Assembly (NCBI GenBank): GCA_002720855.1
Contig: PBIN01000002.1
Span: 1 to 64,000, forward strand
DNA: 64,000 nt
DNA from: Rhodospirillaceae bacterium
GTDB lineage: Bacteria > Pseudomonadota > Alphaproteobacteria > MPNO01 > UBA2964
Direction of reading: 5' to 3'
Position numbers and translations under genes: made by a program. The notes under the pieces are model-generated. The model was not told where the DNA came from and did not search any database. It saw nothing but the letters and a program-made list of their open reading frames with translations. Of this stretch, positions 1 to 64,000 are shown piece after piece. Each line of letters starts with the position of its first letter. Within the stretch, counting starts at the first letter, position 1.

Positions 1-114
1 ACGATGGAGGTGACGTTGATCCAGCCGATTGCCATGGATGACGGGCTGCGGTTTGCGATCCGCGAAGGCGGGCGGACCGTCGGTGCGGGCGTCGTCGCCG
101 CTATTAAGGATTAA
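1..114 (+). CDS. tuf: Elongation factor Tu, C-terminal end (partial)
   Basis: The first 37 codons of the window read as the end of EF-Tu domain 3, including the conserved segments [20 protein letters not shown] and VGAGVVAAI before the stop at 112-114. EF-Tu is the GTPase that brings aminoacyl-tRNA to the ribosome. The 5' part lies outside the window. A tuf copy directly before rpsJ is the usual arrangement where the str and S10 operons are joined. The gap to rpsJ is 44 nt and shows no terminator, so read-through into the S10 operon is likely. Confidence 0.95.
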
Positions 115-158
115 CACCGTTTGCAATTGAGACTGATTGGCCGGGAAAGGTAACGGAA

Positions 159-467
159 ATGGACAACCAGAGTATTCGCATTCGCCTCAAGGCGTTTGAC
201 CATCGCGTGCTCGATACGTCGACGCACGAGATCGTCAATACTGCTAAACGGACGGGTGCGCAGGTGCGTGGTCCAATCCCGCTACCTACGAAAATTGAAA
301 AATTCACCGTTTTGCGGTCGCCGCATGTCAACAAGAAGTCACGGGAACAGTTCGAAATTCGAACGCATAAACGCCTTCTCGATATCGTTGATCCGACACC
401 GCAGACCGTTGACGCTTTGATGAAACTCGATCTCGCCGCAGGCGTAGACGTCGAGATTAAGCTGTAG
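159..467 (+). CDS. rpsJ: 30S ribosomal protein S10
   Basis: A protein of 102 residues, the normal S10 length. It contains the family signature around [12 protein letters not shown] and the [20 protein letters not shown] loop, which packs into the 30S head; S10 also acts as NusE in antitermination. The ATG is preceded by a GGAAAGG ribosome binding site. It is the first gene of the S10 operon here, 44 nt after tuf and 10 nt before the start of rplC. Confidence 0.97.
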
Positions 468-477
468 GACTGGTTTG

Positions 478-1305
478 ATGCGTACGGGCTTAATTGCACA
501 GAAAATGGGTATGACTCGGGTCTTTACGGATGACGGTCAACATGTGCCCGTTACTGTGCTTAAAGTAGACAATTTACAGGTCGTCGATGTTCGCACGAAA
601 GAAGCGAATGGTTATGACGCTGTCCAGCTGGGTTGGGGCACGGCGAAGGCAAAGAATGTTTCCAAATCGATGAGAGGGCATTTTGCGAAGGCGAAGGTAG
701 AGCCTAAGCGCAAGGTGGCCGAGTTCCGGGTGAGCGAAGACGCAATGTTGTCGGTTGGTGATGAACTTTCCGCTGATCATTTTGTCGCAGGTCAACATGT
801 CGATGTAGTGGGCACGAGTATTGGTAAAGGTTTTGCCGGTGCCATGAAACGCCACAACTTTGGTGGTTTGGAAGCATCGCACGGTATTTCGATCAGCCAC
901 AGAAGCCATGGGTCGACAGGCAACAGTCAGGACCCAGGCAAGGTGTGGAAGGGTAAAAAGATGGCGGGCCATATGGGCGACGCCCGAACCACAACTCAGA
1001 ATCTTGAGGTTGTTTCAACCGACGCAGAACGGGGTCTCGTTTTGGTTAGGGGTGCGGTCCCCGGATCCAAGGGCGGCTATGTCTATATTTCCGACGCCAA
1101 GAAAAAGAAACATTCAGACGATTTGCCTTTTCCGGCTGCAATTGTCGGTGGTGCGGAAGCTGCGTCTGATGAAGAGGCTCCCGCAGAGGAAACTCCTGTA
1201 GAGGAAGCAGCCGTTGAAGAGGCTGCCCCTGTTGAGGATGCGGCTCCAGAAGATGCACCCGCTGAAGAAGCGTCCGATGACGCCGAAGAAGAGAAGAAGG
1301 ATTGA
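478..1305 (+). CDS. rplC: 50S ribosomal protein L3 with acidic C-terminal tail
   Basis: L3 is an early-assembling 50S protein near the peptidyl transferase centre. The ATG at 478 is preferred over an in-frame TTG at 475 because AGGA lies 8-12 nt upstream of it. The core matches L3 (start [16 protein letters not shown]; the [20 protein letters not shown] loop carries the glutamine that PrmB methylates in other bacteria). Residues beyond about 210 form a Glu/Ala/Pro-rich tail of roughly 60 residues that E. coli L3 lacks. Such tails occur in several alphaproteobacterial L3 proteins. The role of the tail is unknown. The total is 275 residues. Confidence 0.96.
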
Positions 1306-1310
1306 GCACG

Positions 1311-1931
1311 ATGAAGTGCGATGTCGTCACGCTTGAAAACAAAAAATCCGGATCAGTCGATCTCGACGAGTCGGTTTTCGGAGTAGCTGTTCGGAAGGAC
1401 ATCCTGTCGCGCATGGTGAATTACCAGCTTGCCAAGAGACGTAGCGGTAATCACAAAACCAAAACGATCGGTGAAATTCGCGGAACAACGGCGAAACCTT
1501 GGAACCAGAAAGGGACCGGCCGTGCACGGGCTGGCAGCCTTCGTTCTACGCAGTTTCGCGGCGGCCAGACAGTCTTTGGCCCAGTGGTTCGGTCTCATGC
1601 CATTAGCCTGAATAAAAAGGTTCGCCGCCTTGCTTTGAAGACGGCACTGTCGAGCAAACAGGCCGACGGCAAATTGATTGTATTGGACGATGCGAAAATT
1701 GGTGAAGCCAAAACGAAAACCCTGTCCGATCAGTTGTCGGCCCTTGGGTTGAAGTCGGCGTTGATTGTTTCCGGCCCCGAAGTTGATACCAATTTTGCAA
1801 AAGCAGCGGCCAATATACCAATGATCGATGTATTGCCGCAGCAGGGCGCAAACGTTTACGACATTTTGCGCCGCGATACGCTGGTGCTGACCAAGGATGC
1901 TGTCACTCATTTGGTGGAGCGATTGAAATGA
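1311..1931 (+). CDS. rplD: 50S ribosomal protein L4
   Basis: A protein of 206 residues, the usual L4 length. The loop that lines the exit tunnel is recognisable ([20 protein letters not shown], then [10 protein letters not shown]). The ATG at 1311 is used; an in-frame TTG at 1302 overlaps the rplC stop but is less likely. The last codons overlap the rplW start (ATGA at 1928), which implies translational coupling. In E. coli L4 represses its own operon; I see no matching leader here because rpsJ follows tuf directly. Confidence 0.96.
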
Positions 1932-2251
1932 GCGCGCGTCGCGAGAAACCAGTCTCGGTCTCAACGATCCAGGCTTACGATATAATTTTGGCGCCTATGG
2001 TGACGGAGAAATCCACGATGGGTTCCGAGCACAATCAAGTCACCTTTCGGGTTCCTCTTTCGGCTACCAAGCCTGAAATCAAGGCAGCGATCGAAGAGTT
2101 GTTTAAGGTGAAAGTCGATGCAGTTAATACGCTTCGGCAAAAGGGCAAGGTCAAACGTTTTCGTGGTAAACTTGGAAAGCGCCCAGACTACAAAAAAGCC
2201 ATCGTATCGCTCGCCGAAGGCGAAATGATCGATGTGACGACGGGAATCTAG
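1928..2251 (+). CDS. rplW: 50S ribosomal protein L23
   Basis: A protein of 107 residues with the L23 core ([50 protein letters not shown]). L23 sits at the exit of the ribosomal tunnel and is the docking site for trigger factor and SRP. A short N-terminal extension of about 15 residues precedes the core. The start codon overlaps the rplD stop by 4 nt. Confidence 0.96.
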
Positions 2252-2254
2252 ATT

Positions 2255-3082
2255 ATGGCTTTGAAGAATTACAAACCGACGACCCCGTCACAGCGCGCCC
2301 TTGTTTTGGTTGATAAATCGGAACTTTGGAAAGGCAAGCCAGTTAAAAACCTGACGGAAGGTCTTACCGGTAAGGGTGGTCGCAACAATATGGGCCGCAT
2401 TACGATGCGGCGGCGCGGCGGCGGTCATAAGCGCCGCTATCGCAACGTCGATTTTAAACGTCGCAAGTCTGATGTCGTGGCGACGGTTGAACGGCTCGAA
2501 TATGATCCAAATCGTTCGGCTTTTATCGCACTCCTTAAATATAGCGACGGTGAAGTATCCTACATTTTGGCACCGCAGCGTGTTGGGGTCGGTGATCAGA
2601 TCGTTTCCGGCGAGCGCGTCGATATTAAGCCCGGAAACGCGATGCCGATGGAGAATATTCCGGTCGGGACGATCATCCATAATGTGGAAATGAAGCCCGG
2701 GGCGGGTGGCCAGATAGCCCGCGCGGCGGGAACTTACGTTCAGCTTATCGGCAAAGATGCGGGTTTCGCGCAGCTCCGTCTCGGTTCGGGCGAGCTCCGG
2801 ATGGTGCCCGCGCGTTGTATGGCGACGATAGGGTCGGTTTCCAATGCCGACAATAAAAACACCAATATGGGTAAAGCTGGCCGTAATCGTTGGCTCGGTA
2901 AGAGACCTTCAGTTCGTGGTGTTGCCATGAACCCGGTGGATCACCCTCATGGTGGTGGTGAGGGTCGTAGTTCAGGAGGCCGGCATCCGGTTTCTCCGTG
3001 GGGTGTTCCAACTAAAGGCAAGCGCACGCGGGGTAAGAAACCCAGCGATAAGTACATCATGCGCCGCCGGCATAAGCGTTAG
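2255..3082 (+). CDS. rplB: 50S ribosomal protein L2
   Basis: A protein of 275 residues, typical for L2, which is required for subunit association and peptidyl transferase activity. Visible signatures include [20 protein letters not shown] near the N-terminus and the C-terminal [20 protein letters not shown] motif with its functionally important histidine. It starts 3 nt after rplW, with rpsS following after 12 nt. Confidence 0.98.
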
Positions 3083-3094
3083 AGGAGAGGGCTC

Positions 3095-3373
3095 GTGGCT
3101 CGATCAGTTTGGAAAGGACCGTTTGTTGATGGCTATCTGCTGAAAAAGGCAGAAGAGGCCCGCAGTTCGGCACGCAAAGAAATTATCCGCATTTGGTCGC
3201 GTCGCTCGACCATTCTGCCGCAATTCGTTGGCCTTACTTTCGGTGTTTATAACGGTCAAAAATTTATACCGGTTTTGGTCACTGAAAACATGGTTGGCCA
3301 TAAATTCGGTGAGTTTTCGCCTACCCGCACCTACCGCGGACATGGTGCTGACAAGAAAGTGCGGAGGATCTGA
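3095..3373 (+). CDS. rpsS: 30S ribosomal protein S19
   Basis: A protein of 92 residues that begins with the canonical S19 start [20 protein letters not shown] and ends with the basic tail [12 protein letters not shown]19 binds 16S rRNA in the head near the A-site finger. It uses a GTG start (3095) with a strong AGGAGAGG site. The stop TGA overlaps the rplV ATG. Confidence 0.97.
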
Positions 3374-3753
3374 TGGGTAAGAAGTCTGCCCCGCGCCGCT
3401 TCCAGGACAATGAAGCGATGGCCCATTCTCGGGCAATCAGGATTAGCCCGCAGAAGCTAAATCTGGTTGCGGGGCTTATTCGGGGAAAAGATGCATCGAA
3501 AGCGTTGGCGGACCTGACCTTTTCACCAAAACGTGTCGCGGGCGATGTAAAAAAGGTCCTCGAATCCGCCATAGCAAATGCCGAAAACAATCATCAACTC
3601 GATGTTGATCGTCTTTATGTGTCAGAAGCAACTGTTGGGCGCTCATTTGCTCTTAAGCGGTTTCGCCCGAGAGCTCGAGGTCGCACCGGTAGTATCACGA
3701 AACCATTTAGCAACTTGACTGTTGTCGTGCGCGAGCGCGAGGAGGCCAATTAA
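3373..3753 (+). CDS. rplV: 50S ribosomal protein L22
   Basis: A protein of 126 residues. L22 contacts all 23S rRNA domains and its beta hairpin lines the exit tunnel; that hairpin is seen near [20 protein letters not shown]. The start overlaps the rpsS stop (TGATG) and the stop overlaps the rpsC start (TAATG), a tightly coupled S19-L22-S3 set. Confidence 0.97.
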
Positions 3754-4430
3754 TGGGACAAAAGGTTAACCCAATCGGGCTTCGGCTCGGCATTAACCGG
3801 ACTTGGGACTCGCGTTGGTACGCGGATGAGCAGTACGGCGACATGCTCCACGAAGACATCAAGCTGCGCGAATATTTATTCGACCGTCTGAGCCAGGCAG
3901 GTGTGTCCAAAGTTGTTATCGAGCGGCCGGCAAAGAAAGCACGTGTCACGATTCACTCGGCACGTCCCGGTGTTGTTATCGGTAAAAAAGGCGCCGACAT
4001 TGAGAAGTTACGGCTTGAACTATCGCGAATGACCGGTAGCGATGTAAATTTGAATATCGTCGAAATTCGCAAGCCCGAAATCGACGCTAAGCTGGTAGCA
4101 GAAAATATTGCGCAACAGCTTGAACGTCGCGTGGCATTTCGCCGGGCGATGAAGCGAGCAGTTCAATCCGCGATCCGTCTGGGTGCTGAAGGTATTCGCA
4201 TTAATTGTGGGGGCCGTTTGGGCGGTGCGGAAATTGCGCGCACGGAATGGTATCGCGAAGGCCGGGTGCCGCTGCATACACTGCGCGCAGATGTCGATTA
4301 TGGCACGGCAACTGGCCAAACAACCTACGGTGCGTGCGGTGTAAAGGTTTGGGTGTTCAAGGGTGAGGTGCTTGCACATGACCCAATGGCGCAGGACAAG
4401 CGCGCACAGGAACAGCAGCCGGCGCGTTAA
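3753..4430 (+). CDS. rpsC: 30S ribosomal protein S3
   Basis: A protein of 225 residues with a KH domain ([20 protein letters not shown]) and the C-terminal S3 domain ([20 protein letters not shown]). S3 forms part of the mRNA entry tunnel. The last 15 residues are low-complexity and charged (Gln/Ala/Arg). It starts within the rplV stop codon and is followed by 28 nt before rplP. Confidence 0.97.
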
Positions 4431-4458
4431 CGGGATTTAGCAGGAAGGAAATAGAGAA

Positions 4459-4872
4459 ATGTTATCTCCCAAGCGTACTAAGTTTCGCAAAGCCCACAAG
4501 GGCCGGATTCATGGTAATGCCAAAGGTGCTACGGTTTTAAATTTCGGATCCTTCGGTTTGAAGGCGACCACGCCGGGACGGATTACAGCGCGCCAGATCG
4601 AAGCATCGCGCCGGGCAATCACACGTCATATGAAACGCGCGGGCCGTGTCTGGATCCGGGTGTTTCCGGATGTGCCGGTATCGCAAAAGCCTGCTGAAGT
4701 TCGCCAGGGTAAAGGTAAAGGGGCGCCGGAATATTGGGCGTGTCGGGTTAAACCGGGCCGGATCATGTTTGAGGTTGATGGTGTTCCTGAGCCGGTTGCA
4801 CGGGTTGCGCTGGCGTTGGCGGCGGCAAAATTGCCTCTGCAAACGCGCGTCGTCAAACGGTTAGCCGAATAG
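4459..4872 (+). CDS. rplP: 50S ribosomal protein L16
   Basis: A protein of 137 residues, the normal L16 length. It starts [16 protein letters not shown] and carries the region around [21 protein letters not shown]16 organises the A-site of the 50S subunit. AGGAAGG upstream of the ATG is the ribosome binding site; rpmC follows after 10 nt. Confidence 0.97.
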
Positions 4873-4882
4873 GAATTGTAAA

Positions 4883-5086
4883 ATGGATGCGGCTGATATC
4901 AGAACCAAAACAGATGATGAGCTCACGGACCAGCTTCAAGAGCTCAAGAAAGAAGCACTTAATTTGCGTTTTCAGCGGGCTAGCGGTCAGTTGGAAGCAA
5001 CAGCGCGTATTCGTCAGGTTAGACGCGATATCGCGCGAGTTCGCACTGTAATGGGCGAACGTCGTCAGGCCGCGGTGCAGGGGTAA
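4883..5086 (+). CDS. rpmC: 50S ribosomal protein L29
   Basis: A protein of 67 residues, two helices, with the family pattern [20 protein letters not shown] followed by [21 protein letters not shown]29 sits next to L23 at the tunnel exit. It is three nucleotides upstream of rpsQ in the usual L16-L29-S17 order. Confidence 0.96.
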
Positions 5087-5089
5087 GTT

Positions 5090-5326
5090 ATGCCAAAGAG
5101 AATGTTACAGGGTGTAGTGGTTGCGGACAAAGCGGACAAAACGATTACCGTTCGTGTTGAACGGCGGGTACGGCACCCGCTTTACGGAAAGTTTATCCGG
5201 CAATCCAAGAAGTATGCTGCTCACGATCCTGAAAATTCATACAAGGTTGGAGACAACGTTCGCATTCGTGAATGCCGCCCGATTTCCAAATCCAAGTGTT
5301 GGGAGGTGCTGGCAGATAGCGAATAG
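5090..5326 (+). CDS. rpsQ: 30S ribosomal protein S17
   Basis: A protein of 78 residues with the OB-fold S17 pattern ([40 protein letters not shown]). S17 is a primary 16S rRNA binding protein needed early in 30S assembly. It lies 3 nt after rpmC and 26 nt before rplN. Confidence 0.97.
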
Positions 5327-5352
5327 CGCTGCTCCTGCTGGAAAGAAACAAA

Positions 5353-5721
5353 ATGATTCACGTCGAAACAAATTTAGAAGTTGCGGATAATTCGGGAGCA
5401 CGCCGAGTCCAGTGCATCCGTATTCTCGGTGGCAGCAAACGCCGGAGTGCGAGTATCGGTGATGTTATTGTGGTGACGGTAAAAGAAGCCATTCCACGCG
5501 GCCGCGTCAAAAAGGGTGATATCCACAAGGCGGTCATCGTTCGAACCGCCAAGGAAATTCATCGTCCCGACGGTACTTCGATCCGCTTTGATCGGAATGC
5601 AGCTGTGCTGATTAATCCGCAGGGCGAGCCAATTGGAACGCGTATTTTTGGCCCTGTCACTCGCGAACTGCGCGGTCGTCAATATATGCGGATCATTTCT
5701 CTTGCACCGGAAGTTTTGTAA
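5353..5721 (+). CDS. rplN: 50S ribosomal protein L14
   Basis: A protein of 122 residues, the invariant L14 length. It shows the signature [19 protein letters not shown] and the C-terminal REAL-type helix region [21 protein letters not shown]14 takes part in intersubunit bridges with 16S rRNA. It is the first gene of the classical spc block, here continuous with the S10 block. Confidence 0.98.
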
Positions 5722-5734
5722 GGGGAGCGGGTAG

Positions 5735-6067
5735 ATGGCAGCAAAAAGTAAAATGAGCAAAAAAATCCGCAAGGGCGATAATGTGATCGTTTTGACCGGA
5801 CGGGATAAGGGTAAGACTGGCGATGTTTTGCGTGTTTTGCGTGACAGCCAGCGTTTGATTGTCCAGGGCGTGAACATTGCAAAGCGGCACACGGCACCCT
5901 CACAGAACAATCCTGGCGGGATCGATGAGAAAGAGGCATCGATTCATATCTCAAACGTTGCGCTGATAGATCCCGATACAGGCAAGGCCACCAAGGTTGG
6001 ATTTAAAGTCCTTGAGGATGATCGGAAAGTTCGCGTCGCGCGGCGGTCCGGTGAGATGATTGATTAA
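5735..6067 (+). CDS. rplX: 50S ribosomal protein L24
   Basis: A protein of 110 residues with an N-terminal KOW motif ([20 protein letters not shown]). L24 is one of the two assembly initiators of the 50S subunit. A short lysine-rich leader of about 8 residues precedes the KOW motif. The C-terminus overlaps an upstream in-frame TTG of rplE, but the likely rplE ATG lies 10 nt after this stop. Confidence 0.96.
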
Positions 6068-6077
6068 AGGCAGTTTG

Positions 6078-6614
6078 ATGACACGTTTGCAGGAACATTA
6101 TCAGAGCGTCGTTAAACCCGAGTTGGTCTCGGCATTCAGCTATGGCAATCCAATGGAAGTGCCGCGAGTTGAAAAGGTCGTGATCAATATGGGCGTTGGC
6201 GAATCCGTCAACGATTCCAAGAAGGTCGATTTAGCGGCCAACGAGATGTCTTTGATTTCAGGTCAAAAGCCCGTCGTAATCAAATCGCGGAAATCCGTGG
6301 CGACCTTTAAACTGCGCGAAGGCATGTCTGTTGGTTGTAAGGTCACGCTGCGACGCGACCGTATGTATGAGTTTCTGGACCGTTTAATCAACATAGCTTT
6401 ACCTCAGGTTCGCGACTTCCGCGGTTTATCCCCGCGTAGCTTCGATGGCCGCGGTAACTACGCGCTTGGTTTGAAGGAACAGATTGTATTCCCCGAGATT
6501 GACTTCGACACAGTCGATGAAACGCGTGGGATGGATATTGTAATTGTCACCTCTGCGAAGACGGATGACGAGGCAAAGGCACTTCTTAAGGGCCTAAATT
6601 TGCCGATTAACTGA
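6078..6614 (+). CDS. rplE: 50S ribosomal protein L5
   Basis: A protein of 178 residues starting [16 protein letters not shown], which matches the usual L5 start and length. An in-frame TTG at 6060 would add six residues; the ATG at 6078 is preferred because AAAGG lies about 8 nt in front of it. Typical segments are [16 protein letters not shown] and [21 protein letters not shown]5 binds 5S rRNA in the central protuberance and contacts P-site tRNA. Confidence 0.96.
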
Positions 6615-6636
6615 TTATTGTTGCGGGAGAGTTTGC

Positions 6637-6942
6637 ATGGCAAAGACCAGCGCTGTTGAAAAGAACCGGAAACGTATCCGTATGGCGAAGAAGTATTCTG
6701 CCAAGCGGGCCCGGCTCAAAGCAATTGCTAGTGATCAGTCGGTTCCGGCTGAAGAACGTTTTGCAGCGCGGCTTAAGCTCGCAGAATTGCCTCGTAATTC
6801 TGCACCCTCAAGAATTCGGAACCGCTGCGAGGTGTCGGGCCGGCCGCGCGGTTATTATCGGAAGTTCAAGATTTCGCGTATTGCTCTGCGGGACCTCGCG
6901 TCGAATGGGCATATTCCCGGCATGGTAAAATCGAGCTGGTGA
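6637..6942 (+). CDS. rpsN: 30S ribosomal protein S14 (zinc-free type)
   Basis: A protein of 101 residues, the long S14 form. It lacks the CxxC...CxxC zinc ribbon of the short form; the only cysteine is in [20 protein letters not shown]14 is a late-binding protein in the 30S head. GGGAG lies just before the ATG. Confidence 0.97.
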
Positions 6943-6955
6943 GAGAGAAGTAACG

Positions 6956-7354
6956 ATGACAATGAGTGATCCCATCAGCGATATGCTGACGAGAATTCGC
7001 AACGGTCAAAGTGCAAACAAGGGCGCTGTTAATAGCCCTTCGTCGAAGCTGCGCGTCAGCGTACTCGACGTTTTGCAACGTGAAGGTTATATCCGCGGCT
7101 ACGAACTTGAGCAGGACGACCGTTCCCTGCCTCAGGTCCGCATTGAGCTGAAATATCACGAGGGCGAACCTGTTATTAAGGAATTGCATCGTGTTTCGCG
7201 GCCGGGTCGTCGGGTGTATTCGAAGATTAAAGATTTGCAGCGCGTTTATAACGGGCTGGGGATTTCGATTCTGTCGACGCCGCGCGGTGTCCTCTCCGAT
7301 GGAGAAGCGCGGGCGCAAAACGTTGGCGGCGAAGTCATTTGTACGGTTTTCTAG
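6956..7354 (+). CDS. rpsH: 30S ribosomal protein S8
   Basis: A protein of 132 residues starting [18 protein letters not shown], typical for alphaproteobacterial S8. The C-terminal signature [20 protein letters not shown] is present. S8 binds the 16S rRNA central domain and in E. coli represses the spc operon at L5. A second in-frame ATG at 6962 is possible, but the first has the better placed GAGAGAAG site. Confidence 0.97.
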
Positions 7355-7363
7355 GAGGCTGAC

Positions 7364-7897
7364 ATGTCGCGCGTTGGTTTAAGCCCTGTCACAGTGCCTG
7401 ATGGCGTTACGTTGAACGTCGCTGGCCAGGTTGTCACGGCTAAAGGCAAACTCGGAGAGTTAAGCGTCAACGTAGTTGATGACGTGGAAGTCACACATGA
7501 AGAAAATCAGGTGCGCGTGAAACCCCGAAATGATTCACCGCGTGCACGTGCGATGTGGGGAACCACTCGCAGTCTGGTACAGAATATTGTAACGGGTGTC
7601 GCAGAAGGTTTTTCCATAAATCTCGAAATCGTAGGGGTTGGTTACCGCGCGGCTGTTCAAGGCAAGGAGTTGGTTCTTCAGCTTGGCTTTAGCCACGAAG
7701 TACATCACCCCATTCCTGAAGGAATTACGATTAAATGTGAGCGCCCCACCGCCATCACAGTAAGTGGTGCGGACCGTCAACTTGTCGGTCAGGTGGCAGC
7801 AAATATTCGCGAATATAGGAAACCTGAGCCTTATAAGGGCAAGGGTGTTCGGTATGAAAATGAATTTATCCTCCGCAAGGAAGGTAAGAAGAAGTAG
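7364..7897 (+). CDS. rplF: 50S ribosomal protein L6
   Basis: A protein of 177 residues with two repeated domains. The C-terminal L6 signature is readable at [21 protein letters not shown]6 lies near the sarcin-ricin loop and the factor binding site. AGGAG precedes the ATG; rplR starts 9 nt after the stop. Confidence 0.97.
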
Positions 7898-7906
7898 GGC
7901 CTGCGC

Positions 7907-8269
7907 ATGTTAAAAACAAATGCACTCAAGGAAAGGCGGAAGCAGCGAATTCGATCTCGAATTCGCAAAACGAGCGGAAGTCGCCCGCGTCTTTCTGTCT
8001 TCCGATCCAATAAAAATATCTATGCTCAAATCATCGATGATTTGCAGGGTGTTACCGTCGTTGCGGCATCTTCCATGGATAAGGATCTAAGAAGCGGTTT
8101 GAAGTCGGGTTCGACAAAAGAAGCGGCTGCGGCTGTCGGCAAGCTGGTGGCTGAGCGCGCTGTGGAAAAGGGTCTGGGCGAAGTTGTGTTCGACCGGGGC
8201 TCGTATTTGTTTCATGGCCGCGTTAAGGCGCTGGCCGATGCCGCGCGCGAAGCCGGCCTGAAATTCTGA
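7907..8269 (+). CDS. rplR: 50S ribosomal protein L18
   Basis: A protein of 120 residues with an arginine-rich N-terminus ([20 protein letters not shown]) and the L18 core [20 protein letters not shown]. The C-terminus [20 protein letters not shown] is characteristic. L18 binds 5S rRNA together with L5. Confidence 0.97.
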
Positions 8270-8282
8270 CGGAGTAACGAAT

Positions 8283-8864
8283 ATGGCACGAAATGATCAA
8301 CGACGGGGACGTGGCCGCGATGGCAACGCCGAACAGTCTGATCTGGTAGACAAGCTGGTTGGGATCAACCGCGTTGCAAAGGTCGTCAAGGGTGGCCGCC
8401 GGTTTGGGTTTGCCGCACTCGTTGTCGTCGGTGATGAAAAAGGCCGTGTCGGATTTGGCTCCGGTAAGGCGCGAGAGGTCCCTGAAGCCATTCGCAAGGC
8501 GACAGAACAGGCGAAATCCAAAATGATCCGCGTGCCACTCCGTGAAGGTCGTACGCTACACCACGACGTTCGGGGCGACTTTGGTGCCGGTCACGTCGTT
8601 TGCCGTGCAGCACCTCCGGGAACCGGTATTATCGCTGGTGGTCCCATGCGGGCAGTTTTTGAAACGCTGGGCGTGCAGGACGTCGTTGCGAAATCGACAG
8701 GATCACAGAACCCCTACAATATGGTCAAAGCGACCTTTGAGGCTCTTGGACAATTGCAGTCGCCACGCTCGGTTGCAGCACGCCGCGGTCGTAAAGTGTC
8801 CGATATTCTTGGTCCACGTGGTGGTGCAGAGAGTGCACCGGCGGCGGAGGCTTCCAATGGCTGA
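8283..8864 (+). CDS. rpsE: 30S ribosomal protein S5
   Basis: A protein of 193 residues. The double-stranded-RNA-binding-like N-terminal domain ([20 protein letters not shown]) and the C-terminal domain ([20 protein letters not shown]) are clear. S5 is at the mRNA entry site and influences accuracy. The last 8 nt overlap rpmD, so the two are probably translationally coupled. Confidence 0.97.
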
Positions 8865-9042
8865 CGGAAAAGTAAAAGTAACCCAGACAGGTAGTCCTAT
8901 TGGTCGCCCTGCAGACCAGCGCCAGACGCTGATCGGTTTGGGTCTCAACAAGATGCACCGAACGCGGGAACTCGAAGACACCCCGGCTGTGCGCGGCATG
9001 ATCAATAAAGTCAGCCATCTTGTTCGTGTTGAGGAAGAATAG
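8857..9042 (+). CDS. rpmD: 50S ribosomal protein L30
   Basis: A short protein of 61 residues that starts inside rpsE in another frame (ATG at 8857, with GGCGGAGG upstream). The L30 pattern is clear: [20 protein letters not shown] then [20 protein letters not shown]. It is a peripheral 50S protein found in the standard S5-L30-L15 order. A longer reading frame extending further upstream is only the shifted frame of rpsE. Confidence 0.95.
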
Positions 9043-9046
9043 AGAT

Positions 9047-9062
9047 GTGCGCCAATGCGCAC
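9047..9062 (+). other. Intercistronic hairpin rpmD-rplO
   Basis: GTGCGC and GCGCAC form a perfect 6-bp stem with a CAAT loop, placed 4 nt after the rpmD stop and just before the rplO ribosome binding site. There is no T-run, so it is not a terminator. It could mark an mRNA processing site or affect rplO translation; this is inference. Confidence 0.45.
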
Positions 9063-9074
9063 TGAGGTAGTAAA

Positions 9075-9638
9075 ATGCAATTGAATCAGCTTTCCGATAA
9101 CCCGGGTGCAAAAAAGTCGCGTAAACGCGTTGGGCGCGGCGCATCTTCTGGCTTGGGTAAAACTTCAGGCAAAGGTCAAAAGGGTCAAAAATCCCGCAGT
9201 GGTGTTGCTCTGGCGGGCTTCGAAGGTGGCCAGATGCCGCTCTTTCGGCGTTTACCCAAGCGCGGATTTAACAACATTTTCCGGAAAGATTTCCGGGAAG
9301 TGAATTTGGGTAAACTGCAGGCAGCTATCGATGCCCAAAAGCTTGATCCAGCAATGCCCGTCAACGAAGAGTCTTTACGCGCCGCCGGTTTAATAAAAAC
9401 ACCGAGAGATGGTGTTCGCCTACTTGCAAAAGGTGAGCTTACTTCCAAGATAGATATTGAAGTTGCCGGTGCCTCGAAATCAGCAATTGCAGCTGTGGAA
9501 AAAGCTGGCGGTTCTATCAAGTTAACAGAACCGGTCCGGTCAGAAGGGGAATCGAAAAAGCGCAAGCCCAAGAAGGCGAAGAGCGCTGCATCGTCTGAAG
9601 ATGAAGCCGCGGCGGAAGCTGAGGATTCAGCTGAGTAA
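9075..9638 (+). CDS. rplO: 50S ribosomal protein L15 with charged C-terminal tail
   Basis: A protein of 187 residues, about 40 longer than E. coli L15. The N-terminal RNA-binding part is standard ([20 protein letters not shown], then [15 protein letters not shown]). After residue 155 comes a tail that is first lysine-rich ([10 protein letters not shown]) and then acidic ([13 protein letters not shown]). L15 is a late 50S assembly protein. secY follows after 36 nt. Confidence 0.96.
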
Positions 9639-9674
9639 TTTATCGGGCTATTTAGACGCCCACCGGAGAATGAA

Positions 9675-11018
9675 ATGGCATCAGCCGCTGAACAATTAGC
9701 CGCTCATATAAATTTCGGTCAGCTGTCAAAAGCGACCGAATTAAAGAAGCGGCTTTGGTTCACGTTAGGTGCGTTGATTGTTTATCGTCTGGGAACATAT
9801 ATTCCGCTTCCAGGCATCGACCCTTCTATTTTAAAGGAAATCTTCCAATCCCAGGCGGGCGGCATTCTTGGAATGTTCAATATGTTTGCCGGTGGCGCAT
9901 TTGGCCGAATGACCATCTTCGCACTTGGAATTATGCCGTATATCTCAGCTGCGATCATTATGCAGCTGTTGACTGCGGTTTCCCCCTATTTCATCGCCCT
10001 TAAAAAGGAAGGTGAACCAGGACGCAAGAAAATCAACCAGTACACTCGATATGGTACGGTTTTCCTCGCGGCATTGCAGGGGTACGGCATTGCTGTCGGT
10101 CTTGAAGGGTTCGCTGGATCACAGGGTTCAGCGGTAATCGACCCTGGCCTGTTTTTCCGGGCGACCACGGTGATAACCCTAGTCGGTGGTACCATGTTCC
10201 TGATGTGGTTGGGTGAGCAGATCACGGCACGAGGCGTCGGAAACGGTATTTCGCTTATCATTTTTGCAGGCATTGTTGCCGAGTTGCCATCCGCTCTCGC
10301 CGGGACCCTGGAATTGGGTCGTACCGGAGCGTTGCCTGCCGGTCTGATCGTTGCCTTCCTTCTGATGGCCATGGTTGTTATTGCCATTATCGTTTACGTC
10401 GAAAGAGCCCAGAGAAGGGTCGTTGTTCAGTATCCGAAGCGTCAGGTTGGAAACAAGATGTTCGGCGGTGACAGCTCGCACTTGCCGCTGAAAGTGAACA
10501 CTGCAGGGGTTATTCCGCCGATATTTGCAAGTTCGCTACTCCTGTTGCCCATCACCCTGGCAAACTTTACGGCAAATTCCGGACCTGAATGGCTAACGAC
10601 GATGACGGCTTATTTGGGTCGCGGTCAGCTAGCCTATTTGCTTCTGTATTCCGCTCTGATCGCGTTCTTTGCATTTTTCTACACGTCCGTTGTTTTTAAC
10701 CCGTCCGAGACAGCAGACAACCTGAAGAAAAATGGTGGTTTTTTGCCTGGAATCCGACCCGGAAAAAACACCGCAGAGTATCTCGACTTCATTCTGACGC
10801 GATTGACGGTGTTCGGAGCTATCTATCTGGTAGCAATCAGTATTTTGCCGGAGTTGCTGATTTCGAAATATTCGGTGCCATTTTATTTCGGCGGTACCAG
10901 TTTGCTCATCGTGGTCACTGTGACCATGGATACCGTGGCACAGGTGCAATCGCATCTGCTCGCTCACCAATATGAAGGTCTAATCAAAAAGTCCCGGATA
11001 AGAGGGCGCCGAGGATGA
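9675..11018 (+). CDS. secY: Preprotein translocase subunit SecY
   Basis: A protein of 447 residues with about ten hydrophobic segments, the channel-forming subunit of the inner-membrane Sec translocon. Family signatures include the helix 2 region GGAFGRMTIFALGIMPYISA, the cytosolic loop RRVVVQYPKRQ and the plug-proximal segment LPLKVNTAGVIPPIFASSLL. It lies at its usual place after L15. The stop overlaps the adk start by 4 nt (ATGA). Confidence 0.98.
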   Translation: MASAAEQLAAHINFGQLSKATELKKRLWFTLGALIVYRLGTYIPLPGIDPSILKEIFQSQAGGILGMFNMFAGGAFGRMTIFALGIMPYISAAIIMQLLTAVSPYFIALKKEGEPGRKKINQYTRYGTVFLAALQGYGIAVGLEGFAGSQGSAVIDPGLFFRATTVITLVGGTMFLMWLGEQITARGVGNGISLIIFAGIVAELPSALAGTLELGRTGALPAGLIVAFLLMAMVVIAIIVYVERAQRRVVVQYPKRQVGNKMFGGDSSHLPLKVNTAGVIPPIFASSLLLLPITLANFTANSGPEWLTTMTAYLGRGQLAYLLLYSALIAFFAFFYTSVVFNPSETADNLKKNGGFLPGIRPGKNTAEYLDFILTRLTVFGAIYLVAISILPELLISKYSVPFYFGGTSLLIVVTVTMDTVAQVQSHLLAHQYEGLIKKSRIRGRRG

Positions 11019-11665
11019 ATCTAATTCTTCTCGGGCCGCCCGGCGCTGGCAAAGGCACACAAGCCCAGGAATTAGAGCGCCGTCATAAACTTGTTCAGCT
11101 TTCAACTGGCGATATGTTGCGGGCTGCCATTGCATCGGGTAGCGATCTCGGCAATGAAGTGAAGACCATTATGGATGCCGGTGAATTAGTACCTGATGAC
11201 ATCATGATACGTATGATTTCCGAACGCATTGACCAGCCTGACTGCGCAAATGGCTTTATTCTGGATGGCTTTCCGCGCACGACAGCCCAGGCGGAAGCGT
11301 TGGACAAAATGCTCGATGAAAAAGATATGAAAATCGACCATGTCATTGAAATGTCAGTCGATTCTGAAGTGCTGATTAAACGCATCGCAGGACGGTTTAG
11401 CTGCGCTGGTTGTGGTGCCGGTTATCATGATGAATTTCAAAAACCGGTTCAGGACGGTGTCTGCGACCATTGTAGCAAAACCGAGTTTACACGGCGTCCT
11501 GATGATAATCCCGAGACGGTTCGCACTCGGTTGGATACCTATGAGGCGCAAACGGCACCTTTGCTTCCCTATTACCGGGGAAAAGAGAGTTTGAGAACGG
11601 TCGATGCGATGGCTGAAATAGACGTTGTAACGGCTGAAATTGAAACCGTCATTGGCGGTGCGTGA
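11015..11665 (+). CDS. adk: Adenylate kinase with four-cysteine LID
   Basis: Catalyses AMP + ATP = 2 ADP. A protein of 216 residues with the P-loop GPPGAGKGTQ at residues 7-16, the NMP-binding region and DGFPRTTAQA at 84-93. The LID domain contains C130, C133, C150 and C153 in two CxxC pairs, the pattern of zinc-binding LIDs, in contrast to the His/Ser/Asp/Thr set of E. coli. It is translationally coupled to secY, a common arrangement. A promoter for the following alpha operon starts 3 nt after its stop. Confidence 0.97.
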   Translation: MNLILLGPPGAGKGTQAQELERRHKLVQLSTGDMLRAAIASGSDLGNEVKTIMDAGELVPDDIMIRMISERIDQPDCANGFILDGFPRTTAQAEALDKMLDEKDMKIDHVIEMSVDSEVLIKRIAGRFSCAGCGAGYHDEFQKPVQDGVCDHCSKTEFTRRPDDNPETVRTRLDTYEAQTAPLLPYYRGKESLRTVDAMAEIDVVTAEIETVIGGA

Positions 11666-11668
11666 TTG

Positions 11669-11696
11669 TTGACTTGCAAACGAGATTTCCTATAAT
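11669..11696 (+). promoter_or_regulatory. Sigma-70 type promoter for rpsM-rpsK-rpoA-rplQ
   Basis: TTGACT (11669-11674) and a perfect TATAAT (11691-11696) are separated by 16 bp. This is the best promoter match I saw in the window. It lies in the only gap of about 100 nt inside the ribosomal cluster and can start transcription of S13, S11, RNA polymerase alpha and L17 independently of the upstream S10-spc genes. Confidence 0.8.
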
Positions 11697-11734
11697 CCGG
11701 CACCTTCGGGCACCGGCGAAAGTAACTGAAAATC

Positions 11735-11751
11735 AAGGCGTTTATCGCCTT
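11735..11751 (+). promoter_or_regulatory. Hairpin in rpsM leader
   Basis: AAGGCG and CGCCTT form a 6-bp stem with a TTTAT loop directly upstream of the AGGAG ribosome binding site of rpsM. Because it sits about 30 nt after the predicted transcription start, it may influence rpsM translation or r-protein feedback. No binding protein can be named from the sequence. Confidence 0.4.
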
Positions 11752-11768
11752 TACGAGGAGTACGCGGC

Positions 11769-12131
11769 ATGGCGCGGATATCGGGTGTAAACCTACCAAA
11801 TAAGCCAACAGGTATTGCCCTGACCTATATTCATGGGATCGGTCAAACTACGGCGTCGAAAATTTGTGAAACCGTCGGTGTTGATGCCGCGATCCGGATG
11901 AATGAGTTAAGCGACGATGAAGTCGGCCGCATACGCGAGGTCATTGACCGTGATTATCGCGTTGAAGGTGAATTACGTCGTGATATCGCGATGAATATTA
12001 AACGTTTAATGGATTTGGGTTGTTACCGCGGATTACGTCATCGCCGTGGCATGCCGGTACGGGGACAGCGGACGCACACGAATGCCCGGACCCGTAAAGG
12101 CCGCGCACGCCCGATCGCTGGCAAGAACTGA
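11769..12131 (+). CDS. rpsM: 30S ribosomal protein S13
   Basis: A protein of 120 residues, starting [20 protein letters not shown] and ending in the basic tail [21 protein letters not shown]13 forms bridges to the 50S subunit and contacts P-site tRNA. AGGAG lies 8 nt before the ATG. First gene of the alpha operon. Confidence 0.97.
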
Positions 12132-12151
12132 CGGAACGGTAGGAATAGAAT

Positions 12152-12544
12152 ATGGCCAAGGCTGCAGCTTCACGCGTCAGGAGACGCGAGCGGAAAAACA
12201 TTACGTCGGGTATCGCCCACGTAAATGCGACTTTTAACAATACGATGATCACCATCGCGGATGCACAGGGTAATACCATCGCCTGGTCTTCCGCAGGTCA
12301 ATCTGGATTTAAGGGGTCACGCAAATCGACTCCGTATGCGGCGCAGATGGCAGCTGAGGATGCGGGCCGTAAAGCGATGGAACATGGCATGAAGACGCTG
12401 GAAGTTGAAGTTAAAGGACCTGGGTCGGGACGGGAATCGGCATTGCGGGCGCTACAGACCGTTGGATTTACCATCACGGCAATTAAGGATGTGACGCCAA
12501 TACCGCATAACGGTTGTCGGCCACGGAAACGTCGTCGGGTATAG
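12152..12544 (+). CDS. rpsK: 30S ribosomal protein S11
   Basis: A protein of 130 residues. The core ([20 protein letters not shown]) and the C-terminus ([18 protein letters not shown]) are standard. S11 sits on the 30S platform and helps form the mRNA exit channel. In many bacteria rpsD follows; here rpoA follows directly, as in alphaproteobacteria. Confidence 0.97.
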
Positions 12545-12545
12545 C

Positions 12546-12615
12546 GGCGGACTGGTTAATTGATCGGCGGTGCAAACCGCCATTTCGGATGCAATACAAG
12601 GCGGAATGTACCGCC
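12546..12615 (+). promoter_or_regulatory. Paired GC hairpins in rpoA leader
   Basis: The rpsK-rpoA gap contains GGCGG at 12546-12550, a perfect GGCGGT-GCAA-ACCGCC hairpin at 12566-12581, and GGCGG-AATGTA-CCGCC at 12600-12615. The arms have the same sequence, so the first GGCGG can also pair with the last CCGCC, giving mutually exclusive folds. No T-run follows, so it is not a terminator. It may control rpoA translation or processing; this is inference. Confidence 0.45.
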
Positions 12616-12637
12616 AAGTGAAAATGGGGTTACACTC

Positions 12638-13654
12638 GTGATTCAGAAAAATTGGCAAGAGCTTATTAAACCCAACAAGCTGGAAGTTACACCGGGATTC
12701 GACGAAGCCAGAATAGGCACAATTATCGTTGAGCCGTTGGAACGTGGATTTGGCCTGACATTGGGTAACGCATTGCGTCGCGTTCTTTTATCCTCGTTGC
12801 AGGGTGCTGCGGTAACTGCAGTCCAGATCGACGGGGTTTTGCACGAATTCTCTTCAATCCCCGGTGTACGCGAAGACGTTACCGATATCGTTCTCAATCT
12901 GAAGGCGCTGTCACTCCGTTACCACGGTGATGAGGCGCGGCGCATTGCGCTCTCCGCTGAGGGCCCGATTGAGGTGACCGCTGGCATGATCGAAGCGTCT
13001 CACGATGTTGAAATTGTCAATCCTGATCTAGTGATTTGCACACTGGACGAGGGGACGAAAGTAAACATGGAAATGACGGTAACGACCGGCATGGGCTATG
13101 TTCCGGCAGCGCAAATGCGAGCTGAAGATACGCCGATTGGTCTGGTGCCGATTGATGCGATTTACAGCCCTGTTCGGCGTGTGTCTTTCAAGGTCGACAA
13201 CACCCGTGTCGGCCAGGTAACGGACTACGACAAACTAACCATCGATGTTGAAACAGATGGTACGGTCACGCCGGATGATGCTGTCGCGCTGGCTGCCCGT
13301 ATTCTGCAAGATCAGCTGCGGCCCTTTATTAACTTCGAAGAGCCTACTGTTGCCGCCGATACGGAAGCGCCAGCTGAACCAGAGTTCAATAAGAACCTGT
13401 TGCGTAAGGTTGATGAACTCGAATTGTCCGTTCGTTCAGCAAATTGCCTGAAGAACGACAACATTATCTATATTGGTGACTTGGTTCAGAAGTCTGAACA
13501 GGAAATGCTCAGGACGCCGAACTTTGGCCGGAAATCTCTGAATGAGATTAAGGAAGTTCTTTCCCAAATGGGACTTCATCTCGGTATGGAGATTTTGGAG
13601 TGGCCGCCCGAAAATATTGAAGAGCTGGCAAAACGGCTCGAAGAACCTTACTGA
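12638..13654 (+). CDS. rpoA: RNA polymerase alpha subunit
   Basis: A protein of 338 residues, the usual alphaproteobacterial length. It starts at GTG 12638 ([17 protein letters not shown]), with GGGG about 9 nt upstream; a longer frame opening at 12560 is unlikely because it would run through the leader hairpins. The N-terminal assembly domain has [20 protein letters not shown], and the C-terminal domain (from about residue 258) has the helix-hairpin-helix [20 protein letters not shown] that contacts UP elements and activators. Confidence 0.97.
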
Positions 13655-13669
13655 TCTGGAGCAAGGAAA

Positions 13670-14101
13670 ATGCGCCATAGAATGAGTGGCCGGAAACTTA
13701 ACCGGACGAGTTCGCATCGCAAGGCTTTGTTTCGCAATATGTCTGTTGCGTTATTGAAGCATGAGCAAATCAAAACAACGTTGCCCAAAGCAAAAGAACT
13801 GCGTGGCGTCGTTGACCGTCTGATTACACTGGGTAAACGCGGGTCATTGCACGCGCGTCGCCAGGCGTTGAGCCGTCTCAATAACGACCGCGTTATTGCA
13901 GAGAAGTTGTTTAGTGAATTGGCTGAACGGTATGCTGATCGCAATGGTGGTTATACACGCGTATTAAAAGCGGGTTTTCGCTACGGTGATAACGCCCCAA
14001 TGGCAATCATCGAGCTTGTTGATCGGAATGAAGAGGCCAAAGGACAGGATTCTGGCCCACCGCAAAATATTCCAGAGGACCTTGAACCGGAAGCTGCCTA
14101 G
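13670..14101 (+). CDS. rplQ: 50S ribosomal protein L17
   Basis: A protein of 143 residues. The L17 core ([20 protein letters not shown], then [20 protein letters not shown]) is complete, followed by an acidic tail of about 25 residues ending EDLEPEAA. Last gene of the ribosomal cluster; a strong terminator follows. Confidence 0.97.
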
Positions 14102-14131
14102 CCAAAAAGGCGATGGGTTTGGAGGTACAGG

Positions 14132-14159
14132 GGCAGCCAAGGGCTGCCTCTTTTGTTTT
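14132..14159 (+). terminator. Intrinsic terminator after rplQ
   Basis: GGCAGCC (14132-14138) pairs perfectly with GGCTGCC (14142-14148) over a 3-nt loop and is followed by TCTTTTGTTTT. It ends the ribosomal supercluster 30 nt after the rplQ stop. Confidence 0.88.
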
Positions 14160-14208
14160 CGGTGTCTGACCAATAGCCTAGTATAAGTATAACGTGAGTT
14201 TAGACGTG

Positions 14209-15630
14209 ATGCCTCATTTGAAAGACAAAGTACAAATTTGTTTGTTCATCGTCATGGGATTGGCGGTTAGCACACCCATGGCTTCTGCTGAGAAGCGATT
14301 ACCCCAGTCTCAACGCGAAATACAATTGTCTTATGCGCCGCTGGTTAAACGTGCCGCGCCCGCCGTCGTGAACATTTATACCAAACGCGTCGTCCAAAGC
14401 AGACGGTCACCATTTTTCAACGATCCTTTCTTTAGACAGTTTTTTGGCGATGATGTTTCTCGGTTTGGCGCACCAAGAAAGCGCGTTGAAAACTCCCTTG
14501 GTTCTGGTGTTATCGTTCGTCCTGAGGGAATTGTTGTCACAAACAATCATGTGATTAAAAAAGCTGATCGCATCACGGTTGTGCTCTCCGACAGGCGGGA
14601 ATTTGCCGCCAAAGTTATTCTTGCGGACGAGAAAACCGATATTGCTATCCTGCGACTTCAGGATTTTGCCGGAAAGCTTCCTTATTTGCGGTTAAGGGAC
14701 TCGGATGACCTCGAGGTTGGTGACCTGGTGTTGGCGATCGGCAATCCGTTTGGGGTCGGGCAGACAGTGACCGGCGGCATCGTTTCGGCGCTGGCACGCG
14801 CTGCCGACGGAATTTCAGATTTCAGTTTCTTTATTCAGACAGATGCAGCGATCAACCCCGGTAACTCGGGCGGGGCGCTTATCACTATGGATGGCCGGCT
14901 GGTCGGGATTAACACGGCGATTTACAGCCGTAGCGGTGGCTCACAGGGTATTGGATTTGCGATTCCTGCAAACATGGTCGGTCGCATAATAGATAACGCG
15001 ATCCATGGGGCAAAAATCGTAAGGCCCTGGCTAGGTGCTGCCGGCCAGAGCCTGACAAGCGATCTGATGTCCTCTCTTGGACTGTCCAGGCCATCCGGTG
15101 TATTGATCAATGAGATCTATGAAGGAGGCCCAGCTGCTAAGGCGGGTCTCAAACCCGGCGATGTCATCCTAAGAATCAATAACCGGGAAGTCATTGGCCC
15201 AAGGGAATTACGTTTTCGGATCGCGACCCTCAAAGTCGGTGGAAAAGCCAGGTTGACGAGGGTTCGAAGAGGAAAAGAAAAAACAGTTTCACTGTCTCTT
15301 CAGGCACCGCCCGAAAAACCGCCACGTCAGGTCACCACATTGAAAGGCCAACAGCCCCTAGCAGGGGCTACTGTCGCTAATATGTCCCCCGCCTTGGCGG
15401 AGGAACTTTCCCTCGATCCCATGCGGCGGGGTGTAATCGTGGTTGGTACGGAACGACGAAGCCCGGCGCAACGTATCGGTTTGCGGCCCGGTGACTGGAT
15501 TTTGGAAATAAACGGTACGAAAGTCGATTTGGTCAGCACCCTTAGAGGTCTTGTTGAAAACCGGCCAGCACAGTGGCGTATTACTGTTCAACGGAAGGAC
15601 AGGGTTTTCACGGCGGTGATCGAGGGGTGA
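14209..15630 (+). CDS. Periplasmic Do-type serine protease (DegP/DegQ family)
   Basis: A trypsin-like protease-chaperone of the HtrA family, exported for envelope protein quality control. From the ATG at 14209 (473 residues) the N-terminus forms a Sec signal peptide (hydrophobic LFIVMGLAVSTPMASA). The catalytic triad is visible as H114 (TNNHV), D144 (KTDIAIL) and S220 (NPGNSGGAL). Two PDZ domains follow at about residues 275-370 and 390-470 (KAGLKPGDVILRINNREV; IGLRPGDWILEINGTKV). In-frame GTG codons at 14194 and 14206 are alternative starts; TATAAG just upstream could be a -10 box. The stop is followed 1 nt later by rarA. Confidence 0.9.
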   Translation: MPHLKDKVQICLFIVMGLAVSTPMASAEKRLPQSQREIQLSYAPLVKRAAPAVVNIYTKRVVQSRRSPFFNDPFFRQFFGDDVSRFGAPRKRVENSLGSGVIVRPEGIVVTNNHVIKKADRITVVLSDRREFAAKVILADEKTDIAILRLQDFAGKLPYLRLRDSDDLEVGDLVLAIGNPFGVGQTVTGGIVSALARAADGISDFSFFIQTDAAINPGNSGGALITMDGRLVGINTAIYSRSGGSQGIGFAIPANMVGRIIDNAIHGAKIVRPWLGAAGQSLTSDLMSSLGLSRPSGVLINEIYEGGPAAKAGLKPGDVILRINNREVIGPRELRFRIATLKVGGKARLTRVRRGKEKTVSLSLQAPPEKPPRQVTTLKGQQPLAGATVANMSPALAEELSLDPMRRGVIVVGTERRSPAQRIGLRPGDWILEINGTKVDLVSTLRGLVENRPAQWRITVQRKDRVFTAVIEG

Positions 15631-15631
15631 C

Positions 15632-16933
15632 GTGACGCCAGCTGAAACTCTATTCGAAGCCAATGCACCCAGGCCACTCGCCGACCGGTTGCGGCCAGCG
15701 GCGCTCGATGAAGTTGTCGGACAGGACCACCTACTAGATGCGGAGGGGCCTATTGGCCGGATGGTTGCTGGTAGTACCCTGACCTCGATAATTTTGTGGG
15801 GTCCGCCGGGTAGCGGAAAGACCACGATTGCGCGTCTGCTGGCTGCCTATACCGATCAGGAATTCGTTTTGTTGTCTGCGATTTTTTCGGGAGTTGCAGA
15901 TCTAAGAAAGGTCTTTGAGGAAGCTAAAAGGCAGCGTGATGCAGGTCGCGGAACTTTATTGTTTGTCGATGAGATTCATCGGTTTAATCGCGCGCAGCAG
16001 GATGGGTTTTTGCCGTATGTGGAAGACGGCACAATTATCTTGATCGGTGCGACGACCGAAAACCCGTCTTTTGAATTAAATCCACCGCTTCTTTCACGAT
16101 GCCAGGTGCTTGTGCTTAATCGCCTCGACGATGCCGCGTTGGAAGGGCTTCTCAATAGGGCTGAAACGGAAATGGGAAGCTCGCTACCGGTCGATTCTGA
16201 TGCCCGCGTTGCACTTAGGGCGATGGCGGACGGTGACGGGCGGTATTTGCTCAATATGGCCGAAATGCTTTTTACGCTGTCCGGAGACCGGATACTGAAC
16301 CCAGCGGCACTTGCCGAGGTGGTTCAACGGCGGGCGCCGCTTTATGACAAGGGACAGGAAAGTCATTTCAATCTCATAAGCGCATTGCATAAGTCATTGC
16401 GCAGCTCTGATGTAGATGCCTCATTGTATTGGCTGGCGCGTATGTTGGTTGGCGGCGAGGACCCGCTATACATCGCACGGCGTCTCGTCAGATTTGCGTC
16501 CGAAGATGTTGGCCTGGCAGATCCCAATGCCCTGCCGCAAGCACTCGCTGGCTGGGATACGTATGAACGCCTTGGAACGCCGGAAGGTGAATTGGCTATA
16601 GCTCAGGTCGTTCTATATTTGGCTAGTGCGCCGAAATCCAACGCAGCATATAAAGCTCTCGGAAAAGCGATGTCGACTGCTAAGAAAACCGGATCGCTAA
16701 TGCCGCCCAAGAATATTCTGAATGCGCCAACCGGATTGATGAAGGATTTAGGATATGGCGAAGACTATCAATACGATCACGACTCTCCAGATGGGTTTTC
16801 GGGACAAAACTGCTTTCCCGATGGTATGGAACGTGAGCTGTTTTATCAGCCGGTAGAACGCGGTTTCGAACGCGAAATTGCCAAAAGATTGACGTATTGG
16901 GAGAAACTTCGCAGCGAACGCAGTGACGGATAG
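15632..16933 (+). CDS. rarA: Replication-associated recombination AAA+ ATPase RarA
   Basis: A protein of 433 residues, the full MgsA/RarA length. RarA acts at stalled replication forks and resembles clamp loaders. Walker A is GPPGSGKTT at 57-65, Walker B is LLFVDEIHRFNRAQQD near 110-125, sensor 1 is LIGATTENPSFE. The C-terminal tetramerisation domain includes DPLYIARRLVRFASEDVGLA and KSNAAYKALGKAM. It starts with GTG 2 nt after the protease gene; rarA next to a Do protease is common in alphaproteobacteria. Confidence 0.94.
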   Translation: MTPAETLFEANAPRPLADRLRPAALDEVVGQDHLLDAEGPIGRMVAGSTLTSIILWGPPGSGKTTIARLLAAYTDQEFVLLSAIFSGVADLRKVFEEAKRQRDAGRGTLLFVDEIHRFNRAQQDGFLPYVEDGTIILIGATTENPSFELNPPLLSRCQVLVLNRLDDAALEGLLNRAETEMGSSLPVDSDARVALRAMADGDGRYLLNMAEMLFTLSGDRILNPAALAEVVQRRAPLYDKGQESHFNLISALHKSLRSSDVDASLYWLARMLVGGEDPLYIARRLVRFASEDVGLADPNALPQALAGWDTYERLGTPEGELAIAQVVLYLASAPKSNAAYKALGKAMSTAKKTGSLMPPKNILNAPTGLMKDLGYGEDYQYDHDSPDGFSGQNCFPDGMERELFYQPVERGFEREIAKRLTYWEKLRSERSDG

Positions 16934-17023
16934 ATTAGACATTATCGATGGTTTTCGCTGTCGTTACTTGAGGGGCAGCAAGGGGTTTTCGGTTGCTGGC
17001 TTAAGAAACTTGGAGTCGTCTTG

Positions 17024-17134
17024 ATGATCGAACGCGCAGAATGGTTGTCAGCTTTCTGTTACATACTGGCATCGGTCGTTCTTTGCGTGGCGGCCGCAAT
17101 GTTGGCAATGTCAGCCGTACGGGCGCTTCTTTGA
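17024..17134 (+). CDS. Putative 36-residue small membrane protein
   Basis: An open reading frame of 36 codons starting ATG at 17024. GGAG at 17012-17015 stands 8 nt upstream, a good ribosome binding site. The product starts MIERAEWLSAF and then is a continuous hydrophobic stretch rich in Ala, Leu and Val (about residues 9-34), enough for one membrane span. Its TGA overlaps the ATG of rluC (TGATG), and rluC has no convincing ribosome binding site of its own, so this may be a real small protein or a leader that couples rluC translation. I recognise no family. Confidence 0.45.
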   Translation: MIERAEWLSAFCYILASVVLCVAAAMLAMSAVRALL

Positions 17135-18132
17135 TGAGTAAAGTCCAAAACCTGCCAGTGTCAGATGACGAGGAGGGAATTCGTCTCGACCGGTGGTTTA
17201 AAAGGCATTTCCCAGATCTCGGTCATGGTCGCGTAGAAAAATTGCTGCGAACCGGTCAAATTCGTGTCGATGGCAGTCGCGCAAAGTCCTCAACGCGCCT
17301 CGAGGAGGGGCAAACAATCCGGGTGCCGCCGATAGACCCGAAGGCTGGTGTACAGAATCCGCGTAAACGCAAGTTCAACCTTTCTCGCGAAGACATCTCC
17401 TGGGTGCAGTCGATGGTAATCCATCGGGATGATGACATTATTGCACTCAATAAACCGCCAGGACTTGCGGTTCAGGGTGGTTCCAAGCAATCCAAACATC
17501 TGGATGGTCTGCTCGACGGATTGAAATTCGATGCCCCTGAACGGCCAAAACTCGTGCACCGGCTTGATAAAGATACAAGTGGGCTCTTGTTACTTGCGCG
17601 ATCGTCCTATGCAGCTTCAAAATTGACAGCAGCATTCAAAAATCGTTCCATTCAAAAGACGTATTGGGCGCTGGTTGTCGGTGTGCCGGACCCTCGAGCC
17701 GGACAAATTAATGCGCCAATCAGTAAAAGGGGCGCCGCCGGTCAACAAAAGATGGTGGTGTCCAACCTTGATGGCCCCTCCGCAGTGTCCGATTTTGCCA
17801 CGATGGACGTTGCAGGCCGGCGTGTTGCCTGGCTGGCTTTGAGGCCCCATACCGGGAGAACGCATCAACTGCGCGTTCATTGCGAGGTGCTCGGGACACC
17901 AATTCTTGGCGATGGAAAATATGGTGGGGAGCAGGCGTTTATCGAAGGCGTACCGGCGCCCCGAAAGCTTCACCTTCATGCACGTTCGCTGGAGTTTGAT
18001 CATCCACGCGGTGGAAGGTTATATTTCGAAGCGCCCTTGCCCAACCAACTGGCAGAGACGTGGCGGTTTTTCGATTTTGATCCAAATTCGAGAAAAGATG
18101 TCTTTGCCGAACTAAATATGGAAGAGCAATAA
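17134..18132 (+). CDS. rluC: Ribosomal large subunit pseudouridine synthase (RluC/RluD family)
   Basis: Converts specific uridines of 23S rRNA to pseudouridine. A protein of 332 residues from ATG 17134. An S4 RNA-binding domain lies at about residues 15-65 (IRLDRWFKRHFP). The catalytic domain has HRLDKDTSGLLLLA with the catalytic D145, and the C-terminal motif RPHTGRTHQLRVH. Upstream in-frame codons back to 17041 belong to a longer open frame but lack family similarity. It overlaps the stop of the small ORF upstream and is 3 nt before the HAD gene. Confidence 0.9.
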   Translation: MSKVQNLPVSDDEEGIRLDRWFKRHFPDLGHGRVEKLLRTGQIRVDGSRAKSSTRLEEGQTIRVPPIDPKAGVQNPRKRKFNLSREDISWVQSMVIHRDDDIIALNKPPGLAVQGGSKQSKHLDGLLDGLKFDAPERPKLVHRLDKDTSGLLLLARSSYAASKLTAAFKNRSIQKTYWALVVGVPDPRAGQINAPISKRGAAGQQKMVVSNLDGPSAVSDFATMDVAGRRVAWLALRPHTGRTHQLRVHCEVLGTPILGDGKYGGEQAFIEGVPAPRKLHLHARSLEFDHPRGGRLYFEAPLPNQLAETWRFFDFDPNSRKDVFAELNMEEQ

Positions 18133-18135
18133 CCA

Positions 18136-18810
18136 ATGTCAAAACCGCTTCGGCTCGCGGCCTTTGATCTCGACGGGACCCTTTTGGATAGCGCCAATTC
18201 GATCGTGATAGGTGTTCTTGCCTGTTGGGAGGCCTGCGGCTTTCCAGCCCCAGACAAAGAACATGTAAGACGAATTATCGGCCTGCCCTGGGAAGAGTCG
18301 ATTTGCGAACTGTTACCGGGTGCCGGTGAGGCTGAATTCGCCCAGATCAAGGCATACCATGCTGAGGTTGCCAACGGTGAACGGCCACGGCCTGCGCGGC
18401 AGGAAAACCTGTTTCCCGGTATTGCGGATGTCCTAGATGAGGTTGAGGAGGCGGGGTATTTATTGTCAATTATTACCAGCCGCTCTTCGGGAAGGCTGCA
18501 GCAATTGTTGGATAATAACGGTATCGGGAAACGGTTCGTCAGTTTGAAAACAACGGACAATGGGCCGGGAAAACCCAACCCTTTTCTGATGAACCAGACA
18601 CTTTCAGAACTCGGCATCGACAAGGAAAATGCCGTGATGGTCGGCGATACAACTTTTGACATGTTGATGGCGCGTAGCGCGGGGACGGCGGCAGTGGGTG
18701 TAACATGGGGCGTTCATGAACCGGCAGAACTTACGGAAGCCGGTGCGCATCATGTGGTTGAAGAGGTGATGCAGTTGCCCTCCGTGATAAAAAGCGTTGC
18801 CACGTTTTGA
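18136..18810 (+). CDS. HAD-superfamily phosphatase (phosphoglycolate phosphatase-like)
   Basis: A protein of 224 residues of HAD subfamily IA. Motif I is FDLDGTLLDS with the nucleophile Asp near residue 11, motif II is the IITSRSS region, motif III the KPNP segment and motif IV VMVGDTTFDMLMARSAG. The cap is of the helical C1 type. The substrate cannot be read from sequence; Gph-like phosphatases often follow rluC in alphaproteobacteria. It ends 24 nt before the ATP12 gene. Confidence 0.85.
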   Translation: MSKPLRLAAFDLDGTLLDSANSIVIGVLACWEACGFPAPDKEHVRRIIGLPWEESICELLPGAGEAEFAQIKAYHAEVANGERPRPARQENLFPGIADVLDEVEEAGYLLSIITSRSSGRLQQLLDNNGIGKRFVSLKTTDNGPGKPNPFLMNQTLSELGIDKENAVMVGDTTFDMLMARSAGTAAVGVTWGVHEPAELTEAGAHHVVEEVMQLPSVIKSVATF

Positions 18811-18834
18811 GGCGGCTCTCAGCAGCGTGCGTGA

Positions 18835-19536
18835 ATGAATAGGTTTTACAAAACTGTCACGACGGCTGAGAAAAGTGATGGATGGGTCATATTGCTTGAC
18901 GAAAGACCGGTAAAAACACCGGACAAACAAACGCTGTCATTACCTGCAATCGCATTAGCCCAAGCCATCGTTGAAGAATGGCGGGCGCAAAAAGACGAGT
19001 TTGACCCGTTGACGATGCCGTTAACGCGGTACGCAAATGCTGCGATAGATCGAACCTCCAAAATGCGGAGCGACGTGATCGATCAAGTTTGTGCTTATGG
19101 CAACAGCGACGTGCTCTGCTATCGCGTTGACCAGCCCGCAGATCTCGCCGAATTGCAAAAGGAGGAATGGCAACCGGTTCTGGATTGGTTGTCAAAGGTT
19201 CACGAGATTAAGTTGATGTCTACTGCGGGTATTGTGCAGGTGGATCAAGACAACGCAGCAGTCCAAAAGATTCAGCAGCTTGTATCTTCTTTTGATGTAT
19301 TTCGTTTGACCGCCTTGCATGCAGCGACTGCGGCCTGTGGATCAATCGTGTTGGCCCTCGCGTTGGCAGATGGCCAAATTGATACCCAAACCGCGCTGCA
19401 GTGCGCGACGTTGGAGGAGCGTTACCAGATGAAGGTTTGGGGCGAAGATGAAGAGACAATTCGCCGTCACGATGAGTTGTCAGTTGAAATCGAAAGCGCC
19501 GCCAGGTTCATGTCATTGGCATTGCCGGGCGCCTAG
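18835..19536 (+). CDS. ATP12-family F1-ATPase assembly chaperone
   Basis: A protein of 233 residues. It starts MNRFYKTVTTAEKSDGWVIL and carries the ATP12 pattern LDERPVKTPDKQTLSLP and WRAQKDEFDPLTMPLTRYAN. ATP12 binds the F1 alpha subunit before assembly in mitochondria; the bacterial homologues are nearly confined to alphaproteobacteria, which supports the taxonomic placement. The neighbourhood rluC-HAD-ATP12 is conserved in that class. Confidence 0.9.
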   Translation: MNRFYKTVTTAEKSDGWVILLDERPVKTPDKQTLSLPAIALAQAIVEEWRAQKDEFDPLTMPLTRYANAAIDRTSKMRSDVIDQVCAYGNSDVLCYRVDQPADLAELQKEEWQPVLDWLSKVHEIKLMSTAGIVQVDQDNAAVQKIQQLVSSFDVFRLTALHAATAACGSIVLALALADGQIDTQTALQCATLEERYQMKVWGEDEETIRRHDELSVEIESAARFMSLALPGA

Positions 19537-19540
19537 CAAG

Positions 19541-19816
19541 GTGGTTTCGCTAAAAGTAATTATTTCTGGGCGCGTACAGGGTGTCTGGTATCGAGGTTGG
19601 ACAGTCGAAACCGCGAGATCTCTGGGGTTGACTGGCTGGGTTCGAAACCGTCGAGACGGTACTGTCCAAGCCTGTTTTGCCGGCGACGAGTCCGCAGTTC
19701 AAGAGATGATGGAACTTTGCTGGAAAGGTCCGCCTGCGGCCAAAGTGACCTCTGTGGAGCAAAAGCCAACAGAAGTGCCTTCAAGCGAGTCATTTGTTCA
19801 GTTGCCGACAGCCTAA
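19541..19816 (+). CDS. acyP: Acylphosphatase
   Basis: A small enzyme of 91 residues that hydrolyses acyl phosphates. The GTG at 19541 gives MVSLKVIISGRVQGVWYRGW; the catalytic arginine is in GRVQGVWYR and the catalytic asparagine in GWVRNRRDGTVQ. Longer in-frame starts back to 19448 would overlap ATP12 and lack similarity. It lies 4 nt after ATP12, and converges with lipB with a 3-nt gap. Confidence 0.9.
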   Translation: MVSLKVIISGRVQGVWYRGWTVETARSLGLTGWVRNRRDGTVQACFAGDESAVQEMMELCWKGPPAAKVTSVEQKPTEVPSSESFVQLPTA

Positions 19817-19819
19817 TCT

Positions 19820-20494
19820 CTACCGCTCATTGATCTCGTATCCGAAGACTTTTTGAAAACTGCTTTTTAGGGCATGTGCGACATCTGCCATTGTCGCTGT
19901 AATGCCGAGATCGACGAGAGAGGTCATACCATGATCGCTGACCCCGCAGGGAACGATACCGGAAAAATGTTCCAAGTCAGGTTCGACATTCACGGAAATG
20001 CCGTGATAGCTCACCCAGCGTCTCACCCTGACGCCAATCGCAGCGATTTTGGCTTCGGTTATTCTTCCGTCTGATGTTTTTCCCCGCTCGACCCATATGC
20101 CTACGCGGCCCTCGCGGCGTTCCCCTCGAATACCAAAATCAGCAAGCGCATCAATTGTCCATTGCTCAAGGTCGTAGACATATTTTCGTACATCTTTTTC
20201 ACGCTGTTGCAGATCCAGCATTGCATACGCAATCATCTGCCCGGGGCCATGGTAGGTGTATTGGCCGCCACGGCCAGTTTGAAAAACCGGAAACCGGTTC
20301 GGGTCCAATAGGTCATGTTCCTTTGCCGCGGTACCGGCAGTGTAGATCGGTGGATGCTCAACCAGCCAAACCTGTTGATCCGCTGTCCCGTCACCAATTG
20401 CAGCAACGCGTTGTTCCATGGTCTCGACCGCAATGTCGTACGCGGTGGGAGACTCCCACGCCTCAAGCCAGTCAACGGAATTTACGGATGTCAT
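19820..20494 (-). CDS. lipB: Octanoyl-ACP:protein N-octanoyltransferase
   Basis: Transfers octanoate from ACP to lipoyl domains, the first step of lipoic acid synthesis. A protein of 224 residues with [20 protein letters not shown] near residue 77, the catalytic lysine K149 ([10 protein letters not shown]) and catalytic cysteine C183 (GIVPCGVSD). It reads away from tRNA-Leu. Confidence 0.95.
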
Positions 20495-20550
20495 CTTGGT
20501 TGGTCTTGCGATAATGATGGCAATTTGGTATCTCCCGGCCCAGTATGCTT

Positions 20551-20564
20551 AACGGAATTCCGTT
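20551..20564. promoter_or_regulatory. 14-bp perfect palindrome upstream of tRNA-Leu
   Basis: AACGGAATTCCGTT is a perfect palindrome located 15 nt before the tRNA gene and about 57 nt upstream of the divergent lipB start. It could be an operator or simply part of the tRNA promoter region. No regulator is suggested by the sequence itself. Confidence 0.3.
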
Positions 20565-20578
20565 ATTCTATTGAATAC

Positions 20579-20665
20579 GCGGTCGTGGCGGAACTGGTAG
20601 ACGCGCAGCGTTGAGGTCGCTGTGGGAGCAATCCCGTGGAAGTTCGAGTCTTCTCGACCGCACCA
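20579..20665 (+). tRNA. tRNA-Leu (anticodon GAG)
   Basis: An 87-nt class II tRNA with acceptor stem GCGGTCG/CGACCGC, discriminator A and encoded CCA at 20663-20665. The D-loop contains GGTAGACGCGC, the anticodon GAG lies at 20613-20615 within loop TTGAGGT, the long variable arm is TGTGGGAGCAATCCCGTG, and the T-arm holds the GTTCGAGTC loop. Confidence 0.96.
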
Positions 20666-20671
20666 TTCTTC

Positions 20672-20706
20672 AGGCCCGGAGCTTAAAAGCACGGGCCTGT
20701 ATTTTT
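20672..20706 (+). terminator. Intrinsic terminator after tRNA-Leu
   Basis: AGGCCCG (20672-20678) pairs with CGGGCCT (20692-20698), with an inner GCTT/AAGC helix, followed by GTATTTTT. It begins 7 nt after the tRNA CCA end. Confidence 0.85.
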
Positions 20707-20772
20707 GGTTAACTTATATGGCGGATTTGGTCCGCCCGTGCATGTTGGGTTGAACGGTGAGGTTGGTGCGAC

Positions 20773-22164
20773 ATGGCGGAACATACGACCCTATCTGAAG
20801 ATCACCCAATTTACGCTGACGAACTCCTTGGGCTAAGTCCCGAACTTGTTGCCAAGGTTGCTGTCGCTCTTGAAGCCGAACACCGTTTTGAAGCCCGCAT
20901 TCAAGTCGAACCACTAAGGCCCCCCGAATGCGCTGATTTACTTCAGCTTTTACGTCCGGAACTGCGTCATCGCCTCATCGAATATATGCGGCCGGATTTT
21001 GATCCGGAGATTCTGCCTGAACTCGAAGAAGATATTCGGGATGAAATCGCGGAACAGCTGGGAACGACGTCTATCGCGCACGCCATCGCCCGATTGGAGT
21101 CGGATGATGCGCTTGAACTTATAGAGACGCTCGACGAGCAAAAGCGCCACGATATCCTTCAAAAGATACCTGCTCAGCTACGAAATATAGTTGAGGAGGG
21201 TTTGGCGTTTCCGGAAGACAGCGCCGGTCGACTTATGGAACGCGATTTCGTTGCCGTGCCAACTTTTTGGACCGTTGGCGAAACGATTGACTTTCTGCGT
21301 GAAGCGGATGACCTGCCGGCTGATTTTTATGACATATTTGTAGTCGATCCGCGCCATCGGGCGATTGGAATGGTTGCGTTGAGCCACGTATTGCGCAGCA
21401 AAAGGCCGGTAAAGATCGCTGACATTATGGAGGCCGAGATTGTAACTGTTCCTGCGATGATGGATCAGGAGGAAGTCGCCTATCTGTTTTCGCAGCAGGA
21501 TCTGGTTTCTGCACCGGTTGTTGATGATGCAGAGCGATTGATCGGAATGGTGACTGTTGACGATGTTCTCGACGTAATCCAGGAAGAAGCAGAAGAAGAT
21601 ATAATGCGTCTCGGCGGTGTATCGGGAGACGACCTATACTCGGCGGCCCTCGAAACCGGACGATCACGATCTTCCTGGCTGTTCATCAATTTATTAACGG
21701 CAATCGTCGCTTCAATAGTTATCGGTCTCTTTCAAGGAACCATTGAACAGATTGTTATTTTGGCTGTTCTGATGCCGATTGTCGCATCCATGGGCGGCAA
21801 TGCGGGTACGCAAACGATGACTGTCGCCGTGCGCGCCCTGGCAACCAAGGAACTCACTGCCTCCAACGCTCTACGCGTCCTGGGCAAGGAGGCGTTGGTC
21901 GGCGTCTATAACGGTGTTTTATTTGCGTTGCTAGTTGGCTGTGTCGCCTGGTTTTGGGCGGACTCATGGAAAATTGGTGGGGTTATGGCCGTAGCAATGA
22001 TCGTTACGCTCGTGCTGGCGGCGCTTTCTGGAATGGCAATTCCTTTGGTCCTGGCAAGAAGAGGCATTGATCCCGCTATTGCCTCCAGTGTAATTCTGAC
22101 CACAATTACAGATGTGGTCGCGTTTTCGGCCTTCCTTGGTCTCGCAGCCTGGCTGTTACTATAG
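20773..22164 (+). CDS. mgtE: Magnesium transporter MgtE
   Basis: A protein of 463 residues, the family length. The cytosolic N-domain (about 20-140) is followed by two CBS domains (about 145-270; KIADIMEAEIVTVPAMMDQE, RLIGMVTVDDVLDVIQEEAE) that sense Mg2+. Five membrane helices form the C-terminal channel, with the pore motif PIVASMGGNAGTQTMTVAVR. It is a Mg2+-gated channel of the inner membrane. It stands alone after the tRNA terminator. Confidence 0.95.
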   Translation: MAEHTTLSEDHPIYADELLGLSPELVAKVAVALEAEHRFEARIQVEPLRPPECADLLQLLRPELRHRLIEYMRPDFDPEILPELEEDIRDEIAEQLGTTSIAHAIARLESDDALELIETLDEQKRHDILQKIPAQLRNIVEEGLAFPEDSAGRLMERDFVAVPTFWTVGETIDFLREADDLPADFYDIFVVDPRHRAIGMVALSHVLRSKRPVKIADIMEAEIVTVPAMMDQEEVAYLFSQQDLVSAPVVDDAERLIGMVTVDDVLDVIQEEAEEDIMRLGGVSGDDLYSAALETGRSRSSWLFINLLTAIVASIVIGLFQGTIEQIVILAVLMPIVASMGGNAGTQTMTVAVRALATKELTASNALRVLGKEALVGVYNGVLFALLVGCVAWFWADSWKIGGVMAVAMIVTLVLAALSGMAIPLVLARRGIDPAIASSVILTTITDVVAFSAFLGLAAWLLL

Positions 22165-22194
22165 CGGTATTCACAAACGACTTAGGCACAAGTT

Positions 22195-23577
22195 TTGAAA
22201 CTAAACAGTTCAATTGCCTGGGTGGCACTGTTCGGCGGTGTTGCCCTGTTTTTCACGCCGCCGCCAGCTGGTATCGACCCTGTTGTTATGCGGGCTGCCG
22301 GAATTGTGACGTTGACGGTGGGTCTGTTCGCAACAGCGGCAATTCCGGAATTTCTGAGTGCTCTCATATTCTTCTTCCTCTGCGTCATTGTCGCCCTGGC
22401 GCCACCCAATGTTGTATTTTCCGGATTCTTCTCCGGTGCTGTATGGCTCGTTTTGGGTGGTTTGATAATCGGAGTCGGTATCGAAGTTTCAGGCCTCGGC
22501 GCTCGTATCGCAGGAAAATTGGAACGGTTGTTTGGCGATACTTATGTCCGTGTCATCTGGGGAACCGTTTTATTGATGTCCCTATTGGCATTCCTCATGC
22601 CATCAGCGGTCGGTCGCGTCGCTATCATGTTGCCAGTCGTCCTTGCTCTTGCCGACAGACTGGGATTTGAGACCGGAAGCAATGGCCGCGCCGGGCTCAT
22701 CTTGGCGGTTGGTCTGGGAACGCTAATTTTGCCGTTTTCTATCCTGCCGGCAAATGTACCAAATGTTGTTTTAGCGGGTGCGGCGGAAGCGGCTTACAAT
22801 ATCAGGTTTTCATATACAGAATGGATGCTGCTGCATTTTCCGGTGTCAGCCATTATTGGGCTGGTCGTGCTGCCGGTTTCCATCATTTTGATATTTCCCG
22901 ATAAAGTCGCTGAGCGACCTTCTGATACGGTCGATGACCACCAACCCTGGAGCTTCAACGAAAAAAAAATGCTGATATTGCTGATCTGTACCCTGTTGCT
23001 GTGGGTTACAGACAATCGGCATGGCGCCTCGCCCGCCTGGGTATCGCTGGGCGCCGGTATCGTTTGTGCATTGCCCGTCGTTGGCGTTCTGCCAGCCCCG
23101 CAAGTTATGCAAAAAATGAATTTTGGCCCTCTGATTTTCCTGGCGGCTGTAGTGGGGATGGGCGCCGTTGTCATCGATACCGGTTTGGGGAACTTTCTAG
23201 CGCAGCAACTAACGTCACAAATCAATCTTGCCTCTGACTCGGGTTTGGAAAAATTTGCTTCTGTAATTGGCATTGGCTGGGTTCTGCAGCTTGTTGCGAC
23301 TTTGGCAGGCCAACCTGCCATTATGACAGCAATTTCTGAGCCTATTGCGGCGGCAACGGGCTGGTCGCTAACCAACGTTTTGATGATGCAGGTTCCTGCA
23401 TGGGCGTTATTGATCTTCCCTTATCAGGCACCGCCATTGGTTGCCACACGGGCAATTTCGGGCCTTGCGATATCGCAATTCCTAAAGCTTATGCTTCCAT
23501 TTGCTCTCGTTAGCGCACTGATTTCGGTTCCTCTTCAATACCTCTGGTGGCAATTCCTCGGCTTCTTACCAGCTTGA
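22195..23577 (+). CDS. SLC13/DASS-family anion transporter
   Basis: A 460-residue integral membrane protein with about 11-12 hydrophobic segments. The family of divalent anion:Na+ symporters carries dicarboxylates, sulfate or similar anions. Segments such as LVLGGLIIGVGIEVSGLGAR and LMPSAVGRVAIMLPVVLALA fit this family. The only plausible start is TTG at 22195, 30 nt after mgtE. The substrate is not readable from sequence. Confidence 0.75.
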   Translation: MKLNSSIAWVALFGGVALFFTPPPAGIDPVVMRAAGIVTLTVGLFATAAIPEFLSALIFFFLCVIVALAPPNVVFSGFFSGAVWLVLGGLIIGVGIEVSGLGARIAGKLERLFGDTYVRVIWGTVLLMSLLAFLMPSAVGRVAIMLPVVLALADRLGFETGSNGRAGLILAVGLGTLILPFSILPANVPNVVLAGAAEAAYNIRFSYTEWMLLHFPVSAIIGLVVLPVSIILIFPDKVAERPSDTVDDHQPWSFNEKKMLILLICTLLLWVTDNRHGASPAWVSLGAGIVCALPVVGVLPAPQVMQKMNFGPLIFLAAVVGMGAVVIDTGLGNFLAQQLTSQINLASDSGLEKFASVIGIGWVLQLVATLAGQPAIMTAISEPIAAATGWSLTNVLMMQVPAWALLIFPYQAPPLVATRAISGLAISQFLKLMLPFALVSALISVPLQYLWWQFLGFLPA

Positions 23578-23700
23578 TTTAGAACAGAATTTTCCGAGAT
23601 TTAACCATGTGTAAAGAGGTCATGGGCACAATGCCTGCTGAACCTATTGTGCGCGAATCTGTGAATCACCCAGCTAAAGTGAGTTGAAGAAGTAAAAAAA

Positions 23701-24267
23701 ATGTCCGAACCGACATCAAGATATGCGTTGGATAATATTAACGTCCTGGTTCTGGATGATAATAGGCATATGCGTAGCCTCGTTCAGTCCATCTTGCATT
23801 CTCTTGGCGTGAAGAATATTCGGGAAGCGGCGGACGCCGCCGCTGCCTTTAAGGAACTACAACATTTCCTGGCAGATGTTCTGATCGTCGATTGGCATAT
23901 GGAACCCCTCGACGGGTTGGATTTTGTGCGGCTTGTACGAACAGCCAAGGATAGTGCCAATCCCTATGTGCCGATCATTATGCTAACCGGTTATACCGAG
24001 TACCGCCGAGTGACAGAAGCACGGGATGCCGGAGTGAATGAGTTTTTAGCGAAACCAATTTCCGCGCGTGCCCTTTATCAACGTTTCGCTTCTATTATCG
24101 ATAATCCTCGGCCGTTCATAAGAACCAAGAACTTTTTTGGGCCAGATCGCCGACGTCAAGATCTCGGTCCGCCGCGCGGCGTCCCCGAAAGGCGTAGCGA
24201 TGTTCAGGAAGGCGACGGTGGTGAAGGGCTCAGTCAGTCGGAAGTTGAATCACTGCTTGGCGATTAG
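23701..24267 (+). CDS. CheY-like response regulator with C-terminal extension
   Basis: A protein of 188 residues. A receiver domain spans about 14-135: acidic pair DD at 19-20, phosphoacceptor D64 (LIVDWHMEPLDG), switch Thr in MLTGYTE and Lys in EFLAKPIS. The remaining 50 residues are charged and contain FGPDRRRQDLGPPR, a motif seen in alphaproteobacterial single-domain regulators, and no DNA-binding domain. The gene is 9 nt upstream of an HPt-like gene, suggesting a common phosphorelay. Confidence 0.85.
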   Translation: MSEPTSRYALDNINVLVLDDNRHMRSLVQSILHSLGVKNIREAADAAAAFKELQHFLADVLIVDWHMEPLDGLDFVRLVRTAKDSANPYVPIIMLTGYTEYRRVTEARDAGVNEFLAKPISARALYQRFASIIDNPRPFIRTKNFFGPDRRRQDLGPPRGVPERRSDVQEGDGGEGLSQSEVESLLGD

Positions 24268-24276
24268 ACGTTGCGC

Positions 24277-24771
24277 ATGTCCGATATAGAAATCATCAAC
24301 GCACCCAACACATTGCGTAAGGCAAAGATTGGCAGCGGGCCGGGTAAGCTGGATAAAGCATTGTTGGCCAAGGCCGAAGAGGCGATCGAAGAGTTCGTCG
24401 AAAAATACGCTGGATGGTTGCAAGAGGGCGCCGAGGAGTTGGAGAAAACGCGCAAACTTCTTGTGGAAGGCGATGAGCCGAAACAGGCGCTCGCCGATCT
24501 TTATCGTATGTCGCTCGATTTGAAGGGGCAGGGTTCGACATTTGGTTATCAGCTTATTTCGGCAGTTGGTGGCTCTCTCACTGATTTTCTTGATTCTGTA
24601 CGAGAAAATGGTGCCGGGCTGAACAAGATGCAACTAGATGTCGTCACGGCGCATGTAGGCGCAATAAGGGCGATCGTTTCTGAAGATTTAAGAGAAGAGG
24701 GCGGTCCCACCGGACAGGCTCTTTTGAATGGGTTGGCTCAGGTCGTCGCGAAAGGTCACACATCAAAATAA
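24277..24771 (+). CDS. HPt-like protein lacking the phosphoacceptor histidine
   Basis: A protein of 164 residues from ATG 24277 (an in-frame TTG at 24271 is less likely). It is strongly helical. The segment LYRMSLDLKGQGSTFGYQLI aligns by pattern with HPt domains, in which the phosphorylated His sits two residues before the LKG; here that position is Leu80 (SLDLKG). The glycines and lysine that surround the site are kept. It follows the response regulator by 9 nt. It may be a degenerate docking partner that sequesters the regulator rather than transferring phosphate; this is inference. Confidence 0.6.
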   Translation: MSDIEIINAPNTLRKAKIGSGPGKLDKALLAKAEEAIEEFVEKYAGWLQEGAEELEKTRKLLVEGDEPKQALADLYRMSLDLKGQGSTFGYQLISAVGGSLTDFLDSVRENGAGLNKMQLDVVTAHVGAIRAIVSEDLREEGGPTGQALLNGLAQVVAKGHTSK

Positions 24772-24822
24772 AAACGCGGTGCAGGTCTGGATTGCAATAC
24801 GATTCCAGATAATATTCTGGGA

Positions 24823-25263
24823 ATGACTATCCATCTTGTTAAGATTGCGGTCGGTATCGGCAGCGTCGATCATTTGCGGGAAGTTCAGATCGAACGGTTG
24901 CGCCAGGCGAAAGAATCTGGCGGTCCAGGCGAACTCCGCCACCTTACGCGTAACGCCCCGCGCCGCGCAGCCGAGGTTCTCAATGGCGGTTCGATTTACT
25001 GGATTATCAAAGGATACATACGTGTAAGACAACGGATTACGGACTTCGGTGAGGCTGTCGGCCGCAATGGTAAGCCACGATGCGCGCTAATCCTTGACCC
25101 GAAGTTGGTACAGACGCAGCTTTTGCCACACAAACCAATTCAGGGTTGGCGTTATATGGAGCCAGAGGCAGCGCCAGCTGACCTTACAAATCAGGAACGC
25201 AAAATCGAATCTTCGTTGCCAACAGAAATGGCTGACGAGTTGAGGTCTCTCGGCCTGTTATAG
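24823..25263 (+). CDS. DUF1489 family protein
   Basis: A protein of 146 residues. The pattern MTIHLVKIAVGIGSVDHL, then LNGGSIYWIIKGYIRVRQRI and HKPIQGWRYM, matches the DUF1489 family, which is largely confined to alphaproteobacteria. No catalytic residues or function are known to me. It converges with the ferredoxin reductase gene with a 4-nt gap. Confidence 0.8.
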   Translation: MTIHLVKIAVGIGSVDHLREVQIERLRQAKESGGPGELRHLTRNAPRRAAEVLNGGSIYWIIKGYIRVRQRITDFGEAVGRNGKPRCALILDPKLVQTQLLPHKPIQGWRYMEPEAAPADLTNQERKIESSLPTEMADELRSLGLL

Positions 25264-25267
25264 AAAT

Positions 25268-26494
25268 TTAGCCCTTGAGAAGAGCCTGCATCTTAATATC
25301 AGGATTAGAAAGATCGGCCACGGAAACAGTTTTGTTGGCCTGCATCAACCGTTTGCCAAAACGGAGGTCACGGGGATTATTAATGGATATTGCACCATCA
25401 ATGACGCCATTCTTGAGATAGAACGTGACAAATTCGTTTTTGGCCGGGTCTCCACGAGTAGCCGTTTCGTCCCAGTTCTCCGGGACTCCGATCATCTGTA
25501 AATTGACGTCGAACTGGTCTGACCAGAACCAGGGAATTTCGGCGTAGGATTCAGCTTTATCAAGCATAGCTTTACCTGCCGTGATGCCTTGGTTCTGAGC
25601 ATTCTCATAGCTTTCAAGGCGCAAGCGGCGGCCCAACAGGTCATTAGGATGATTGGCCACATCGCCGGCTGCAAAAATGTCTGGGTCTGATGTACGGGCG
25701 TGATCATCGACAACAATCCCGTCATCCGTGTCGAGACCAGCTTCGGCTGCAATCTCGGCATTTGGAATTACCCCAATGCCAACGACAGCAATTGAACAAT
25801 CAATATTCTCTCCCCCTGCGAGGACTGCGCGTTCGAGTTTGCCATCACCCTCGAATTTTTCGACGCCGGTATTGAGGCGGATATCGACACCATTGCCTAA
25901 ATGAAATTGCAATAACCAGTCGCTGATTTCGGGGGTGATAGCACGGGCACAAAGCCTATCCAGAGCCTCAACGACAACGGACTTGCAGCCTAGTTTTGTC
26001 AACGTTGCAGCGCACTCAAGGCCGATCCATCCACCGCCAACGATCATAGCGGTTGATCCTTCCTTTACCGCTTCGCGAATAGCGAGGGTGTCTTCCATCG
26101 TGCGGAGATAAAACACACCGGGCAATTGCGCGCCGTCGATCGGCAATTCGCGAACGCGGGCACCCGTCGTAATAGCCAGTTTGTCGTATGCGATGCGGTC
26201 GTCCCCCTCAATCACGACTTCCTTGGCCTCGCGATCAATGGCTGTTGCCTTGGTATTCAATCGAACTTCAATGTTCGCTTCGTCGAGAGCTTCTTGTTGC
26301 CAAAAATATGTGCTGTCGACGGTGACCTCGCCTAGTAAGGCGGCTTTCGATAATGGTGGCCTTTCATAGGGCAAGTATGGTTCTTCACCCAGCAAGATTA
26401 CCTTACCTTCGAAGCCTTCGTTGCGGAGCGTGTTCGCGACCCAGCCACCTGCCTGACTGGCACCAATAATTACGAATGTGCGGTCGTCACTCAT
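25268..26494 (-). CDS. FAD-dependent ferredoxin reductase
   Basis: A protein of 408 residues of the rhodocoxin/putidaredoxin-reductase type. FAD is bound through VIIGASQAGGWVANTL at residues 8-23, NAD(P)H through MIVGGGWIGLECAATL at about 150-165, and the second FAD motif is DIFAAGDVANHPN near residue 270. It transfers electrons from NAD(P)H to ferredoxins. It is the last gene of the minus-strand operon starting at 30881, 23 nt after the Rieske gene, so these ferredoxins are its likely partners. Confidence 0.9.
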   Translation of the reverse strand: MSDDRTFVIIGASQAGGWVANTLRNEGFEGKVILLGEEPYLPYERPPLSKAALLGEVTVDSTYFWQQEALDEANIEVRLNTKATAIDREAKEVVIEGDDRIAYDKLAITTGARVRELPIDGAQLPGVFYLRTMEDTLAIREAVKEGSTAMIVGGGWIGLECAATLTKLGCKSVVVEALDRLCARAITPEISDWLLQFHLGNGVDIRLNTGVEKFEGDGKLERAVLAGGENIDCSIAVVGIGVIPNAEIAAEAGLDTDDGIVVDDHARTSDPDIFAAGDVANHPNDLLGRRLRLESYENAQNQGITAGKAMLDKAESYAEIPWFWSDQFDVNLQMIGVPENWDETATRGDPAKNEFVTFYLKNGVIDGAISINNPRDLRFGKRLMQANKTVSVADLSNPDIKMQALLKG

Positions 26495-26517
26495 CGTTTG
26501 TCGATTCCTGTGAAATT

Positions 26518-26853
26518 TCAGTCCTCAGCTTTGGGTACACCTACTAAAATTTGATCACCTTCTATTTTTACTTCATAGGGTCGCAAATCGATGGTTGCGG
26601 GAGCGGTTAGGGCTTTACCGGATTTGATATCGAAGCAGGCCCCGTGCAACGGGCATTCAATTGCGCCATCTTCGATATAGCCGTCAGTCATGAGGGCGTA
26701 GGCATGAGTACAAATGTCGTCGAGGGCGTAATATTCGCCGTCCAATAAATAGATGCCGATATCCATACGGCCGATTGATACGGCCTTAGGTTCATCTTCA
26801 GATACCTCCGACGTTGTAGCGACAGCGTGAAACTCAAGATTTGCGTCGGTCAT
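26518..26853 (-). CDS. Rieske-type [2Fe-2S] ferredoxin (first copy)
   Basis: A soluble 111-residue protein with the full Rieske cluster motif: C48-x-H50 (CTHA) and C67-x2-H70 (CPLHG). Such ferredoxins pass electrons from a reductase to a ring-hydroxylating or related oxygenase. GAGGA precedes the ATG. It lies between the second Rieske gene and the reductase. The two Rieske proteins are related but clearly diverged, so this is not a recent duplication. Confidence 0.93.
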   Translation of the reverse strand: MTDANLEFHAVATTSEVSEDEPKAVSIGRMDIGIYLLDGEYYALDDICTHAYALMTDGYIEDGAIECPLHGACFDIKSGKALTAPATIDLRPYEVKIEGDQILVGVPKAED

Positions 26854-26887
26854 TCAAAATTCCTCTGTTTTCTTACCTATTTACCGG

Positions 26888-27208
26888 TTATTTCTCGACG
26901 CCAACATAAATTGTGTCGCCTTCAACTTTTACAGGATAGGTTTTTAAGTCAACTTCTGCCGGCGGGTTTACGGCCTTTCCGGTTTTAATTTCAAAACAGG
27001 CACTGTGTAGCGGACATTCGATTAGGTCCCCTTCAACAAAACCATCTGCCAAGCCAACATCCTCGTGAGTACATATGCCATGGGTAGCGAAAAATTCACC
27101 CTCTACATTGTAGATGGCAATTTCCTCTTCACCGACAAAAACGGCTATGACGTCCTCCTCGGGGATATCATCCGTTTTCGCTACGGCGTGGTACTCAATC
27201 TCACTCAT
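26888..27208 (-). CDS. Rieske-type [2Fe-2S] ferredoxin (second copy)
   Basis: A soluble 106-residue protein starting at MSEIEYHAVAKTDD (ATG at 27208, with AGAGGA upstream). An in-frame extension to 27229 is less likely. The cluster ligands are C46, H48, C65 and H68 (CTHED; CPLHS). It is separated from the upstream decarboxylase gene by 124 nt but shares its direction, and is 34 nt before the other Rieske gene. Confidence 0.93.
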   Translation of the reverse strand: MSEIEYHAVAKTDDIPEEDVIAVFVGEEEIAIYNVEGEFFATHGICTHEDVGLADGFVEGDLIECPLHSACFEIKTGKAVNPPAEVDLKTYPVKVEGDTIYVGVEK

Positions 27209-27332
27209 CAATCCTCTCGTAAAACCCACGATGGAAGGTTGGATTTACGCGTCATTGGGATGCTATGACCGCGCCGGATACTACACGCCGTGGCCAGATT
27301 CTGCCAACCCGATTCCCGGTTGAAATATACCG

Positions 27333-28103
27333 CTAGCTCGAAACAGAAAACCCTACAAACCCAAGCTCCTCCACCATATTTCGGACATAGTCGCCGGGGC
27401 TAAGGGCATGGGCTGCTGTTGCACCTCCCGCCATCACGACCCAACCCGCTTCCAGGCTCTCGCCCGCCTGGGTGGCGAGCCGCGCCGCATGTGCCAGAGA
27501 GCGGACTGGGTGTCCGAGAATTGCGGCTGAAGATCCGATTTGAACTGGGCGTCCATTGACCTCCAGAAGCATGCCTAGATTACTGATGTCGATATCGGGC
27601 TTATTCCATGCACCGAGCACGAATCCCGAGGAGGAACTATTGTCTGCAACGACATCCTCCAAGGAAAATTTGAAATTCTTATAGCGGGAATCGATTATTT
27701 CTATTGCAGGTGCGATGGCTTCAACCGCAGCAAGCGCTTCCGCAGCGGTAACCGGTCCTTCGAGAGGTTTCTTTAGAAGAAACGCCAATTCAGGTTCCGC
27801 TCTTGGGTGCACATATTTGTCGAAAGTGATTTCGTCGCCATCCTCGACCAGCATTTCGTCAGAAAGACGGCCCCAAACGAGATCCTCGAGGCCCATCTGG
27901 ACCATCTTGGCCCGGCTGGTGAACCCCATCTTCATACCGGCCTGCTTTTCACCCCGGGCGAGTCGACGCCGAAACGCCGCCGATTGAACCGCATAGGCTT
28001 CTTCGAGGGTATAATCATGTTTTGCGCTGAGTTGCGGGATCGCTTTGCCGGCACGTGCCGCGTCGTCAACTATTTTTGCCATTGCATTGATATTGGCCAT
28101 CAT
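27333..28103 (-). CDS. 4-oxalocrotonate decarboxylase-like enzyme
   Basis: A protein of 256 residues of the hydratase/decarboxylase family. Its segments [20 protein letters not shown] and [13 protein letters not shown] resemble DmpH/XylI decarboxylases more than hydratases, so decarboxylation of 2-oxo-3-hexenedioate is the likely reaction; hydratase activity is possible. The start overlaps the aldolase stop (TGATG). Two consecutive ATGs exist, at 28103 and 28100; the GGAG site is better placed for the second. Confidence 0.8.
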
Positions 28104-29140
28104 GCTGCTCCTTTCGCGTCACGTTCCTTGGCGAGATCAAGCGCCACGTCGACAATCATGTCCTCCTGACCGCCAACCATCCTGCGCCGTCCGAGCTCAA
28201 CCAGGATATCCCGGGTATCAATACCGTATGTCTGTGATGCCGATTCAGCATGCCGTAGGAAGCTGGAATAGACCCCGGCATAGCCAATCGAAAGCGTCTC
28301 ACGGTCGACACGCACGGGGCGGTCCTGTAACGGACGAACCAGGTCGTCCGCCGCATCCATTAGCCCGAATACATCGCATCCATGATTGAGACCCATGCGG
28401 TCCGCCACCGCGACAAAGACCTCCAACGCCGCATTGCCAGCGCCTGCACCCATGCCACCTAACGAACCATCAATCCGAATTGCACCTTCCTCAAGGGCAA
28501 TAAGATTGAACGAGATGCCGAGCCCGAGATTGTTGTGTGCGTGCATGCCGCGTTCCGTTTCCGGTTTGAGCACGTCATTCATGGCTTTGAACCGATCTGC
28601 CACACCGTCGGGTAACAATGCACCCGCGCTGTCGGTGACATAAACGCAGTGGGCTCCATACGATTCCATCAATTTCGCCTGTTCAGCGAAAGATTTATGG
28701 TCCGTCATATGCGCCAGCATGAGCAAACAGGCGACATCCATGCCGTTCTCCCGGGCCCATTCGATATGCTGCCGCGAGACATCGGCTTCCGTACAGTGTG
28801 TTGCAACGCGGACCGATGTGGCTCCTGCCGCTTGCGCATTTTTCAGGTCTTCTACCGTCCCGATGCCGGGGAGCAGAAGCACCGTAAGTTTGGCATTCTT
28901 GACGACACTGGCCGCCGCTTCGATCCATTCCAGATCGGTATTGGTGCCAAATCCGTAATTGAACGAAGAGCCCGCGAGACCGTCACCGTGGGTTACTTCG
29001 ATGCCGCTGACGCCTGCTTCGTCGAGCGCCTGGGCGATATCTCTTACCTGTTCCGGCGTATAGCGGTGCCTGATTGCGTGCATACCGTCGCGAAGAGTGG
29101 TGTCCTGCACATAGATTTTTTTGTCTTTATCGATATTCAT
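28100..29140 (-). CDS. 4-hydroxy-2-oxovalerate aldolase
   Basis: A protein of 346 residues of the DmpG/BphI/MhpE family that cleaves 4-hydroxy-2-oxovalerate to pyruvate and acetaldehyde. The HMGL-like barrel starts with [18 protein letters not shown] (catalytic Arg, metal-binding Asp) and contains the metal-binding MHAHNNLG. Family members form a channelled complex with the acetaldehyde dehydrogenase, whose gene ends 2 nt upstream. Confidence 0.94.
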
Positions 29141-29142
29141 AA

Positions 29143-30069
29143 TTAAGCCGCCTTTTTGAGCTGGACCAGTCGCTCCGCAGTTTTCAGCGCGGCCGATGTC
29201 ATGATATCCAAATTACCGGCATAGTTTGGCAGATAATGTGCAGCGCCTTCGACTTCGAGGAAGACCGATGTCTTAAGCCCGACAAATTCGCCAAAGCCCG
29301 GGATTTCCATCGGCGTGTTATCGCCGATACGTTCAAACTGTACCTCCTGTTTGAGACGGTAGCCGGGGACGTAGCTTTGTACTTCCTCGACCTGTTTGGC
29401 CACGGATTCAGCAACCGCACCGGTATCGGCTTCGTCGCTGAGGGTGTACACCGTGTTACGCATAATCACCGGTGGGTCGGCAGGGTTGAGCACAATGATC
29501 GCTTTGCCACGGTCGGCGCCACCAACTTTTTCAAGCCCGGTCGCTGTCGTAACGGTAAATTCGTCTATATTGGCACGCGTACCGGGACCGGCGGATTTAC
29601 TGGCAATCGAAGCGACGATCTCGGCGTAATGCACCTTGGAAACTTTTTGAACGGCCTCGACCATGGGGATTGTCGCCTGACCACCACAGGACACCATATT
29701 GATGTTCGGGGCATCGAGATGCTGATCAATATTAACCACCGGTACGACATAAGGACCAATGGCCGCTGGTGTCATATCAATGATCTGCTTGCCATGTTCA
29801 CGCGCAAACTTGTCATGATATGCATGTGCCTTGGCGGAGGTCGCGTCGAACAGAATTTCGATATCATCGAAGCCGTCCATTTCGGCCAGTCCATCAATCC
29901 CCTTATCGGTGATCGACACACCCATATTCTTGGCACGGGCAAGACCATCTGAGTTGGGGTCAATCCCGACCAGAGCGCCCATTTCCAAAATATCGGAGGT
30001 CTCCAACACCTTGATCATCAGATCGGTGCCGATATTGCCGGAACCGATAATCGCTACTTTGGTTTTCAT
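29143..30069 (-). CDS. Acetaldehyde dehydrogenase (acetylating)
   Basis: A protein of 308 residues, family length. It oxidises acetaldehyde with CoA and NAD+ to acetyl-CoA. The NAD motif is [18 protein letters not shown] at 5-22 and the catalytic cysteine is in [13 protein letters not shown]. It is the partner of the aldolase encoded immediately downstream. It lies 11 nt after the hydratase gene. Confidence 0.95.
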
Positions 30070-30080
30070 GAAGACACTCC

Positions 30081-30881
30081 TTACTGTCCGAATACGGCGC
30101 GGACTGAGCCGAGGCCGGAAATTCTTACTTCAATGACATCGCCGGGGTTTACGGGCGCCATCGGTCCCAGCGCACCGGTCATAATGGTGTCGCCGGCCAA
30201 TAGCGGCATGCCGACATCGACCATTTTGCGCGCAAGCCACAAGGCGGCATTGAGCGGATTGCCGAGACAGGCGGCACCTGCACCGATGGAAACCTGATCG
30301 CCTTTGTTTTCCATCACCATGCCGCACATGCGGAGATCGATCTCATGCAACCCGACCGGCCTGGTGCCTAGCACATAAAGGCCGGACGACGCATTGTCAG
30401 CGATGGTATCCAGAATAGTGATGTCCCAGTTAGCGATACGGCTGCCAACAATTTCAATCGCCGGCAAGGCATAGGCCACTGAATCGATTAGATCGACCAA
30501 AGTAAGCTGGTCATCGACCAGGTCGTCATCCAGCACCAACGCAATCTCACCCTCGACCTTGGGCTGCATCAGGCGGCTGGGGTCGACTTCGTCGCTATCG
30601 ACGACCTCCATATCTGCATAAAGAATTCCAAAATCTGGCTGGTCGACGCCAAGTTGTGCCTGAACGGATTTGGCGGTCAGACCGACTTTGCGTCCGACAG
30701 GTCGGCGGCCTTCCTTGATCCAGATATCGGTATTGGCCTGCTGGATCGCATACGCGGCGTCGAGGTCACCTTTTTTGATGAGATCGCGGATTGGTTTACA
30801 CGGTTTGCCGCTTGCGGCGGCGCGGCGAATGCGTGTTGCCGCTGTTTTAATGGGGTCTGGTTTGGCTGGTTTTTTAGCCAT
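30081..30881 (-). CDS. 2-keto-4-pentenoate hydratase
   Basis: A protein of 266 residues of the MhpD/DmpE family, adding water to 2-hydroxypenta-2,4-dienoate to give 4-hydroxy-2-oxovalerate. Typical segments are [20 protein letters not shown] and [14 protein letters not shown] with the metal-binding acidic residues. A lysine- and proline-rich N-terminal stretch of about 15 residues precedes the core. First gene of the minus-strand operon; its product feeds the aldolase and dehydrogenase encoded next. Confidence 0.9.
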
Positions 30882-31036
30882 CTTCGATGCCTTTTATTTG
30901 CCCGGATTTGATGGCTTTTTATAGAGCAGGGACGGGGGGAAGGAAACAGGCGGATTTTGACATTATCTGGTTTCGCTTCCGCGTGTCGAAACTGTATATT
31001 TTAGTGTACGTATTTTCCAACATCATTCTTCTTATT

Positions 31037-31927
31037 ATGCTCGGTCTAGAATCTTCATCCATCTCTGTATCTTCCCGCGCCAACGGCATCGGTGCGGAGA
31101 TATCGGGTGTCGATTTATCAAATTCGTTGGATGACAAAACGTTTGCAAGTATCTCGGCGGCTTTCGACACCTACCGGCTTCTCATATTTCGGGGCCAGGA
31201 TTTAACCGCTGCGGAGCAGGTTGCTTTCAGCGAGCGGTTCGGACGCCTTGAAGATTTTCCCGACCCTAAAGATCAGGCAGATGGCTTCAAGACAGTACTT
31301 CGCGTTACCAATATCGATCGCACCACTGGTGGCATTAAACCGGTGGATGATCCCGGCCACAAATCCTTCACGCTGGGGACGTCTTCCTGGCATATCGACA
31401 GTTCATTCAGAAAACTGCCGTCGCGTGCTTCAATGTTGTATGGCATTGAAATACCCGAAGAGGGTGGAGACACGATGTTTGCGGATACAACAATTGCCTA
31501 TGACGCTTTGTCCGAAGACCGTCGCCAAGAACTCCACAAACTGACCGTCATTCACGATTTTGAGGAAACCCGCCGCCGGCACAAACTGCCGCCGCGACCG
31601 CCTGAAGTGCAGGCGGCGACGCCACCGGCTCGGCACCCGTTGGTCACCCAGCGCGAAAACGGCCGACGTGCACTGTTTATTGGATCACATGCCGCTGGAA
31701 TCGATGGCATGTCCTATGAAGATGCTCGCCGACTTATTGACGGGCTTGCAGCAGAAGCAAGTAAGCCCGAATGTACCTATCGCCACAAATGGAGCCCAGG
31801 CGATCTAGTGATGTTCGACAATATCTGCGTAATGCATCAGGCGATGCCGTATGACCTCGCAGGGTCACGCCGATTGCTGCACCGAACAACGGTGGCCGGC
31901 AACCAGCCACTTGCTCCAGTGGATTAA
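31037..31927 (+). CDS. TauD/TfdA-family 2-oxoglutarate dioxygenase
   Basis: A protein of 296 residues from ATG 31037; the open frame continues upstream to 30887 but that part has no similarity. Iron ligands are H119 and D121 (SSWHIDSSF) and a distal His in NICVMHQAMPYD; the 2-oxoglutarate-binding Arg is in SRRLLHRTTV. Family members oxidise sulfonates, phenoxyacetates and similar substrates. It is divergent from the aromatic operon, so it may share its regulator or supply its substrate. The substrate is unknown. Confidence 0.88.
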   Translation: MLGLESSSISVSSRANGIGAEISGVDLSNSLDDKTFASISAAFDTYRLLIFRGQDLTAAEQVAFSERFGRLEDFPDPKDQADGFKTVLRVTNIDRTTGGIKPVDDPGHKSFTLGTSSWHIDSSFRKLPSRASMLYGIEIPEEGGDTMFADTTIAYDALSEDRRQELHKLTVIHDFEETRRRHKLPPRPPEVQAATPPARHPLVTQRENGRRALFIGSHAAGIDGMSYEDARRLIDGLAAEASKPECTYRHKWSPGDLVMFDNICVMHQAMPYDLAGSRRLLHRTTVAGNQPLAPVD

Positions 31928-31941
31928 TATTGAAGTGTTGA

Positions 31942-32595
31942 TCAGCCCGCGCCCGCGTGTCGGCCGCCGGTTATCTTGATATTTACCGCAAGAGAAATAC
32001 GCTCACCGGTTCCGTAAAACGGATGGACGGAATGTTCCATCCAGGCCGGGAAGAGGATTAACTTTCCGGGCTCGGGATCAATCAAAAGGCTGCGGGCAAA
32101 TCCATATCCCGCTAATTTTGATGCCTGCGCCAGGGTTCGCGGGTCGTGGAGTTCAAACTTGCCATTGCGATCCCATCCCGGTTCCAGTTCACCGGCTTGT
32201 GCATAGTAAACGCACGACCAGTCACAATCGGGATGGACATGACCATCGTTGTAATTGCCTTGTCCATTGATATTGGCCCAGCCCCCCGCGACATATTGCA
32301 GATCGACATTTCCGAGGTCTGTTTCCTGGGTCAAAAGGGCTGCCATTCGCAACATGCTGTCATGTACCCAGCCTTTAAAGGCCTCAACCTCGGGTGTTTC
32401 CCAATTCCACAATGTCGGTGAGGACTGCCAGCCCCCGCGATTGGAAATACTCACGCCGCCATCCTCTTCACGTGCGGCATATACCTGTTTTTTTAAACCC
32501 TCATTTACAGTTTCAAAATTCGAGATGGTGCGCACCAGGACAGGTGTCGCGAATGCAATCGAAATATCCTGCGTAATTGGAAAACTAAAATCCAC
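31942..32595 (-). CDS. Putative 2OG-Fe(II) oxygenase, TIGR02466-like
   Basis: A protein of 217 residues starting at a GTG (32595) behind a GGGAG site. Motifs fit the prolyl-4-hydroxylase-like fold: H121-x-D123 (GHVHPDCDWS), distal H188 (PAWMEHSVHPF) and R199 (GERISLAVNIK). Such proteins are common in marine bacteria and phages; the substrate is unknown. It converges with the TauD gene with a 14-nt gap. Confidence 0.8.
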   Translation of the reverse strand: MDFSFPITQDISIAFATPVLVRTISNFETVNEGLKKQVYAAREEDGGVSISNRGGWQSSPTLWNWETPEVEAFKGWVHDSMLRMAALLTQETDLGNVDLQYVAGGWANINGQGNYNDGHVHPDCDWSCVYYAQAGELEPGWDRNGKFELHDPRTLAQASKLAGYGFARSLLIDPEPGKLILFPAWMEHSVHPFYGTGERISLAVNIKITGGRHAGAG

Positions 32596-32698
32596 ACCTG
32601 TTCTCCCAATTAGGAGTGCGCGTTTCTCTTGGAATTAATGATGCGCCATATATCAAGTTTAGGGTACCGACAACAACCGTTCCATAGTCGTTGGCGCG

Positions 32699-33826
32699 TT
32701 AATTCGGAGAACGGGCCAATCCCAATTTGATTGCCGATTTGTCGACGACACGGGTCCAAAATTGTTTTCGTCTTTCTGTAAAGGTCGCCAGGGAATAACA
32801 CACCACGAGACACAGCAACAAAATCGTTAAGCCACGCAATGGATTATCTACTTCTCCCGGAAGGACTGACGTCAAAAACAGCATTACCGGCATGTGCATG
32901 AGGTAGAGGGTGAAGGTGCCGTTGGCCAGCCAGCGTATTTTATTCTCAACCGGCGAAAGCAGTCCGATAAGACCCTGCTGCTTTGATCCGGCGAGAGAGA
33001 TCATCGTAAGGGCAAAGAGAAAACCCAGAAAGTAGTCAGCCAGCCAATAGACTGAAAACCCAAGCTGTAATTCGGAGATTCCGAAATGCGCCGCGATCTC
33101 CACTCCGGTAGATTTGAATTCTTCGTGCAATCCTAAACTAAACCAGATGATATAGGTTGTGAGACTAACGAGGAACAACGGCATAGCCACATGTTTGGGG
33201 ATTTGAAATCGCGAAATGTGCCAAACGGCGACACCCATCAGCCAAACAGGAAATAATAGGAATAGTTTTGGACCGGCGATCAGCACTGCGGCGATAAAGG
33301 CCACCCAACGACGTATGCCTTTGAGAAAAACGAGGGCACCAAACGCTATATAATACCAAACCTCATAGGCGATGCTCCAATATGGCGTGTTGGAAAAATA
33401 ACGCGTGTTCTGCCACCAACTTTCATGCAAAAAGGTTGCCCCAAGGAGTATCTGCTTGGCTGAGTCCGGGTAGCTAAACAAAACGTCCTGATAACTTTTT
33501 TCTGAAAAGTGTGATCCCGCTAAATCTATGATTGGCACCAGTATCAGCATCGGCACAACAACAGTGCTCATACGAACAATCCGAGCGGAAAAGTATTTAA
33601 GTGCCGAATTTTCGCGCCCCTGTACGACATAGGCCATTAGGAGGCCCGATAATACGAAAAAGAACACCACAGCGTGATGACCGAAGGGAATGATGTTAAT
33701 TTGCCAGAATAGCCCGCCGCTTATACTTTGCAGGGCGAAGTGGCTAATAAAAACCACCAAAGCTGCCCAAAACCGGATTAGATCGAGTGATAACGAAAAT
33801 CCCGGTGTTAAACCGCGGGGCGTCAT
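32699..33826 (-). CDS. Acyltransferase 3 family membrane protein
   Basis: A protein of 375 residues with about ten hydrophobic segments. It shows the acyltransferase-3 pattern: an N-terminal LDLIRFWAALVVFISHF with the catalytic His, then GHHAVVFFFVLSGLLMAYVV and the later FSNTPYWSIAYEVWYYIAFG. These enzymes acylate surface sugars or lipids at the inner membrane (OafA/NodX type). ATG 33826 is chosen over an in-frame TTG at 33832. Confidence 0.88.
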   Translation of the reverse strand: MTPRGLTPGFSLSLDLIRFWAALVVFISHFALQSISGGLFWQINIIPFGHHAVVFFFVLSGLLMAYVVQGRENSALKYFSARIVRMSTVVVPMLILVPIIDLAGSHFSEKSYQDVLFSYPDSAKQILLGATFLHESWWQNTRYFSNTPYWSIAYEVWYYIAFGALVFLKGIRRWVAFIAAVLIAGPKLFLLFPVWLMGVAVWHISRFQIPKHVAMPLFLVSLTTYIIWFSLGLHEEFKSTGVEIAAHFGISELQLGFSVYWLADYFLGFLFALTMISLAGSKQQGLIGLLSPVENKIRWLANGTFTLYLMHMPVMLFLTSVLPGEVDNPLRGLTILLLCLVVCYSLATFTERRKQFWTRVVDKSAIKLGLARSPN

Positions 33827-33894
33827 TTTCAAGTGCCAACCATCAAATCTCTATTCACAGCTCTGGCGTTAAACCATCTTTGCTGTAGTCATGG

Positions 33895-33925
33895 CAACAA
33901 AAAGGCGGCCCCAACCGGGACCGCC
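33895..33925 (-). terminator. Intrinsic terminator after dienelactone hydrolase gene
   Basis: On the minus strand GGCGGTCCC (33925-33917) pairs over nine positions with GGGGCCGCC (33912-33904), one pair being G-T, with a GGTT loop, and is followed by TTTTTGTTG. It starts 25 nt after the stop of the hydrolase gene. Confidence 0.9.
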
Positions 33926-33949
33926 GCCATTCTATTTTGTTGTGTAAAA

Positions 33950-34874
33950 CTACATCAAATGTTTCTTGAAGAAATCCATTGTGCGGGTCCAGGAAAGCTT
34001 TGCCTGTTCCTCGTTAAAGCGCTTTGTCGAGTTGTTGTGAAAACCGTGGCGCGTACCGGGGTAGGTATAAATTTCATGCGTTACATTGTTTTCCTTCAGC
34101 GCGGCGGCGTAGCCTGCTCGGCCTTTATTGATTCGCTTATCATTTTCGGCGAAATGCACCATCATCGCCGCTTTAATCTTGTGGACATCTTCGGATTTGG
34201 CGACGCGGCCGTAATACGGTGCACCCGCCTGAAGGTCTGAACCCATTTGCACGGCGAGATAGTTCACGACGCCACCGCCAAAACAAAACCCCGTGGCTCC
34301 GAGCTTGCCATTCGACAATGCATGTTTTTTCAACCATTTGGCGCTGTTCAGCATATCAACGCGGATTTTTCCGCGATTGAGTTTTTTCTGCATGACTTTC
34401 CCGTCATCGTCATTGCCCGGATAGCCACCAAGTGGGTATAGCGCGTCAGGAGCCAAAGCGACGAAGCCGTCAAGCGCAGCACGACGCGCGACGTCTTCAA
34501 TATGGGGGTTCAAACCGCGATTCTCGTGCACGATCAGAACCGCGGGGAAGGGGCCTGTGCCAGCAGGATGTACGAGGTAACCACGCATTCTGCCGCCGTT
34601 CCCACCTGGGGAATCATAAAATAACGTATTTAGCCTTGATCCGCTTGTCAGTAAATGAAACGGTCTGGGCTTCAGCGTATTTAGGCAGTAGCGCCTGCGC
34701 CATCGCGAGACCGGAAATCGTACCAACGACTGTTAGCGCCGCAGCACGCTGCAGGAATTCGCGGCGATCCATGTCGCCATGGCAATATTCGTCATACAGG
34801 TCATAGGCCTGAGGATCGATCTGATCGCTATCGATTTCGGTAACTTCAATGAGATCTGATTGTATTCCGTCCAT
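33950..34874 (-). pseudogene. Dienelactone hydrolase family protein, frameshifted
   Basis: Two overlapping minus-strand frames together give one family-length protein of about 307 residues. The 5' part (ATG 34874, GGGAG upstream) encodes MDGIQSDLIEVTEIDSDQID, then a Tat-type signal MDRREFLQRAAALTVVG and KRIKAKYV before a premature TGA. The 3' part continues with YDSPGGNGGRMRGYLVHPAG, the nucleophile GFCFGGG, the HFAENDKRIN acid and GTRHGFHN catalytic His. Removing one T from the T4 run (A4 at 34618-34621 on the plus strand) joins them as KYVIYDSPGG. The terminator and promoter-proximal parts are intact. Either a sequencing error or a recent loss of function. Confidence 0.85.
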
Positions 34875-35061
34875 GGAAAAACTCCCTCTTGTTTGTGTTG
34901 TTCCAACGGATTGCCCCAACCCTTTTGTGTTTTGCGACAAGCCGATCAATGATTATGAAGACGTCAGAACGCTCGCCTCCGCTAATAGAAACCGTGCAGT
35001 ACCGTAAGCAGTCTATGTACAGGGTTCTGTTTCTACCGAATCAAACACATGTGAAGAGGGT

Positions 35062-37221
35062 TTATTCCGCCGCTGCGGCTTTGTTCGTCCTAAGGATGCG
35101 GCAGGGAATGCCTCGGATATCGGATGATCCTGTCACCGGGTCTTTTGGACCGTCATAGCTTAGGGCAGCGTTGACATTGACATCGAGAGCACCGCGTTCG
35201 GGTCCTTTTGCTTCGGGGTACCACCAGCCCATACCGGTTCGCGCTACATCTCTCATCGTCTCATCCGTGACACGAACCTTGAGGCGGCAGCTGCCTGAAT
35301 GACCTGAAGTCTCGACGGTAACCCAGTCGTCTTCTTCGACGCCGTAAACAACTGCGGTTTCGGGATGTATCTGCAGCCAAGGATCCGGGGCAACTTTTCG
35401 AGCCCAACTTTGCTCCCGGAAACGCGAGTGATGGTATGACTTTTCTCGTGCACCCGTTAGCAAAAGCAGGGGATATTCGTCTCTGACTTCTTTCCCTTCT
35501 AAAGTTCCTGCCGTTGGAACGTATTCTGGCAAGGGATCGAGACCAAGTTCGGCGAGAGTTTCAGAATAGAGTTCTATTTTGCCAGTTGGCGTTTTAAATC
35601 CTGATTTGTCGAAGTCTCGTAATTCATAGGGGTATTCCGCGTACCCTTTTTCGAGAAGTTCTTCCACTGATACAGGGCCATCCCCCAGGAGAAACTCGTT
35701 GAACTCGCGCTTGGTATGCCAGGGAAAAAATTTTCTAGCATCGGTGTGTCCGCGCGCTTCCAGTCTTTTGACCAGCTCACCGGCGATCCAAAAATCACTG
35801 CGGGCTTCCCCCATCGGCGGATGAGAGGGTTGGATTACGCTAAGGCAGGGCGCATTTGCCTCCAGTGAGATCTCTTCATCTTCGAGCCCGGTGGTTTTCG
35901 GCAAGACAAGATCTGCGAACTCGGCGGTTGGCGTCATCATATGCGTTGCCACACAAAGATAGTCGAGCGACTTAAGCGCTTTGATCGTTTTCTGAGTGTT
36001 GGGGTAGGTCACGACAATATTGACCCCCGTAACATAGAGCGCACGAACAGGGTAAGGATCGTTCGTCAAAATGGCATTGATAACCGACGGGTTGTGGCAG
36101 GCGGTCTGCCATCCTCTTGGTCCGGCCCACAACGGAAATTCATCAGTGCCAATCGTTTTTTCTTCAACTTCAAGCGGCAGGCGGAACTCTGGCTTGTGAA
36201 GGACTTCAATGTAATTGGTAAAACCTGCGGGCTTCTTGACGCGCCGGTTTCCGCCAACTCGGTCCAAATTTCCTGATATCGCAACAAGGGCATGAAAGGC
36301 GCGGTAGGTCTGGACGCCAGCACTGAAGGCATCGATCCCATGACCGCTTACAAAACAAGATGGTCCTTCGGAATACAATTGTGCCGCTGTAACGATGTCG
36401 GCAGCCGGGACGCCGCTTATTTTGGCAGCATATTCCGGAGTGTATCGAGAAGCACGCTGACTAAGTTCGTCAAACCCGTGACACCAGTTTTCAACTGTAT
36501 CGTGATCATAGCGGTCATTGGTGATCATCCAGTTGACCATGGCGAGGCCGATGGCGGCATCTGTACCCAATTTAGGTTGTAGCCATAGATCAGCGATCGC
36601 AGCAGCTTGTGTCCGGGCGGGGTCGATCGTTATGATTTTTGCGCCCTTTTTATGCACCTTTTTGAGCGCAAGCCATTGTGACGGGTCGGCAGCCGACGGA
36701 TTTCTTCCGACGATCAACGCACACTTTGTGTTGTTGATATCCTCACCATTACTCATTGTGAGGCCGGTCAGCTTGTCAGAGAGTCCGCGACAACCACCAC
36801 ATAAATCCTGATTCATCATCCAATTGGGGGAACCATAGGCGCGCATCAGAAGGGCCAAAGCGACACCACGGCTAAAATGGGCGTTGCTTACCGCACCACA
36901 GAGTGACAAGGGCCCATGTTCGGCCTGGACGTCGAGGAATCGATCACACATTTCATCCAGCGCGTCGTCCCATGATATTTTTTCCCATTGTCCACCGCCA
37001 CGGCCTGCAGTACGGCGCATTGGATGTAAAACACGGTCTGGGTGGTATGTCAGTTCGGGCAGACCACGCAGCCCTTTAACGCAAAAGGCACCCTGTGACG
37101 CCGGGTGTTCCACATTGGGCTTTATCTTGGTGACGCGTCCGTCCACCGTAGTGAAATGACCACCACAGTGCGTACTACACTCCCAACAAGTACTGGGAAC
37201 CGTTTTGGTTATCTGTTCCAT
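35062..37221 (-). CDS. Molybdopterin-dependent oxidoreductase (formate dehydrogenase-like)
   Basis: A protein of 719 residues of the bis-MGD (DMSO reductase) superfamily. The N-terminus binds one 4Fe-4S cluster through C12, C15, C19 and C47. Cofactor-binding segments include ALIVGRNPSAADPSQWLALK and IITIDPARTQAAAIADLWLQ, and the C-terminal molydop-binding domain starts near PLLLLTGAREKSYHHSRFRE. C141 or C144 (NQDLCGGCRG) may be the molybdenum ligand. There is no twin-arginine signal, so it is probably cytoplasmic. The substrate is unknown. The SLC13/TrkA-C transporter ends 53 nt upstream in the same direction. Confidence 0.85.
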   Translation of the reverse strand: MEQITKTVPSTCWECSTHCGGHFTTVDGRVTKIKPNVEHPASQGAFCVKGLRGLPELTYHPDRVLHPMRRTAGRGGGQWEKISWDDALDEMCDRFLDVQAEHGPLSLCGAVSNAHFSRGVALALLMRAYGSPNWMMNQDLCGGCRGLSDKLTGLTMSNGEDINNTKCALIVGRNPSAADPSQWLALKKVHKKGAKIITIDPARTQAAAIADLWLQPKLGTDAAIGLAMVNWMITNDRYDHDTVENWCHGFDELSQRASRYTPEYAAKISGVPAADIVTAAQLYSEGPSCFVSGHGIDAFSAGVQTYRAFHALVAISGNLDRVGGNRRVKKPAGFTNYIEVLHKPEFRLPLEVEEKTIGTDEFPLWAGPRGWQTACHNPSVINAILTNDPYPVRALYVTGVNIVVTYPNTQKTIKALKSLDYLCVATHMMTPTAEFADLVLPKTTGLEDEEISLEANAPCLSVIQPSHPPMGEARSDFWIAGELVKRLEARGHTDARKFFPWHTKREFNEFLLGDGPVSVEELLEKGYAEYPYELRDFDKSGFKTPTGKIELYSETLAELGLDPLPEYVPTAGTLEGKEVRDEYPLLLLTGAREKSYHHSRFREQSWARKVAPDPWLQIHPETAVVYGVEEDDWVTVETSGHSGSCRLKVRVTDETMRDVARTGMGWWYPEAKGPERGALDVNVNAALSYDGPKDPVTGSSDIRGIPCRILRTNKAAAAE

Positions 37222-37274
37222 GGAACCAGCTTACTTCAAAAAGATATTTCCGGCACTAAGGATATTTCACAACC

Positions 37275-39062
37275 TTACAACGGCCATACCAACAATATCA
37301 TTGGAATGGCGACAAGAATAATTAGGACCTCAAGTGGTAGGCCCATCCGCCAATAATCGCCGAAATGATACCCGCCGGGTCCCATAATGAGCGTGTTGTT
37401 CTTGTGTCCGATAGGGGTCAGGAATGCGCAAGACGCAGCAACAGCAACGGCCATCAGGAATGGGTCAGGATTGGCGCCAAGGCGTGTTGCGACATCAACG
37501 GCAATCGGTGCAGCAATTACGGCGGTTGCCGTATTGTTCATAACGTCCGACAGCGTCATCGTTATAATCATTAGCAAGGTCAGGGCAACCCACGGTGCGT
37601 ATCCGGCGGACCAAGCGACAAGTTGACCCGCGATTAGAGTGGTGCCGCCACTGGATTCCAACGCCTGACCGATAGGGATGAGGGTGCCCAAGAGAACAAT
37701 CACGCTCCATTCGATTGATCGGTATAGATCGCGGATTGGTACGATACCGCTTCCGACATAAACGATCACGACCAGACCAAGCGCTACTGGCAGGTAAATC
37801 AAACCCATGCTGGCGAGTAAAATCGCGGCCGCGAAGGCGAGGGTCGCCCAACCGGCAAACTTTCGTTGAATAAGTTGAATACCTCGCTCAGCAAGTGGCA
37901 GGACGCCAAGGCGTCGCGTCGCGATTTCAAGGCTGTCCGCAGAGCCGAGAAGTAACAAGACGTCGCCCGCCAGTATTTTTGCGCTTGATAATTTCTCGCG
38001 AAAACGTCTCCCCTGACGCGATACACCCATGAGACTAACGCCCTGCAACCGCAGCAGCTGCAAATTTTTGACAGAACGATTTTCAGTCCGGGCACCAGGC
38101 GGTACGACAACCTCGATCATCTCCAAATTTTGGCCTTCGAGAATCTCATGGCCTTTTATGTGTTCGACATTGCCCAGCTTCAACGCGGCAGTGAAAGACT
38201 CTATGCCTTCTGGGCCACCCTCGATGACCATTAGGTCATCGGGCTGAAGTAGGTATCGCCTTGCAACACCGGGTAGTCTTTGACCATTCCGGATTAACCC
38301 AAGGATTATGACGTTGTGATTGTCGGCTTCTTCGCTGAGCTCGCCGACGCGTTGTCCAATGACAGCACTTTCCTCCATGACTTTAAGCTCGGAGACATAT
38401 TCCCCTAGCGCTTCCAGCTCGGCGCCGACATCGGACTCCGTTCGTGCTTTTGGTATCAGCCGCCAGCCGATCACCGTGACGAATAAAATTCCGATAACGG
38501 CGCAGGCGGCCCCGACAGGTGCGAAATCAAACATGCTGAAGGGTTCGCCAACCGTCTTTTCGCGATAGGCCGCGATAATGATGTTTGGTGGCGTGCCGAT
38601 AAGTGTGATTAGACCTCCTAGTATGGAAGCAAATGATAACGGCATTAGCGTTAGGGCGGGGCTTCGGAGGCTCTTTTTGGCCGCCTGAAGGTCCACCGGC
38701 ATCAACAATGCCAAGGCAGCCACATTATTCATTACGGCAGATAAAACGGCCGAGACGCCAGACATGATCCCAATATGGGCCCATAGCGCCCGAGATGCAT
38801 CGATGGTCTTACTGGCGACCAGTTCGATGACTCCGCTATTGGTAAGCCCTCTGCTAACGATCAGGACGAGCGCGATGATAACTGTTGCCGGGTGACCAAA
38901 TCCTGAGAAGGCCTGTTCGACGGGTACAACGCCCGCCACGATCGAAATCATTAGTGCGCTAAAGGCGACTAGATCGTAGCGCCAGCGTCCCCAAATCAAC
39001 AACGCAAACAATCCCGTCAAAATTGCAAACAGAATTGTTTGGTCTGTTGTCAGTTCGCCCAT
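37275..39062 (-). CDS. SLC13-family permease with two TrkA-C domains
   Basis: A protein of 595 residues. The two membrane halves (about 1-205 and 405-595) flank two cytosolic RCK-C/TrkA-C domains (about 210-290 and 300-380; DDLMVIEGGPEGIESFTAAL, GDVLLLLGSADSLEIATRRL). Sodium-binding-like motifs are SAVMNNVAALALLMPV and SDVMNNTATAVIAAP. Such proteins carry sulfate, other oxyanions or dicarboxylates. It starts behind GGAG and precedes the molybdoenzyme, suggesting transport of that enzyme's substrate or of molybdate-like anions; this is inference. Confidence 0.88.
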   Translation of the reverse strand: MGELTTDQTILFAILTGLFALLIWGRWRYDLVAFSALMISIVAGVVPVEQAFSGFGHPATVIIALVLIVSRGLTNSGVIELVASKTIDASRALWAHIGIMSGVSAVLSAVMNNVAALALLMPVDLQAAKKSLRSPALTLMPLSFASILGGLITLIGTPPNIIIAAYREKTVGEPFSMFDFAPVGAACAVIGILFVTVIGWRLIPKARTESDVGAELEALGEYVSELKVMEESAVIGQRVGELSEEADNHNVIILGLIRNGQRLPGVARRYLLQPDDLMVIEGGPEGIESFTAALKLGNVEHIKGHEILEGQNLEMIEVVVPPGARTENRSVKNLQLLRLQGVSLMGVSRQGRRFREKLSSAKILAGDVLLLLGSADSLEIATRRLGVLPLAERGIQLIQRKFAGWATLAFAAAILLASMGLIYLPVALGLVVIVYVGSGIVPIRDLYRSIEWSVIVLLGTLIPIGQALESSGGTTLIAGQLVAWSAGYAPWVALTLLMIITMTLSDVMNNTATAVIAAPIAVDVATRLGANPDPFLMAVAVAASCAFLTPIGHKNNTLIMGPGGYHFGDYWRMGLPLEVLIILVAIPMILLVWPL

Positions 39063-39183
39063 TTTTTTCTCCGCGCGAGACGCATTCCAAGATTATTGAA
39101 TTTCCCCTTTGCCTTGATTCGATCCTACTGCAATAACGGTATCAGCACATCAACACGATTCTGCAAGAGATCAGGGAAAAAGA

Positions 39184-40032
39184 ATGAAACTAGTACGTTA
39201 CGGCGAAAAGGGTGCTGAGAAGCCAGGTATCATTGATGAAAACGGCGTCCTTAAAGATCTGTCAGGCGAAATCGGGGATATCACGCCGGATATCGTAGCG
39301 CCACAAGGGTTGGCGGCAATGAATGCAATAGACGTACAAGCTTTGCCGGAAGTTTCTGGAAACCCGCGCTTTGGCGTACCGGTCGCAGGTATCCCAAAAA
39401 TTGTGGCGATTGGACAGAATTATATGAACCACATTCTGGAAATGGGTTATACGCCGCCAGAAGAGCCGGTAATTTTTGTCAAAGCGATTAGCTCTCTTAC
39501 AGGACCTCATGATCCGATGGTTAAACCCAAGACGTCGACCAAGTTTGACTATGAAGTCGAACTGGCGGCGATTATCGGAACGACGGCGCAAAACGTTGCC
39601 GCCGAAAACGCTCTCGATCATGTTGCGGGTTATGCCATTATGAATGACGGTTCTGAACGCGCATTCCAACGTGAGCGCTCCGGTGGGACGACGAAGGGCA
39701 AAAGCGCTGATACCTTCGGACCTCTTGGACCATGGTTAGTCACAGCGGATGAGTTTGGTGACCCGCAAACCAAACGCATTTGGACCAAAGTAAACGGTGA
39801 AAATCGGCAGGACGGACACACCTCGGACATGGTATTCGGTATTGCCCAGCTGGTTTCTTATGTCAGCGAGTTTATGTCACTTAATCCCGGTGATGTTTTA
39901 ACGACTGGTTCACCGCACGGTGTCGCTGCCGGGTTTGATCCACCGAAATGGCTGCAGCCTGGCGATATTATCGAAATGGGAATTGACGGGCTTGGCGAGC
40001 AACGTCATGAAGTGGTCGCCTATCAGGCTTAG
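39184..40032 (+). CDS. Fumarylacetoacetate hydrolase family protein
   Basis: A protein of 282 residues with the FAH fold. The N-terminal half ends near GIPKIVAIGQNYMNHILEMG; the metal-binding acidic residues are in EPVIFVKAISSL, FDYEVELAAIIG and GYAIMNDGSERAFQ. The C-terminal GDVLTTGSPHGVAAGFDPPK is characteristic. Family members cleave beta-diketones or 2-oxo acids; ureidoglycolate lyase and acylpyruvase are the nearest known roles. It converges with the RidA gene, overlapping by 4 nt. Confidence 0.9.
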   Translation: MKLVRYGEKGAEKPGIIDENGVLKDLSGEIGDITPDIVAPQGLAAMNAIDVQALPEVSGNPRFGVPVAGIPKIVAIGQNYMNHILEMGYTPPEEPVIFVKAISSLTGPHDPMVKPKTSTKFDYEVELAAIIGTTAQNVAAENALDHVAGYAIMNDGSERAFQRERSGGTTKGKSADTFGPLGPWLVTADEFGDPQTKRIWTKVNGENRQDGHTSDMVFGIAQLVSYVSEFMSLNPGDVLTTGSPHGVAAGFDPPKWLQPGDIIEMGIDGLGEQRHEVVAYQA

Positions 40033-40499
40033 TCCGCGACTTCAAAAACGCCTTCAATCTCCATACAGAATTCGCGTGGAAGTTCGAACATACCGACAGC
40101 ACTCCGCGCATGTTGGCCTGCCTCAGGGCCAAAGAGCTCGTAGAACAGATTAGATGCACCATCGATTACAGCGAATTGCCTTTGAAATCCGGGAGCTGAG
40201 TTAACCATTCCGTTAATTTTAACGATTTGTGTGATCTGATCGAGCGACCCAATTTTTTGCTTTACGGAAGCGAGCATACAAAGTGCCGTTGCGCGCGCAG
40301 CGGTCACAGCTTCCTCTTCCGTAACCGTATCTCCAACCTTGCCGTGGACTATTACGTCAAAGTCGGCAGGCGGCGGGTGTCCGGAAATATAAAGCAAATT
40401 CCCGGTTTGAACGCATCCTGTACGGTTGGGGCTTGGGTATACGAAAGGCGTTGGCAACGACAATCCCATTTCCTTTAGTTTCGCTTCGATGAGATCCAT
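40029..40499 (-). CDS. RidA family protein
   Basis: A protein of 156 residues from ATG 40499 (MDLIEAKLKEMGLSLPTPF); the open frame continues to 40559 but GGAAA lies just before 40499. The RidA/YjgF pattern is seen in YISGHPPPADFDVIVHGKVG and IVKINGMVNSAPGFQRQFAV. It belongs to the longer YjgF-related group in which the enamine-hydrolysing Arg of RidA is not clearly conserved, so the activity is uncertain. Confidence 0.85.
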   Translation of the reverse strand: MDLIEAKLKEMGLSLPTPFVYPSPNRTGCVQTGNLLYISGHPPPADFDVIVHGKVGDTVTEEEAVTAARATALCMLASVKQKIGSLDQITQIVKINGMVNSAPGFQRQFAVIDGASNLFYELFGPEAGQHARSAVGMFELPREFCMEIEGVFEVAD

Positions 40500-40641
40500 T
40501 GATTTTTTCCAATTCAATTCCAGAAGAATGAGCGTGAGATAGACAGGGGAGTCTGTCAATCCAACTGCAGGGTTTTCCTATGCTGAAGCTTGGCGTATGA
40601 CCACCAGTGGGCGAAACATTCGAACGATTTTAGGATTAGTC

Positions 40642-41868
40642 ATGACCGATCAAAAAGGGGCCCTCGCAGGCGTTACCGTTCTGGATCTTACCCGCATCCT
40701 TGCTGGCCCATTTTGTACACAAACCCTGGGCGACCTCGGTGCCGATGTTATCAAGATTGAGCGTCCCGGTGGCGGCGATGACACGCGCCGTTTCGGTCCA
40801 CCATTCCTGAAAGACGACAAAGGAAACGATACTGTTGAAAGCGCATACTTTATGGGAGCGAACCGTAATAAGCGATCAGTGGCTATCGATATATCAAAGC
40901 CCGAAGGGCAGGCGCTGATCCGCAAGATCGCTGAAAAAGCTGACGTTGTCGTTGAGAATTTCAAGTTGGGAAATCTAGCACGCTACGGATTGGGGTATGA
41001 CGACCTAAAAGAAATCAACCCGGGTCTGGTTTACTGCTCGATTACAGGCTTTGGACAAACCGGTCCCTATGCAGAACGGCCCGGCTATGACCCTCTCATT
41101 CAGGCGATGGGTGGTATCATGAGCGTTACCGGAGATCCGGACGGTGAACCGATGAAAGCCGGTGTTCCCATTGCCGATATTATGGCAGGGATGTATGCGA
41201 CGGTGGCCATTTGTGCGGCACTTCGCGCCCGCGAAGTAAATGGCGAAGGCCAGTATATCGACATTGGAATGCTTGATACACAGGCGGCTTGGCTTTCAAT
41301 TCAGGCGATGAATTTTTTGATTGGCGGAGAAAACCCTGCCCGGTTGGGAAATGGTCATCCCAACATTGTTCCTTATCAGGTTTTTGCCACTGCAGATGGC
41401 CACATCATGTTGACCATCGGGAACGATGACCAGTTTAGACGGTTTTGCGATTTTGCCGGTTGTATCGAATTGGCAGACGATGAACGCTTCGCGACCAATG
41501 GTGGCAGGGTGAAAAATCGTGAGCCGCTGATAGAGGCAATGAAACCGGTGCTGGCCAGTAAAACTTCAACGGAATGGCTCACTGAACTCGAACGCCTGAC
41601 AATCGGCTGTGGTCCTATTAATACGGTCGATCAGGTGTTTGCTGATCCCCACGTTCAAGACAGAAATATGGTCATCAATATGCCCCACGAGGCGTTGGGC
41701 GGCGACGATGTCCCTTTGGTCGCAAGCCCGTTGCGACTTTCTGAAACTCCGGTGACCTACCGTCACTCACCGCCGGTGCTGGGAAGTGATACGGAGGACG
41801 TCCTGAGGGAAGTTCTGGAACTGGACGATGCTGATCTTGACCAATTGAAAGCAGAAAGCATTATTTGA
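40642..41868 (+). CDS. CaiB/BaiF-type CoA transferase
   Basis: A protein of 408 residues from ATG 40642, with AGGA 6 nt upstream. Class III CoA-transferase signatures are LAGVTVLDLTRILAGPFCTQ, LGADVIKIERPGGGDDTRRF and the GYDPLIQAMGGIMSVTGDPD region with the catalytic Asp. It activates a carboxylic acid by CoA transfer. With the neighbouring FAH-type enzyme it suggests organic-acid catabolism. The gap that follows contains a CtrA box. Confidence 0.92.
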   Translation: MTDQKGALAGVTVLDLTRILAGPFCTQTLGDLGADVIKIERPGGGDDTRRFGPPFLKDDKGNDTVESAYFMGANRNKRSVAIDISKPEGQALIRKIAEKADVVVENFKLGNLARYGLGYDDLKEINPGLVYCSITGFGQTGPYAERPGYDPLIQAMGGIMSVTGDPDGEPMKAGVPIADIMAGMYATVAICAALRAREVNGEGQYIDIGMLDTQAAWLSIQAMNFLIGGENPARLGNGHPNIVPYQVFATADGHIMLTIGNDDQFRRFCDFAGCIELADDERFATNGGRVKNREPLIEAMKPVLASKTSTEWLTELERLTIGCGPINTVDQVFADPHVQDRNMVINMPHEALGGDDVPLVASPLRLSETPVTYRHSPPVLGSDTEDVLREVLELDDADLDQLKAESII

Positions 41869-41907
41869 GAAAGAAAAGGGCGGAAAACAGGCTTTTTTCC
41901 TGTCATA

Positions 41908-41924
41908 TTAACGTTTCGTTAACC
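41908..41924. promoter_or_regulatory. CtrA binding site
   Basis: TTAA-CGTTTCG-TTAACC matches the full CtrA consensus TTAA-N7-TTAACC with the correct 7-nt spacing. It lies 109 nt upstream of the hybrid kinase gene. CtrA is the cell-cycle and motility regulator of alphaproteobacteria. This predicts CtrA control of the kinase and the following response regulator. Confidence 0.75.
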
Positions 41925-42032
41925 ATAAGCGAAAGAAGTTGTATGATCGCTCGGAGAAGCGGACTGCAATAGGGACCAGATGCCTGTGAAAATTTATTCG
42001 AAACTCTGTCACTTGCGGAGGTTTTGGGAGTG

Positions 42033-45000
42033 ATGTCCGCAGTGGAGCCTTCTTATTTATACGTTCTTGCGATCGGTTGTGGCTTTCTCTTCGCCTGGTT
42101 CGTCTGGCAATTCAGCAAACTCAAAAAGAAAAATGAAGAACTGGAAAAGGATGTTTAGGATCGGGAAATCGTCATCGATACCTTGCGGGGCACCGAGGCC
42201 CGTTTTTACGAAGTAACCGAGTCTTCGCCCGTTGGTTTTTTCTTTACGGACATCGATGGCCGTAGAATTTATGCCAACCGGCGGCAGCAGGAATTAACAG
42301 GTCAGACAAACGATGAAAATGAAACCAATGGCTGGTTAGAATCGCTCCATCCTGATGACCGGGGCATGGTCAAAGACGCCTGGCAGGCGACGTTGTCTCG
42401 CAATGAACCTTTCTTGATCGAGTACCGATTTATATTGCCCTCCGGAGAAATACGCTGGGTTTTGGGGCAAGCCGCACCGCAACGAGACAGTACTGGAAAA
42501 ATTGTCGGTTATATGGGGACGGTTACGGATATAACTGAACGAAAATTATCGGAAGAGGCGCTCAAGGATCATGAAACACGCCTCGTAGAGGCACAGCGCA
42601 TTGGTAATATTGGGTTTTGGGAAAGGGATCTCGAAACCGACGCGATAATCTGGTCAGACGAGATGTATCGAATCTACGGGCAAAACCGTGAAGACGGCCC
42701 GATGTCACCTGATCAAATATTTTCTCGTTTTCCCGAGGAGGACCGCGACCGCATCAGAGGGCATTTTCGAAAATGTCTCGAAACCGGTGTCCCATTTGAT
42801 GCCGATCACCGAATAAACCGATTAGACGGGGAACTTCGCTGGATTCACGTCAAGGCGGAGGTCACGTCTGATACTTCTGGAGTTCCAAAGAAATTCTTTG
42901 GTACGACTCAGGATATCACCGAAACCCGTCAGATGCAGATGGCTCTTAAGCAGAGCGAAGATCGTTTTCGAATGACATTCGATGACGGTGGTGCGGGAAT
43001 GTTCATTTGCGACATTGAGAGCCGGTTTGTTCAGGTCAACAAAGCATTTTGCAAACTACTCGGATACGAAGAAGACGAGCTTATAGGACGCAAGAGTTCA
43101 GAAATTACCCATCCTGATGATGTGGCGGATATGCCGAAAATTTATGAAAGGCTTGCCGAAGGGACTACCGAAACGGAAAGTCAGGATAAACGTTATTTGC
43201 ACAAAAATGGCGATGTGGTTTGGGTGTACGTTTCTGGATCTACAATCGACGATTCAATCGATGGGAAACGTTATGTCTTTACGACGGTTCAGGATATCAC
43301 TGATCGAAAACTTGCCGAACAAGAGCGGGAAAAAGGCGAAGAACGGCTAGAGGAAGCCCAACGTATTGGGAACTTCGGTGTTTGGAGTCGCGATATCGAT
43401 TCCGGGGTGATCGAATGGACTGATCAGGTTTATCGAATTTTCGGATTCGAGCCCCAGTCGTTCGAGCCGACTCTTTCAGATGTTAGGGAACTTTGGCATC
43501 CGGATGACGTTGAGACGGTTGAAGCAGCGCTCGCTGCAGTCTTTGAGACCGGTGAAAAATATGACTGTGATCATCGCATCGTTCGCCGCGATGGCACGGT
43601 GAGAACGGTCCATGAGCAAGCTGAACTAGAACGCGACGAGGTAGGGAATCCGCTCCGCCTGTTTGGTACCGTCCAGGACGTGACAGAAATCCGAATGGCA
43701 AGAGATGAACTGCGGCTTAGCGAGGATCGCTTCCGAACAGCGTTTAATGCTGGCGGAGCCGGTATGGTGATCAGCGATTATGAAGGACGTTATGTCGAGG
43801 CCAACCGCGCCTTTTGCGAATTTGTCGGCTACGAACTCGAAGAACTGCGCCAGATGACATCTCGTGATTTGACGCACCCCGATGAGAGGTCAATTTATGA
43901 CGAATTGCGGGAGGGCTTGCGGTCAGAAGACAGGGTCAATATCCGCGAGAAAAGATATGTTCGGAAAGATGGTGAGACCGTATGGGCGATTACCACCGGG
44001 GCCCGGGTTGTTGATCCCCGTACCGATGACGTTGTTGTTATTTCAAATATTCAGGACATTACCGAGTTGAAACGCGCCCAGGAAGCGCTTGTGCAAAACG
44101 AAGCACGATATAGAGGCGTCTTCGACCTGGGTGCAGCTGGCGTGATTGTGCTTTCCAAAGAAGGTGATCTGCTCGAGTACAATAGAGCATTTGCGGAGTT
44201 TATTGGTCACTCCGATGAAGAGTTGGCAGAGATGAAGGCAATGGACCTCATGCACCCTGCAGAGAAGGAAAGCGCGTTGGCAAATCGAAAGGCGCTATTT
44301 GCGGGTGAGGCCGAGAATTTTTATGTCGAACGGCGTTTCCTCCACAAGACTGGCAAAGAGGTGTGGGCCCATCTGAGCGTGTCGGTCATGCAGATGGAAG
44401 GCCTTGACCCGCTGCAGGTAATTATGTTTCAGGATATTACCGAGCAGCGGGCAGCGGCCAATGCATTGGCGAGGACAACAGAGCTTCTGGACCTTGTACG
44501 TGAGGTCGCTCTGTCCGCCAATCAAACGACCAACTTTAATGAAGTCGTTCAGTTCTCCCTTGACCGGGTTTGTGCCTTTACGGGGTGGTCTGTCGGTCAT
44601 GCTTACGTATTGCCGGAAAACGAGGAAGACCTTTTGGAACCGATGAGCGCGTGGTACCTCAGAGATCCCGTTAAATACGAAGAGTTCCGCGAGAAAACCA
44701 GAACAACACCGGTTGATAAAGGGCGGCAGCTTGTTGGAGAGGTTTTGGAAACCGGAAAACTGGTGTGGCGTGAAACAACACCAAAAGATCCCAATAATGT
44801 CGGACCGCGCGGCGCTCTTTTGCAGGGTTTGGGGCTTAGGTCAGGTTTCGGCACGCCGGTAAAAATGGGCAATGAAACTGTTGGTGTTTTGGAATTCTTT
44901 TCTGAGGGGAACGACGCCTATGATGCAGAACTGGCTGATGCGCTGACTCAGGTTGGAACGGAGCTAGGACGTGTGTTTGAGCGTCAGCGTTCGGAGCTCG

Positions 45001-46537
45001 CATTGCAACGTCGCGAAAAGCAGTTGCGCCAGATTATCGATAATGCGCCCGTCTGGATTTTCGTGAAAAATCGCGAAGGGCGCTACCTAATCGCGAATAA
45101 GGCGGTTGCCGATAGTTATGGGGTGACAACTGAAGAGGTACTCGGAAAAAGGCAGGAAGAATTTTATAAATATCCTGAAGAAATTGAGCGCATTCGAAAT
45201 TTAGATAATGAGGTCATTGAGGGAAAACGTTCGAGGCTGGTTCGAGACACAAAAATATGGAATTCCAAGGGTGAAGAACGCGACATGCGGATGTTCAAGC
45301 TGCCGTTCGAAACAACTGACGGTGAAGCGGCAGTACTCGGTATCGCCTCAGATGTCACCGACGAAAAGCGCGCGGAGAGCGAGTTGTGGCGAATGCAGCG
45401 TATGGATGCTCTTGGCCATATGACCGGCGGAGTGGCACATGACTTTAATAACCTCCTGACTATTATTCTTGGAAACCTGCAACTTCTTTGCCGTCGCGTT
45501 GACGATCCCGCAATTGTTGCGCTGGCGGAAACAGCAGAGCGTGCGGCGCGAAGAGGGGGGATGTAACTGGCAGATTATTGGCATTTGCACGCTCACAACC
45601 ATTGGCACCGCAACCTACAGATATCGAAAAACTAATCGATGACACGTCCCCACTGCTTGAACGTTCGGTTGGAGCGGGAATTACCGTGGAAACGCGATTG
45701 GCACCTAATTTGTGGTGGGTGCAAATAGATGCTGCGCAGCTAGAAAATGCTTTAATTAACCTCGCCGTCAACGCTCGCGATGCTATGTCCGACGGCGGTA
45801 AAATCGAAATCTGGGCGGAAAATTTCCGGTTGAGCCGCCGGTCTAAAAACCAAGAACCAAATCTTATACCTGGTGACTACGTCCGGATATCCGTTCGCGA
45901 CAATGGTTCCGGAATGCCCGAAGAGGTCTTGGCCCGTGCTTTTGAACCATTCTTTACGACGAAGGCATTTGGTGACGGCAGTGGGTTGGGTTTGAGTACG
46001 GTTTACGGGTTTGCCGAGCAATCAGGAGGCGGTGTCTCGATTGACACTGAGATTGGCGAGGGGACAACGGTGAACTTATTTCTACCGTACGCAGAAAAAA
46101 CGGAATCGGAGGCCAGAGATACAGCCCCAATTGAGACCGATGGAAAACGTGAATCGATCCTATTGGTTGAAGACAATGAAGATGTCAGAGCATTTGCCGC
46201 GACGGTTCTCCGAAACCTCAACTATACCGTAATCGAGGCAGAGACCGGCGACGATGCCTTAATCATGTTTGAGAAGACGGCTGTAGACCTTTTGTTCAGC
46301 GATGTTCTGCTCCCCGGGTCATTGAATGGAAAGGCACTTGCGCGGACGATTCTCGCTCGTGATCCCGCGTTGCCTGTGGTTCTGGCGTCGGGAAATTGGG
46401 ATCTTGCGAATAGTGGCGGTACATCCGATGTTCCAGAACAGGCCATCATTTTACAAAAGCCCTACACGGCGACCCAGCTTGGCGCTATTATTCAAAACCT
46501 GTTTAGTAAACAAATTGCCGGGAGGGTTGGATCTTGA
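42033..46537 (+). pseudogene. Multi-PAS hybrid histidine kinase, interrupted by TAG and a frameshift
   Basis: Restored, the product has about 1,500 residues. Order: N-terminal membrane helix (LYVLAIGCGFLFAWFVWQF), coiled coil, six PAS domains, a GAF domain (from about LARTTELLDLVREVALSANQ), a seventh PAS, HisKA with the phospho-His in MTGGVAHDFNNLL, HATPase (ENALINLAVNARDAMSDGGK) and a C-terminal receiver (phospho-Asp in DLLFSDVLLPGS). Translation from ATG 42033 meets an in-frame TAG at 42156-42158 (expected Gln), and a G6 run at 45555-45560 lacks one G, producing a stop at 45564. An open frame restarts at TTG 42183 and another at TTG 45578. Both breaks would separate sensor, kinase and ATPase parts. 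Confidence 0.85.
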
Positions 46538-46905
46538 GCAAGAGGCGTCTTTTGGTTGTCGATGACGAACCTGATATTGCTCGGTATATCGGGCAGGTCG
46601 CTGAGGGCCTCGGGTATGAAACGCGTGTAACAACAGACGCTGGAACCTTCAAAGAAAGTTTCAACGGATTTGAACCTGACGTAATCATCCTCGACGTCGT
46701 GATGCCTGAAATTGATGGGATAGAACTCGTCAAGTTTTTGGCGACCCAGGAATGCGGTGCGCGAATTTTGGTGATCAGCGGTTATGCCCAACGTTATTTG
46801 GACAACACGAAGGCTCTTGGCGAGGCGTTCGGCCTGAATTCCGTGACGGCAATGTCGAAACCTATCGAGCTTCCAAAGCTTGAAGAATTTTTAAACGCAG
46901 CCTGA
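46534..46905 (+). CDS. Single-domain response regulator
   Basis: A protein of 123 residues consisting only of a receiver domain: acidic pocket DDE at 10-12, phosphoacceptor D54 (VIILDVVMPEIDG), and the conserved Lys in AMSKPIELP. It starts at TTG 46534, overlapping the kinase stop, behind GGGAGG. It is the likely cognate output or shuttle for the hybrid kinase upstream. Because it is coupled to an interrupted gene its expression may depend on reinitiation. Confidence 0.88.
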   Translation: MSKRRLLVVDDEPDIARYIGQVAEGLGYETRVTTDAGTFKESFNGFEPDVIILDVVMPEIDGIELVKFLATQECGARILVISGYAQRYLDNTKALGEAFGLNSVTAMSKPIELPKLEEFLNAA

Positions 46906-46914
46906 TTGATAATA

Positions 46915-46989
46915 TGGAGCGGGTAGAGGGAATCGAACCCTCGACACCGAGCTTGGGAAGCTCGTGCTCTACCACTGAGCTACACCCGC
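46915..46989 (-). tRNA. tRNA-Gly (anticodon CCC)
   Basis: On the minus strand the gene begins GCGGGTGTAGCTCAGTGG and ends CTACCCGC, then discriminator T and encoded CCA (46917-46915). The anticodon stem-loop CGAGC-TTCCCAA-GCTCG gives anticodon CCC at 46957-46955. The T-arm GAGGG-TTCGATT-CCCTC is perfect. Confidence 0.96.
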
Positions 46990-47067
46990 GACATTGCGAA
47001 AAACATATATTCAATTGTTGTGGCGGCAAAGAGTGGTGGCCGCAAAAATTTAGGAGACAGCTTGCGA

Positions 47068-47475
47068 ATGCCGGGTAGAAAATTGGTAGGCAAGATCGCA
47101 ACAGGTTTGGGTAAGGCATCTGATTTTACCGAAGTTCCGTGGGCAAAATCCGCTTTCCGCAAGATACTCGGCGAGGATCCCTACCCGGGTACCGTCAATA
47201 TAATTCTGTCGAAGGTCGAGTATCTGGAAATTTGGGAACACGTTAGAACCTCGCGCGGGATTGTGGTTAGCCCACCGCAGCCAGATTGGTGCGACGCTTT
47301 TTGCTATAAAGCGAAAATTTCCGGAAAAATAGATGCGGCGGTTGTTTTGCCGGATGTTGCTGAATATCCGCAAGATCAGGTCGAGCTAATTGCTCCAGTA
47401 AATGTCCGAGAAGCACTTTCTCTTGCTGACGGTGATAATGTCGAGATCGAAATCCTTGATGTTGAATGTGAATAA
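47068..47475 (+). CDS. CTP-dependent riboflavin kinase-like protein (DUF120)
   Basis: A protein of 135 residues from ATG 47068; TTG 47062 is also possible, with AGGAG at 47052-47056 placed between the two spacings. It carries the archaeal RibK pattern: an N-terminal GKIATGLGKASDF, then GEDPYPGTVNIIL, DWCDAFCYKAKI, AAVVLPDVAEYPQDQVELIA and a terminal DGDNVEIEI. Archaeal RibK makes FMN from riboflavin using CTP. Bacterial members are less studied. The enolase-superfamily gene follows after 12 nt. Confidence 0.75.
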   Translation: MPGRKLVGKIATGLGKASDFTEVPWAKSAFRKILGEDPYPGTVNIILSKVEYLEIWEHVRTSRGIVVSPPQPDWCDAFCYKAKISGKIDAAVVLPDVAEYPQDQVELIAPVNVREALSLADGDNVEIEILDVECE

Positions 47476-47487
47476 TAGGTGCATGGC

Positions 47488-48570
47488 ATGACTTCACTAG
47501 CAATCTCCAACGCGACCGCTGAGTTGTGGCGTTACCCATTGCCCGGCGTAACCGGAGGTTCGGGAATTACCGAGGTTGATGTAATCGCTGTTGAGCTTGA
47601 GGCATCGAACGGCGAAACCGGATTGGGATTTAGTTATGTGCTGGGCGGTGGTGGAGAAACGGTGGCAGCGGCGGCTGGCGGGATGATAGATAAATTCGTA
47701 AGGGGGCAACCCCAAATTCCGCCCGCAGAATTATGGCGGCAGTTGTCGGGCTCTCTTAATCGACTTGGTCGAGGAACCGGTTATATCGCTATTGCGGCAA
47801 TAGATGTTGCTGCCTGGGATTTGTGGGCCAAATGCTTTGGCATCACTTTGGCAGAGGCGCTCGGTGGTGTTCCCAAACCGGTGCGCGTTTACGGCAGTGG
47901 TGGATTTGGGCCAGCGCAGGACCCGGACAGCGCAGTCGAGCAGGCAAAGGCATACGCCGATCAGGGCTGCGGCGCTGTGAAGCTTCGTTTCGCGGGGAAC
48001 GCAGCGGACATCGACCGGTTAAAGGCGGTTTCGGAAGCTTTGCCATCAGATGTGGCCTTTATGGGGGACGCGAATGAAAAATGCGATCTCGTAACCGCTC
48101 AATGGCTTGCGAACGCCTGCGCCGATTATAATTTGCTTTGGCTTGAAGAACCTTTACCCGCACAGGATATCTCGGGTTACGAGGCCTTGGCTGCCCAATC
48201 TCCGATTGCACTTGCAACCGGGGAACATCACCAGGGCCTGGTAGAGTTAGCACCCTTTTTAAACGCCAAGTGCTGCGCCGTCGTGCAACCCGATCTCGCC
48301 ATGATTGGCGGAATTACCGAAGCTATGCGCGTTGCAACAGTTGCCGGGCATTTCGGTGTCGGCGTTGCACCGCATTTCCTTCCCGCTTTATTTGTTCATC
48401 TGGCTGCTGCGGCCCCAACGGTAATCTGGCTTGAGCATTTTCCTCTGCTCGAACCACTTTTCGAAAACCCAGTGGACCTGGATAAAAACGGAAACATCAG
48501 TCCGCCGGATTTGCCCGGGCATGGCTTGTCCTGGGCCGATGGCGCCAGAAACGAATATTTTGTGGAATGA
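47488..48570 (+). CDS. Mandelate racemase/muconate lactonizing enzyme family protein
   Basis: A protein of 360 residues from ATG 47488 (GTG 47479 is an alternative). It is an enolase-superfamily enzyme. The second-strand base motif is K165-L-R167 (GAVKLRF), metal ligands are D194 (FMGDAN), E220 (LWLEEPL) and E246 (ATGEHHQ), and a His base may lie in APHFLPALFVH. The KxR rather than KxK motif sets it apart from classical mandelate racemase. The reaction is probably racemisation or dehydration of a hydroxy acid; the substrate is unknown. Confidence 0.85.
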   Translation: MTSLAISNATAELWRYPLPGVTGGSGITEVDVIAVELEASNGETGLGFSYVLGGGGETVAAAAGGMIDKFVRGQPQIPPAELWRQLSGSLNRLGRGTGYIAIAAIDVAAWDLWAKCFGITLAEALGGVPKPVRVYGSGGFGPAQDPDSAVEQAKAYADQGCGAVKLRFAGNAADIDRLKAVSEALPSDVAFMGDANEKCDLVTAQWLANACADYNLLWLEEPLPAQDISGYEALAAQSPIALATGEHHQGLVELAPFLNAKCCAVVQPDLAMIGGITEAMRVATVAGHFGVGVAPHFLPALFVHLAAAAPTVIWLEHFPLLEPLFENPVDLDKNGNISPPDLPGHGLSWADGARNEYFVE

Positions 48571-48582
48571 TTGTGAAACATT

Positions 48583-48600
48583 GAAATTGTTCGCAATTTC
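48583..48600 (+). terminator. Hairpin with TTCG tetraloop after the racemase gene
   Basis: GAAATTG (48583-48589) and CAATTTC (48594-48600) form a perfect 7-bp stem with a TTCG loop, 12 nt after the upstream stop. The following bases are not a clear T-run, so it may be a weak terminator or an mRNA 3'-end stabiliser. Confidence 0.45.
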
Positions 48601-48770
48601 TTGCGATGTTAACACTAATTCTGTAGTTTTTTGCGCGGTGTTCGCTGGGGAGTGGGACACTCGATTCAAAGGGGGATGTTTGGTTGAGGCTTCGTTGGTG
48701 CCGTCGAAGCGACGGTCGCTAGAGAAGATTTGTAGTTTGGGAAACATCTCTGTCGGGGGATTTTACGGCC
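48601..48770 (+). promoter_or_regulatory. Leader region of the M23/bactofilin operon
   Basis: This 170-nt gap has no credible gene. It contains TTAACA near 48608 and, at 48701-48715, a perfect CCGTCG-AAG-CGACGG hairpin about 55 nt upstream of the start codon. A GGGGGA site precedes the ATG at 48771. No consensus promoter could be assigned. Confidence 0.35.
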
Positions 48771-50072
48771 ATGGAATGGCTTTTTCGTATTGTTAATGGC
48801 GTAGTACGCTTTCTTTCCGCCGCTACCGAAACCCGTGAGTTCGTCGTAAGGCGCCGGGGCCGAGTAAGGTACCTAACGCTTTCTCGCTGGGTCCAAATTC
48901 CTTTGTTCCTTTGCTTTATTGGGTTTGTCGGCTGGTTCGCCCATATCAGCATTGTCTATCACGGATATGACGCGATCATTAAGTCCAAGAACGAGGATCT
49001 CGCTCGCGCGATCAGTCATAACCGGGCACTCAGTGGCAAAGTATCCGACATGCAGAGCGATATCACGGATGTCGTCGGAACGCTCAAGAAAAGCCATCAC
49101 AACCTCGTCGGTCTCATTACCCAAAATGATAATTTCAATGTCGCGATCAAAAAGCTTAAAGAAGAGCTTCGGGTATCGGAGAGAAAACGCGGTGAACAGC
49201 TTCGACGCCAGGCGGCCTTAAATGCGCAACTCAAAGGGCTTGAGCGTCAGCTTACGAAAGCCGAGAAGGTTTCCGCCCGTCTCAATCAAAAAGTTGATGA
49301 AACCAAATCAGAATTGACGACAGCGCTTGTTGACCGCGGCGCATTTGCAAGTGCTCGCGACTGGCTTCAGAAGCGCGTTGATCGGTTAGAGCAGCGAATC
49401 AAGTTTCTTCGAAAAACACAGAAGAATGCTTTGGTCGCTGTGAGTGAGCGTACGGCACAGGATATTCGCAAAATTACCGGGATTATCGAAAAGGCTGGAT
49501 TAGACGCATCTAAACTCCTGCAAGCCTTTAAACCTGAGGCCTATTCTGCAGGGGGGCCGTTTATTCCCGCCGGTGCTGAAAATGCGATTTTAGAGGATGA
49601 TGACGCGATTCTGGATCAACATCTAACGCATTGGGAAGATCTGAATAAACTCTTACGTTCCCTGCCTTTGATCGCACCTGTCGACCATTACAACCTATCC
49701 AGCAAGTTTGGACGACGACGTGACCCGTTCAATAAAAAGTGGGCGCAACATCAGGGTATTGACCTCGCGTCCCGACCGAGATCGACAGTCTTCGCCCCCG
49801 CCAATGGAAAGGTTATTTTTGCAGGGTGGAAAGGGCGGTATGGGCGTGTGATCGAACTTGATCATGGATTTGGCATCGTTACACGCTATGGTCATCTGAG
49901 GCGCATAAGCGTTAAAAGAGGAAAGCGCGTGAAATTAGGTGATAAGATTGGCGAACTTGGTTCGTCGGGGCGTAGTACAGGGCCCCATCTGCATTACGAA
50001 ATAAGAGTGAATAAAAAGGCTGTCGACCCGTTGAACTTTATTAAGGCAGGTAAGGATGTTTTCAAAGGATAA
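48771..50072 (+). CDS. M23 family metallopeptidase with coiled coil
   Basis: A protein of 433 residues. A single membrane helix near residues 42-60 (IPLFLCFIGFVGWF) is followed by a long coiled coil (about 65-200) and a C-terminal LytM/peptidase M23 domain. The zinc site is seen in HQGIDLASRP (HxxxD) and HLHYE (HxH). Such proteins cleave peptidoglycan cross-links or activate amidases in the periplasm. It overlaps the bactofilin gene by 17 nt, a pairing known from cell-shape modules. Confidence 0.92.
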   Translation: MEWLFRIVNGVVRFLSAATETREFVVRRRGRVRYLTLSRWVQIPLFLCFIGFVGWFAHISIVYHGYDAIIKSKNEDLARAISHNRALSGKVSDMQSDITDVVGTLKKSHHNLVGLITQNDNFNVAIKKLKEELRVSERKRGEQLRRQAALNAQLKGLERQLTKAEKVSARLNQKVDETKSELTTALVDRGAFASARDWLQKRVDRLEQRIKFLRKTQKNALVAVSERTAQDIRKITGIIEKAGLDASKLLQAFKPEAYSAGGPFIPAGAENAILEDDDAILDQHLTHWEDLNKLLRSLPLIAPVDHYNLSSKFGRRRDPFNKKWAQHQGIDLASRPRSTVFAPANGKVIFAGWKGRYGRVIELDHGFGIVTRYGHLRRISVKRGKRVKLGDKIGELGSSGRSTGPHLHYEIRVNKKAVDPLNFIKAGKDVFKG

Positions 50073-50484
50073 GAAAGAGCGACCCGTGAAAAAGAAACCC
50101 GCTGTTCCGACGATTATCAGTGGTGATCTGACGGTAAGTGGAAATCTAAACTGTGACGGCGAGGTCCAGATAGATGGTGTCGTCGACGGTGACGTCAGAA
50201 GCAACAAGCTTAGCGTAGGCGAAACAGGCAAGATTAAGGGCTCTGTTATTGCTGACAATGCTTATATTCGAGGAACTGTTAACGGGAAAATCCGGAGCCG
50301 CGAAGTTACGCTGACGCGTACGGCGCAGGTGAAAGGCGATGTTTTTCACGAAACTCTGAGTATTGAACCCGGTGCGCAGTGGGATGGTCATTGCCGCCGT
50401 CTGAACTTTGTCGAAGATGGTGAACAGGCCAATATCAATCTCGTCGTGAGTGACGGGATTCCCGCAACGCCGCGAGGCTCCTAA
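50056..50484 (+). CDS. Bactofilin family cytoskeletal protein
   Basis: A protein of 142 residues with the bactofilin (DUF583) beta-helix from about residue 20: TIISGDLTVSGNLNCDGEVQ, VDGDVRSNKLSVGETGKIKG and later turns of the same period. Lysine- and proline-rich N-terminus. Bactofilins polymerise on the membrane and position cell-wall enzymes; the overlap with the M23 gene suggests they act together on cell shape. Confidence 0.93.
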   Translation: MFSKDKKERPVKKKPAVPTIISGDLTVSGNLNCDGEVQIDGVVDGDVRSNKLSVGETGKIKGSVIADNAYIRGTVNGKIRSREVTLTRTAQVKGDVFHETLSIEPGAQWDGHCRRLNFVEDGEQANINLVVSDGIPATPRGS

Positions 50485-50497
50485 GCTGCAATCGCCG

Positions 50498-51493
50498 TTA
50501 GCGATCAATTAAGTCGATTGCTGTTTTAAAAATCGCTGAATCTACGTTCCCGCCGGATAATACGACAACCGCATTGAGACCGGAAAACTCATTTGAGGGG
50601 TCAAGCAACGCTGCCAATGCAATGGCGCCGCCCGGTTCAAGTATGAGTTTTTCATGACGAAAAGCGAATGCCATTGCGGCCAACACCGCATCGTCAGTGA
50701 CTACCAGACCGCCACCAAGTTCTCGTTTATTGATCTCAAAAGTGATTTTTCCTGGAATCGGAACCAGCAGTGCATCGCAAATCGAGTCAGAGTCTTTTTC
50801 AATCATCTGCCTTTTATTATTGGCAAGTGATCTGGCTGTGTCATCGAATCCGTTAGGTTCAACTGCGTAAACTTTGGTTTTCGGAAATTTATTTCGGATA
50901 GCCATCGCAACGCCCGCAACTAATCCGCCGCCGCTGCATGGTACAAGGACAACATCAGGGATACAGTCGCACTCAGCCAGTTGGTCGACAATTTCAAGGC
51001 CAACCGTGCCCTGTCCTGCGATTGTGTGCGGGTGGTCGTATGGCGGCACCAGTGCAGCACCGGAATCGTCAACGATCAATGAGGCTATTTCTTCTCGTAC
51101 TTCCGTCCGCCGGTCGTAAAGAACGGTTTTGGCTCCAAATCGCTCGGTGGTCTCAATCTTGATTGCCGGGGCGTCGCTCGGCATGACGATAGTCGCTTCG
51201 ATGTTATGAAGGCCGGCAACCATCGCGACAGCCTGGGCATGATTGCCGGACGAGTACGCGACGACACCGTTGGATTTTTCTTGTTCTGACAGCTGGCTGA
51301 TGAGGTTGAAGGCACCCCGGAACTTGAAAGAACCGGTGTGCTGCAGTGTTTCCACCTTTAAAAATGCGCGTGCTTTGCTTTGGACACTAGCTGCATTTGA
51401 TTCGATTAATGGCGTTCGCCTCGCGTAACCTTCCAGGCGCTGCGCAGCGGTTAGAATGTCTTCGAAAGAAGGGATAGTCGTCGCCATTGCCAT
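50498..51493 (-). CDS. PLP-dependent threonine/serine dehydratase family protein
   Basis: A protein of 331 residues of fold type II. The PLP-binding lysine is K57 in TGSFKFRGAFN; the phosphate-binding glycine loop is VPCSGGGLVAGVA. There is no C-terminal ACT domain, so it resembles catabolic threonine ammonia-lyase, serine racemase or hydroxyaspartate dehydratase. The exact substrate is uncertain. It converges with bactofilin with a 13-nt gap. A second ATG at 51487 is possible. Confidence 0.85.
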   Translation of the reverse strand: MAMATTIPSFEDILTAAQRLEGYARRTPLIESNAASVQSKARAFLKVETLQHTGSFKFRGAFNLISQLSEQEKSNGVVAYSSGNHAQAVAMVAGLHNIEATIVMPSDAPAIKIETTERFGAKTVLYDRRTEVREEIASLIVDDSGAALVPPYDHPHTIAGQGTVGLEIVDQLAECDCIPDVVLVPCSGGGLVAGVAMAIRNKFPKTKVYAVEPNGFDDTARSLANNKRQMIEKDSDSICDALLVPIPGKITFEINKRELGGGLVVTDDAVLAAMAFAFRHEKLILEPGGAIALAALLDPSNEFSGLNAVVVLSGGNVDSAIFKTAIDLIDR

Positions 51494-51515
51494 TGCAAGA
51501 TTGTCGAACTCTTAG

Positions 51516-52202
51516 CTAAATCCCGATGAGTTGGGGAAGAGTGGTCAGGGACGGAATAGTTGCGGCCGGTCCTGCTGGAAGCTGTTCTTCGGCAAGCCCC
51601 GACCGGTTGACCCACACCGTTGAAAATCCGTATGACGCTGCGCCCGCTATATCCCAGCCATTTGCAGATTGAAACGCTATTTGTTCCGGAGAAACATCAA
51701 GCGATTTCGTCGCGAGGTCATAAACCGAAGGGTGGGGTTTAAAAATCCCCACAGATTCAATTGAGTAAATCTCATCAAGCAGATCACGGATTCCCGCCGC
51801 AGCGAGTCCTTCTTCGAGCATCGCGGGTTCGCCGTTTGAGAGAACTGCGGTTTTAATTCCAGCTGATTTGATCGTTTGAAGCGTTTCCGAAACTTCTTCA
51901 TAAGGATCGAGCCCTCTGTATAGGCTCATTAGTCGCTCCCGCAATGACGGTGTTTCGATAGAAAGTGCCGCCAGAGAATGATCCAATGCTTCACCGGTAA
52001 CCTGCCAGAAGTCAGCGTGGTCGCCCATGAGGCTACGAAGCCACGTATATTCAAGCTGCTTACGCCGCCAAAGGTCGGACAACTGGTCGGCTTTGTCTCC
52101 GATTTCATCCCGACAGCGCGTCACGGCGGAATTGAAGTCGAGCAAGGTTCCGTAAACGTCAAAAACACAGGCTTCGATATTTTCGAACTGTCCATCAGCC
52201 AT
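51516..52202 (-). CDS. Haloacid dehalogenase type II (HAD superfamily)
   Basis: A protein of 228 residues. Motif I ACVFDVYGTLLDF contains the nucleophile Asp, the SNGEPAMLE segment is motif II, KPHPSVYDLA is motif III and FQSANGWDIAGAASYGFSTV resembles the SSNxWD motif of L-2-haloacid dehalogenases. It would release halide from short-chain haloacids; other HAD activities are possible. AGGA lies before the ATG. Confidence 0.87.
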   Translation of the reverse strand: MADGQFENIEACVFDVYGTLLDFNSAVTRCRDEIGDKADQLSDLWRRKQLEYTWLRSLMGDHADFWQVTGEALDHSLAALSIETPSLRERLMSLYRGLDPYEEVSETLQTIKSAGIKTAVLSNGEPAMLEEGLAAAGIRDLLDEIYSIESVGIFKPHPSVYDLATKSLDVSPEQIAFQSANGWDIAGAASYGFSTVWVNRSGLAEEQLPAGPAATIPSLTTLPQLIGI

Positions 52203-52214
52203 GGGCGTTGTTCC

Positions 52215-54234
52215 TTAGCGTCGCAGGTCTTTTTGTAATGTGAGGGCAACGCGGCCCGGCTGCAAGCGGTTGCGATATACTTGTAGATTACCGAGAACTC
52301 TTTGGACGTATGTTCGGGTCTCCTGGAAAGGAATCAATTCTATCCAATCGATCGGATTTACGTCCGGGTCGCCAGGGTTTCCATTGCGTCGTACCCAACG
52401 CGCCGCGCGATGGGGTCCAGCATTGTAAGAAGCAATTGCCAGAATATAAGACCCGTTAAAGCGCGACAGCATCTGTGAAAGATAGGCCCGACCGAGCTTA
52501 ATATTGTAGTTTGGTCGTTGTGTAAGCAAACGGCGCGAATAGCGTATCCGCAAAGACCGCGCCACCGAACGTGCTGTTGCTGGCATCAATTGCATTATAC
52601 CGCGTGCACCGGCACGGCTGATCGCTAACGGATAAAAGTTGCTTTCCTGCCTGGAAATCGAAAGAAGCAATGCTTTTTCGGGGGTGCCGCCTGGCATTGG
52701 TACCAGTGGATACCCTAGAGACATGGCGAGAATGCCTCGCTGTTGGGCGCGACGCGCTATCCAGACTGCAAGATCGGGCCGGCCGATCTGATAAGCCAGT
52801 CGTCCGACCAGCAGCCGTTCCTGATTGTTTTTGGCATTTCTGCCAAGCTGAAGCGCGAAGACCCGCAATAGTCGTTTCTCGCCGAGTTGATTGAGTATCT
52901 TGAATGCGCGAACGAGCTCCTGGCTATGAAACGCATCAACTACAAATTTCTCCGGCTCCGGCACCGGAGCCGGTAATCTAAGAATGTCGCCGAGTTCTTC
53001 AGCAGCCAACTGACCATGGAAAGTCGTCGGATGTATTTGCGCACGTCGAAACCATTCACTTGCCTTGAATTTATTGCCCTGTGCTTTGGCTGCACGTCCT
53101 GCCCAGTAGGCAGCGCGCGCGGCTAACGGGAAAACGAACTGTATCGTGCAAACGCCTGAAACGTCTGAACGCGCTTTGTGACTCGTTCAAAAATCGCAAT
53201 TCTATCCATCCCGTAAGCCATTCTGCTTCTGCAAATCGGACCCGGCTTTGCGGTGTAAGCCGATGACCTGAAATAGCGCGATGGGCATCTGTGATCCGTC
53301 CTTCTCTCAATAGCCTCCTCGCTATGAGAACACGCTCCTTTGCCCACAGGTCAGCACGTACAAGGTCTTTGGGGGCGCTCTTTAATATCTCAAAGGCATC
53401 GAGAGTTCGGCCTTTGCGCCGACGCCATCGCATTCTTTCGTAAAGTAAGCCCGGGTCGCGGCGCAGAGATGGTTCGACACGTGCTATTGCTCGATCCACA
53501 CCGCCACGAAACAGGCGGAGGCTGGTTCGGGCTTCCGCGATAGCCCTTAATTCGGGTGATACACGGCGATACATACGGCGCGCTGAACTGTAGTGGCGTT
53601 TCCACAGAAGGCCATCCAGTCTTTTCCAATGGTCGTCGGCCGTAAATTTCTTGTGGTGTTGACGTAAAAAGAGGCGTTCCGATCTACGGTTGAAACGCCC
53701 CGAAATCCACGCACGACGCAAGTGGATATGCCCCTGTGAAATATCACCGTTAGAAATCAATGCTTCACCGAGGGCGATATGTCCGTCGCTTCTCAGTGGC
53801 GGGTATTTTGCAAACCAGGCGAGAACGTCAGCGCTTGGCGTGTTTTCATCGATTGCTTCCTCTGCGCGATGCTTCAACCTTGTCATCCTGGGCCAGCCGG
53901 GGTTTCCATTGATAAACCCTGATATGTCATCGAAGGTGGCCGTGGTTCCGCGTTCTGTCATATGGAGCCACTTCAGAATTTTACGTGGTAGCTGCGCTTT
54001 GCCCCGTCGAGAGCTTCGTCGAGCATTTGCCCAATTGCCTCGTTTGGCGGCTTTGAAAGCCGATTTATAGATTTTAACATCGCGTTTGCTGAGGATATTT
54101 AGATCAGTACTGGCAGCGGCAGAGGGCCCGGTGACACCAACCAATGCAGTCACGATCATTGCAATTAAAAGATAAGGAACCAGTCGCCATTTGGCGGCTG
54201 ACTGTAATGCCCGGGTCGGCTTTGCTGCCTTCAT
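52215..54234 (-). pseudogene. Soluble lytic murein transglycosylase, frameshifted
   Basis: Two frames (54234 to 53071 and 53009 back to 52215) form one Slt70-like protein of about 670 residues. The N-terminal part has a signal anchor (VPYLLIAMIVTALVGVTGPS) and the alpha-superhelical U-domain. The C-terminal part has the SLT catalytic domain with SRQESNFYPLAISRAGARGI (catalytic Glu), MQLMPATARSVA and AIASYNAGPHRAARWV. The break is at a GC repeat (53113-53121); adding one GC pair joins RARC as SRARAAYWAGRAAKAQG. The plain reading ends prematurely at RTCSQSTGQ. Either a sequence error or a genuine loss. Confidence 0.85.
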
Positions 54235-54411
54235 TCAAGGCTCCGCTGATACATGATCGCCGGAGAGAGTCTTAAGGCGGAAATGGATATTCTGTCCAGC
54301 ATTCCTGGCACAGTTTCAAATGCTTGCCGTTGTCTCTTTCGCAGTTTAGTCTCCGGCATCGGCTATATTACGACGATTTCGGCTTAAATTCAGAGAATTG
54401 CGGGAAGTTAG

Positions 54412-55287
54412 ATGTTCCACGGATCTATTTGTGCGCTTGTCACACCATTTTCCAACGGAAGTGTGGACGAGCAGTCATATGAACAATTTATTAATTGGCA
54501 AATTGAACAGGGGACGGATGGCGTTGTTCCTTGCGGGACCACAGGTGAGTCGCCGACATTGAGCCACGATGAGCACAAACGCGTGGTTGAAATTTGCATA
54601 GGTGTCGCGAAAGGCAAAGTCCCGGTGATTGCAGGAACAGGGTCGAACTCGACTGATGAAGCGGTCATGCTTACGAAACATGCAAAGGAAGCCGGTGCCG
54701 ATGGCGCCTTGGTTGTGACGCCTTACTATAACAAGCCAACGCAAGAAGGCATGTACCTTCATTACAAGGCGATCAATGATGCCGTCGATATTCCGATCAT
54801 TATCTACAATATTCCGGGCCGTTGTATTGTTGATATGTCAGTGGAAACAATGGCGCGTCTCGCAGAACTACCGAACATCGCCGGTGTGAAGGACGCAACA
54901 AACGACGTTGGCCGTGCGACCCTGCAAAAGAATGCAATGGGATCTGAATTCATTCAGCTTTCCGGCGAAGACGGAACGCAAATTGGATTTCTCGCCCAAG
55001 GGGGTGTTGGGTGCATCTCAGTGACGGCCAATATTGCTCCGAAGGAAATGTCAGATTTTCATAAAGCGTGGCGCGAAGGCGATGTCGGCGGCGCCCAGGC
55101 TTTAAATGAACGATTAATGCCTCTTCATACCAACCTGTTTTGTGAAGCCAATCCGGGGCCCGTTAAATATGGAGCAAGCCTGTTGGGTAAGTGCCCTGCG
55201 GAAACACGCCTGCCACTGGCGCCAATTTCGGATGCCAGTAAGAAAATCGTTGAGGAGTCGATGAGGTCCGCAGGGCTTCTGAATTAG
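54412..55287 (+). CDS. dapA: 4-hydroxy-tetrahydrodipicolinate synthase
   Basis: Condenses pyruvate with aspartate semialdehyde in lysine and diaminopimelate synthesis. A protein of 291 residues. The Schiff-base lysine is K160 (AGVKDATND), Y132 lies in IYNIPGRC, and [14 protein letters not shown] is the signature 1 region. It starts at ATG 54412, divergent from the transglycosylase gene with a 177-nt gap, and is followed by smpB after 4 nt. Confidence 0.96.
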
Positions 55288-55291
55288 CACT

Positions 55292-55762
55292 ATGGCCAGC
55301 GATGTCGACGCCGTACGCATAGCTGCACAAAATCGTAAGGCACGCCATAACTATACGATTGAGGACAGCATCGAGGCCGGTATTGTCCTGCAGGGGAGCG
55401 AAGTAAAATCGCTGCGCGAAGGTCGCGCGACAATTTCAGAGTCGTATGCAACGGAGCAGGGCGGCGAACTGTTCCTGATCAACAGCTATATTCCCGAATA
55501 CAAACAGGCTGGTCAGTTCAATCATGAACCCCGTCGGCCGCGAAAACTTCTTTTGCATCGTCGGCAGATCGCCCGAATGATCGGTGCCATTCAACGCGAT
55601 GGGATGACGCTTGTTCCTCTAAAGCTATATTTCAACAGCCGTGGTAAGGCAAAGCTGCAACTAGGTCTTGCAAAGGGGAAGAAGGCCTACGATAAGCGCC
55701 AGGCCGAAAAGAAGAAAGATTGGGATCGACAAAAAGCGCGATTGATGCGTGAAAAGGGCTAG
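55292..55762 (+). CDS. smpB: SsrA-binding protein SmpB
   Basis: A protein of 156 residues needed for tmRNA-mediated trans-translation. Typical segments: [40 protein letters not shown] and the basic C-terminal tail [20 protein letters not shown]. The dapA-smpB pair is conserved in alphaproteobacteria. The tmRNA gene itself is not in this window. Confidence 0.96.
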
Positions 55763-55764
55763 TC

Positions 55765-56442
55765 ATGTCTGATGACATCAAAAGTGATGCTTCGGGCGCT
55801 ATTCGAGGCAAACTTATTGCCAAAAAACAGCAATGGGCAAAAGACGGCCGTTTATTAACCGGTAACACCGGTGACAAGGATAGAGACCGGTTGCCACCTG
55901 GCCAACGAATTGTCAAAGACTGGCCGGTGCTCGATCTCGGGGTCACTCCTAAAATCGACCTAGAAAAGTGGCGTCTGCGCATCGATGGTGCGGTTCAAAA
56001 TCGCATTATTTGGGATTGGGAAGATTTTCTGTCTCAACCTCAAACCGAGATAGTCAGTGATATTCATTGTGTTACGGGGTGGTCGCGTTTTGACAATCGT
56101 TGGGTTGGGGTCCCAGCGGCTCATATATTGTCCTTGGTGCAACCATCACCTGATGCCACGCATTGCATATTTTACAGCCGTGACGGCTATGCAACGAATG
56201 TCCAGCTCGACCGGTTTGCCGCCGGAAATGTGTTGCTGGCATTTAAGTGGAATGGTGATGTTTTATCAGCACCGCATGGAGGCCCGGTACGTGTTCTCAT
56301 GCCCGATTGGTACTTTTGGAAGAGCGCGAAATGGTTGCGCCGGATAGAGTTTTCTACCGAGGACAAACCCGGATACTGGGAGATCCGTGGCTATCACAAC
56401 GATGGCGACCCGTGGAAGGAAGAACGCTATAGCGACGACTAA
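55765..56442 (+). CDS. Sulfite oxidase-like molybdopterin-dependent enzyme
   Basis: A protein of 225 residues with the oxidoreductase molybdopterin-binding domain. The molybdenum-ligand cysteine is C102 (SDIHCVTGWSRFD); further family segments are LLAFKWNGDVLSAPHGGPVR and WKSAKWLRRIEF. There is no dimerisation domain and no evident Tat signal, so a small cytoplasmic YedY-like enzyme is likely. Substrate unknown. It starts 2 nt after smpB and ends 75 nt before the peroxiredoxin gene. Confidence 0.85.
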   Translation: MSDDIKSDASGAIRGKLIAKKQQWAKDGRLLTGNTGDKDRDRLPPGQRIVKDWPVLDLGVTPKIDLEKWRLRIDGAVQNRIIWDWEDFLSQPQTEIVSDIHCVTGWSRFDNRWVGVPAAHILSLVQPSPDATHCIFYSRDGYATNVQLDRFAAGNVLLAFKWNGDVLSAPHGGPVRVLMPDWYFWKSAKWLRRIEFSTEDKPGYWEIRGYHNDGDPWKEERYSDD

Positions 56443-56517
56443 GGGGACTTCCTCTGAATCTCATCGGCAATATATATTGTTTCCGCGGTAATTTTATTTT
56501 GAAAAAATGAGGAAAAA

Positions 56518-56964
56518 ATGGCTTTGCCAGAAATAGGAAGTGAAGCACCTGGCTTTACCCTGCCCAACCAGAACGGCGAGGATGTTAGCTTGTCGGATTA
56601 CTCTGGGAAAAACATACTTGTTTGGTTCGTGCCAAGAGCCTTTGGCAGCAATTGAACGCGTGAAGCAGAAGGGTTCCGTGATCGAATCCAGGACTTCAAA
56701 GACAAAAATACCGAACTGCTTGGTATAACATTCAGTTCGGTAGAGGATTTAAAGAAATGGGGTGGGGACTCCGGAGTGACATCGCATCTACTGTGTGATG
56801 CAACTCGGAAAGTCGCGATGGCATATGGTGCTGCTGAAAGCGCGGATCAGGAACGTGCGACGCGTATGTCCGTGTTGATCGGGCCCGACGGCAAAGTAAT
56901 CAAGACCTATCCTCAGCCCGATGCCGCTACACATCCTGCGGAGGTTCTCGCAGATTTGGGTTGA
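56518..56964 (+). CDS. Selenocysteine-containing peroxiredoxin (UGA at the peroxidatic Cys)
   Basis: The frame from ATG 56518 (GAGG 5 nt upstream) codes for an AhpC/TSA peroxiredoxin of 148 residues if the TGA at 56653-56655 is read. It starts MALPEIGSEAPGFTLPNQNG; codon 46 falls in the peroxidatic motif PRAFGSN-U-TREAEGFRD, aligned with Px3TxxC of BCP-type peroxiredoxins, and the frame then runs through LLCDATRKVAMAYGAA and MSVLIGPDGKVIKTYPQP to the terminal TGA. C93 is the only cysteine and could resolve the selenenic acid. The Thr three before U is Gly (GSNU). Translation would need SelA/B/C and tRNA-Sec. A nonsense mutation of Cys to TGA is the alternative. Reduces hydroperoxides with thioredoxin or a similar donor. 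Confidence 0.82.
56653..56698 (+). promoter_or_regulatory. Putative bacterial SECIS element
   Basis: From the UGA (56653-56655) a lower stem TGAAG (56661-56665)/CTTCA (56694-56698), an internal loop and a 6-bp upper stem GGGTTC (56671-56676)/GAATCC (56684-56689, one G-U) enclose a 7-nt loop CGTGATC. The loop starts 21 nt after the UGA and has G as its second base, as bacterial SECIS elements usually do. SelB-tRNA-Sec would bind here. Confidence 0.7.
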
Positions 56965-57599
56965 ACGACCTTTCGGATTGACCGGAACGCGTCATGAAAC
57001 ATTTCTTCGGTAAGCCGGCCGGTGTTCGTATTGTACCGTGAGCAATGATAGCTGTTCACGAGAACCGGCAGGTCGGGTAGGTAGTGCACGGTATTGTGGC
57101 CGAATTTCCAAGCTGAAACTTTTAGCCCAAATGCGCGCAGTACGGTGTTATGGGCTATGCCGCCAAGTGCCAGAATGCATTTGAGGTTGGGCATTGCTTC
57201 GATTTCCGTTAGCAGGAACGGGCGGCAGGCATTGATCTCTGCGCCGACCGGTTTGTTTTGCGGCGGTACGCAGCGGACGCCATTCGTTACACGACAATCA
57301 GTTAGTTCAAATCCATCGTCGGGGTGTTGGGCATATGCACCTACGGCGAATTCAAAAGCGAGCAGGGTGTCATATAGGAGATCGCCGGCATAATCGCCGG
57401 TAAAGGGCCGACCGGTACGATTCGCCCCACGTAAGCCGGGTGCAAGCCCGACAATCAATAATTCTGCACCCAACGAGCCAAAAGGTGTAACCGGCGCGTT
57501 GTGCCAATCAGGAAATTTTTCCCGGTTTTCTGCCCGAAAATCCGCTAGTCGGGGGCATAGCCGACAATCACCGTCAGGAAGAGGTACAGTCGCGAGCAT
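56913..57599 (-). CDS. Uracil-DNA glycosylase family 5 (UdgB)
   Basis: A protein of 228 residues that removes uracil from DNA. Four cysteines that fit the 4Fe-4S cluster are C12, C15, C110 and C125. Catalytic-site motifs are IVGLAPGLRGANRTGRPFTG and VNSYHCSRYNTNTGRLT. It overlaps the 3' end of the peroxiredoxin gene by 52 nt on the opposite strand; the last 17 residues (rich in Ser/Ala) lie in that overlap. Confidence 0.88.
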   Translation of the reverse strand: MLATVPLPDGDCRLCPRLADFRAENREKFPDWHNAPVTPFGSLGAELLIVGLAPGLRGANRTGRPFTGDYAGDLLYDTLLAFEFAVGAYAQHPDDGFELTDCRVTNGVRCVPPQNKPVGAEINACRPFLLTEIEAMPNLKCILALGGIAHNTVLRAFGLKVSAWKFGHNTVHYLPDLPVLVNSYHCSRYNTNTGRLTEEMFHDAFRSIRKVVQPKSARTSAGCVAASG

Positions 57600-57622
57600 G
57601 CAACCAAATTACCAAACGTAGG

Positions 57623-58249
57623 CTAGGCTGTCTCCCTCAGCTCTCCCTCTTCGTGCAGGTTCGGTTGTTCCGTCATTAGATCGGGATGATCGAGAATTTC
57701 TCCCGGCAGCGGAATTTCATGATCCTTGCGTGCAATTTGCGCCGCTAAATCGTTCAACTCGATAAAATTGTCGGCTTGACGGCGCAACTCATCGGCCACC
57801 ATTGGGGGCGATGACTGGAATGTACTTACAACCGTAACTCTTACGCCGCGACGTTGTACGGCTTCAACCAGACGGCGAAAGTCACCGTCCCCCGAAAACA
57901 GAACTGCATGGTCAAGGTGTTCTGCCATTTCCAGGACATCGATCGCCAATTCCATGTCCATGTTGCCCTTTACTTTGCGACGGCCCATAGAATCTGTGAA
58001 CTCTTTGGTTGGCTTGGTGACCATTGTGTATCCGTTATAATCCAGCCAATCGACAAGAGGGCGGATGGGCAAATACTCCTGATCTTCCATCAGCGCCGTG
58101 TAGTAGTAAGCACGAACGAGTTGGCCTTTAGATGAAAAAAGCTCCAACAGATTCTTATAGTCTATATCGAAACCGAGTGCGCGTGCTGCCGCGTACAGGT
58201 TGGAGCCATCTATGAATAACGCAATCTTCTCCTGCGAATATATGTTCAT
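57623..58249 (-). CDS. NYN domain protein (LabA/DUF88 family)
   Basis: A protein of 208 residues with a PIN-like NYN fold. Acidic residues are in KIALFIDGSNLYAAARALG (D14), GNMDMELAIDVLEMAEHLD and LFSGDGDFRRLVEAVQRRG. It is a putative metal-dependent RNase acting on RNA; a C-terminal tail of about 40 residues is charged. Divergent from folK across a 223-nt gap with paired repeats. Confidence 0.88.
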   Translation of the reverse strand: MNIYSQEKIALFIDGSNLYAAARALGFDIDYKNLLELFSSKGQLVRAYYYTALMEDQEYLPIRPLVDWLDYNGYTMVTKPTKEFTDSMGRRKVKGNMDMELAIDVLEMAEHLDHAVLFSGDGDFRRLVEAVQRRGVRVTVVSTFQSSPPMVADELRRQADNFIELNDLAAQIARKDHEIPLPGEILDHPDLMTEQPNLHEEGELRETA

Positions 58250-58338
58250 TGGACGCTCTTTAAATTATGCCTCACCCAAATGCGGACAAAATTTTAATAC
58301 CGCTTGCTGTCAATTTTATTGCAACAATGTGTTGGCCT

Positions 58339-58425
58339 CTTATTTTTAGGACGTTCGGCGCCTTCATTTTGACGCTGACAACCCGCATTTGACGGTATAA
58401 TCACCGTGTCTCAAAAATAAGACAC
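58339..58425. promoter_or_regulatory. folK/NYN divergent control region
   Basis: TATAAT at 58396-58401 is preceded by CTGACA at 58375-58380 (15-bp spacer) and would transcribe folK. A site CTTATTTTTAGGAC (58339-58352) recurs inverted as GTCTCAAAAATAAG (58408-58421), 12 of 14 positions matching, and the second copy lies in a GTGTCT/AGACAC stem (58406-58425) overlapping the expected start. It looks like an operator pair. Confidence 0.5.
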
Positions 58426-58472
58426 TTGGTGCAGTGATACAAGGGCGAGCACGAAAAAAAGTATAAATTTCA

Positions 58473-58988
58473 ATGATTTTTATCGGAATAGGCGGAAATT
58501 TACCGAGTGAAAAATACGGTTCTACACCGGAAGTTTTAGCAAAAACCTTGCAAGTCATTGATGCAAAGGTTTGCGCGGTGGTTCGGTGTTCCCCGTGGTA
58601 TCGAAGCGCACCTGTCCCGGTTTCCGACCAGCCGGATTATTTAAATGCAGTGTTAGAGCTCTCGACTGAATTATCCGCGAATGACCTTCTCGCAGCTCTT
58701 CACCGTGTTGAAGAGGAAATTGGGCGAGTTCGGTCAGCTAAAAACGCCGCGCGAATTGTAGATCTCGATTTATTGGCTTATGACGATCAAGTCATTGTTT
58801 CTGATGCAGAAAATGGTTTAAGCGTGCCTCATCCGCGGTTGCATGAACGAGCGTTCGTGCTGTTGCCGTTGAAGGATTTGATGCCCGAATGGGTGCATCC
58901 AGCAAGTCGTTTGTCTATTTCTCAGCTGATTCGCACTTTGCCGGCTGATCAGCGGTGCGAAAAGATCGACGATTTAGGCGAATTTTAA
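58473..58988 (+). CDS. folK: 2-amino-4-hydroxy-6-hydroxymethyldihydropteridine pyrophosphokinase
   Basis: Transfers pyrophosphate from ATP to the pterin in folate synthesis. A protein of 171 residues. The start [37 protein letters not shown] and the signature [12 protein letters not shown] with metal-binding Asp residues are clear. The signature lacks the usual leading ERWGPRT and has [10 protein letters not shown] instead. rpoZ follows. Confidence 0.93.
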
Positions 58989-59098
58989 TTGCCACATTTT
59001 CCCGGAATCGCTTGCATTCGCATAGGTTTAACCCATATATTGCGCGTCCGCTGATCCGGCCGACCGGGTCTCTGAAACAATTGCAAGGAGTGGGACGC

Positions 59099-59500
59099 AT
59101 GGCGCGCGTTACTGTCGAGGATTGCGTAGAGAAAATTACCAACCGATTTGAACTCGTCATGATGGCGGCCCAACGGTCGCGCGAATTGTCTGTTGGTGGT
59201 GAATTAACGGTTGAGCGCGACAACGATAAAAACCCGGTTGTTGCTTTGCGCGAAATTGCCGAGGAAACAATTTCTGTTCCCGATCTCGAAGAAGAGCTAA
59301 TTCAGGGCCTTCAGCGACATGCTGATACCGATGATCCGGAAGAAGAAGCGGAAGAGTTGCTGGCGATGGAAGAGGAACTCGCAGCGACCGCTGAGGCAGA
59401 ACTTGCGGCACTCGCAGCTGAAGCTGATGCCGCTGCGGCGAAGGCAGTTGCTGAAGAAAAGTTTGAAGATGTGCCAGCAGAAGATCTCAAAGACGACTAA
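59099..59500 (+). CDS. rpoZ: RNA polymerase omega subunit
   Basis: A protein of 133 residues starting [20 protein letters not shown] (ATG 59099, with AGGAG upstream). The core (residues 1-65) is standard omega. The rest is an unusually long acidic, alanine-rich tail ([20 protein letters not shown] and on). Omega helps assemble beta-prime and in other bacteria binds ppGpp; the RelA/SpoT gene follows after 93 nt, the classical neighbour. The longer frame starting upstream at 58955 overlaps folK. Confidence 0.93.
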
Positions 59501-59593
59501 GCAGCCAGGTTGATAATAAGTGAACTTGACGACTGTCGTTGAAATGGGTCCAGATAACTAAACGACTAAATTTTATTTTAGGCTGAAGGCGCC

Positions 59594-61756
59594 ATGATCC
59601 GTCAGTATGAACTTGTCGATCGTGTGAAAGCCTATGATACAGGCGCAAACGAGGACGCCCTCAATCGCGCCTATGTCTTTTCCATGATGGCTCACGGTTC
59701 GCAAAAGCGTGCGTCAGGTGATCCCTATTTTTCTCACCCACTTGAAGTTGCCGGTATTTTGACCGAGCTCAAGCTTGATTCCGATACCATCGTCACTGGT
59801 TTGCTGCATGACACCGTAGAAGACACGTTGGCGACGATTGACGAGATCCAAACGCAGTTTGGCGACTCCGTCGCACACTTGGTTGATGGCGTTACAAAAC
59901 TCTCGAAGTTTGAACTGCAATCTGCCGATAAGCGTCAGGTCGAGAACTTTCGAAAATTGCTTATGGCAACATCACGCGATATTCGCGTGCTATTGGTCAA
60001 GCTTGCAGATCGCTTGCACAACATGCGGACATTGCAATTCATCAAGGGTTCCGACAAGCGAGCGAGAATCGCCCGTGAAACGATGGAGATCTATGCACCG
60101 CTCGCTGAACGCATCGGAATGCAACGGATCAAGGATGAATTGGAGGATTTGGCCTTCGCGGAATTATATCCGGATGCTCGGAATACAATTCTTGCTCGAC
60201 TCGACTTTTTGCGTACCGAAGCAATTGAAACCGAAATTATCGATGAAATCTCCAATGAGCTTGGCGAAGTTTTGAAAGGCCAGGGTCTTTCGATCGATGT
60301 GTCTGGTCGCGAGAAAAGACCTTTCTCAATCTGGCGAAAAATGCAGCGACAAAATGTCGAGTTTGCACAGCTCTCTGACATAATGGCATTTCGAATGGTT
60401 GTTGATAGTGTTCCTCATTGTTACGAGGCTCTTGGCATAATTCATGGCAATTATTCATGCGTTCCAGGAAGGTTTAAGGACTACATTTCGACGCCAAAAC
60501 GAAATGGCTATCAATCTATTCATACTGGCGTGATCGGTCCCAAGAAACGCCGAATCGAAATTCAAATTCGAACACATGAGATGCACCAGGTTGCAGATTT
60601 GGGCGTTGCCGCACACTGGCAATATAAGCAGGACAGCTCTGGACCTAGCGGCGAAGTATACGAGTATCGTTGGGTACGAGAGCTGTTAGACATTTTGGAA
60701 CATGCGGATGATCCTGATGAGTTTCTGGAACATACAAAATTGGATCTTTTCCAGGATCAGGTGTTCTGCTTCACGCCTCAAGGCGAATTGATTGCGTTGC
60801 CACGTGGAGCAACTCCAGTGGATTTTGCCTATGAGGTTCATTCGGAAGTGGGTGACGCGTGTGTTGGTGCCAAGATCAACGGCCGTCTGGTTCAACTGCA
60901 AACAAAATTGCGCAATGGTGATCAGATCGAAATCGTAACGTCGAAACCGGGCGTTCCCTCCCCTGACTGGGAAGACTTTGTCGTAACTGGTAAGGCACGG
61001 GCGCGGATTCGTCGTTTTGTTAAGTCCAAACAACGAACAGAGTACCGGCAGCTCGGCGAAGCCATGCTCGAAAGAGCCTTTGCAAAGAACGGATATCAGT
61101 CCAGTGACCAAGCTATCGAGTCGGTTGTTGAACAGCTCGGTGTGCCCAGCCTTGATGATCTATTTGTTGCGATAGGCCAAGGCCATATTACGGCTCAAAG
61201 CGTTTCTGAAATCGTTGTGAATGGCGAAGACGTAGAGCCGTTAAAACGTCATCTAGTCGGCGGAGATACCGATAGTTCGTCGAATGGAGCGGAAGAGCTG
61301 GTATCAGCGATACCCATTCGCGGCCTTATTCCGGGGATGGCAGTGCATTATTCTAATTGCTGCCATCCATTGCCAGGGGATCGTATCGTTGGAATTCAAA
61401 CCCCGGGCAAAGGTATAGCGGTCCATACAATTGATTGCGAAACGCTCGAGAGTTTCCATGAAATGCCGGAGCGTTGGGTCGATATCAGTTGGGATTTAGG
61501 GTCCGCAGAAGACGGCACTCATATCGGCCGCCTTAATCTCGTTGTGGCTAATCAGCGCGGTGGCCTCGCCAATCTGGCAACTGTTGTCGCAAATAGTCAG
61601 GGAAATATCGTTAATTTAAAAATTACCAACCGAACTTCAGAACTATTCGAAATGCTTCTCGATATCGAAGTTCATGACAGCAAACATCTGAATGATATCA
61701 TGGCGGCGCTCCGCGGTGTTTCTGTGGTAAGCTCCGTTTCGCGCGTAGTTCAATAA
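59594..61756 (+). CDS. Bifunctional (p)ppGpp synthetase/hydrolase (RelA/SpoT)
   Basis: A protein of 720 residues. The N-terminal HD hydrolase has HPLEVAGIL and LLHDTVEDT with a complete metal site. The synthetase has GREKRPFSIWRKMQ (the RxK-type basic motif of bifunctional enzymes) and VPGRFKDYISTPKRNGYQSI. A TGS domain (VFCFTPQGELIALPRGATPV), a zinc-finger-like helical region and an ACT domain at the end follow. It is the only stringent-response enzyme expected in alphaproteobacteria and is adjacent to rpoZ. Confidence 0.95.
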   Translation: MIRQYELVDRVKAYDTGANEDALNRAYVFSMMAHGSQKRASGDPYFSHPLEVAGILTELKLDSDTIVTGLLHDTVEDTLATIDEIQTQFGDSVAHLVDGVTKLSKFELQSADKRQVENFRKLLMATSRDIRVLLVKLADRLHNMRTLQFIKGSDKRARIARETMEIYAPLAERIGMQRIKDELEDLAFAELYPDARNTILARLDFLRTEAIETEIIDEISNELGEVLKGQGLSIDVSGREKRPFSIWRKMQRQNVEFAQLSDIMAFRMVVDSVPHCYEALGIIHGNYSCVPGRFKDYISTPKRNGYQSIHTGVIGPKKRRIEIQIRTHEMHQVADLGVAAHWQYKQDSSGPSGEVYEYRWVRELLDILEHADDPDEFLEHTKLDLFQDQVFCFTPQGELIALPRGATPVDFAYEVHSEVGDACVGAKINGRLVQLQTKLRNGDQIEIVTSKPGVPSPDWEDFVVTGKARARIRRFVKSKQRTEYRQLGEAMLERAFAKNGYQSSDQAIESVVEQLGVPSLDDLFVAIGQGHITAQSVSEIVVNGEDVEPLKRHLVGGDTDSSSNGAEELVSAIPIRGLIPGMAVHYSNCCHPLPGDRIVGIQTPGKGIAVHTIDCETLESFHEMPERWVDISWDLGSAEDGTHIGRLNLVVANQRGGLANLATVVANSQGNIVNLKITNRTSELFEMLLDIEVHDSKHLNDIMAALRGVSVVSSVSRVVQ

Positions 61757-61785
61757 GATAAAAATCATCAAGAGGGAGAGCCAAA

Positions 61786-62838
61786 ATGGGTGCAATTGAT
61801 TCAGATGCACATGTGCTGGAAACACCCAAAACCTGGGAATATCTGGAAGGCGCAGACAAACGGTATACACCCTATATCGTAACGCAGACACATGGCCCCG
61901 AACTCAAGGCTAATGACGGAAAAAATACGCAACACAACTATTGGCTAATCGGCAGCCGCCCAATGGGTAAGGATCGAAATGTTGGAACGGAAATGTCGCG
62001 CGCTATCGCGGAGATGGAAGATATCCCGGGGCGGCTCGCGCATATGGATGAGTTGGAGATCGACATTCAGGTTTTGTATCCAACATTATATCTGCGACCG
62101 GTTACAGATGATATCAATGCCGATCTTGCATTGACGAGAGCATATAATCGCTGGGTCGCGGATATCTCCAAACAAGCAAATGGACGTATGCGCTGGGTTG
62201 CCTTGCCGCCGATGCGATCTCCCAATTTGATCCGGGATGAAATGACGTTTGCCAAGGACAATGGCGCCTGCGGAATATTTTTACGAGGTCTTGAATGTGA
62301 TCGAGCGATTGGCGATCCGGTTTTTTACCCGCTATGGGAAATTGCCTCCGATCTTGATATGCCGATCTGCATGCATTCCGGCAACGGCAGCATTTTTCAT
62401 CACGACTTTTTTGAATCTGATACCTCTTTTACCAAGTTTAAACTGGCAGTGGTTGGCGCATTCCACACACTTATAGAAAAGAAAATACCGGCCAAGTTTC
62501 CCGATGTGCGGTGGGGTTTCGTAGAGGTTAGTGCCCAGTGGGTGCCTTATGTATTGTGCGATCTTGAAGATCGCTTTCGACGCAATGGATGGGATTGGTT
62601 CGACAACCCGCTCAAAGAAAACAATATGTATGTCGCCTGTGAGAATACGGATCATCTTGATTACATCATAAAATATGCCGGTGAAGACAATATGGTGATT
62701 GGTACAGATTACGGGCACCACGATCCGTCCAGCGAGGTCATGGCGGTTAAACTCTTGCGGGCAGATGACAGGTTGGCACCCGGCGTTGCCGATAAAATTC
62801 TAGAGGACAATGCTCGAGCCCTCTATGGATTGCATTGA
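61786..62838 (+). CDS. Amidohydrolase 2 family metal-dependent hydrolase
   Basis: A protein of 350 residues with an amidohydrolase barrel. DSDAHVLETPKTWEYLEG holds the first metal-binding D-x-H, ICMHSGNGS and the terminal GTDYGHHDP give the His and Asp ligands. The family includes aminocarboxymuconate decarboxylase-like enzymes that act on aromatic acids. AGAGGGAGAG precedes the ATG. The stop is followed within 12 nt by pdxJ. Substrate unknown. Confidence 0.87.
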   Translation: MGAIDSDAHVLETPKTWEYLEGADKRYTPYIVTQTHGPELKANDGKNTQHNYWLIGSRPMGKDRNVGTEMSRAIAEMEDIPGRLAHMDELEIDIQVLYPTLYLRPVTDDINADLALTRAYNRWVADISKQANGRMRWVALPPMRSPNLIRDEMTFAKDNGACGIFLRGLECDRAIGDPVFYPLWEIASDLDMPICMHSGNGSIFHHDFFESDTSFTKFKLAVVGAFHTLIEKKIPAKFPDVRWGFVEVSAQWVPYVLCDLEDRFRRNGWDWFDNPLKENNMYVACENTDHLDYIIKYAGEDNMVIGTDYGHHDPSSEVMAVKLLRADDRLAPGVADKILEDNARALYGLH

Positions 62839-62849
62839 TAGGTATTGAG

Positions 62850-63614
62850 ATGAACAGAAGCTATCTGCGCCTCGGCGTTAACATTGATCACGTTGCAACG
62901 ATCCGCAATGCTCGTGGCGGCCTGCACCCTGACCCGTTGCGCGCCGCCAAGTTAGCGGAGAAATCCGGCGCCGACGGGATCACAGCCCATTTGCGTGAAG
63001 ACCGGCGTCACATCGGTGATCAAGATATTGAACAGCTGCGGAATGAGATCGATTTACCTCTCAATCTTGAAATGGCCGCTACTGAAGAGATGCTCGAAAT
63101 TGCTTTACAGCATATTCCGCATGCCGCCTGCCTAGTGCCTGAAAAACGTGAAGAGCGAACGACAGAGGGGGGCTTGGATGCAGCGGGCAATTTCGATCAG
63201 CTGGGTCCGTTCGCGGATCAGCTCGGTGCTGCTGGGATACGGCTGTCCCTTTTTATAGAGCCTGACCCGGTACAAATTGATGCCGCGAAAGCATTGGGCG
63301 CGCCCGTCGTAGAGCTGCATACCGGCACCTACTGCAATATGCCTGAGGGGTCCACAGAGCGCGACGAGACGCTGAATGAGATTATTGAAGCCGCTGCGTA
63401 TGCAGATCAGCTTGGACTGGAGTGTCACGCAGGTCATGGACTGGGGTTTGATACGGTCGGTCCGATTGCCGAAATAGCCAGTATCGTTGAGCTAAACATC
63501 GGACATTTTTTGATTGGTGAAGCTATTTTCGGTGGATTGGAAAGCACGATTACCCGCATGCGGGCCTTAATGGATAATGCACGTTCCAATGCTGTCGGTG
63601 ATCGCAGCGCCTGA
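62850..63614 (+). CDS. pdxJ: Pyridoxine 5'-phosphate synthase
   Basis: Condenses 1-deoxyxylulose 5-phosphate with amino-acetone phosphate to pyridoxine phosphate. A protein of 254 residues from ATG 62850; in-frame TTG at 62835 overlaps the preceding stop and is less likely. Typical segments are [20 protein letters not shown] and [16 protein letters not shown] with the catalytic Glu/His, plus [15 protein letters not shown]. Its TGA overlaps the ATG of acpS. Confidence 0.95.
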
Positions 63615-64000
63615 TGATTATCGGCATTGGCAATGATCTGATCGATATCCGTCGCATTGAGCGTACCCTTGAGCGATTTGGCGAACGCTTTACCAATCGC
63701 ATCTTCACTAAAGTTGAGCGCGAAAAGTCAGAACGTCGTGTAAACAGACCCGCGAGCTACGCCAAACGCTACGCTGCAAAGGAGGCTTGTTCCAAAGCGC
63801 TTGGGACGGGGTTTCGGCGTGGCGTGTTCTGGCGTGATATGGGCGTCGTCAATCTCAAGGGTGGTAAACCCACGATGGCATTGACCGGAGGTGCCGCGAA
63901 ACGTTTGGCAGAGCTAACGCCCGAGGGCATGGAGGCCAAGATCGATATAAGCCTGACGGATGAGCCGCCAATGGCGGAAGCAACTGTCATTATTTCGGCT
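63614..64000 (+). CDS. acpS: Holo-[acyl-carrier-protein] synthase, 3' end cut by window
   Basis: Transfers phosphopantetheine from CoA to ACP. The visible 129 codons include [20 protein letters not shown] (metal-binding D8), [17 protein letters not shown] and [19 protein letters not shown] (catalytic E58). The stop lies beyond the end of the window. The start overlaps pdxJ (TGATG); the pdxJ-acpS order is conserved in proteobacteria. Confidence 0.95.

What the first reader, a model, noticed from the sequence alone, without database searches (positions are those of the whole stretch)
24277..24771. HPt-like protein without its histidine next to a response regulator
The fold pattern and the LKGQGSTFG neighbourhood are kept, but the phosphoacceptor position is Leu80. 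A receiver protein is encoded 9 nt upstream. This could be a phospho-independent decoy or allosteric partner, a form of regulation rarely described.
Basis: partly seen in the sequence, partly recalled or inferred. Interest (0 to 1): 0.6.

Follow-up and report, generated by a model that had tools for sequence, protein, structure and literature searches.

The report
His-less HPt partner of Cle-type regulator
A phosphate-relay protein that has lost the residue that carries the phosphate is conserved next to a regulator of the kind that binds the messenger c-di-GMP; relatives have lost this residue several separate times, which suggests that the pair works by contact rather than by passing phosphate.

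Summary
24277-24771 encodes a 164-aa protein with a CheA-P1/HPt-like helical bundle and Leu at position 80, where HPt proteins carry the phosphorylated His; a receiver protein ends 9 nt upstream. It is no decayed gene. The Leu is fixed in all orthologues found (six more family genomes, two of a second family; Phe in a third), selection is purifying, and the surrounding KGQGxxFGY motif is kept. The family is a class-wide alphaproteobacterial module. Of 103 sampled copies adjacent or fused to a receiver with the arginine-rich tail of Caulobacter Cle proteins (c-di-GMP-activated CheY-like effectors, for which phosphorylation is dispensable), 25 lack the His, mostly replaced by Leu/Phe/Met. Parsimony needs about 11 changes; one origin is rejected (p-AU 4e-11). 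In 13 pairs the receiver lacks its Asp. So a third of sampled pairs cannot pass phosphate between the cognate partners. Best reading: an HPt-fold subunit that docks on its Cle-type regulator without phosphotransfer, with c-di-GMP as the likely switch. Docking and c-di-GMP binding are inferred, not shown. An AHP6-like decoy is the main rival.

The parts
23701..24267 (+). Cle-type response regulator, 188 aa: receiver domain with D19/D20, D64, T96, K118 kept, plus arginine-rich C-terminal extension
   Evidence: Pfam Response_reg 8.5e-23; residues checked on an alignment of 75 partner RRs; motif definition from PMC5677366
24121..24201 (+). Arginine-rich region of the RR, residues 141-167 (R-TKN-FFGPDRR-RQDLGPPRGVPERR-SD): two GP[DE][RK]R-like units between a flanking Arg and Asp
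   Evidence: sequence against the Cle motif [YF]xGP[DE][RK]R in tandem
24229..24258 (+). LSQSEVESLL at the RR C-terminus, resembling the FliM CheY-binding motif LSQxEIDxLL
   Evidence: motif quoted; no FliM or FliG in this genome
24277..24771 (+). HPt-fold protein without phospho-His, 164 aa
24289..24339 (+). Conserved N-terminal tail of the HPt-like protein (EIINAPNTLRKAKIGSG, residues 5-21), shared by His-bearing and His-less members and found at the junction of RR-HPt fusions
24514..24516 (+). Codon CTC, Leu80, in place of the phosphoacceptor His
24652..24654 (+). His126, conserved in the whole family with or without His80
24823..25263 (+). DUF1489 gene, conserved flank. Most family relatives have a second HPt-like ORF between it and the Leu80 gene; this genome does not
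   Evidence: Pfam DUF1489 2.1e-45; synteny

Best explanation
The gene encodes a catalytically dead HPt-fold protein that acts as a dedicated binding partner of the Cle-type response regulator encoded just upstream. It most likely docks on the receiver through the face that HPt proteins use, with Leu80 as a hydrophobic contact where His once took or gave phosphate, and through its conserved N-terminal tail. It cannot pass phosphate, so it would hold or release the receiver according to another signal, most likely c-di-GMP bound by the receiver's arginine-rich tail, and tune access to the receiver's output surface. Shown here: loss of His, conservation, predicted fold, gene pairing, Cle motif, repeated independent loss. 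Inferred: docking, c-di-GMP binding, direction of control (inhibition or activation).
For: Position 80 is Leu in every orthologue of the same genus and family found and in UBA830-type genomes, Phe in a third family of the order, always behind the same RR. Purifying selection: pN/pS 0.30-0.35 against genus mates, synonymous sites saturated. The surface around the His is kept without it: G84 23/27, Q85 21/27, G86 24/27, F89 23/27 in His-less members. 71 of 75 paired RRs carry the first arginine-rich unit. Cle proteins are activated by c-di-GMP and phospho-switch residues are dispensable (PMC5677366). The genome has GGDEF proteins. Of 103 pairs 25 lack His, 13 lack Asp, 36 lack at least one. Single origin of the loss rejected, p-AU 4e-11; 11 changes by parsimony. 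Natural fusions exist, His-less ones included. Folded in one chain with its RR, the HPt tail rises from pLDDT about 40 to about 64 and gains a short strand and helix; pTM 0.67. In one genus mate both RR and HPt carry one nonsense codon each while their neighbours are intact, as expected if they work together.
Against: No interaction or c-di-GMP binding was measured. No coordinates or PAE of the RR-HPt model could be read, so its docking is weak support. The receiver keeps all phosphorylation residues in this lineage, so phosphorylation from elsewhere probably still matters. The second arginine-rich unit (RGVPERRSD) is not a perfect match to the Cle consensus. Cle function is known only for flagellar motor and attachment in Caulobacter, and this genome has no FliM or FliG.
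Confidence: 0.55

Rival explanations
1. AHP6-like decoy: the His-less protein competes with a real HPt of the same cell for the receiver of a hybrid kinase or of the RR, and so damps a phosphorelay.
For: The genome holds His-bearing paralogues, one (HDIKGQGTTFGY) overlapping the end of a hybrid histidine kinase gene. AHP6 is a documented precedent. The RR keeps its Asp in all His-less pairs of the window's order.
Against: A decoy might be expected to be encoded with the relay it inhibits; here it sits with a Cle-type RR. The loss also occurs inside RR-HPt fusions (L106, L111, L149, L198, L025), where a freely competing decoy makes little sense. The paralogue is only 33% identical over the shared part.
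Confidence: 0.25
2. Phosphoryl transfer persists through another residue, such as the conserved His126.
For: His126 is conserved in 25 of 27 His-less members.
Against: It is equally conserved beside His80 (77 of 83) and lies in a different helix (117-136) from the phosphohelix (68-85). No His lies in that helix.
Confidence: 0.05
3. Relic: the HPt has become functionless and is kept by chance or translational coupling with the RR.
For: It evolves faster than its RR (62% against 93% identity to a genus mate); a downstream HPt-like copy is absent from this genome, and in one genus mate both genes carry stops.
Against: Open frame in several genera, pN/pS about 0.3, conserved motif and synteny over families; repeated loss of just this residue with the surface kept.
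Confidence: 0.12

Closest known systems
CheA P1 domain (e.g. R. sphaeroides CheA3 P1 with CheY6, 3kyj/3kyi)
   Same: Bundle fold: Foldseek rank 1, TM 0.77 by target; VIA Z 13.5 over 125 residues; weak sequence matches to CheA P1
   Different: Stand-alone protein, Leu in place of His, extra conserved N-terminal tail; 18% identity
Cle proteins of Caulobacter crescentus (CleA-E)
   Same: The RR partner: single receiver, arginine-rich tail with GPDRR units, conserved Arg in helix 4
   Different: Here paired with an HPt-fold gene, in a genome without FliM/FliG; FliM-like peptide at its own C-terminus
AHP6 of Arabidopsis
   Same: HPt protein without the phospho-His
   Different: Plant inhibitor of a phosphorelay; here bacterial, P1-like and locked to a Cle-type RR; convergent at most
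HmrX of Caulobacter (CC_1220)
   Same: Stand-alone alphaproteobacterial P1-like HPt, acting on holdfast and motility
   Different: Has the predicted phospho-His (H81); whether it belongs to the same family was not tested

Membership tests
HPt phosphotransfer protein (Pfam PF01627 / CheA P1) | Helical bundle of the HPt/P1 kind | tested here: met
   Predicted model, pLDDT 79.7; best-ranked solved structures are CheA P1. Designed helical bundles score nearly as high, so sequence support counts: weak CheA/Hpt matches and His-bearing relatives
HPt phosphotransfer protein (Pfam PF01627 / CheA P1) | Phosphoacceptor His in the HxxKG motif | tested here: not met
   Leu80; invariant in orthologues
HPt phosphotransfer protein (Pfam PF01627 / CheA P1) | Passes the Pfam gathering score | tested here: not met
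   15.9 bits against 24.6
Cle (upstream RR) | Receiver domain followed by tandem [YF]xGP[DE][RK]R flanked by Arg and Asp | tested here: met
   First unit exact (FFGPDRR), second near-match (RGVPERR), flanked by R141 and D167
Cle (upstream RR) | Conserved Arg in receiver helix 4 | tested here: met
   R108, in model helix 101-110; Arg in 100 of 103 partners; register against CleD R113 not checked residue by residue
Cle (upstream RR) | Binds c-di-GMP | not testable with these tools
   needs a binding assay
Cle (upstream RR) | Acts on the flagellar switch through FliM | tested here: not met
   No FliM or FliG in this 98% complete genome; genus mates have FliM. Shown only for CleA and CleD in Caulobacter, so not a strict condition of the class
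AHP6-like pseudo-HPt | HPt fold without His | tested here: met
AHP6-like pseudo-HPt | Inhibits phosphotransfer by competing with active HPts | not testable with these tools
   His-bearing paralogues exist, competition not tested

The most novel reading that the evidence does not exclude
Across Alphaproteobacteria a phosphorelay pair has been rewired many times over into a contact-and-c-di-GMP switch: the HPt fold serves as a structural or allosteric subunit of Cle-type regulators, and phosphate passing between the two was optional from early on.
Probability: 0.35. Interest if true: 0.75.

Novelty: new variant of a known kind. Interest (0 to 1): 0.55.

Why it matters
Cle proteins were found as c-di-GMP effectors that do without phosphorylation, but no HPt partner of theirs is mentioned in the paper read here. 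A co-encoded, sometimes fused HPt-fold partner that repeatedly loses its His would be a general second half of such effectors, and a natural experiment in how a phosphorelay turns into a contact switch. It predicts that annotating such proteins as phosphotransferases is wrong for about a quarter of the sampled pairs.

Tried and rejected
Replacement His elsewhere: rejected. Reciprocal loss (either His or Asp, never both): suggested by the first 75 pairs, gone with 103 (two lack both; Fisher p 0.73). FliM-like peptide as a mark of His-less pairs: common there (nearly all pairs of the window's genus and family) but also in four His-bearing pairs (L083, L092, L120, L125), so an old feature rather than a correlate. 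The string GPDRRR gave no paper. Searches for Cle plus HPt and for degenerate bacterial HPts found no description of this module in the library; subscription papers are not held.

Full report
Observation. 24277-24771 (+) encodes 164 residues; LDLKGQGSTFGY starts at residue 80, codon CTC. The RR gene 23701-24267 ends 9 nt before it. Pfam finds Hpt only below its cut-off; NCBIfam finds a partial CheA match at 2.8e-7; PDB sequences give weak CheA P1 matches. The window lies in a 3.58-Mb, 98% complete genome whose relatives are uncultured Alphaproteobacteria.

Fold. AlphaFold2 with eight orthologues gives mean pLDDT 79.7, residues 1-22 disordered, then five helices; Leu80 lies in the second. Foldseek ranks CheA3 P1 (3kyj, a complex with CheY6) first, TM 0.77 by target, E 0.01; VIA-align gives Z 13.5 over 125 residues. 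Designed bundles score nearly as well, so the fold alone proves little; the relatives with His make the assignment safe.

Orthologues. The gene order LipB-MgtE-(SLC13)-RR-HPt-DUF1489-oxidoreductase is kept, in whole or large part, in genus, family and the UBA830-type family. All copies in it have Leu at position 80; a third family of the order has Phe beside its RR (L012). pN/pS against genus mates is 0.30-0.35, for the RR 0.07-0.08, with synonymous sites saturated. The paralogues in the same genome have His at this column: one overlaps the end of a hybrid histidine kinase gene, one stands alone.

A class-wide module. A profile of the family matches 157 of 386 alphaproteobacterial genomes at 1e-12. 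I took out about 110 further loci and paired each HPt with its RR. 103 distinct HPts are adjacent (76) or fused (27) to an RR with the arginine-rich motif. 78 have His; 25 do not (16 Leu, 3 Phe, 2 Arg, 2 Asp, 1 Met, 1 Asn). 13 RRs lack the phosphoacceptor Asp (10 Asn, 2 Glu, 1 Ala); two pairs lack both; 36 pairs lack at least one. These are the better-scoring matches to a profile that contains window-type sequences, so the fractions are of the sample, not of nature.

Independent losses. Trees built without the His column need 12 changes for 127 rows (at least 5 forced by well-supported branches), 18 for 169 rows (at least 4 forced) and 11 for the 110 RR-linked rows; holding the 27 His-less linked rows as one clade costs 203 log units, p-AU 4e-11. 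Many branches are weakly supported, so the exact count is soft; that there were several origins is not. Hydrophobic replacements dominate although the site is exposed in working HPts (established for the family), which fits a kept contact surface (inference). The motif behind it, G84, Q85, G86, F89, G90, is kept at 74-89% in His-less members.

The regulator. Cle proteins of Caulobacter are single receivers with an arginine-rich tail, tandem [YF]xGP[DE][RK]R flanked by Arg and Asp, plus an Arg in helix 4; c-di-GMP activates them and phospho-switch residues are dispensable (PMC5677366). The RR here has FFGPDRR and PERR units between R141 and D167, and R108 in helix 4, Arg in 100 of 103 partners. 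Its receiver keeps the phosphorylation residues. The genome has GGDEF proteins but no FliM or FliG, so any output is not the flagellar motor, although genus mates have FliM. The RR ends in LSQSEVESLL, like the FliM peptide that CheY binds; a peptide that folds back on its own receiver is possible (inference).

Further decay in the same genome. Two fused proteins, L033 (309 aa) and L034 (316 aa), carry the receiver and one GPDRR unit, followed by the VPNxL junction. The C-terminal part of L033 matches the HPt profile weakly (15.4 bits) without the HxxKG motif; that of L034 does not reach significance. Both receivers lack the conserved Lys. They look like later stages of the same drift away from phosphorylation.

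Contact. To ask about docking I read through the RR stop (same frame, TAG as Gln) and folded both as one chain: pTM 0.67 with the linker disordered, and the conserved HPt tail rises from about 40 to about 64 in pLDDT with a short strand and helix. Coordinates and PAE cannot be read here, so this is a hint. In a genus mate with a single-contig chromosome both genes carry one in-frame TAG each while flanking genes are open: joint decay, or assembly error.

Conclusion. Phosphate passing by this protein is very unlikely; a phospho-independent partner of a Cle-type regulator is the best reading (0.55), a decoy in the AHP6 manner next (0.25). I found no description of the RR-HPt module or of His-less HPts paired with Cle-type regulators in the library.

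Noticed in passing
window 24229-24258: The RR ends in LSQSEVESLL, close to the FliM CheY-binding motif, in a genome without FliM or FliG; kept in most orthologues and some distant pairs.
   Followed up: partly
L037:6518-6868, L038:5322-5672, L041:6518-7030: A second HPt-like ORF directly downstream of the Leu80 gene in most family relatives (usually LLHNTKN: His kept, KG lost; Gln in L007), absent from the window between 24771 and 24823.
   Followed up: partly
L033:1486-2415, L034:1000-1950: Two fused receiver-GPDRR proteins in the same genome with degraded phosphorylation sites and a degenerate HPt-like or unassigned helical C-terminal part.
   Followed up: partly
L213:1771-2723: In one genus mate the RR and the His-less HPt each carry one in-frame TAG while neighbouring genes are open.
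   Followed up: partly
L021, L027, L089, L090, L095, L100, L117, L121, L127: A group of His-bearing pairs in which the RR has Asn for the phosphoacceptor Asp.
   Followed up: no
L177, L180, L181: Family members without an adjacent RR that carry Trp at the His position.
   Followed up: no
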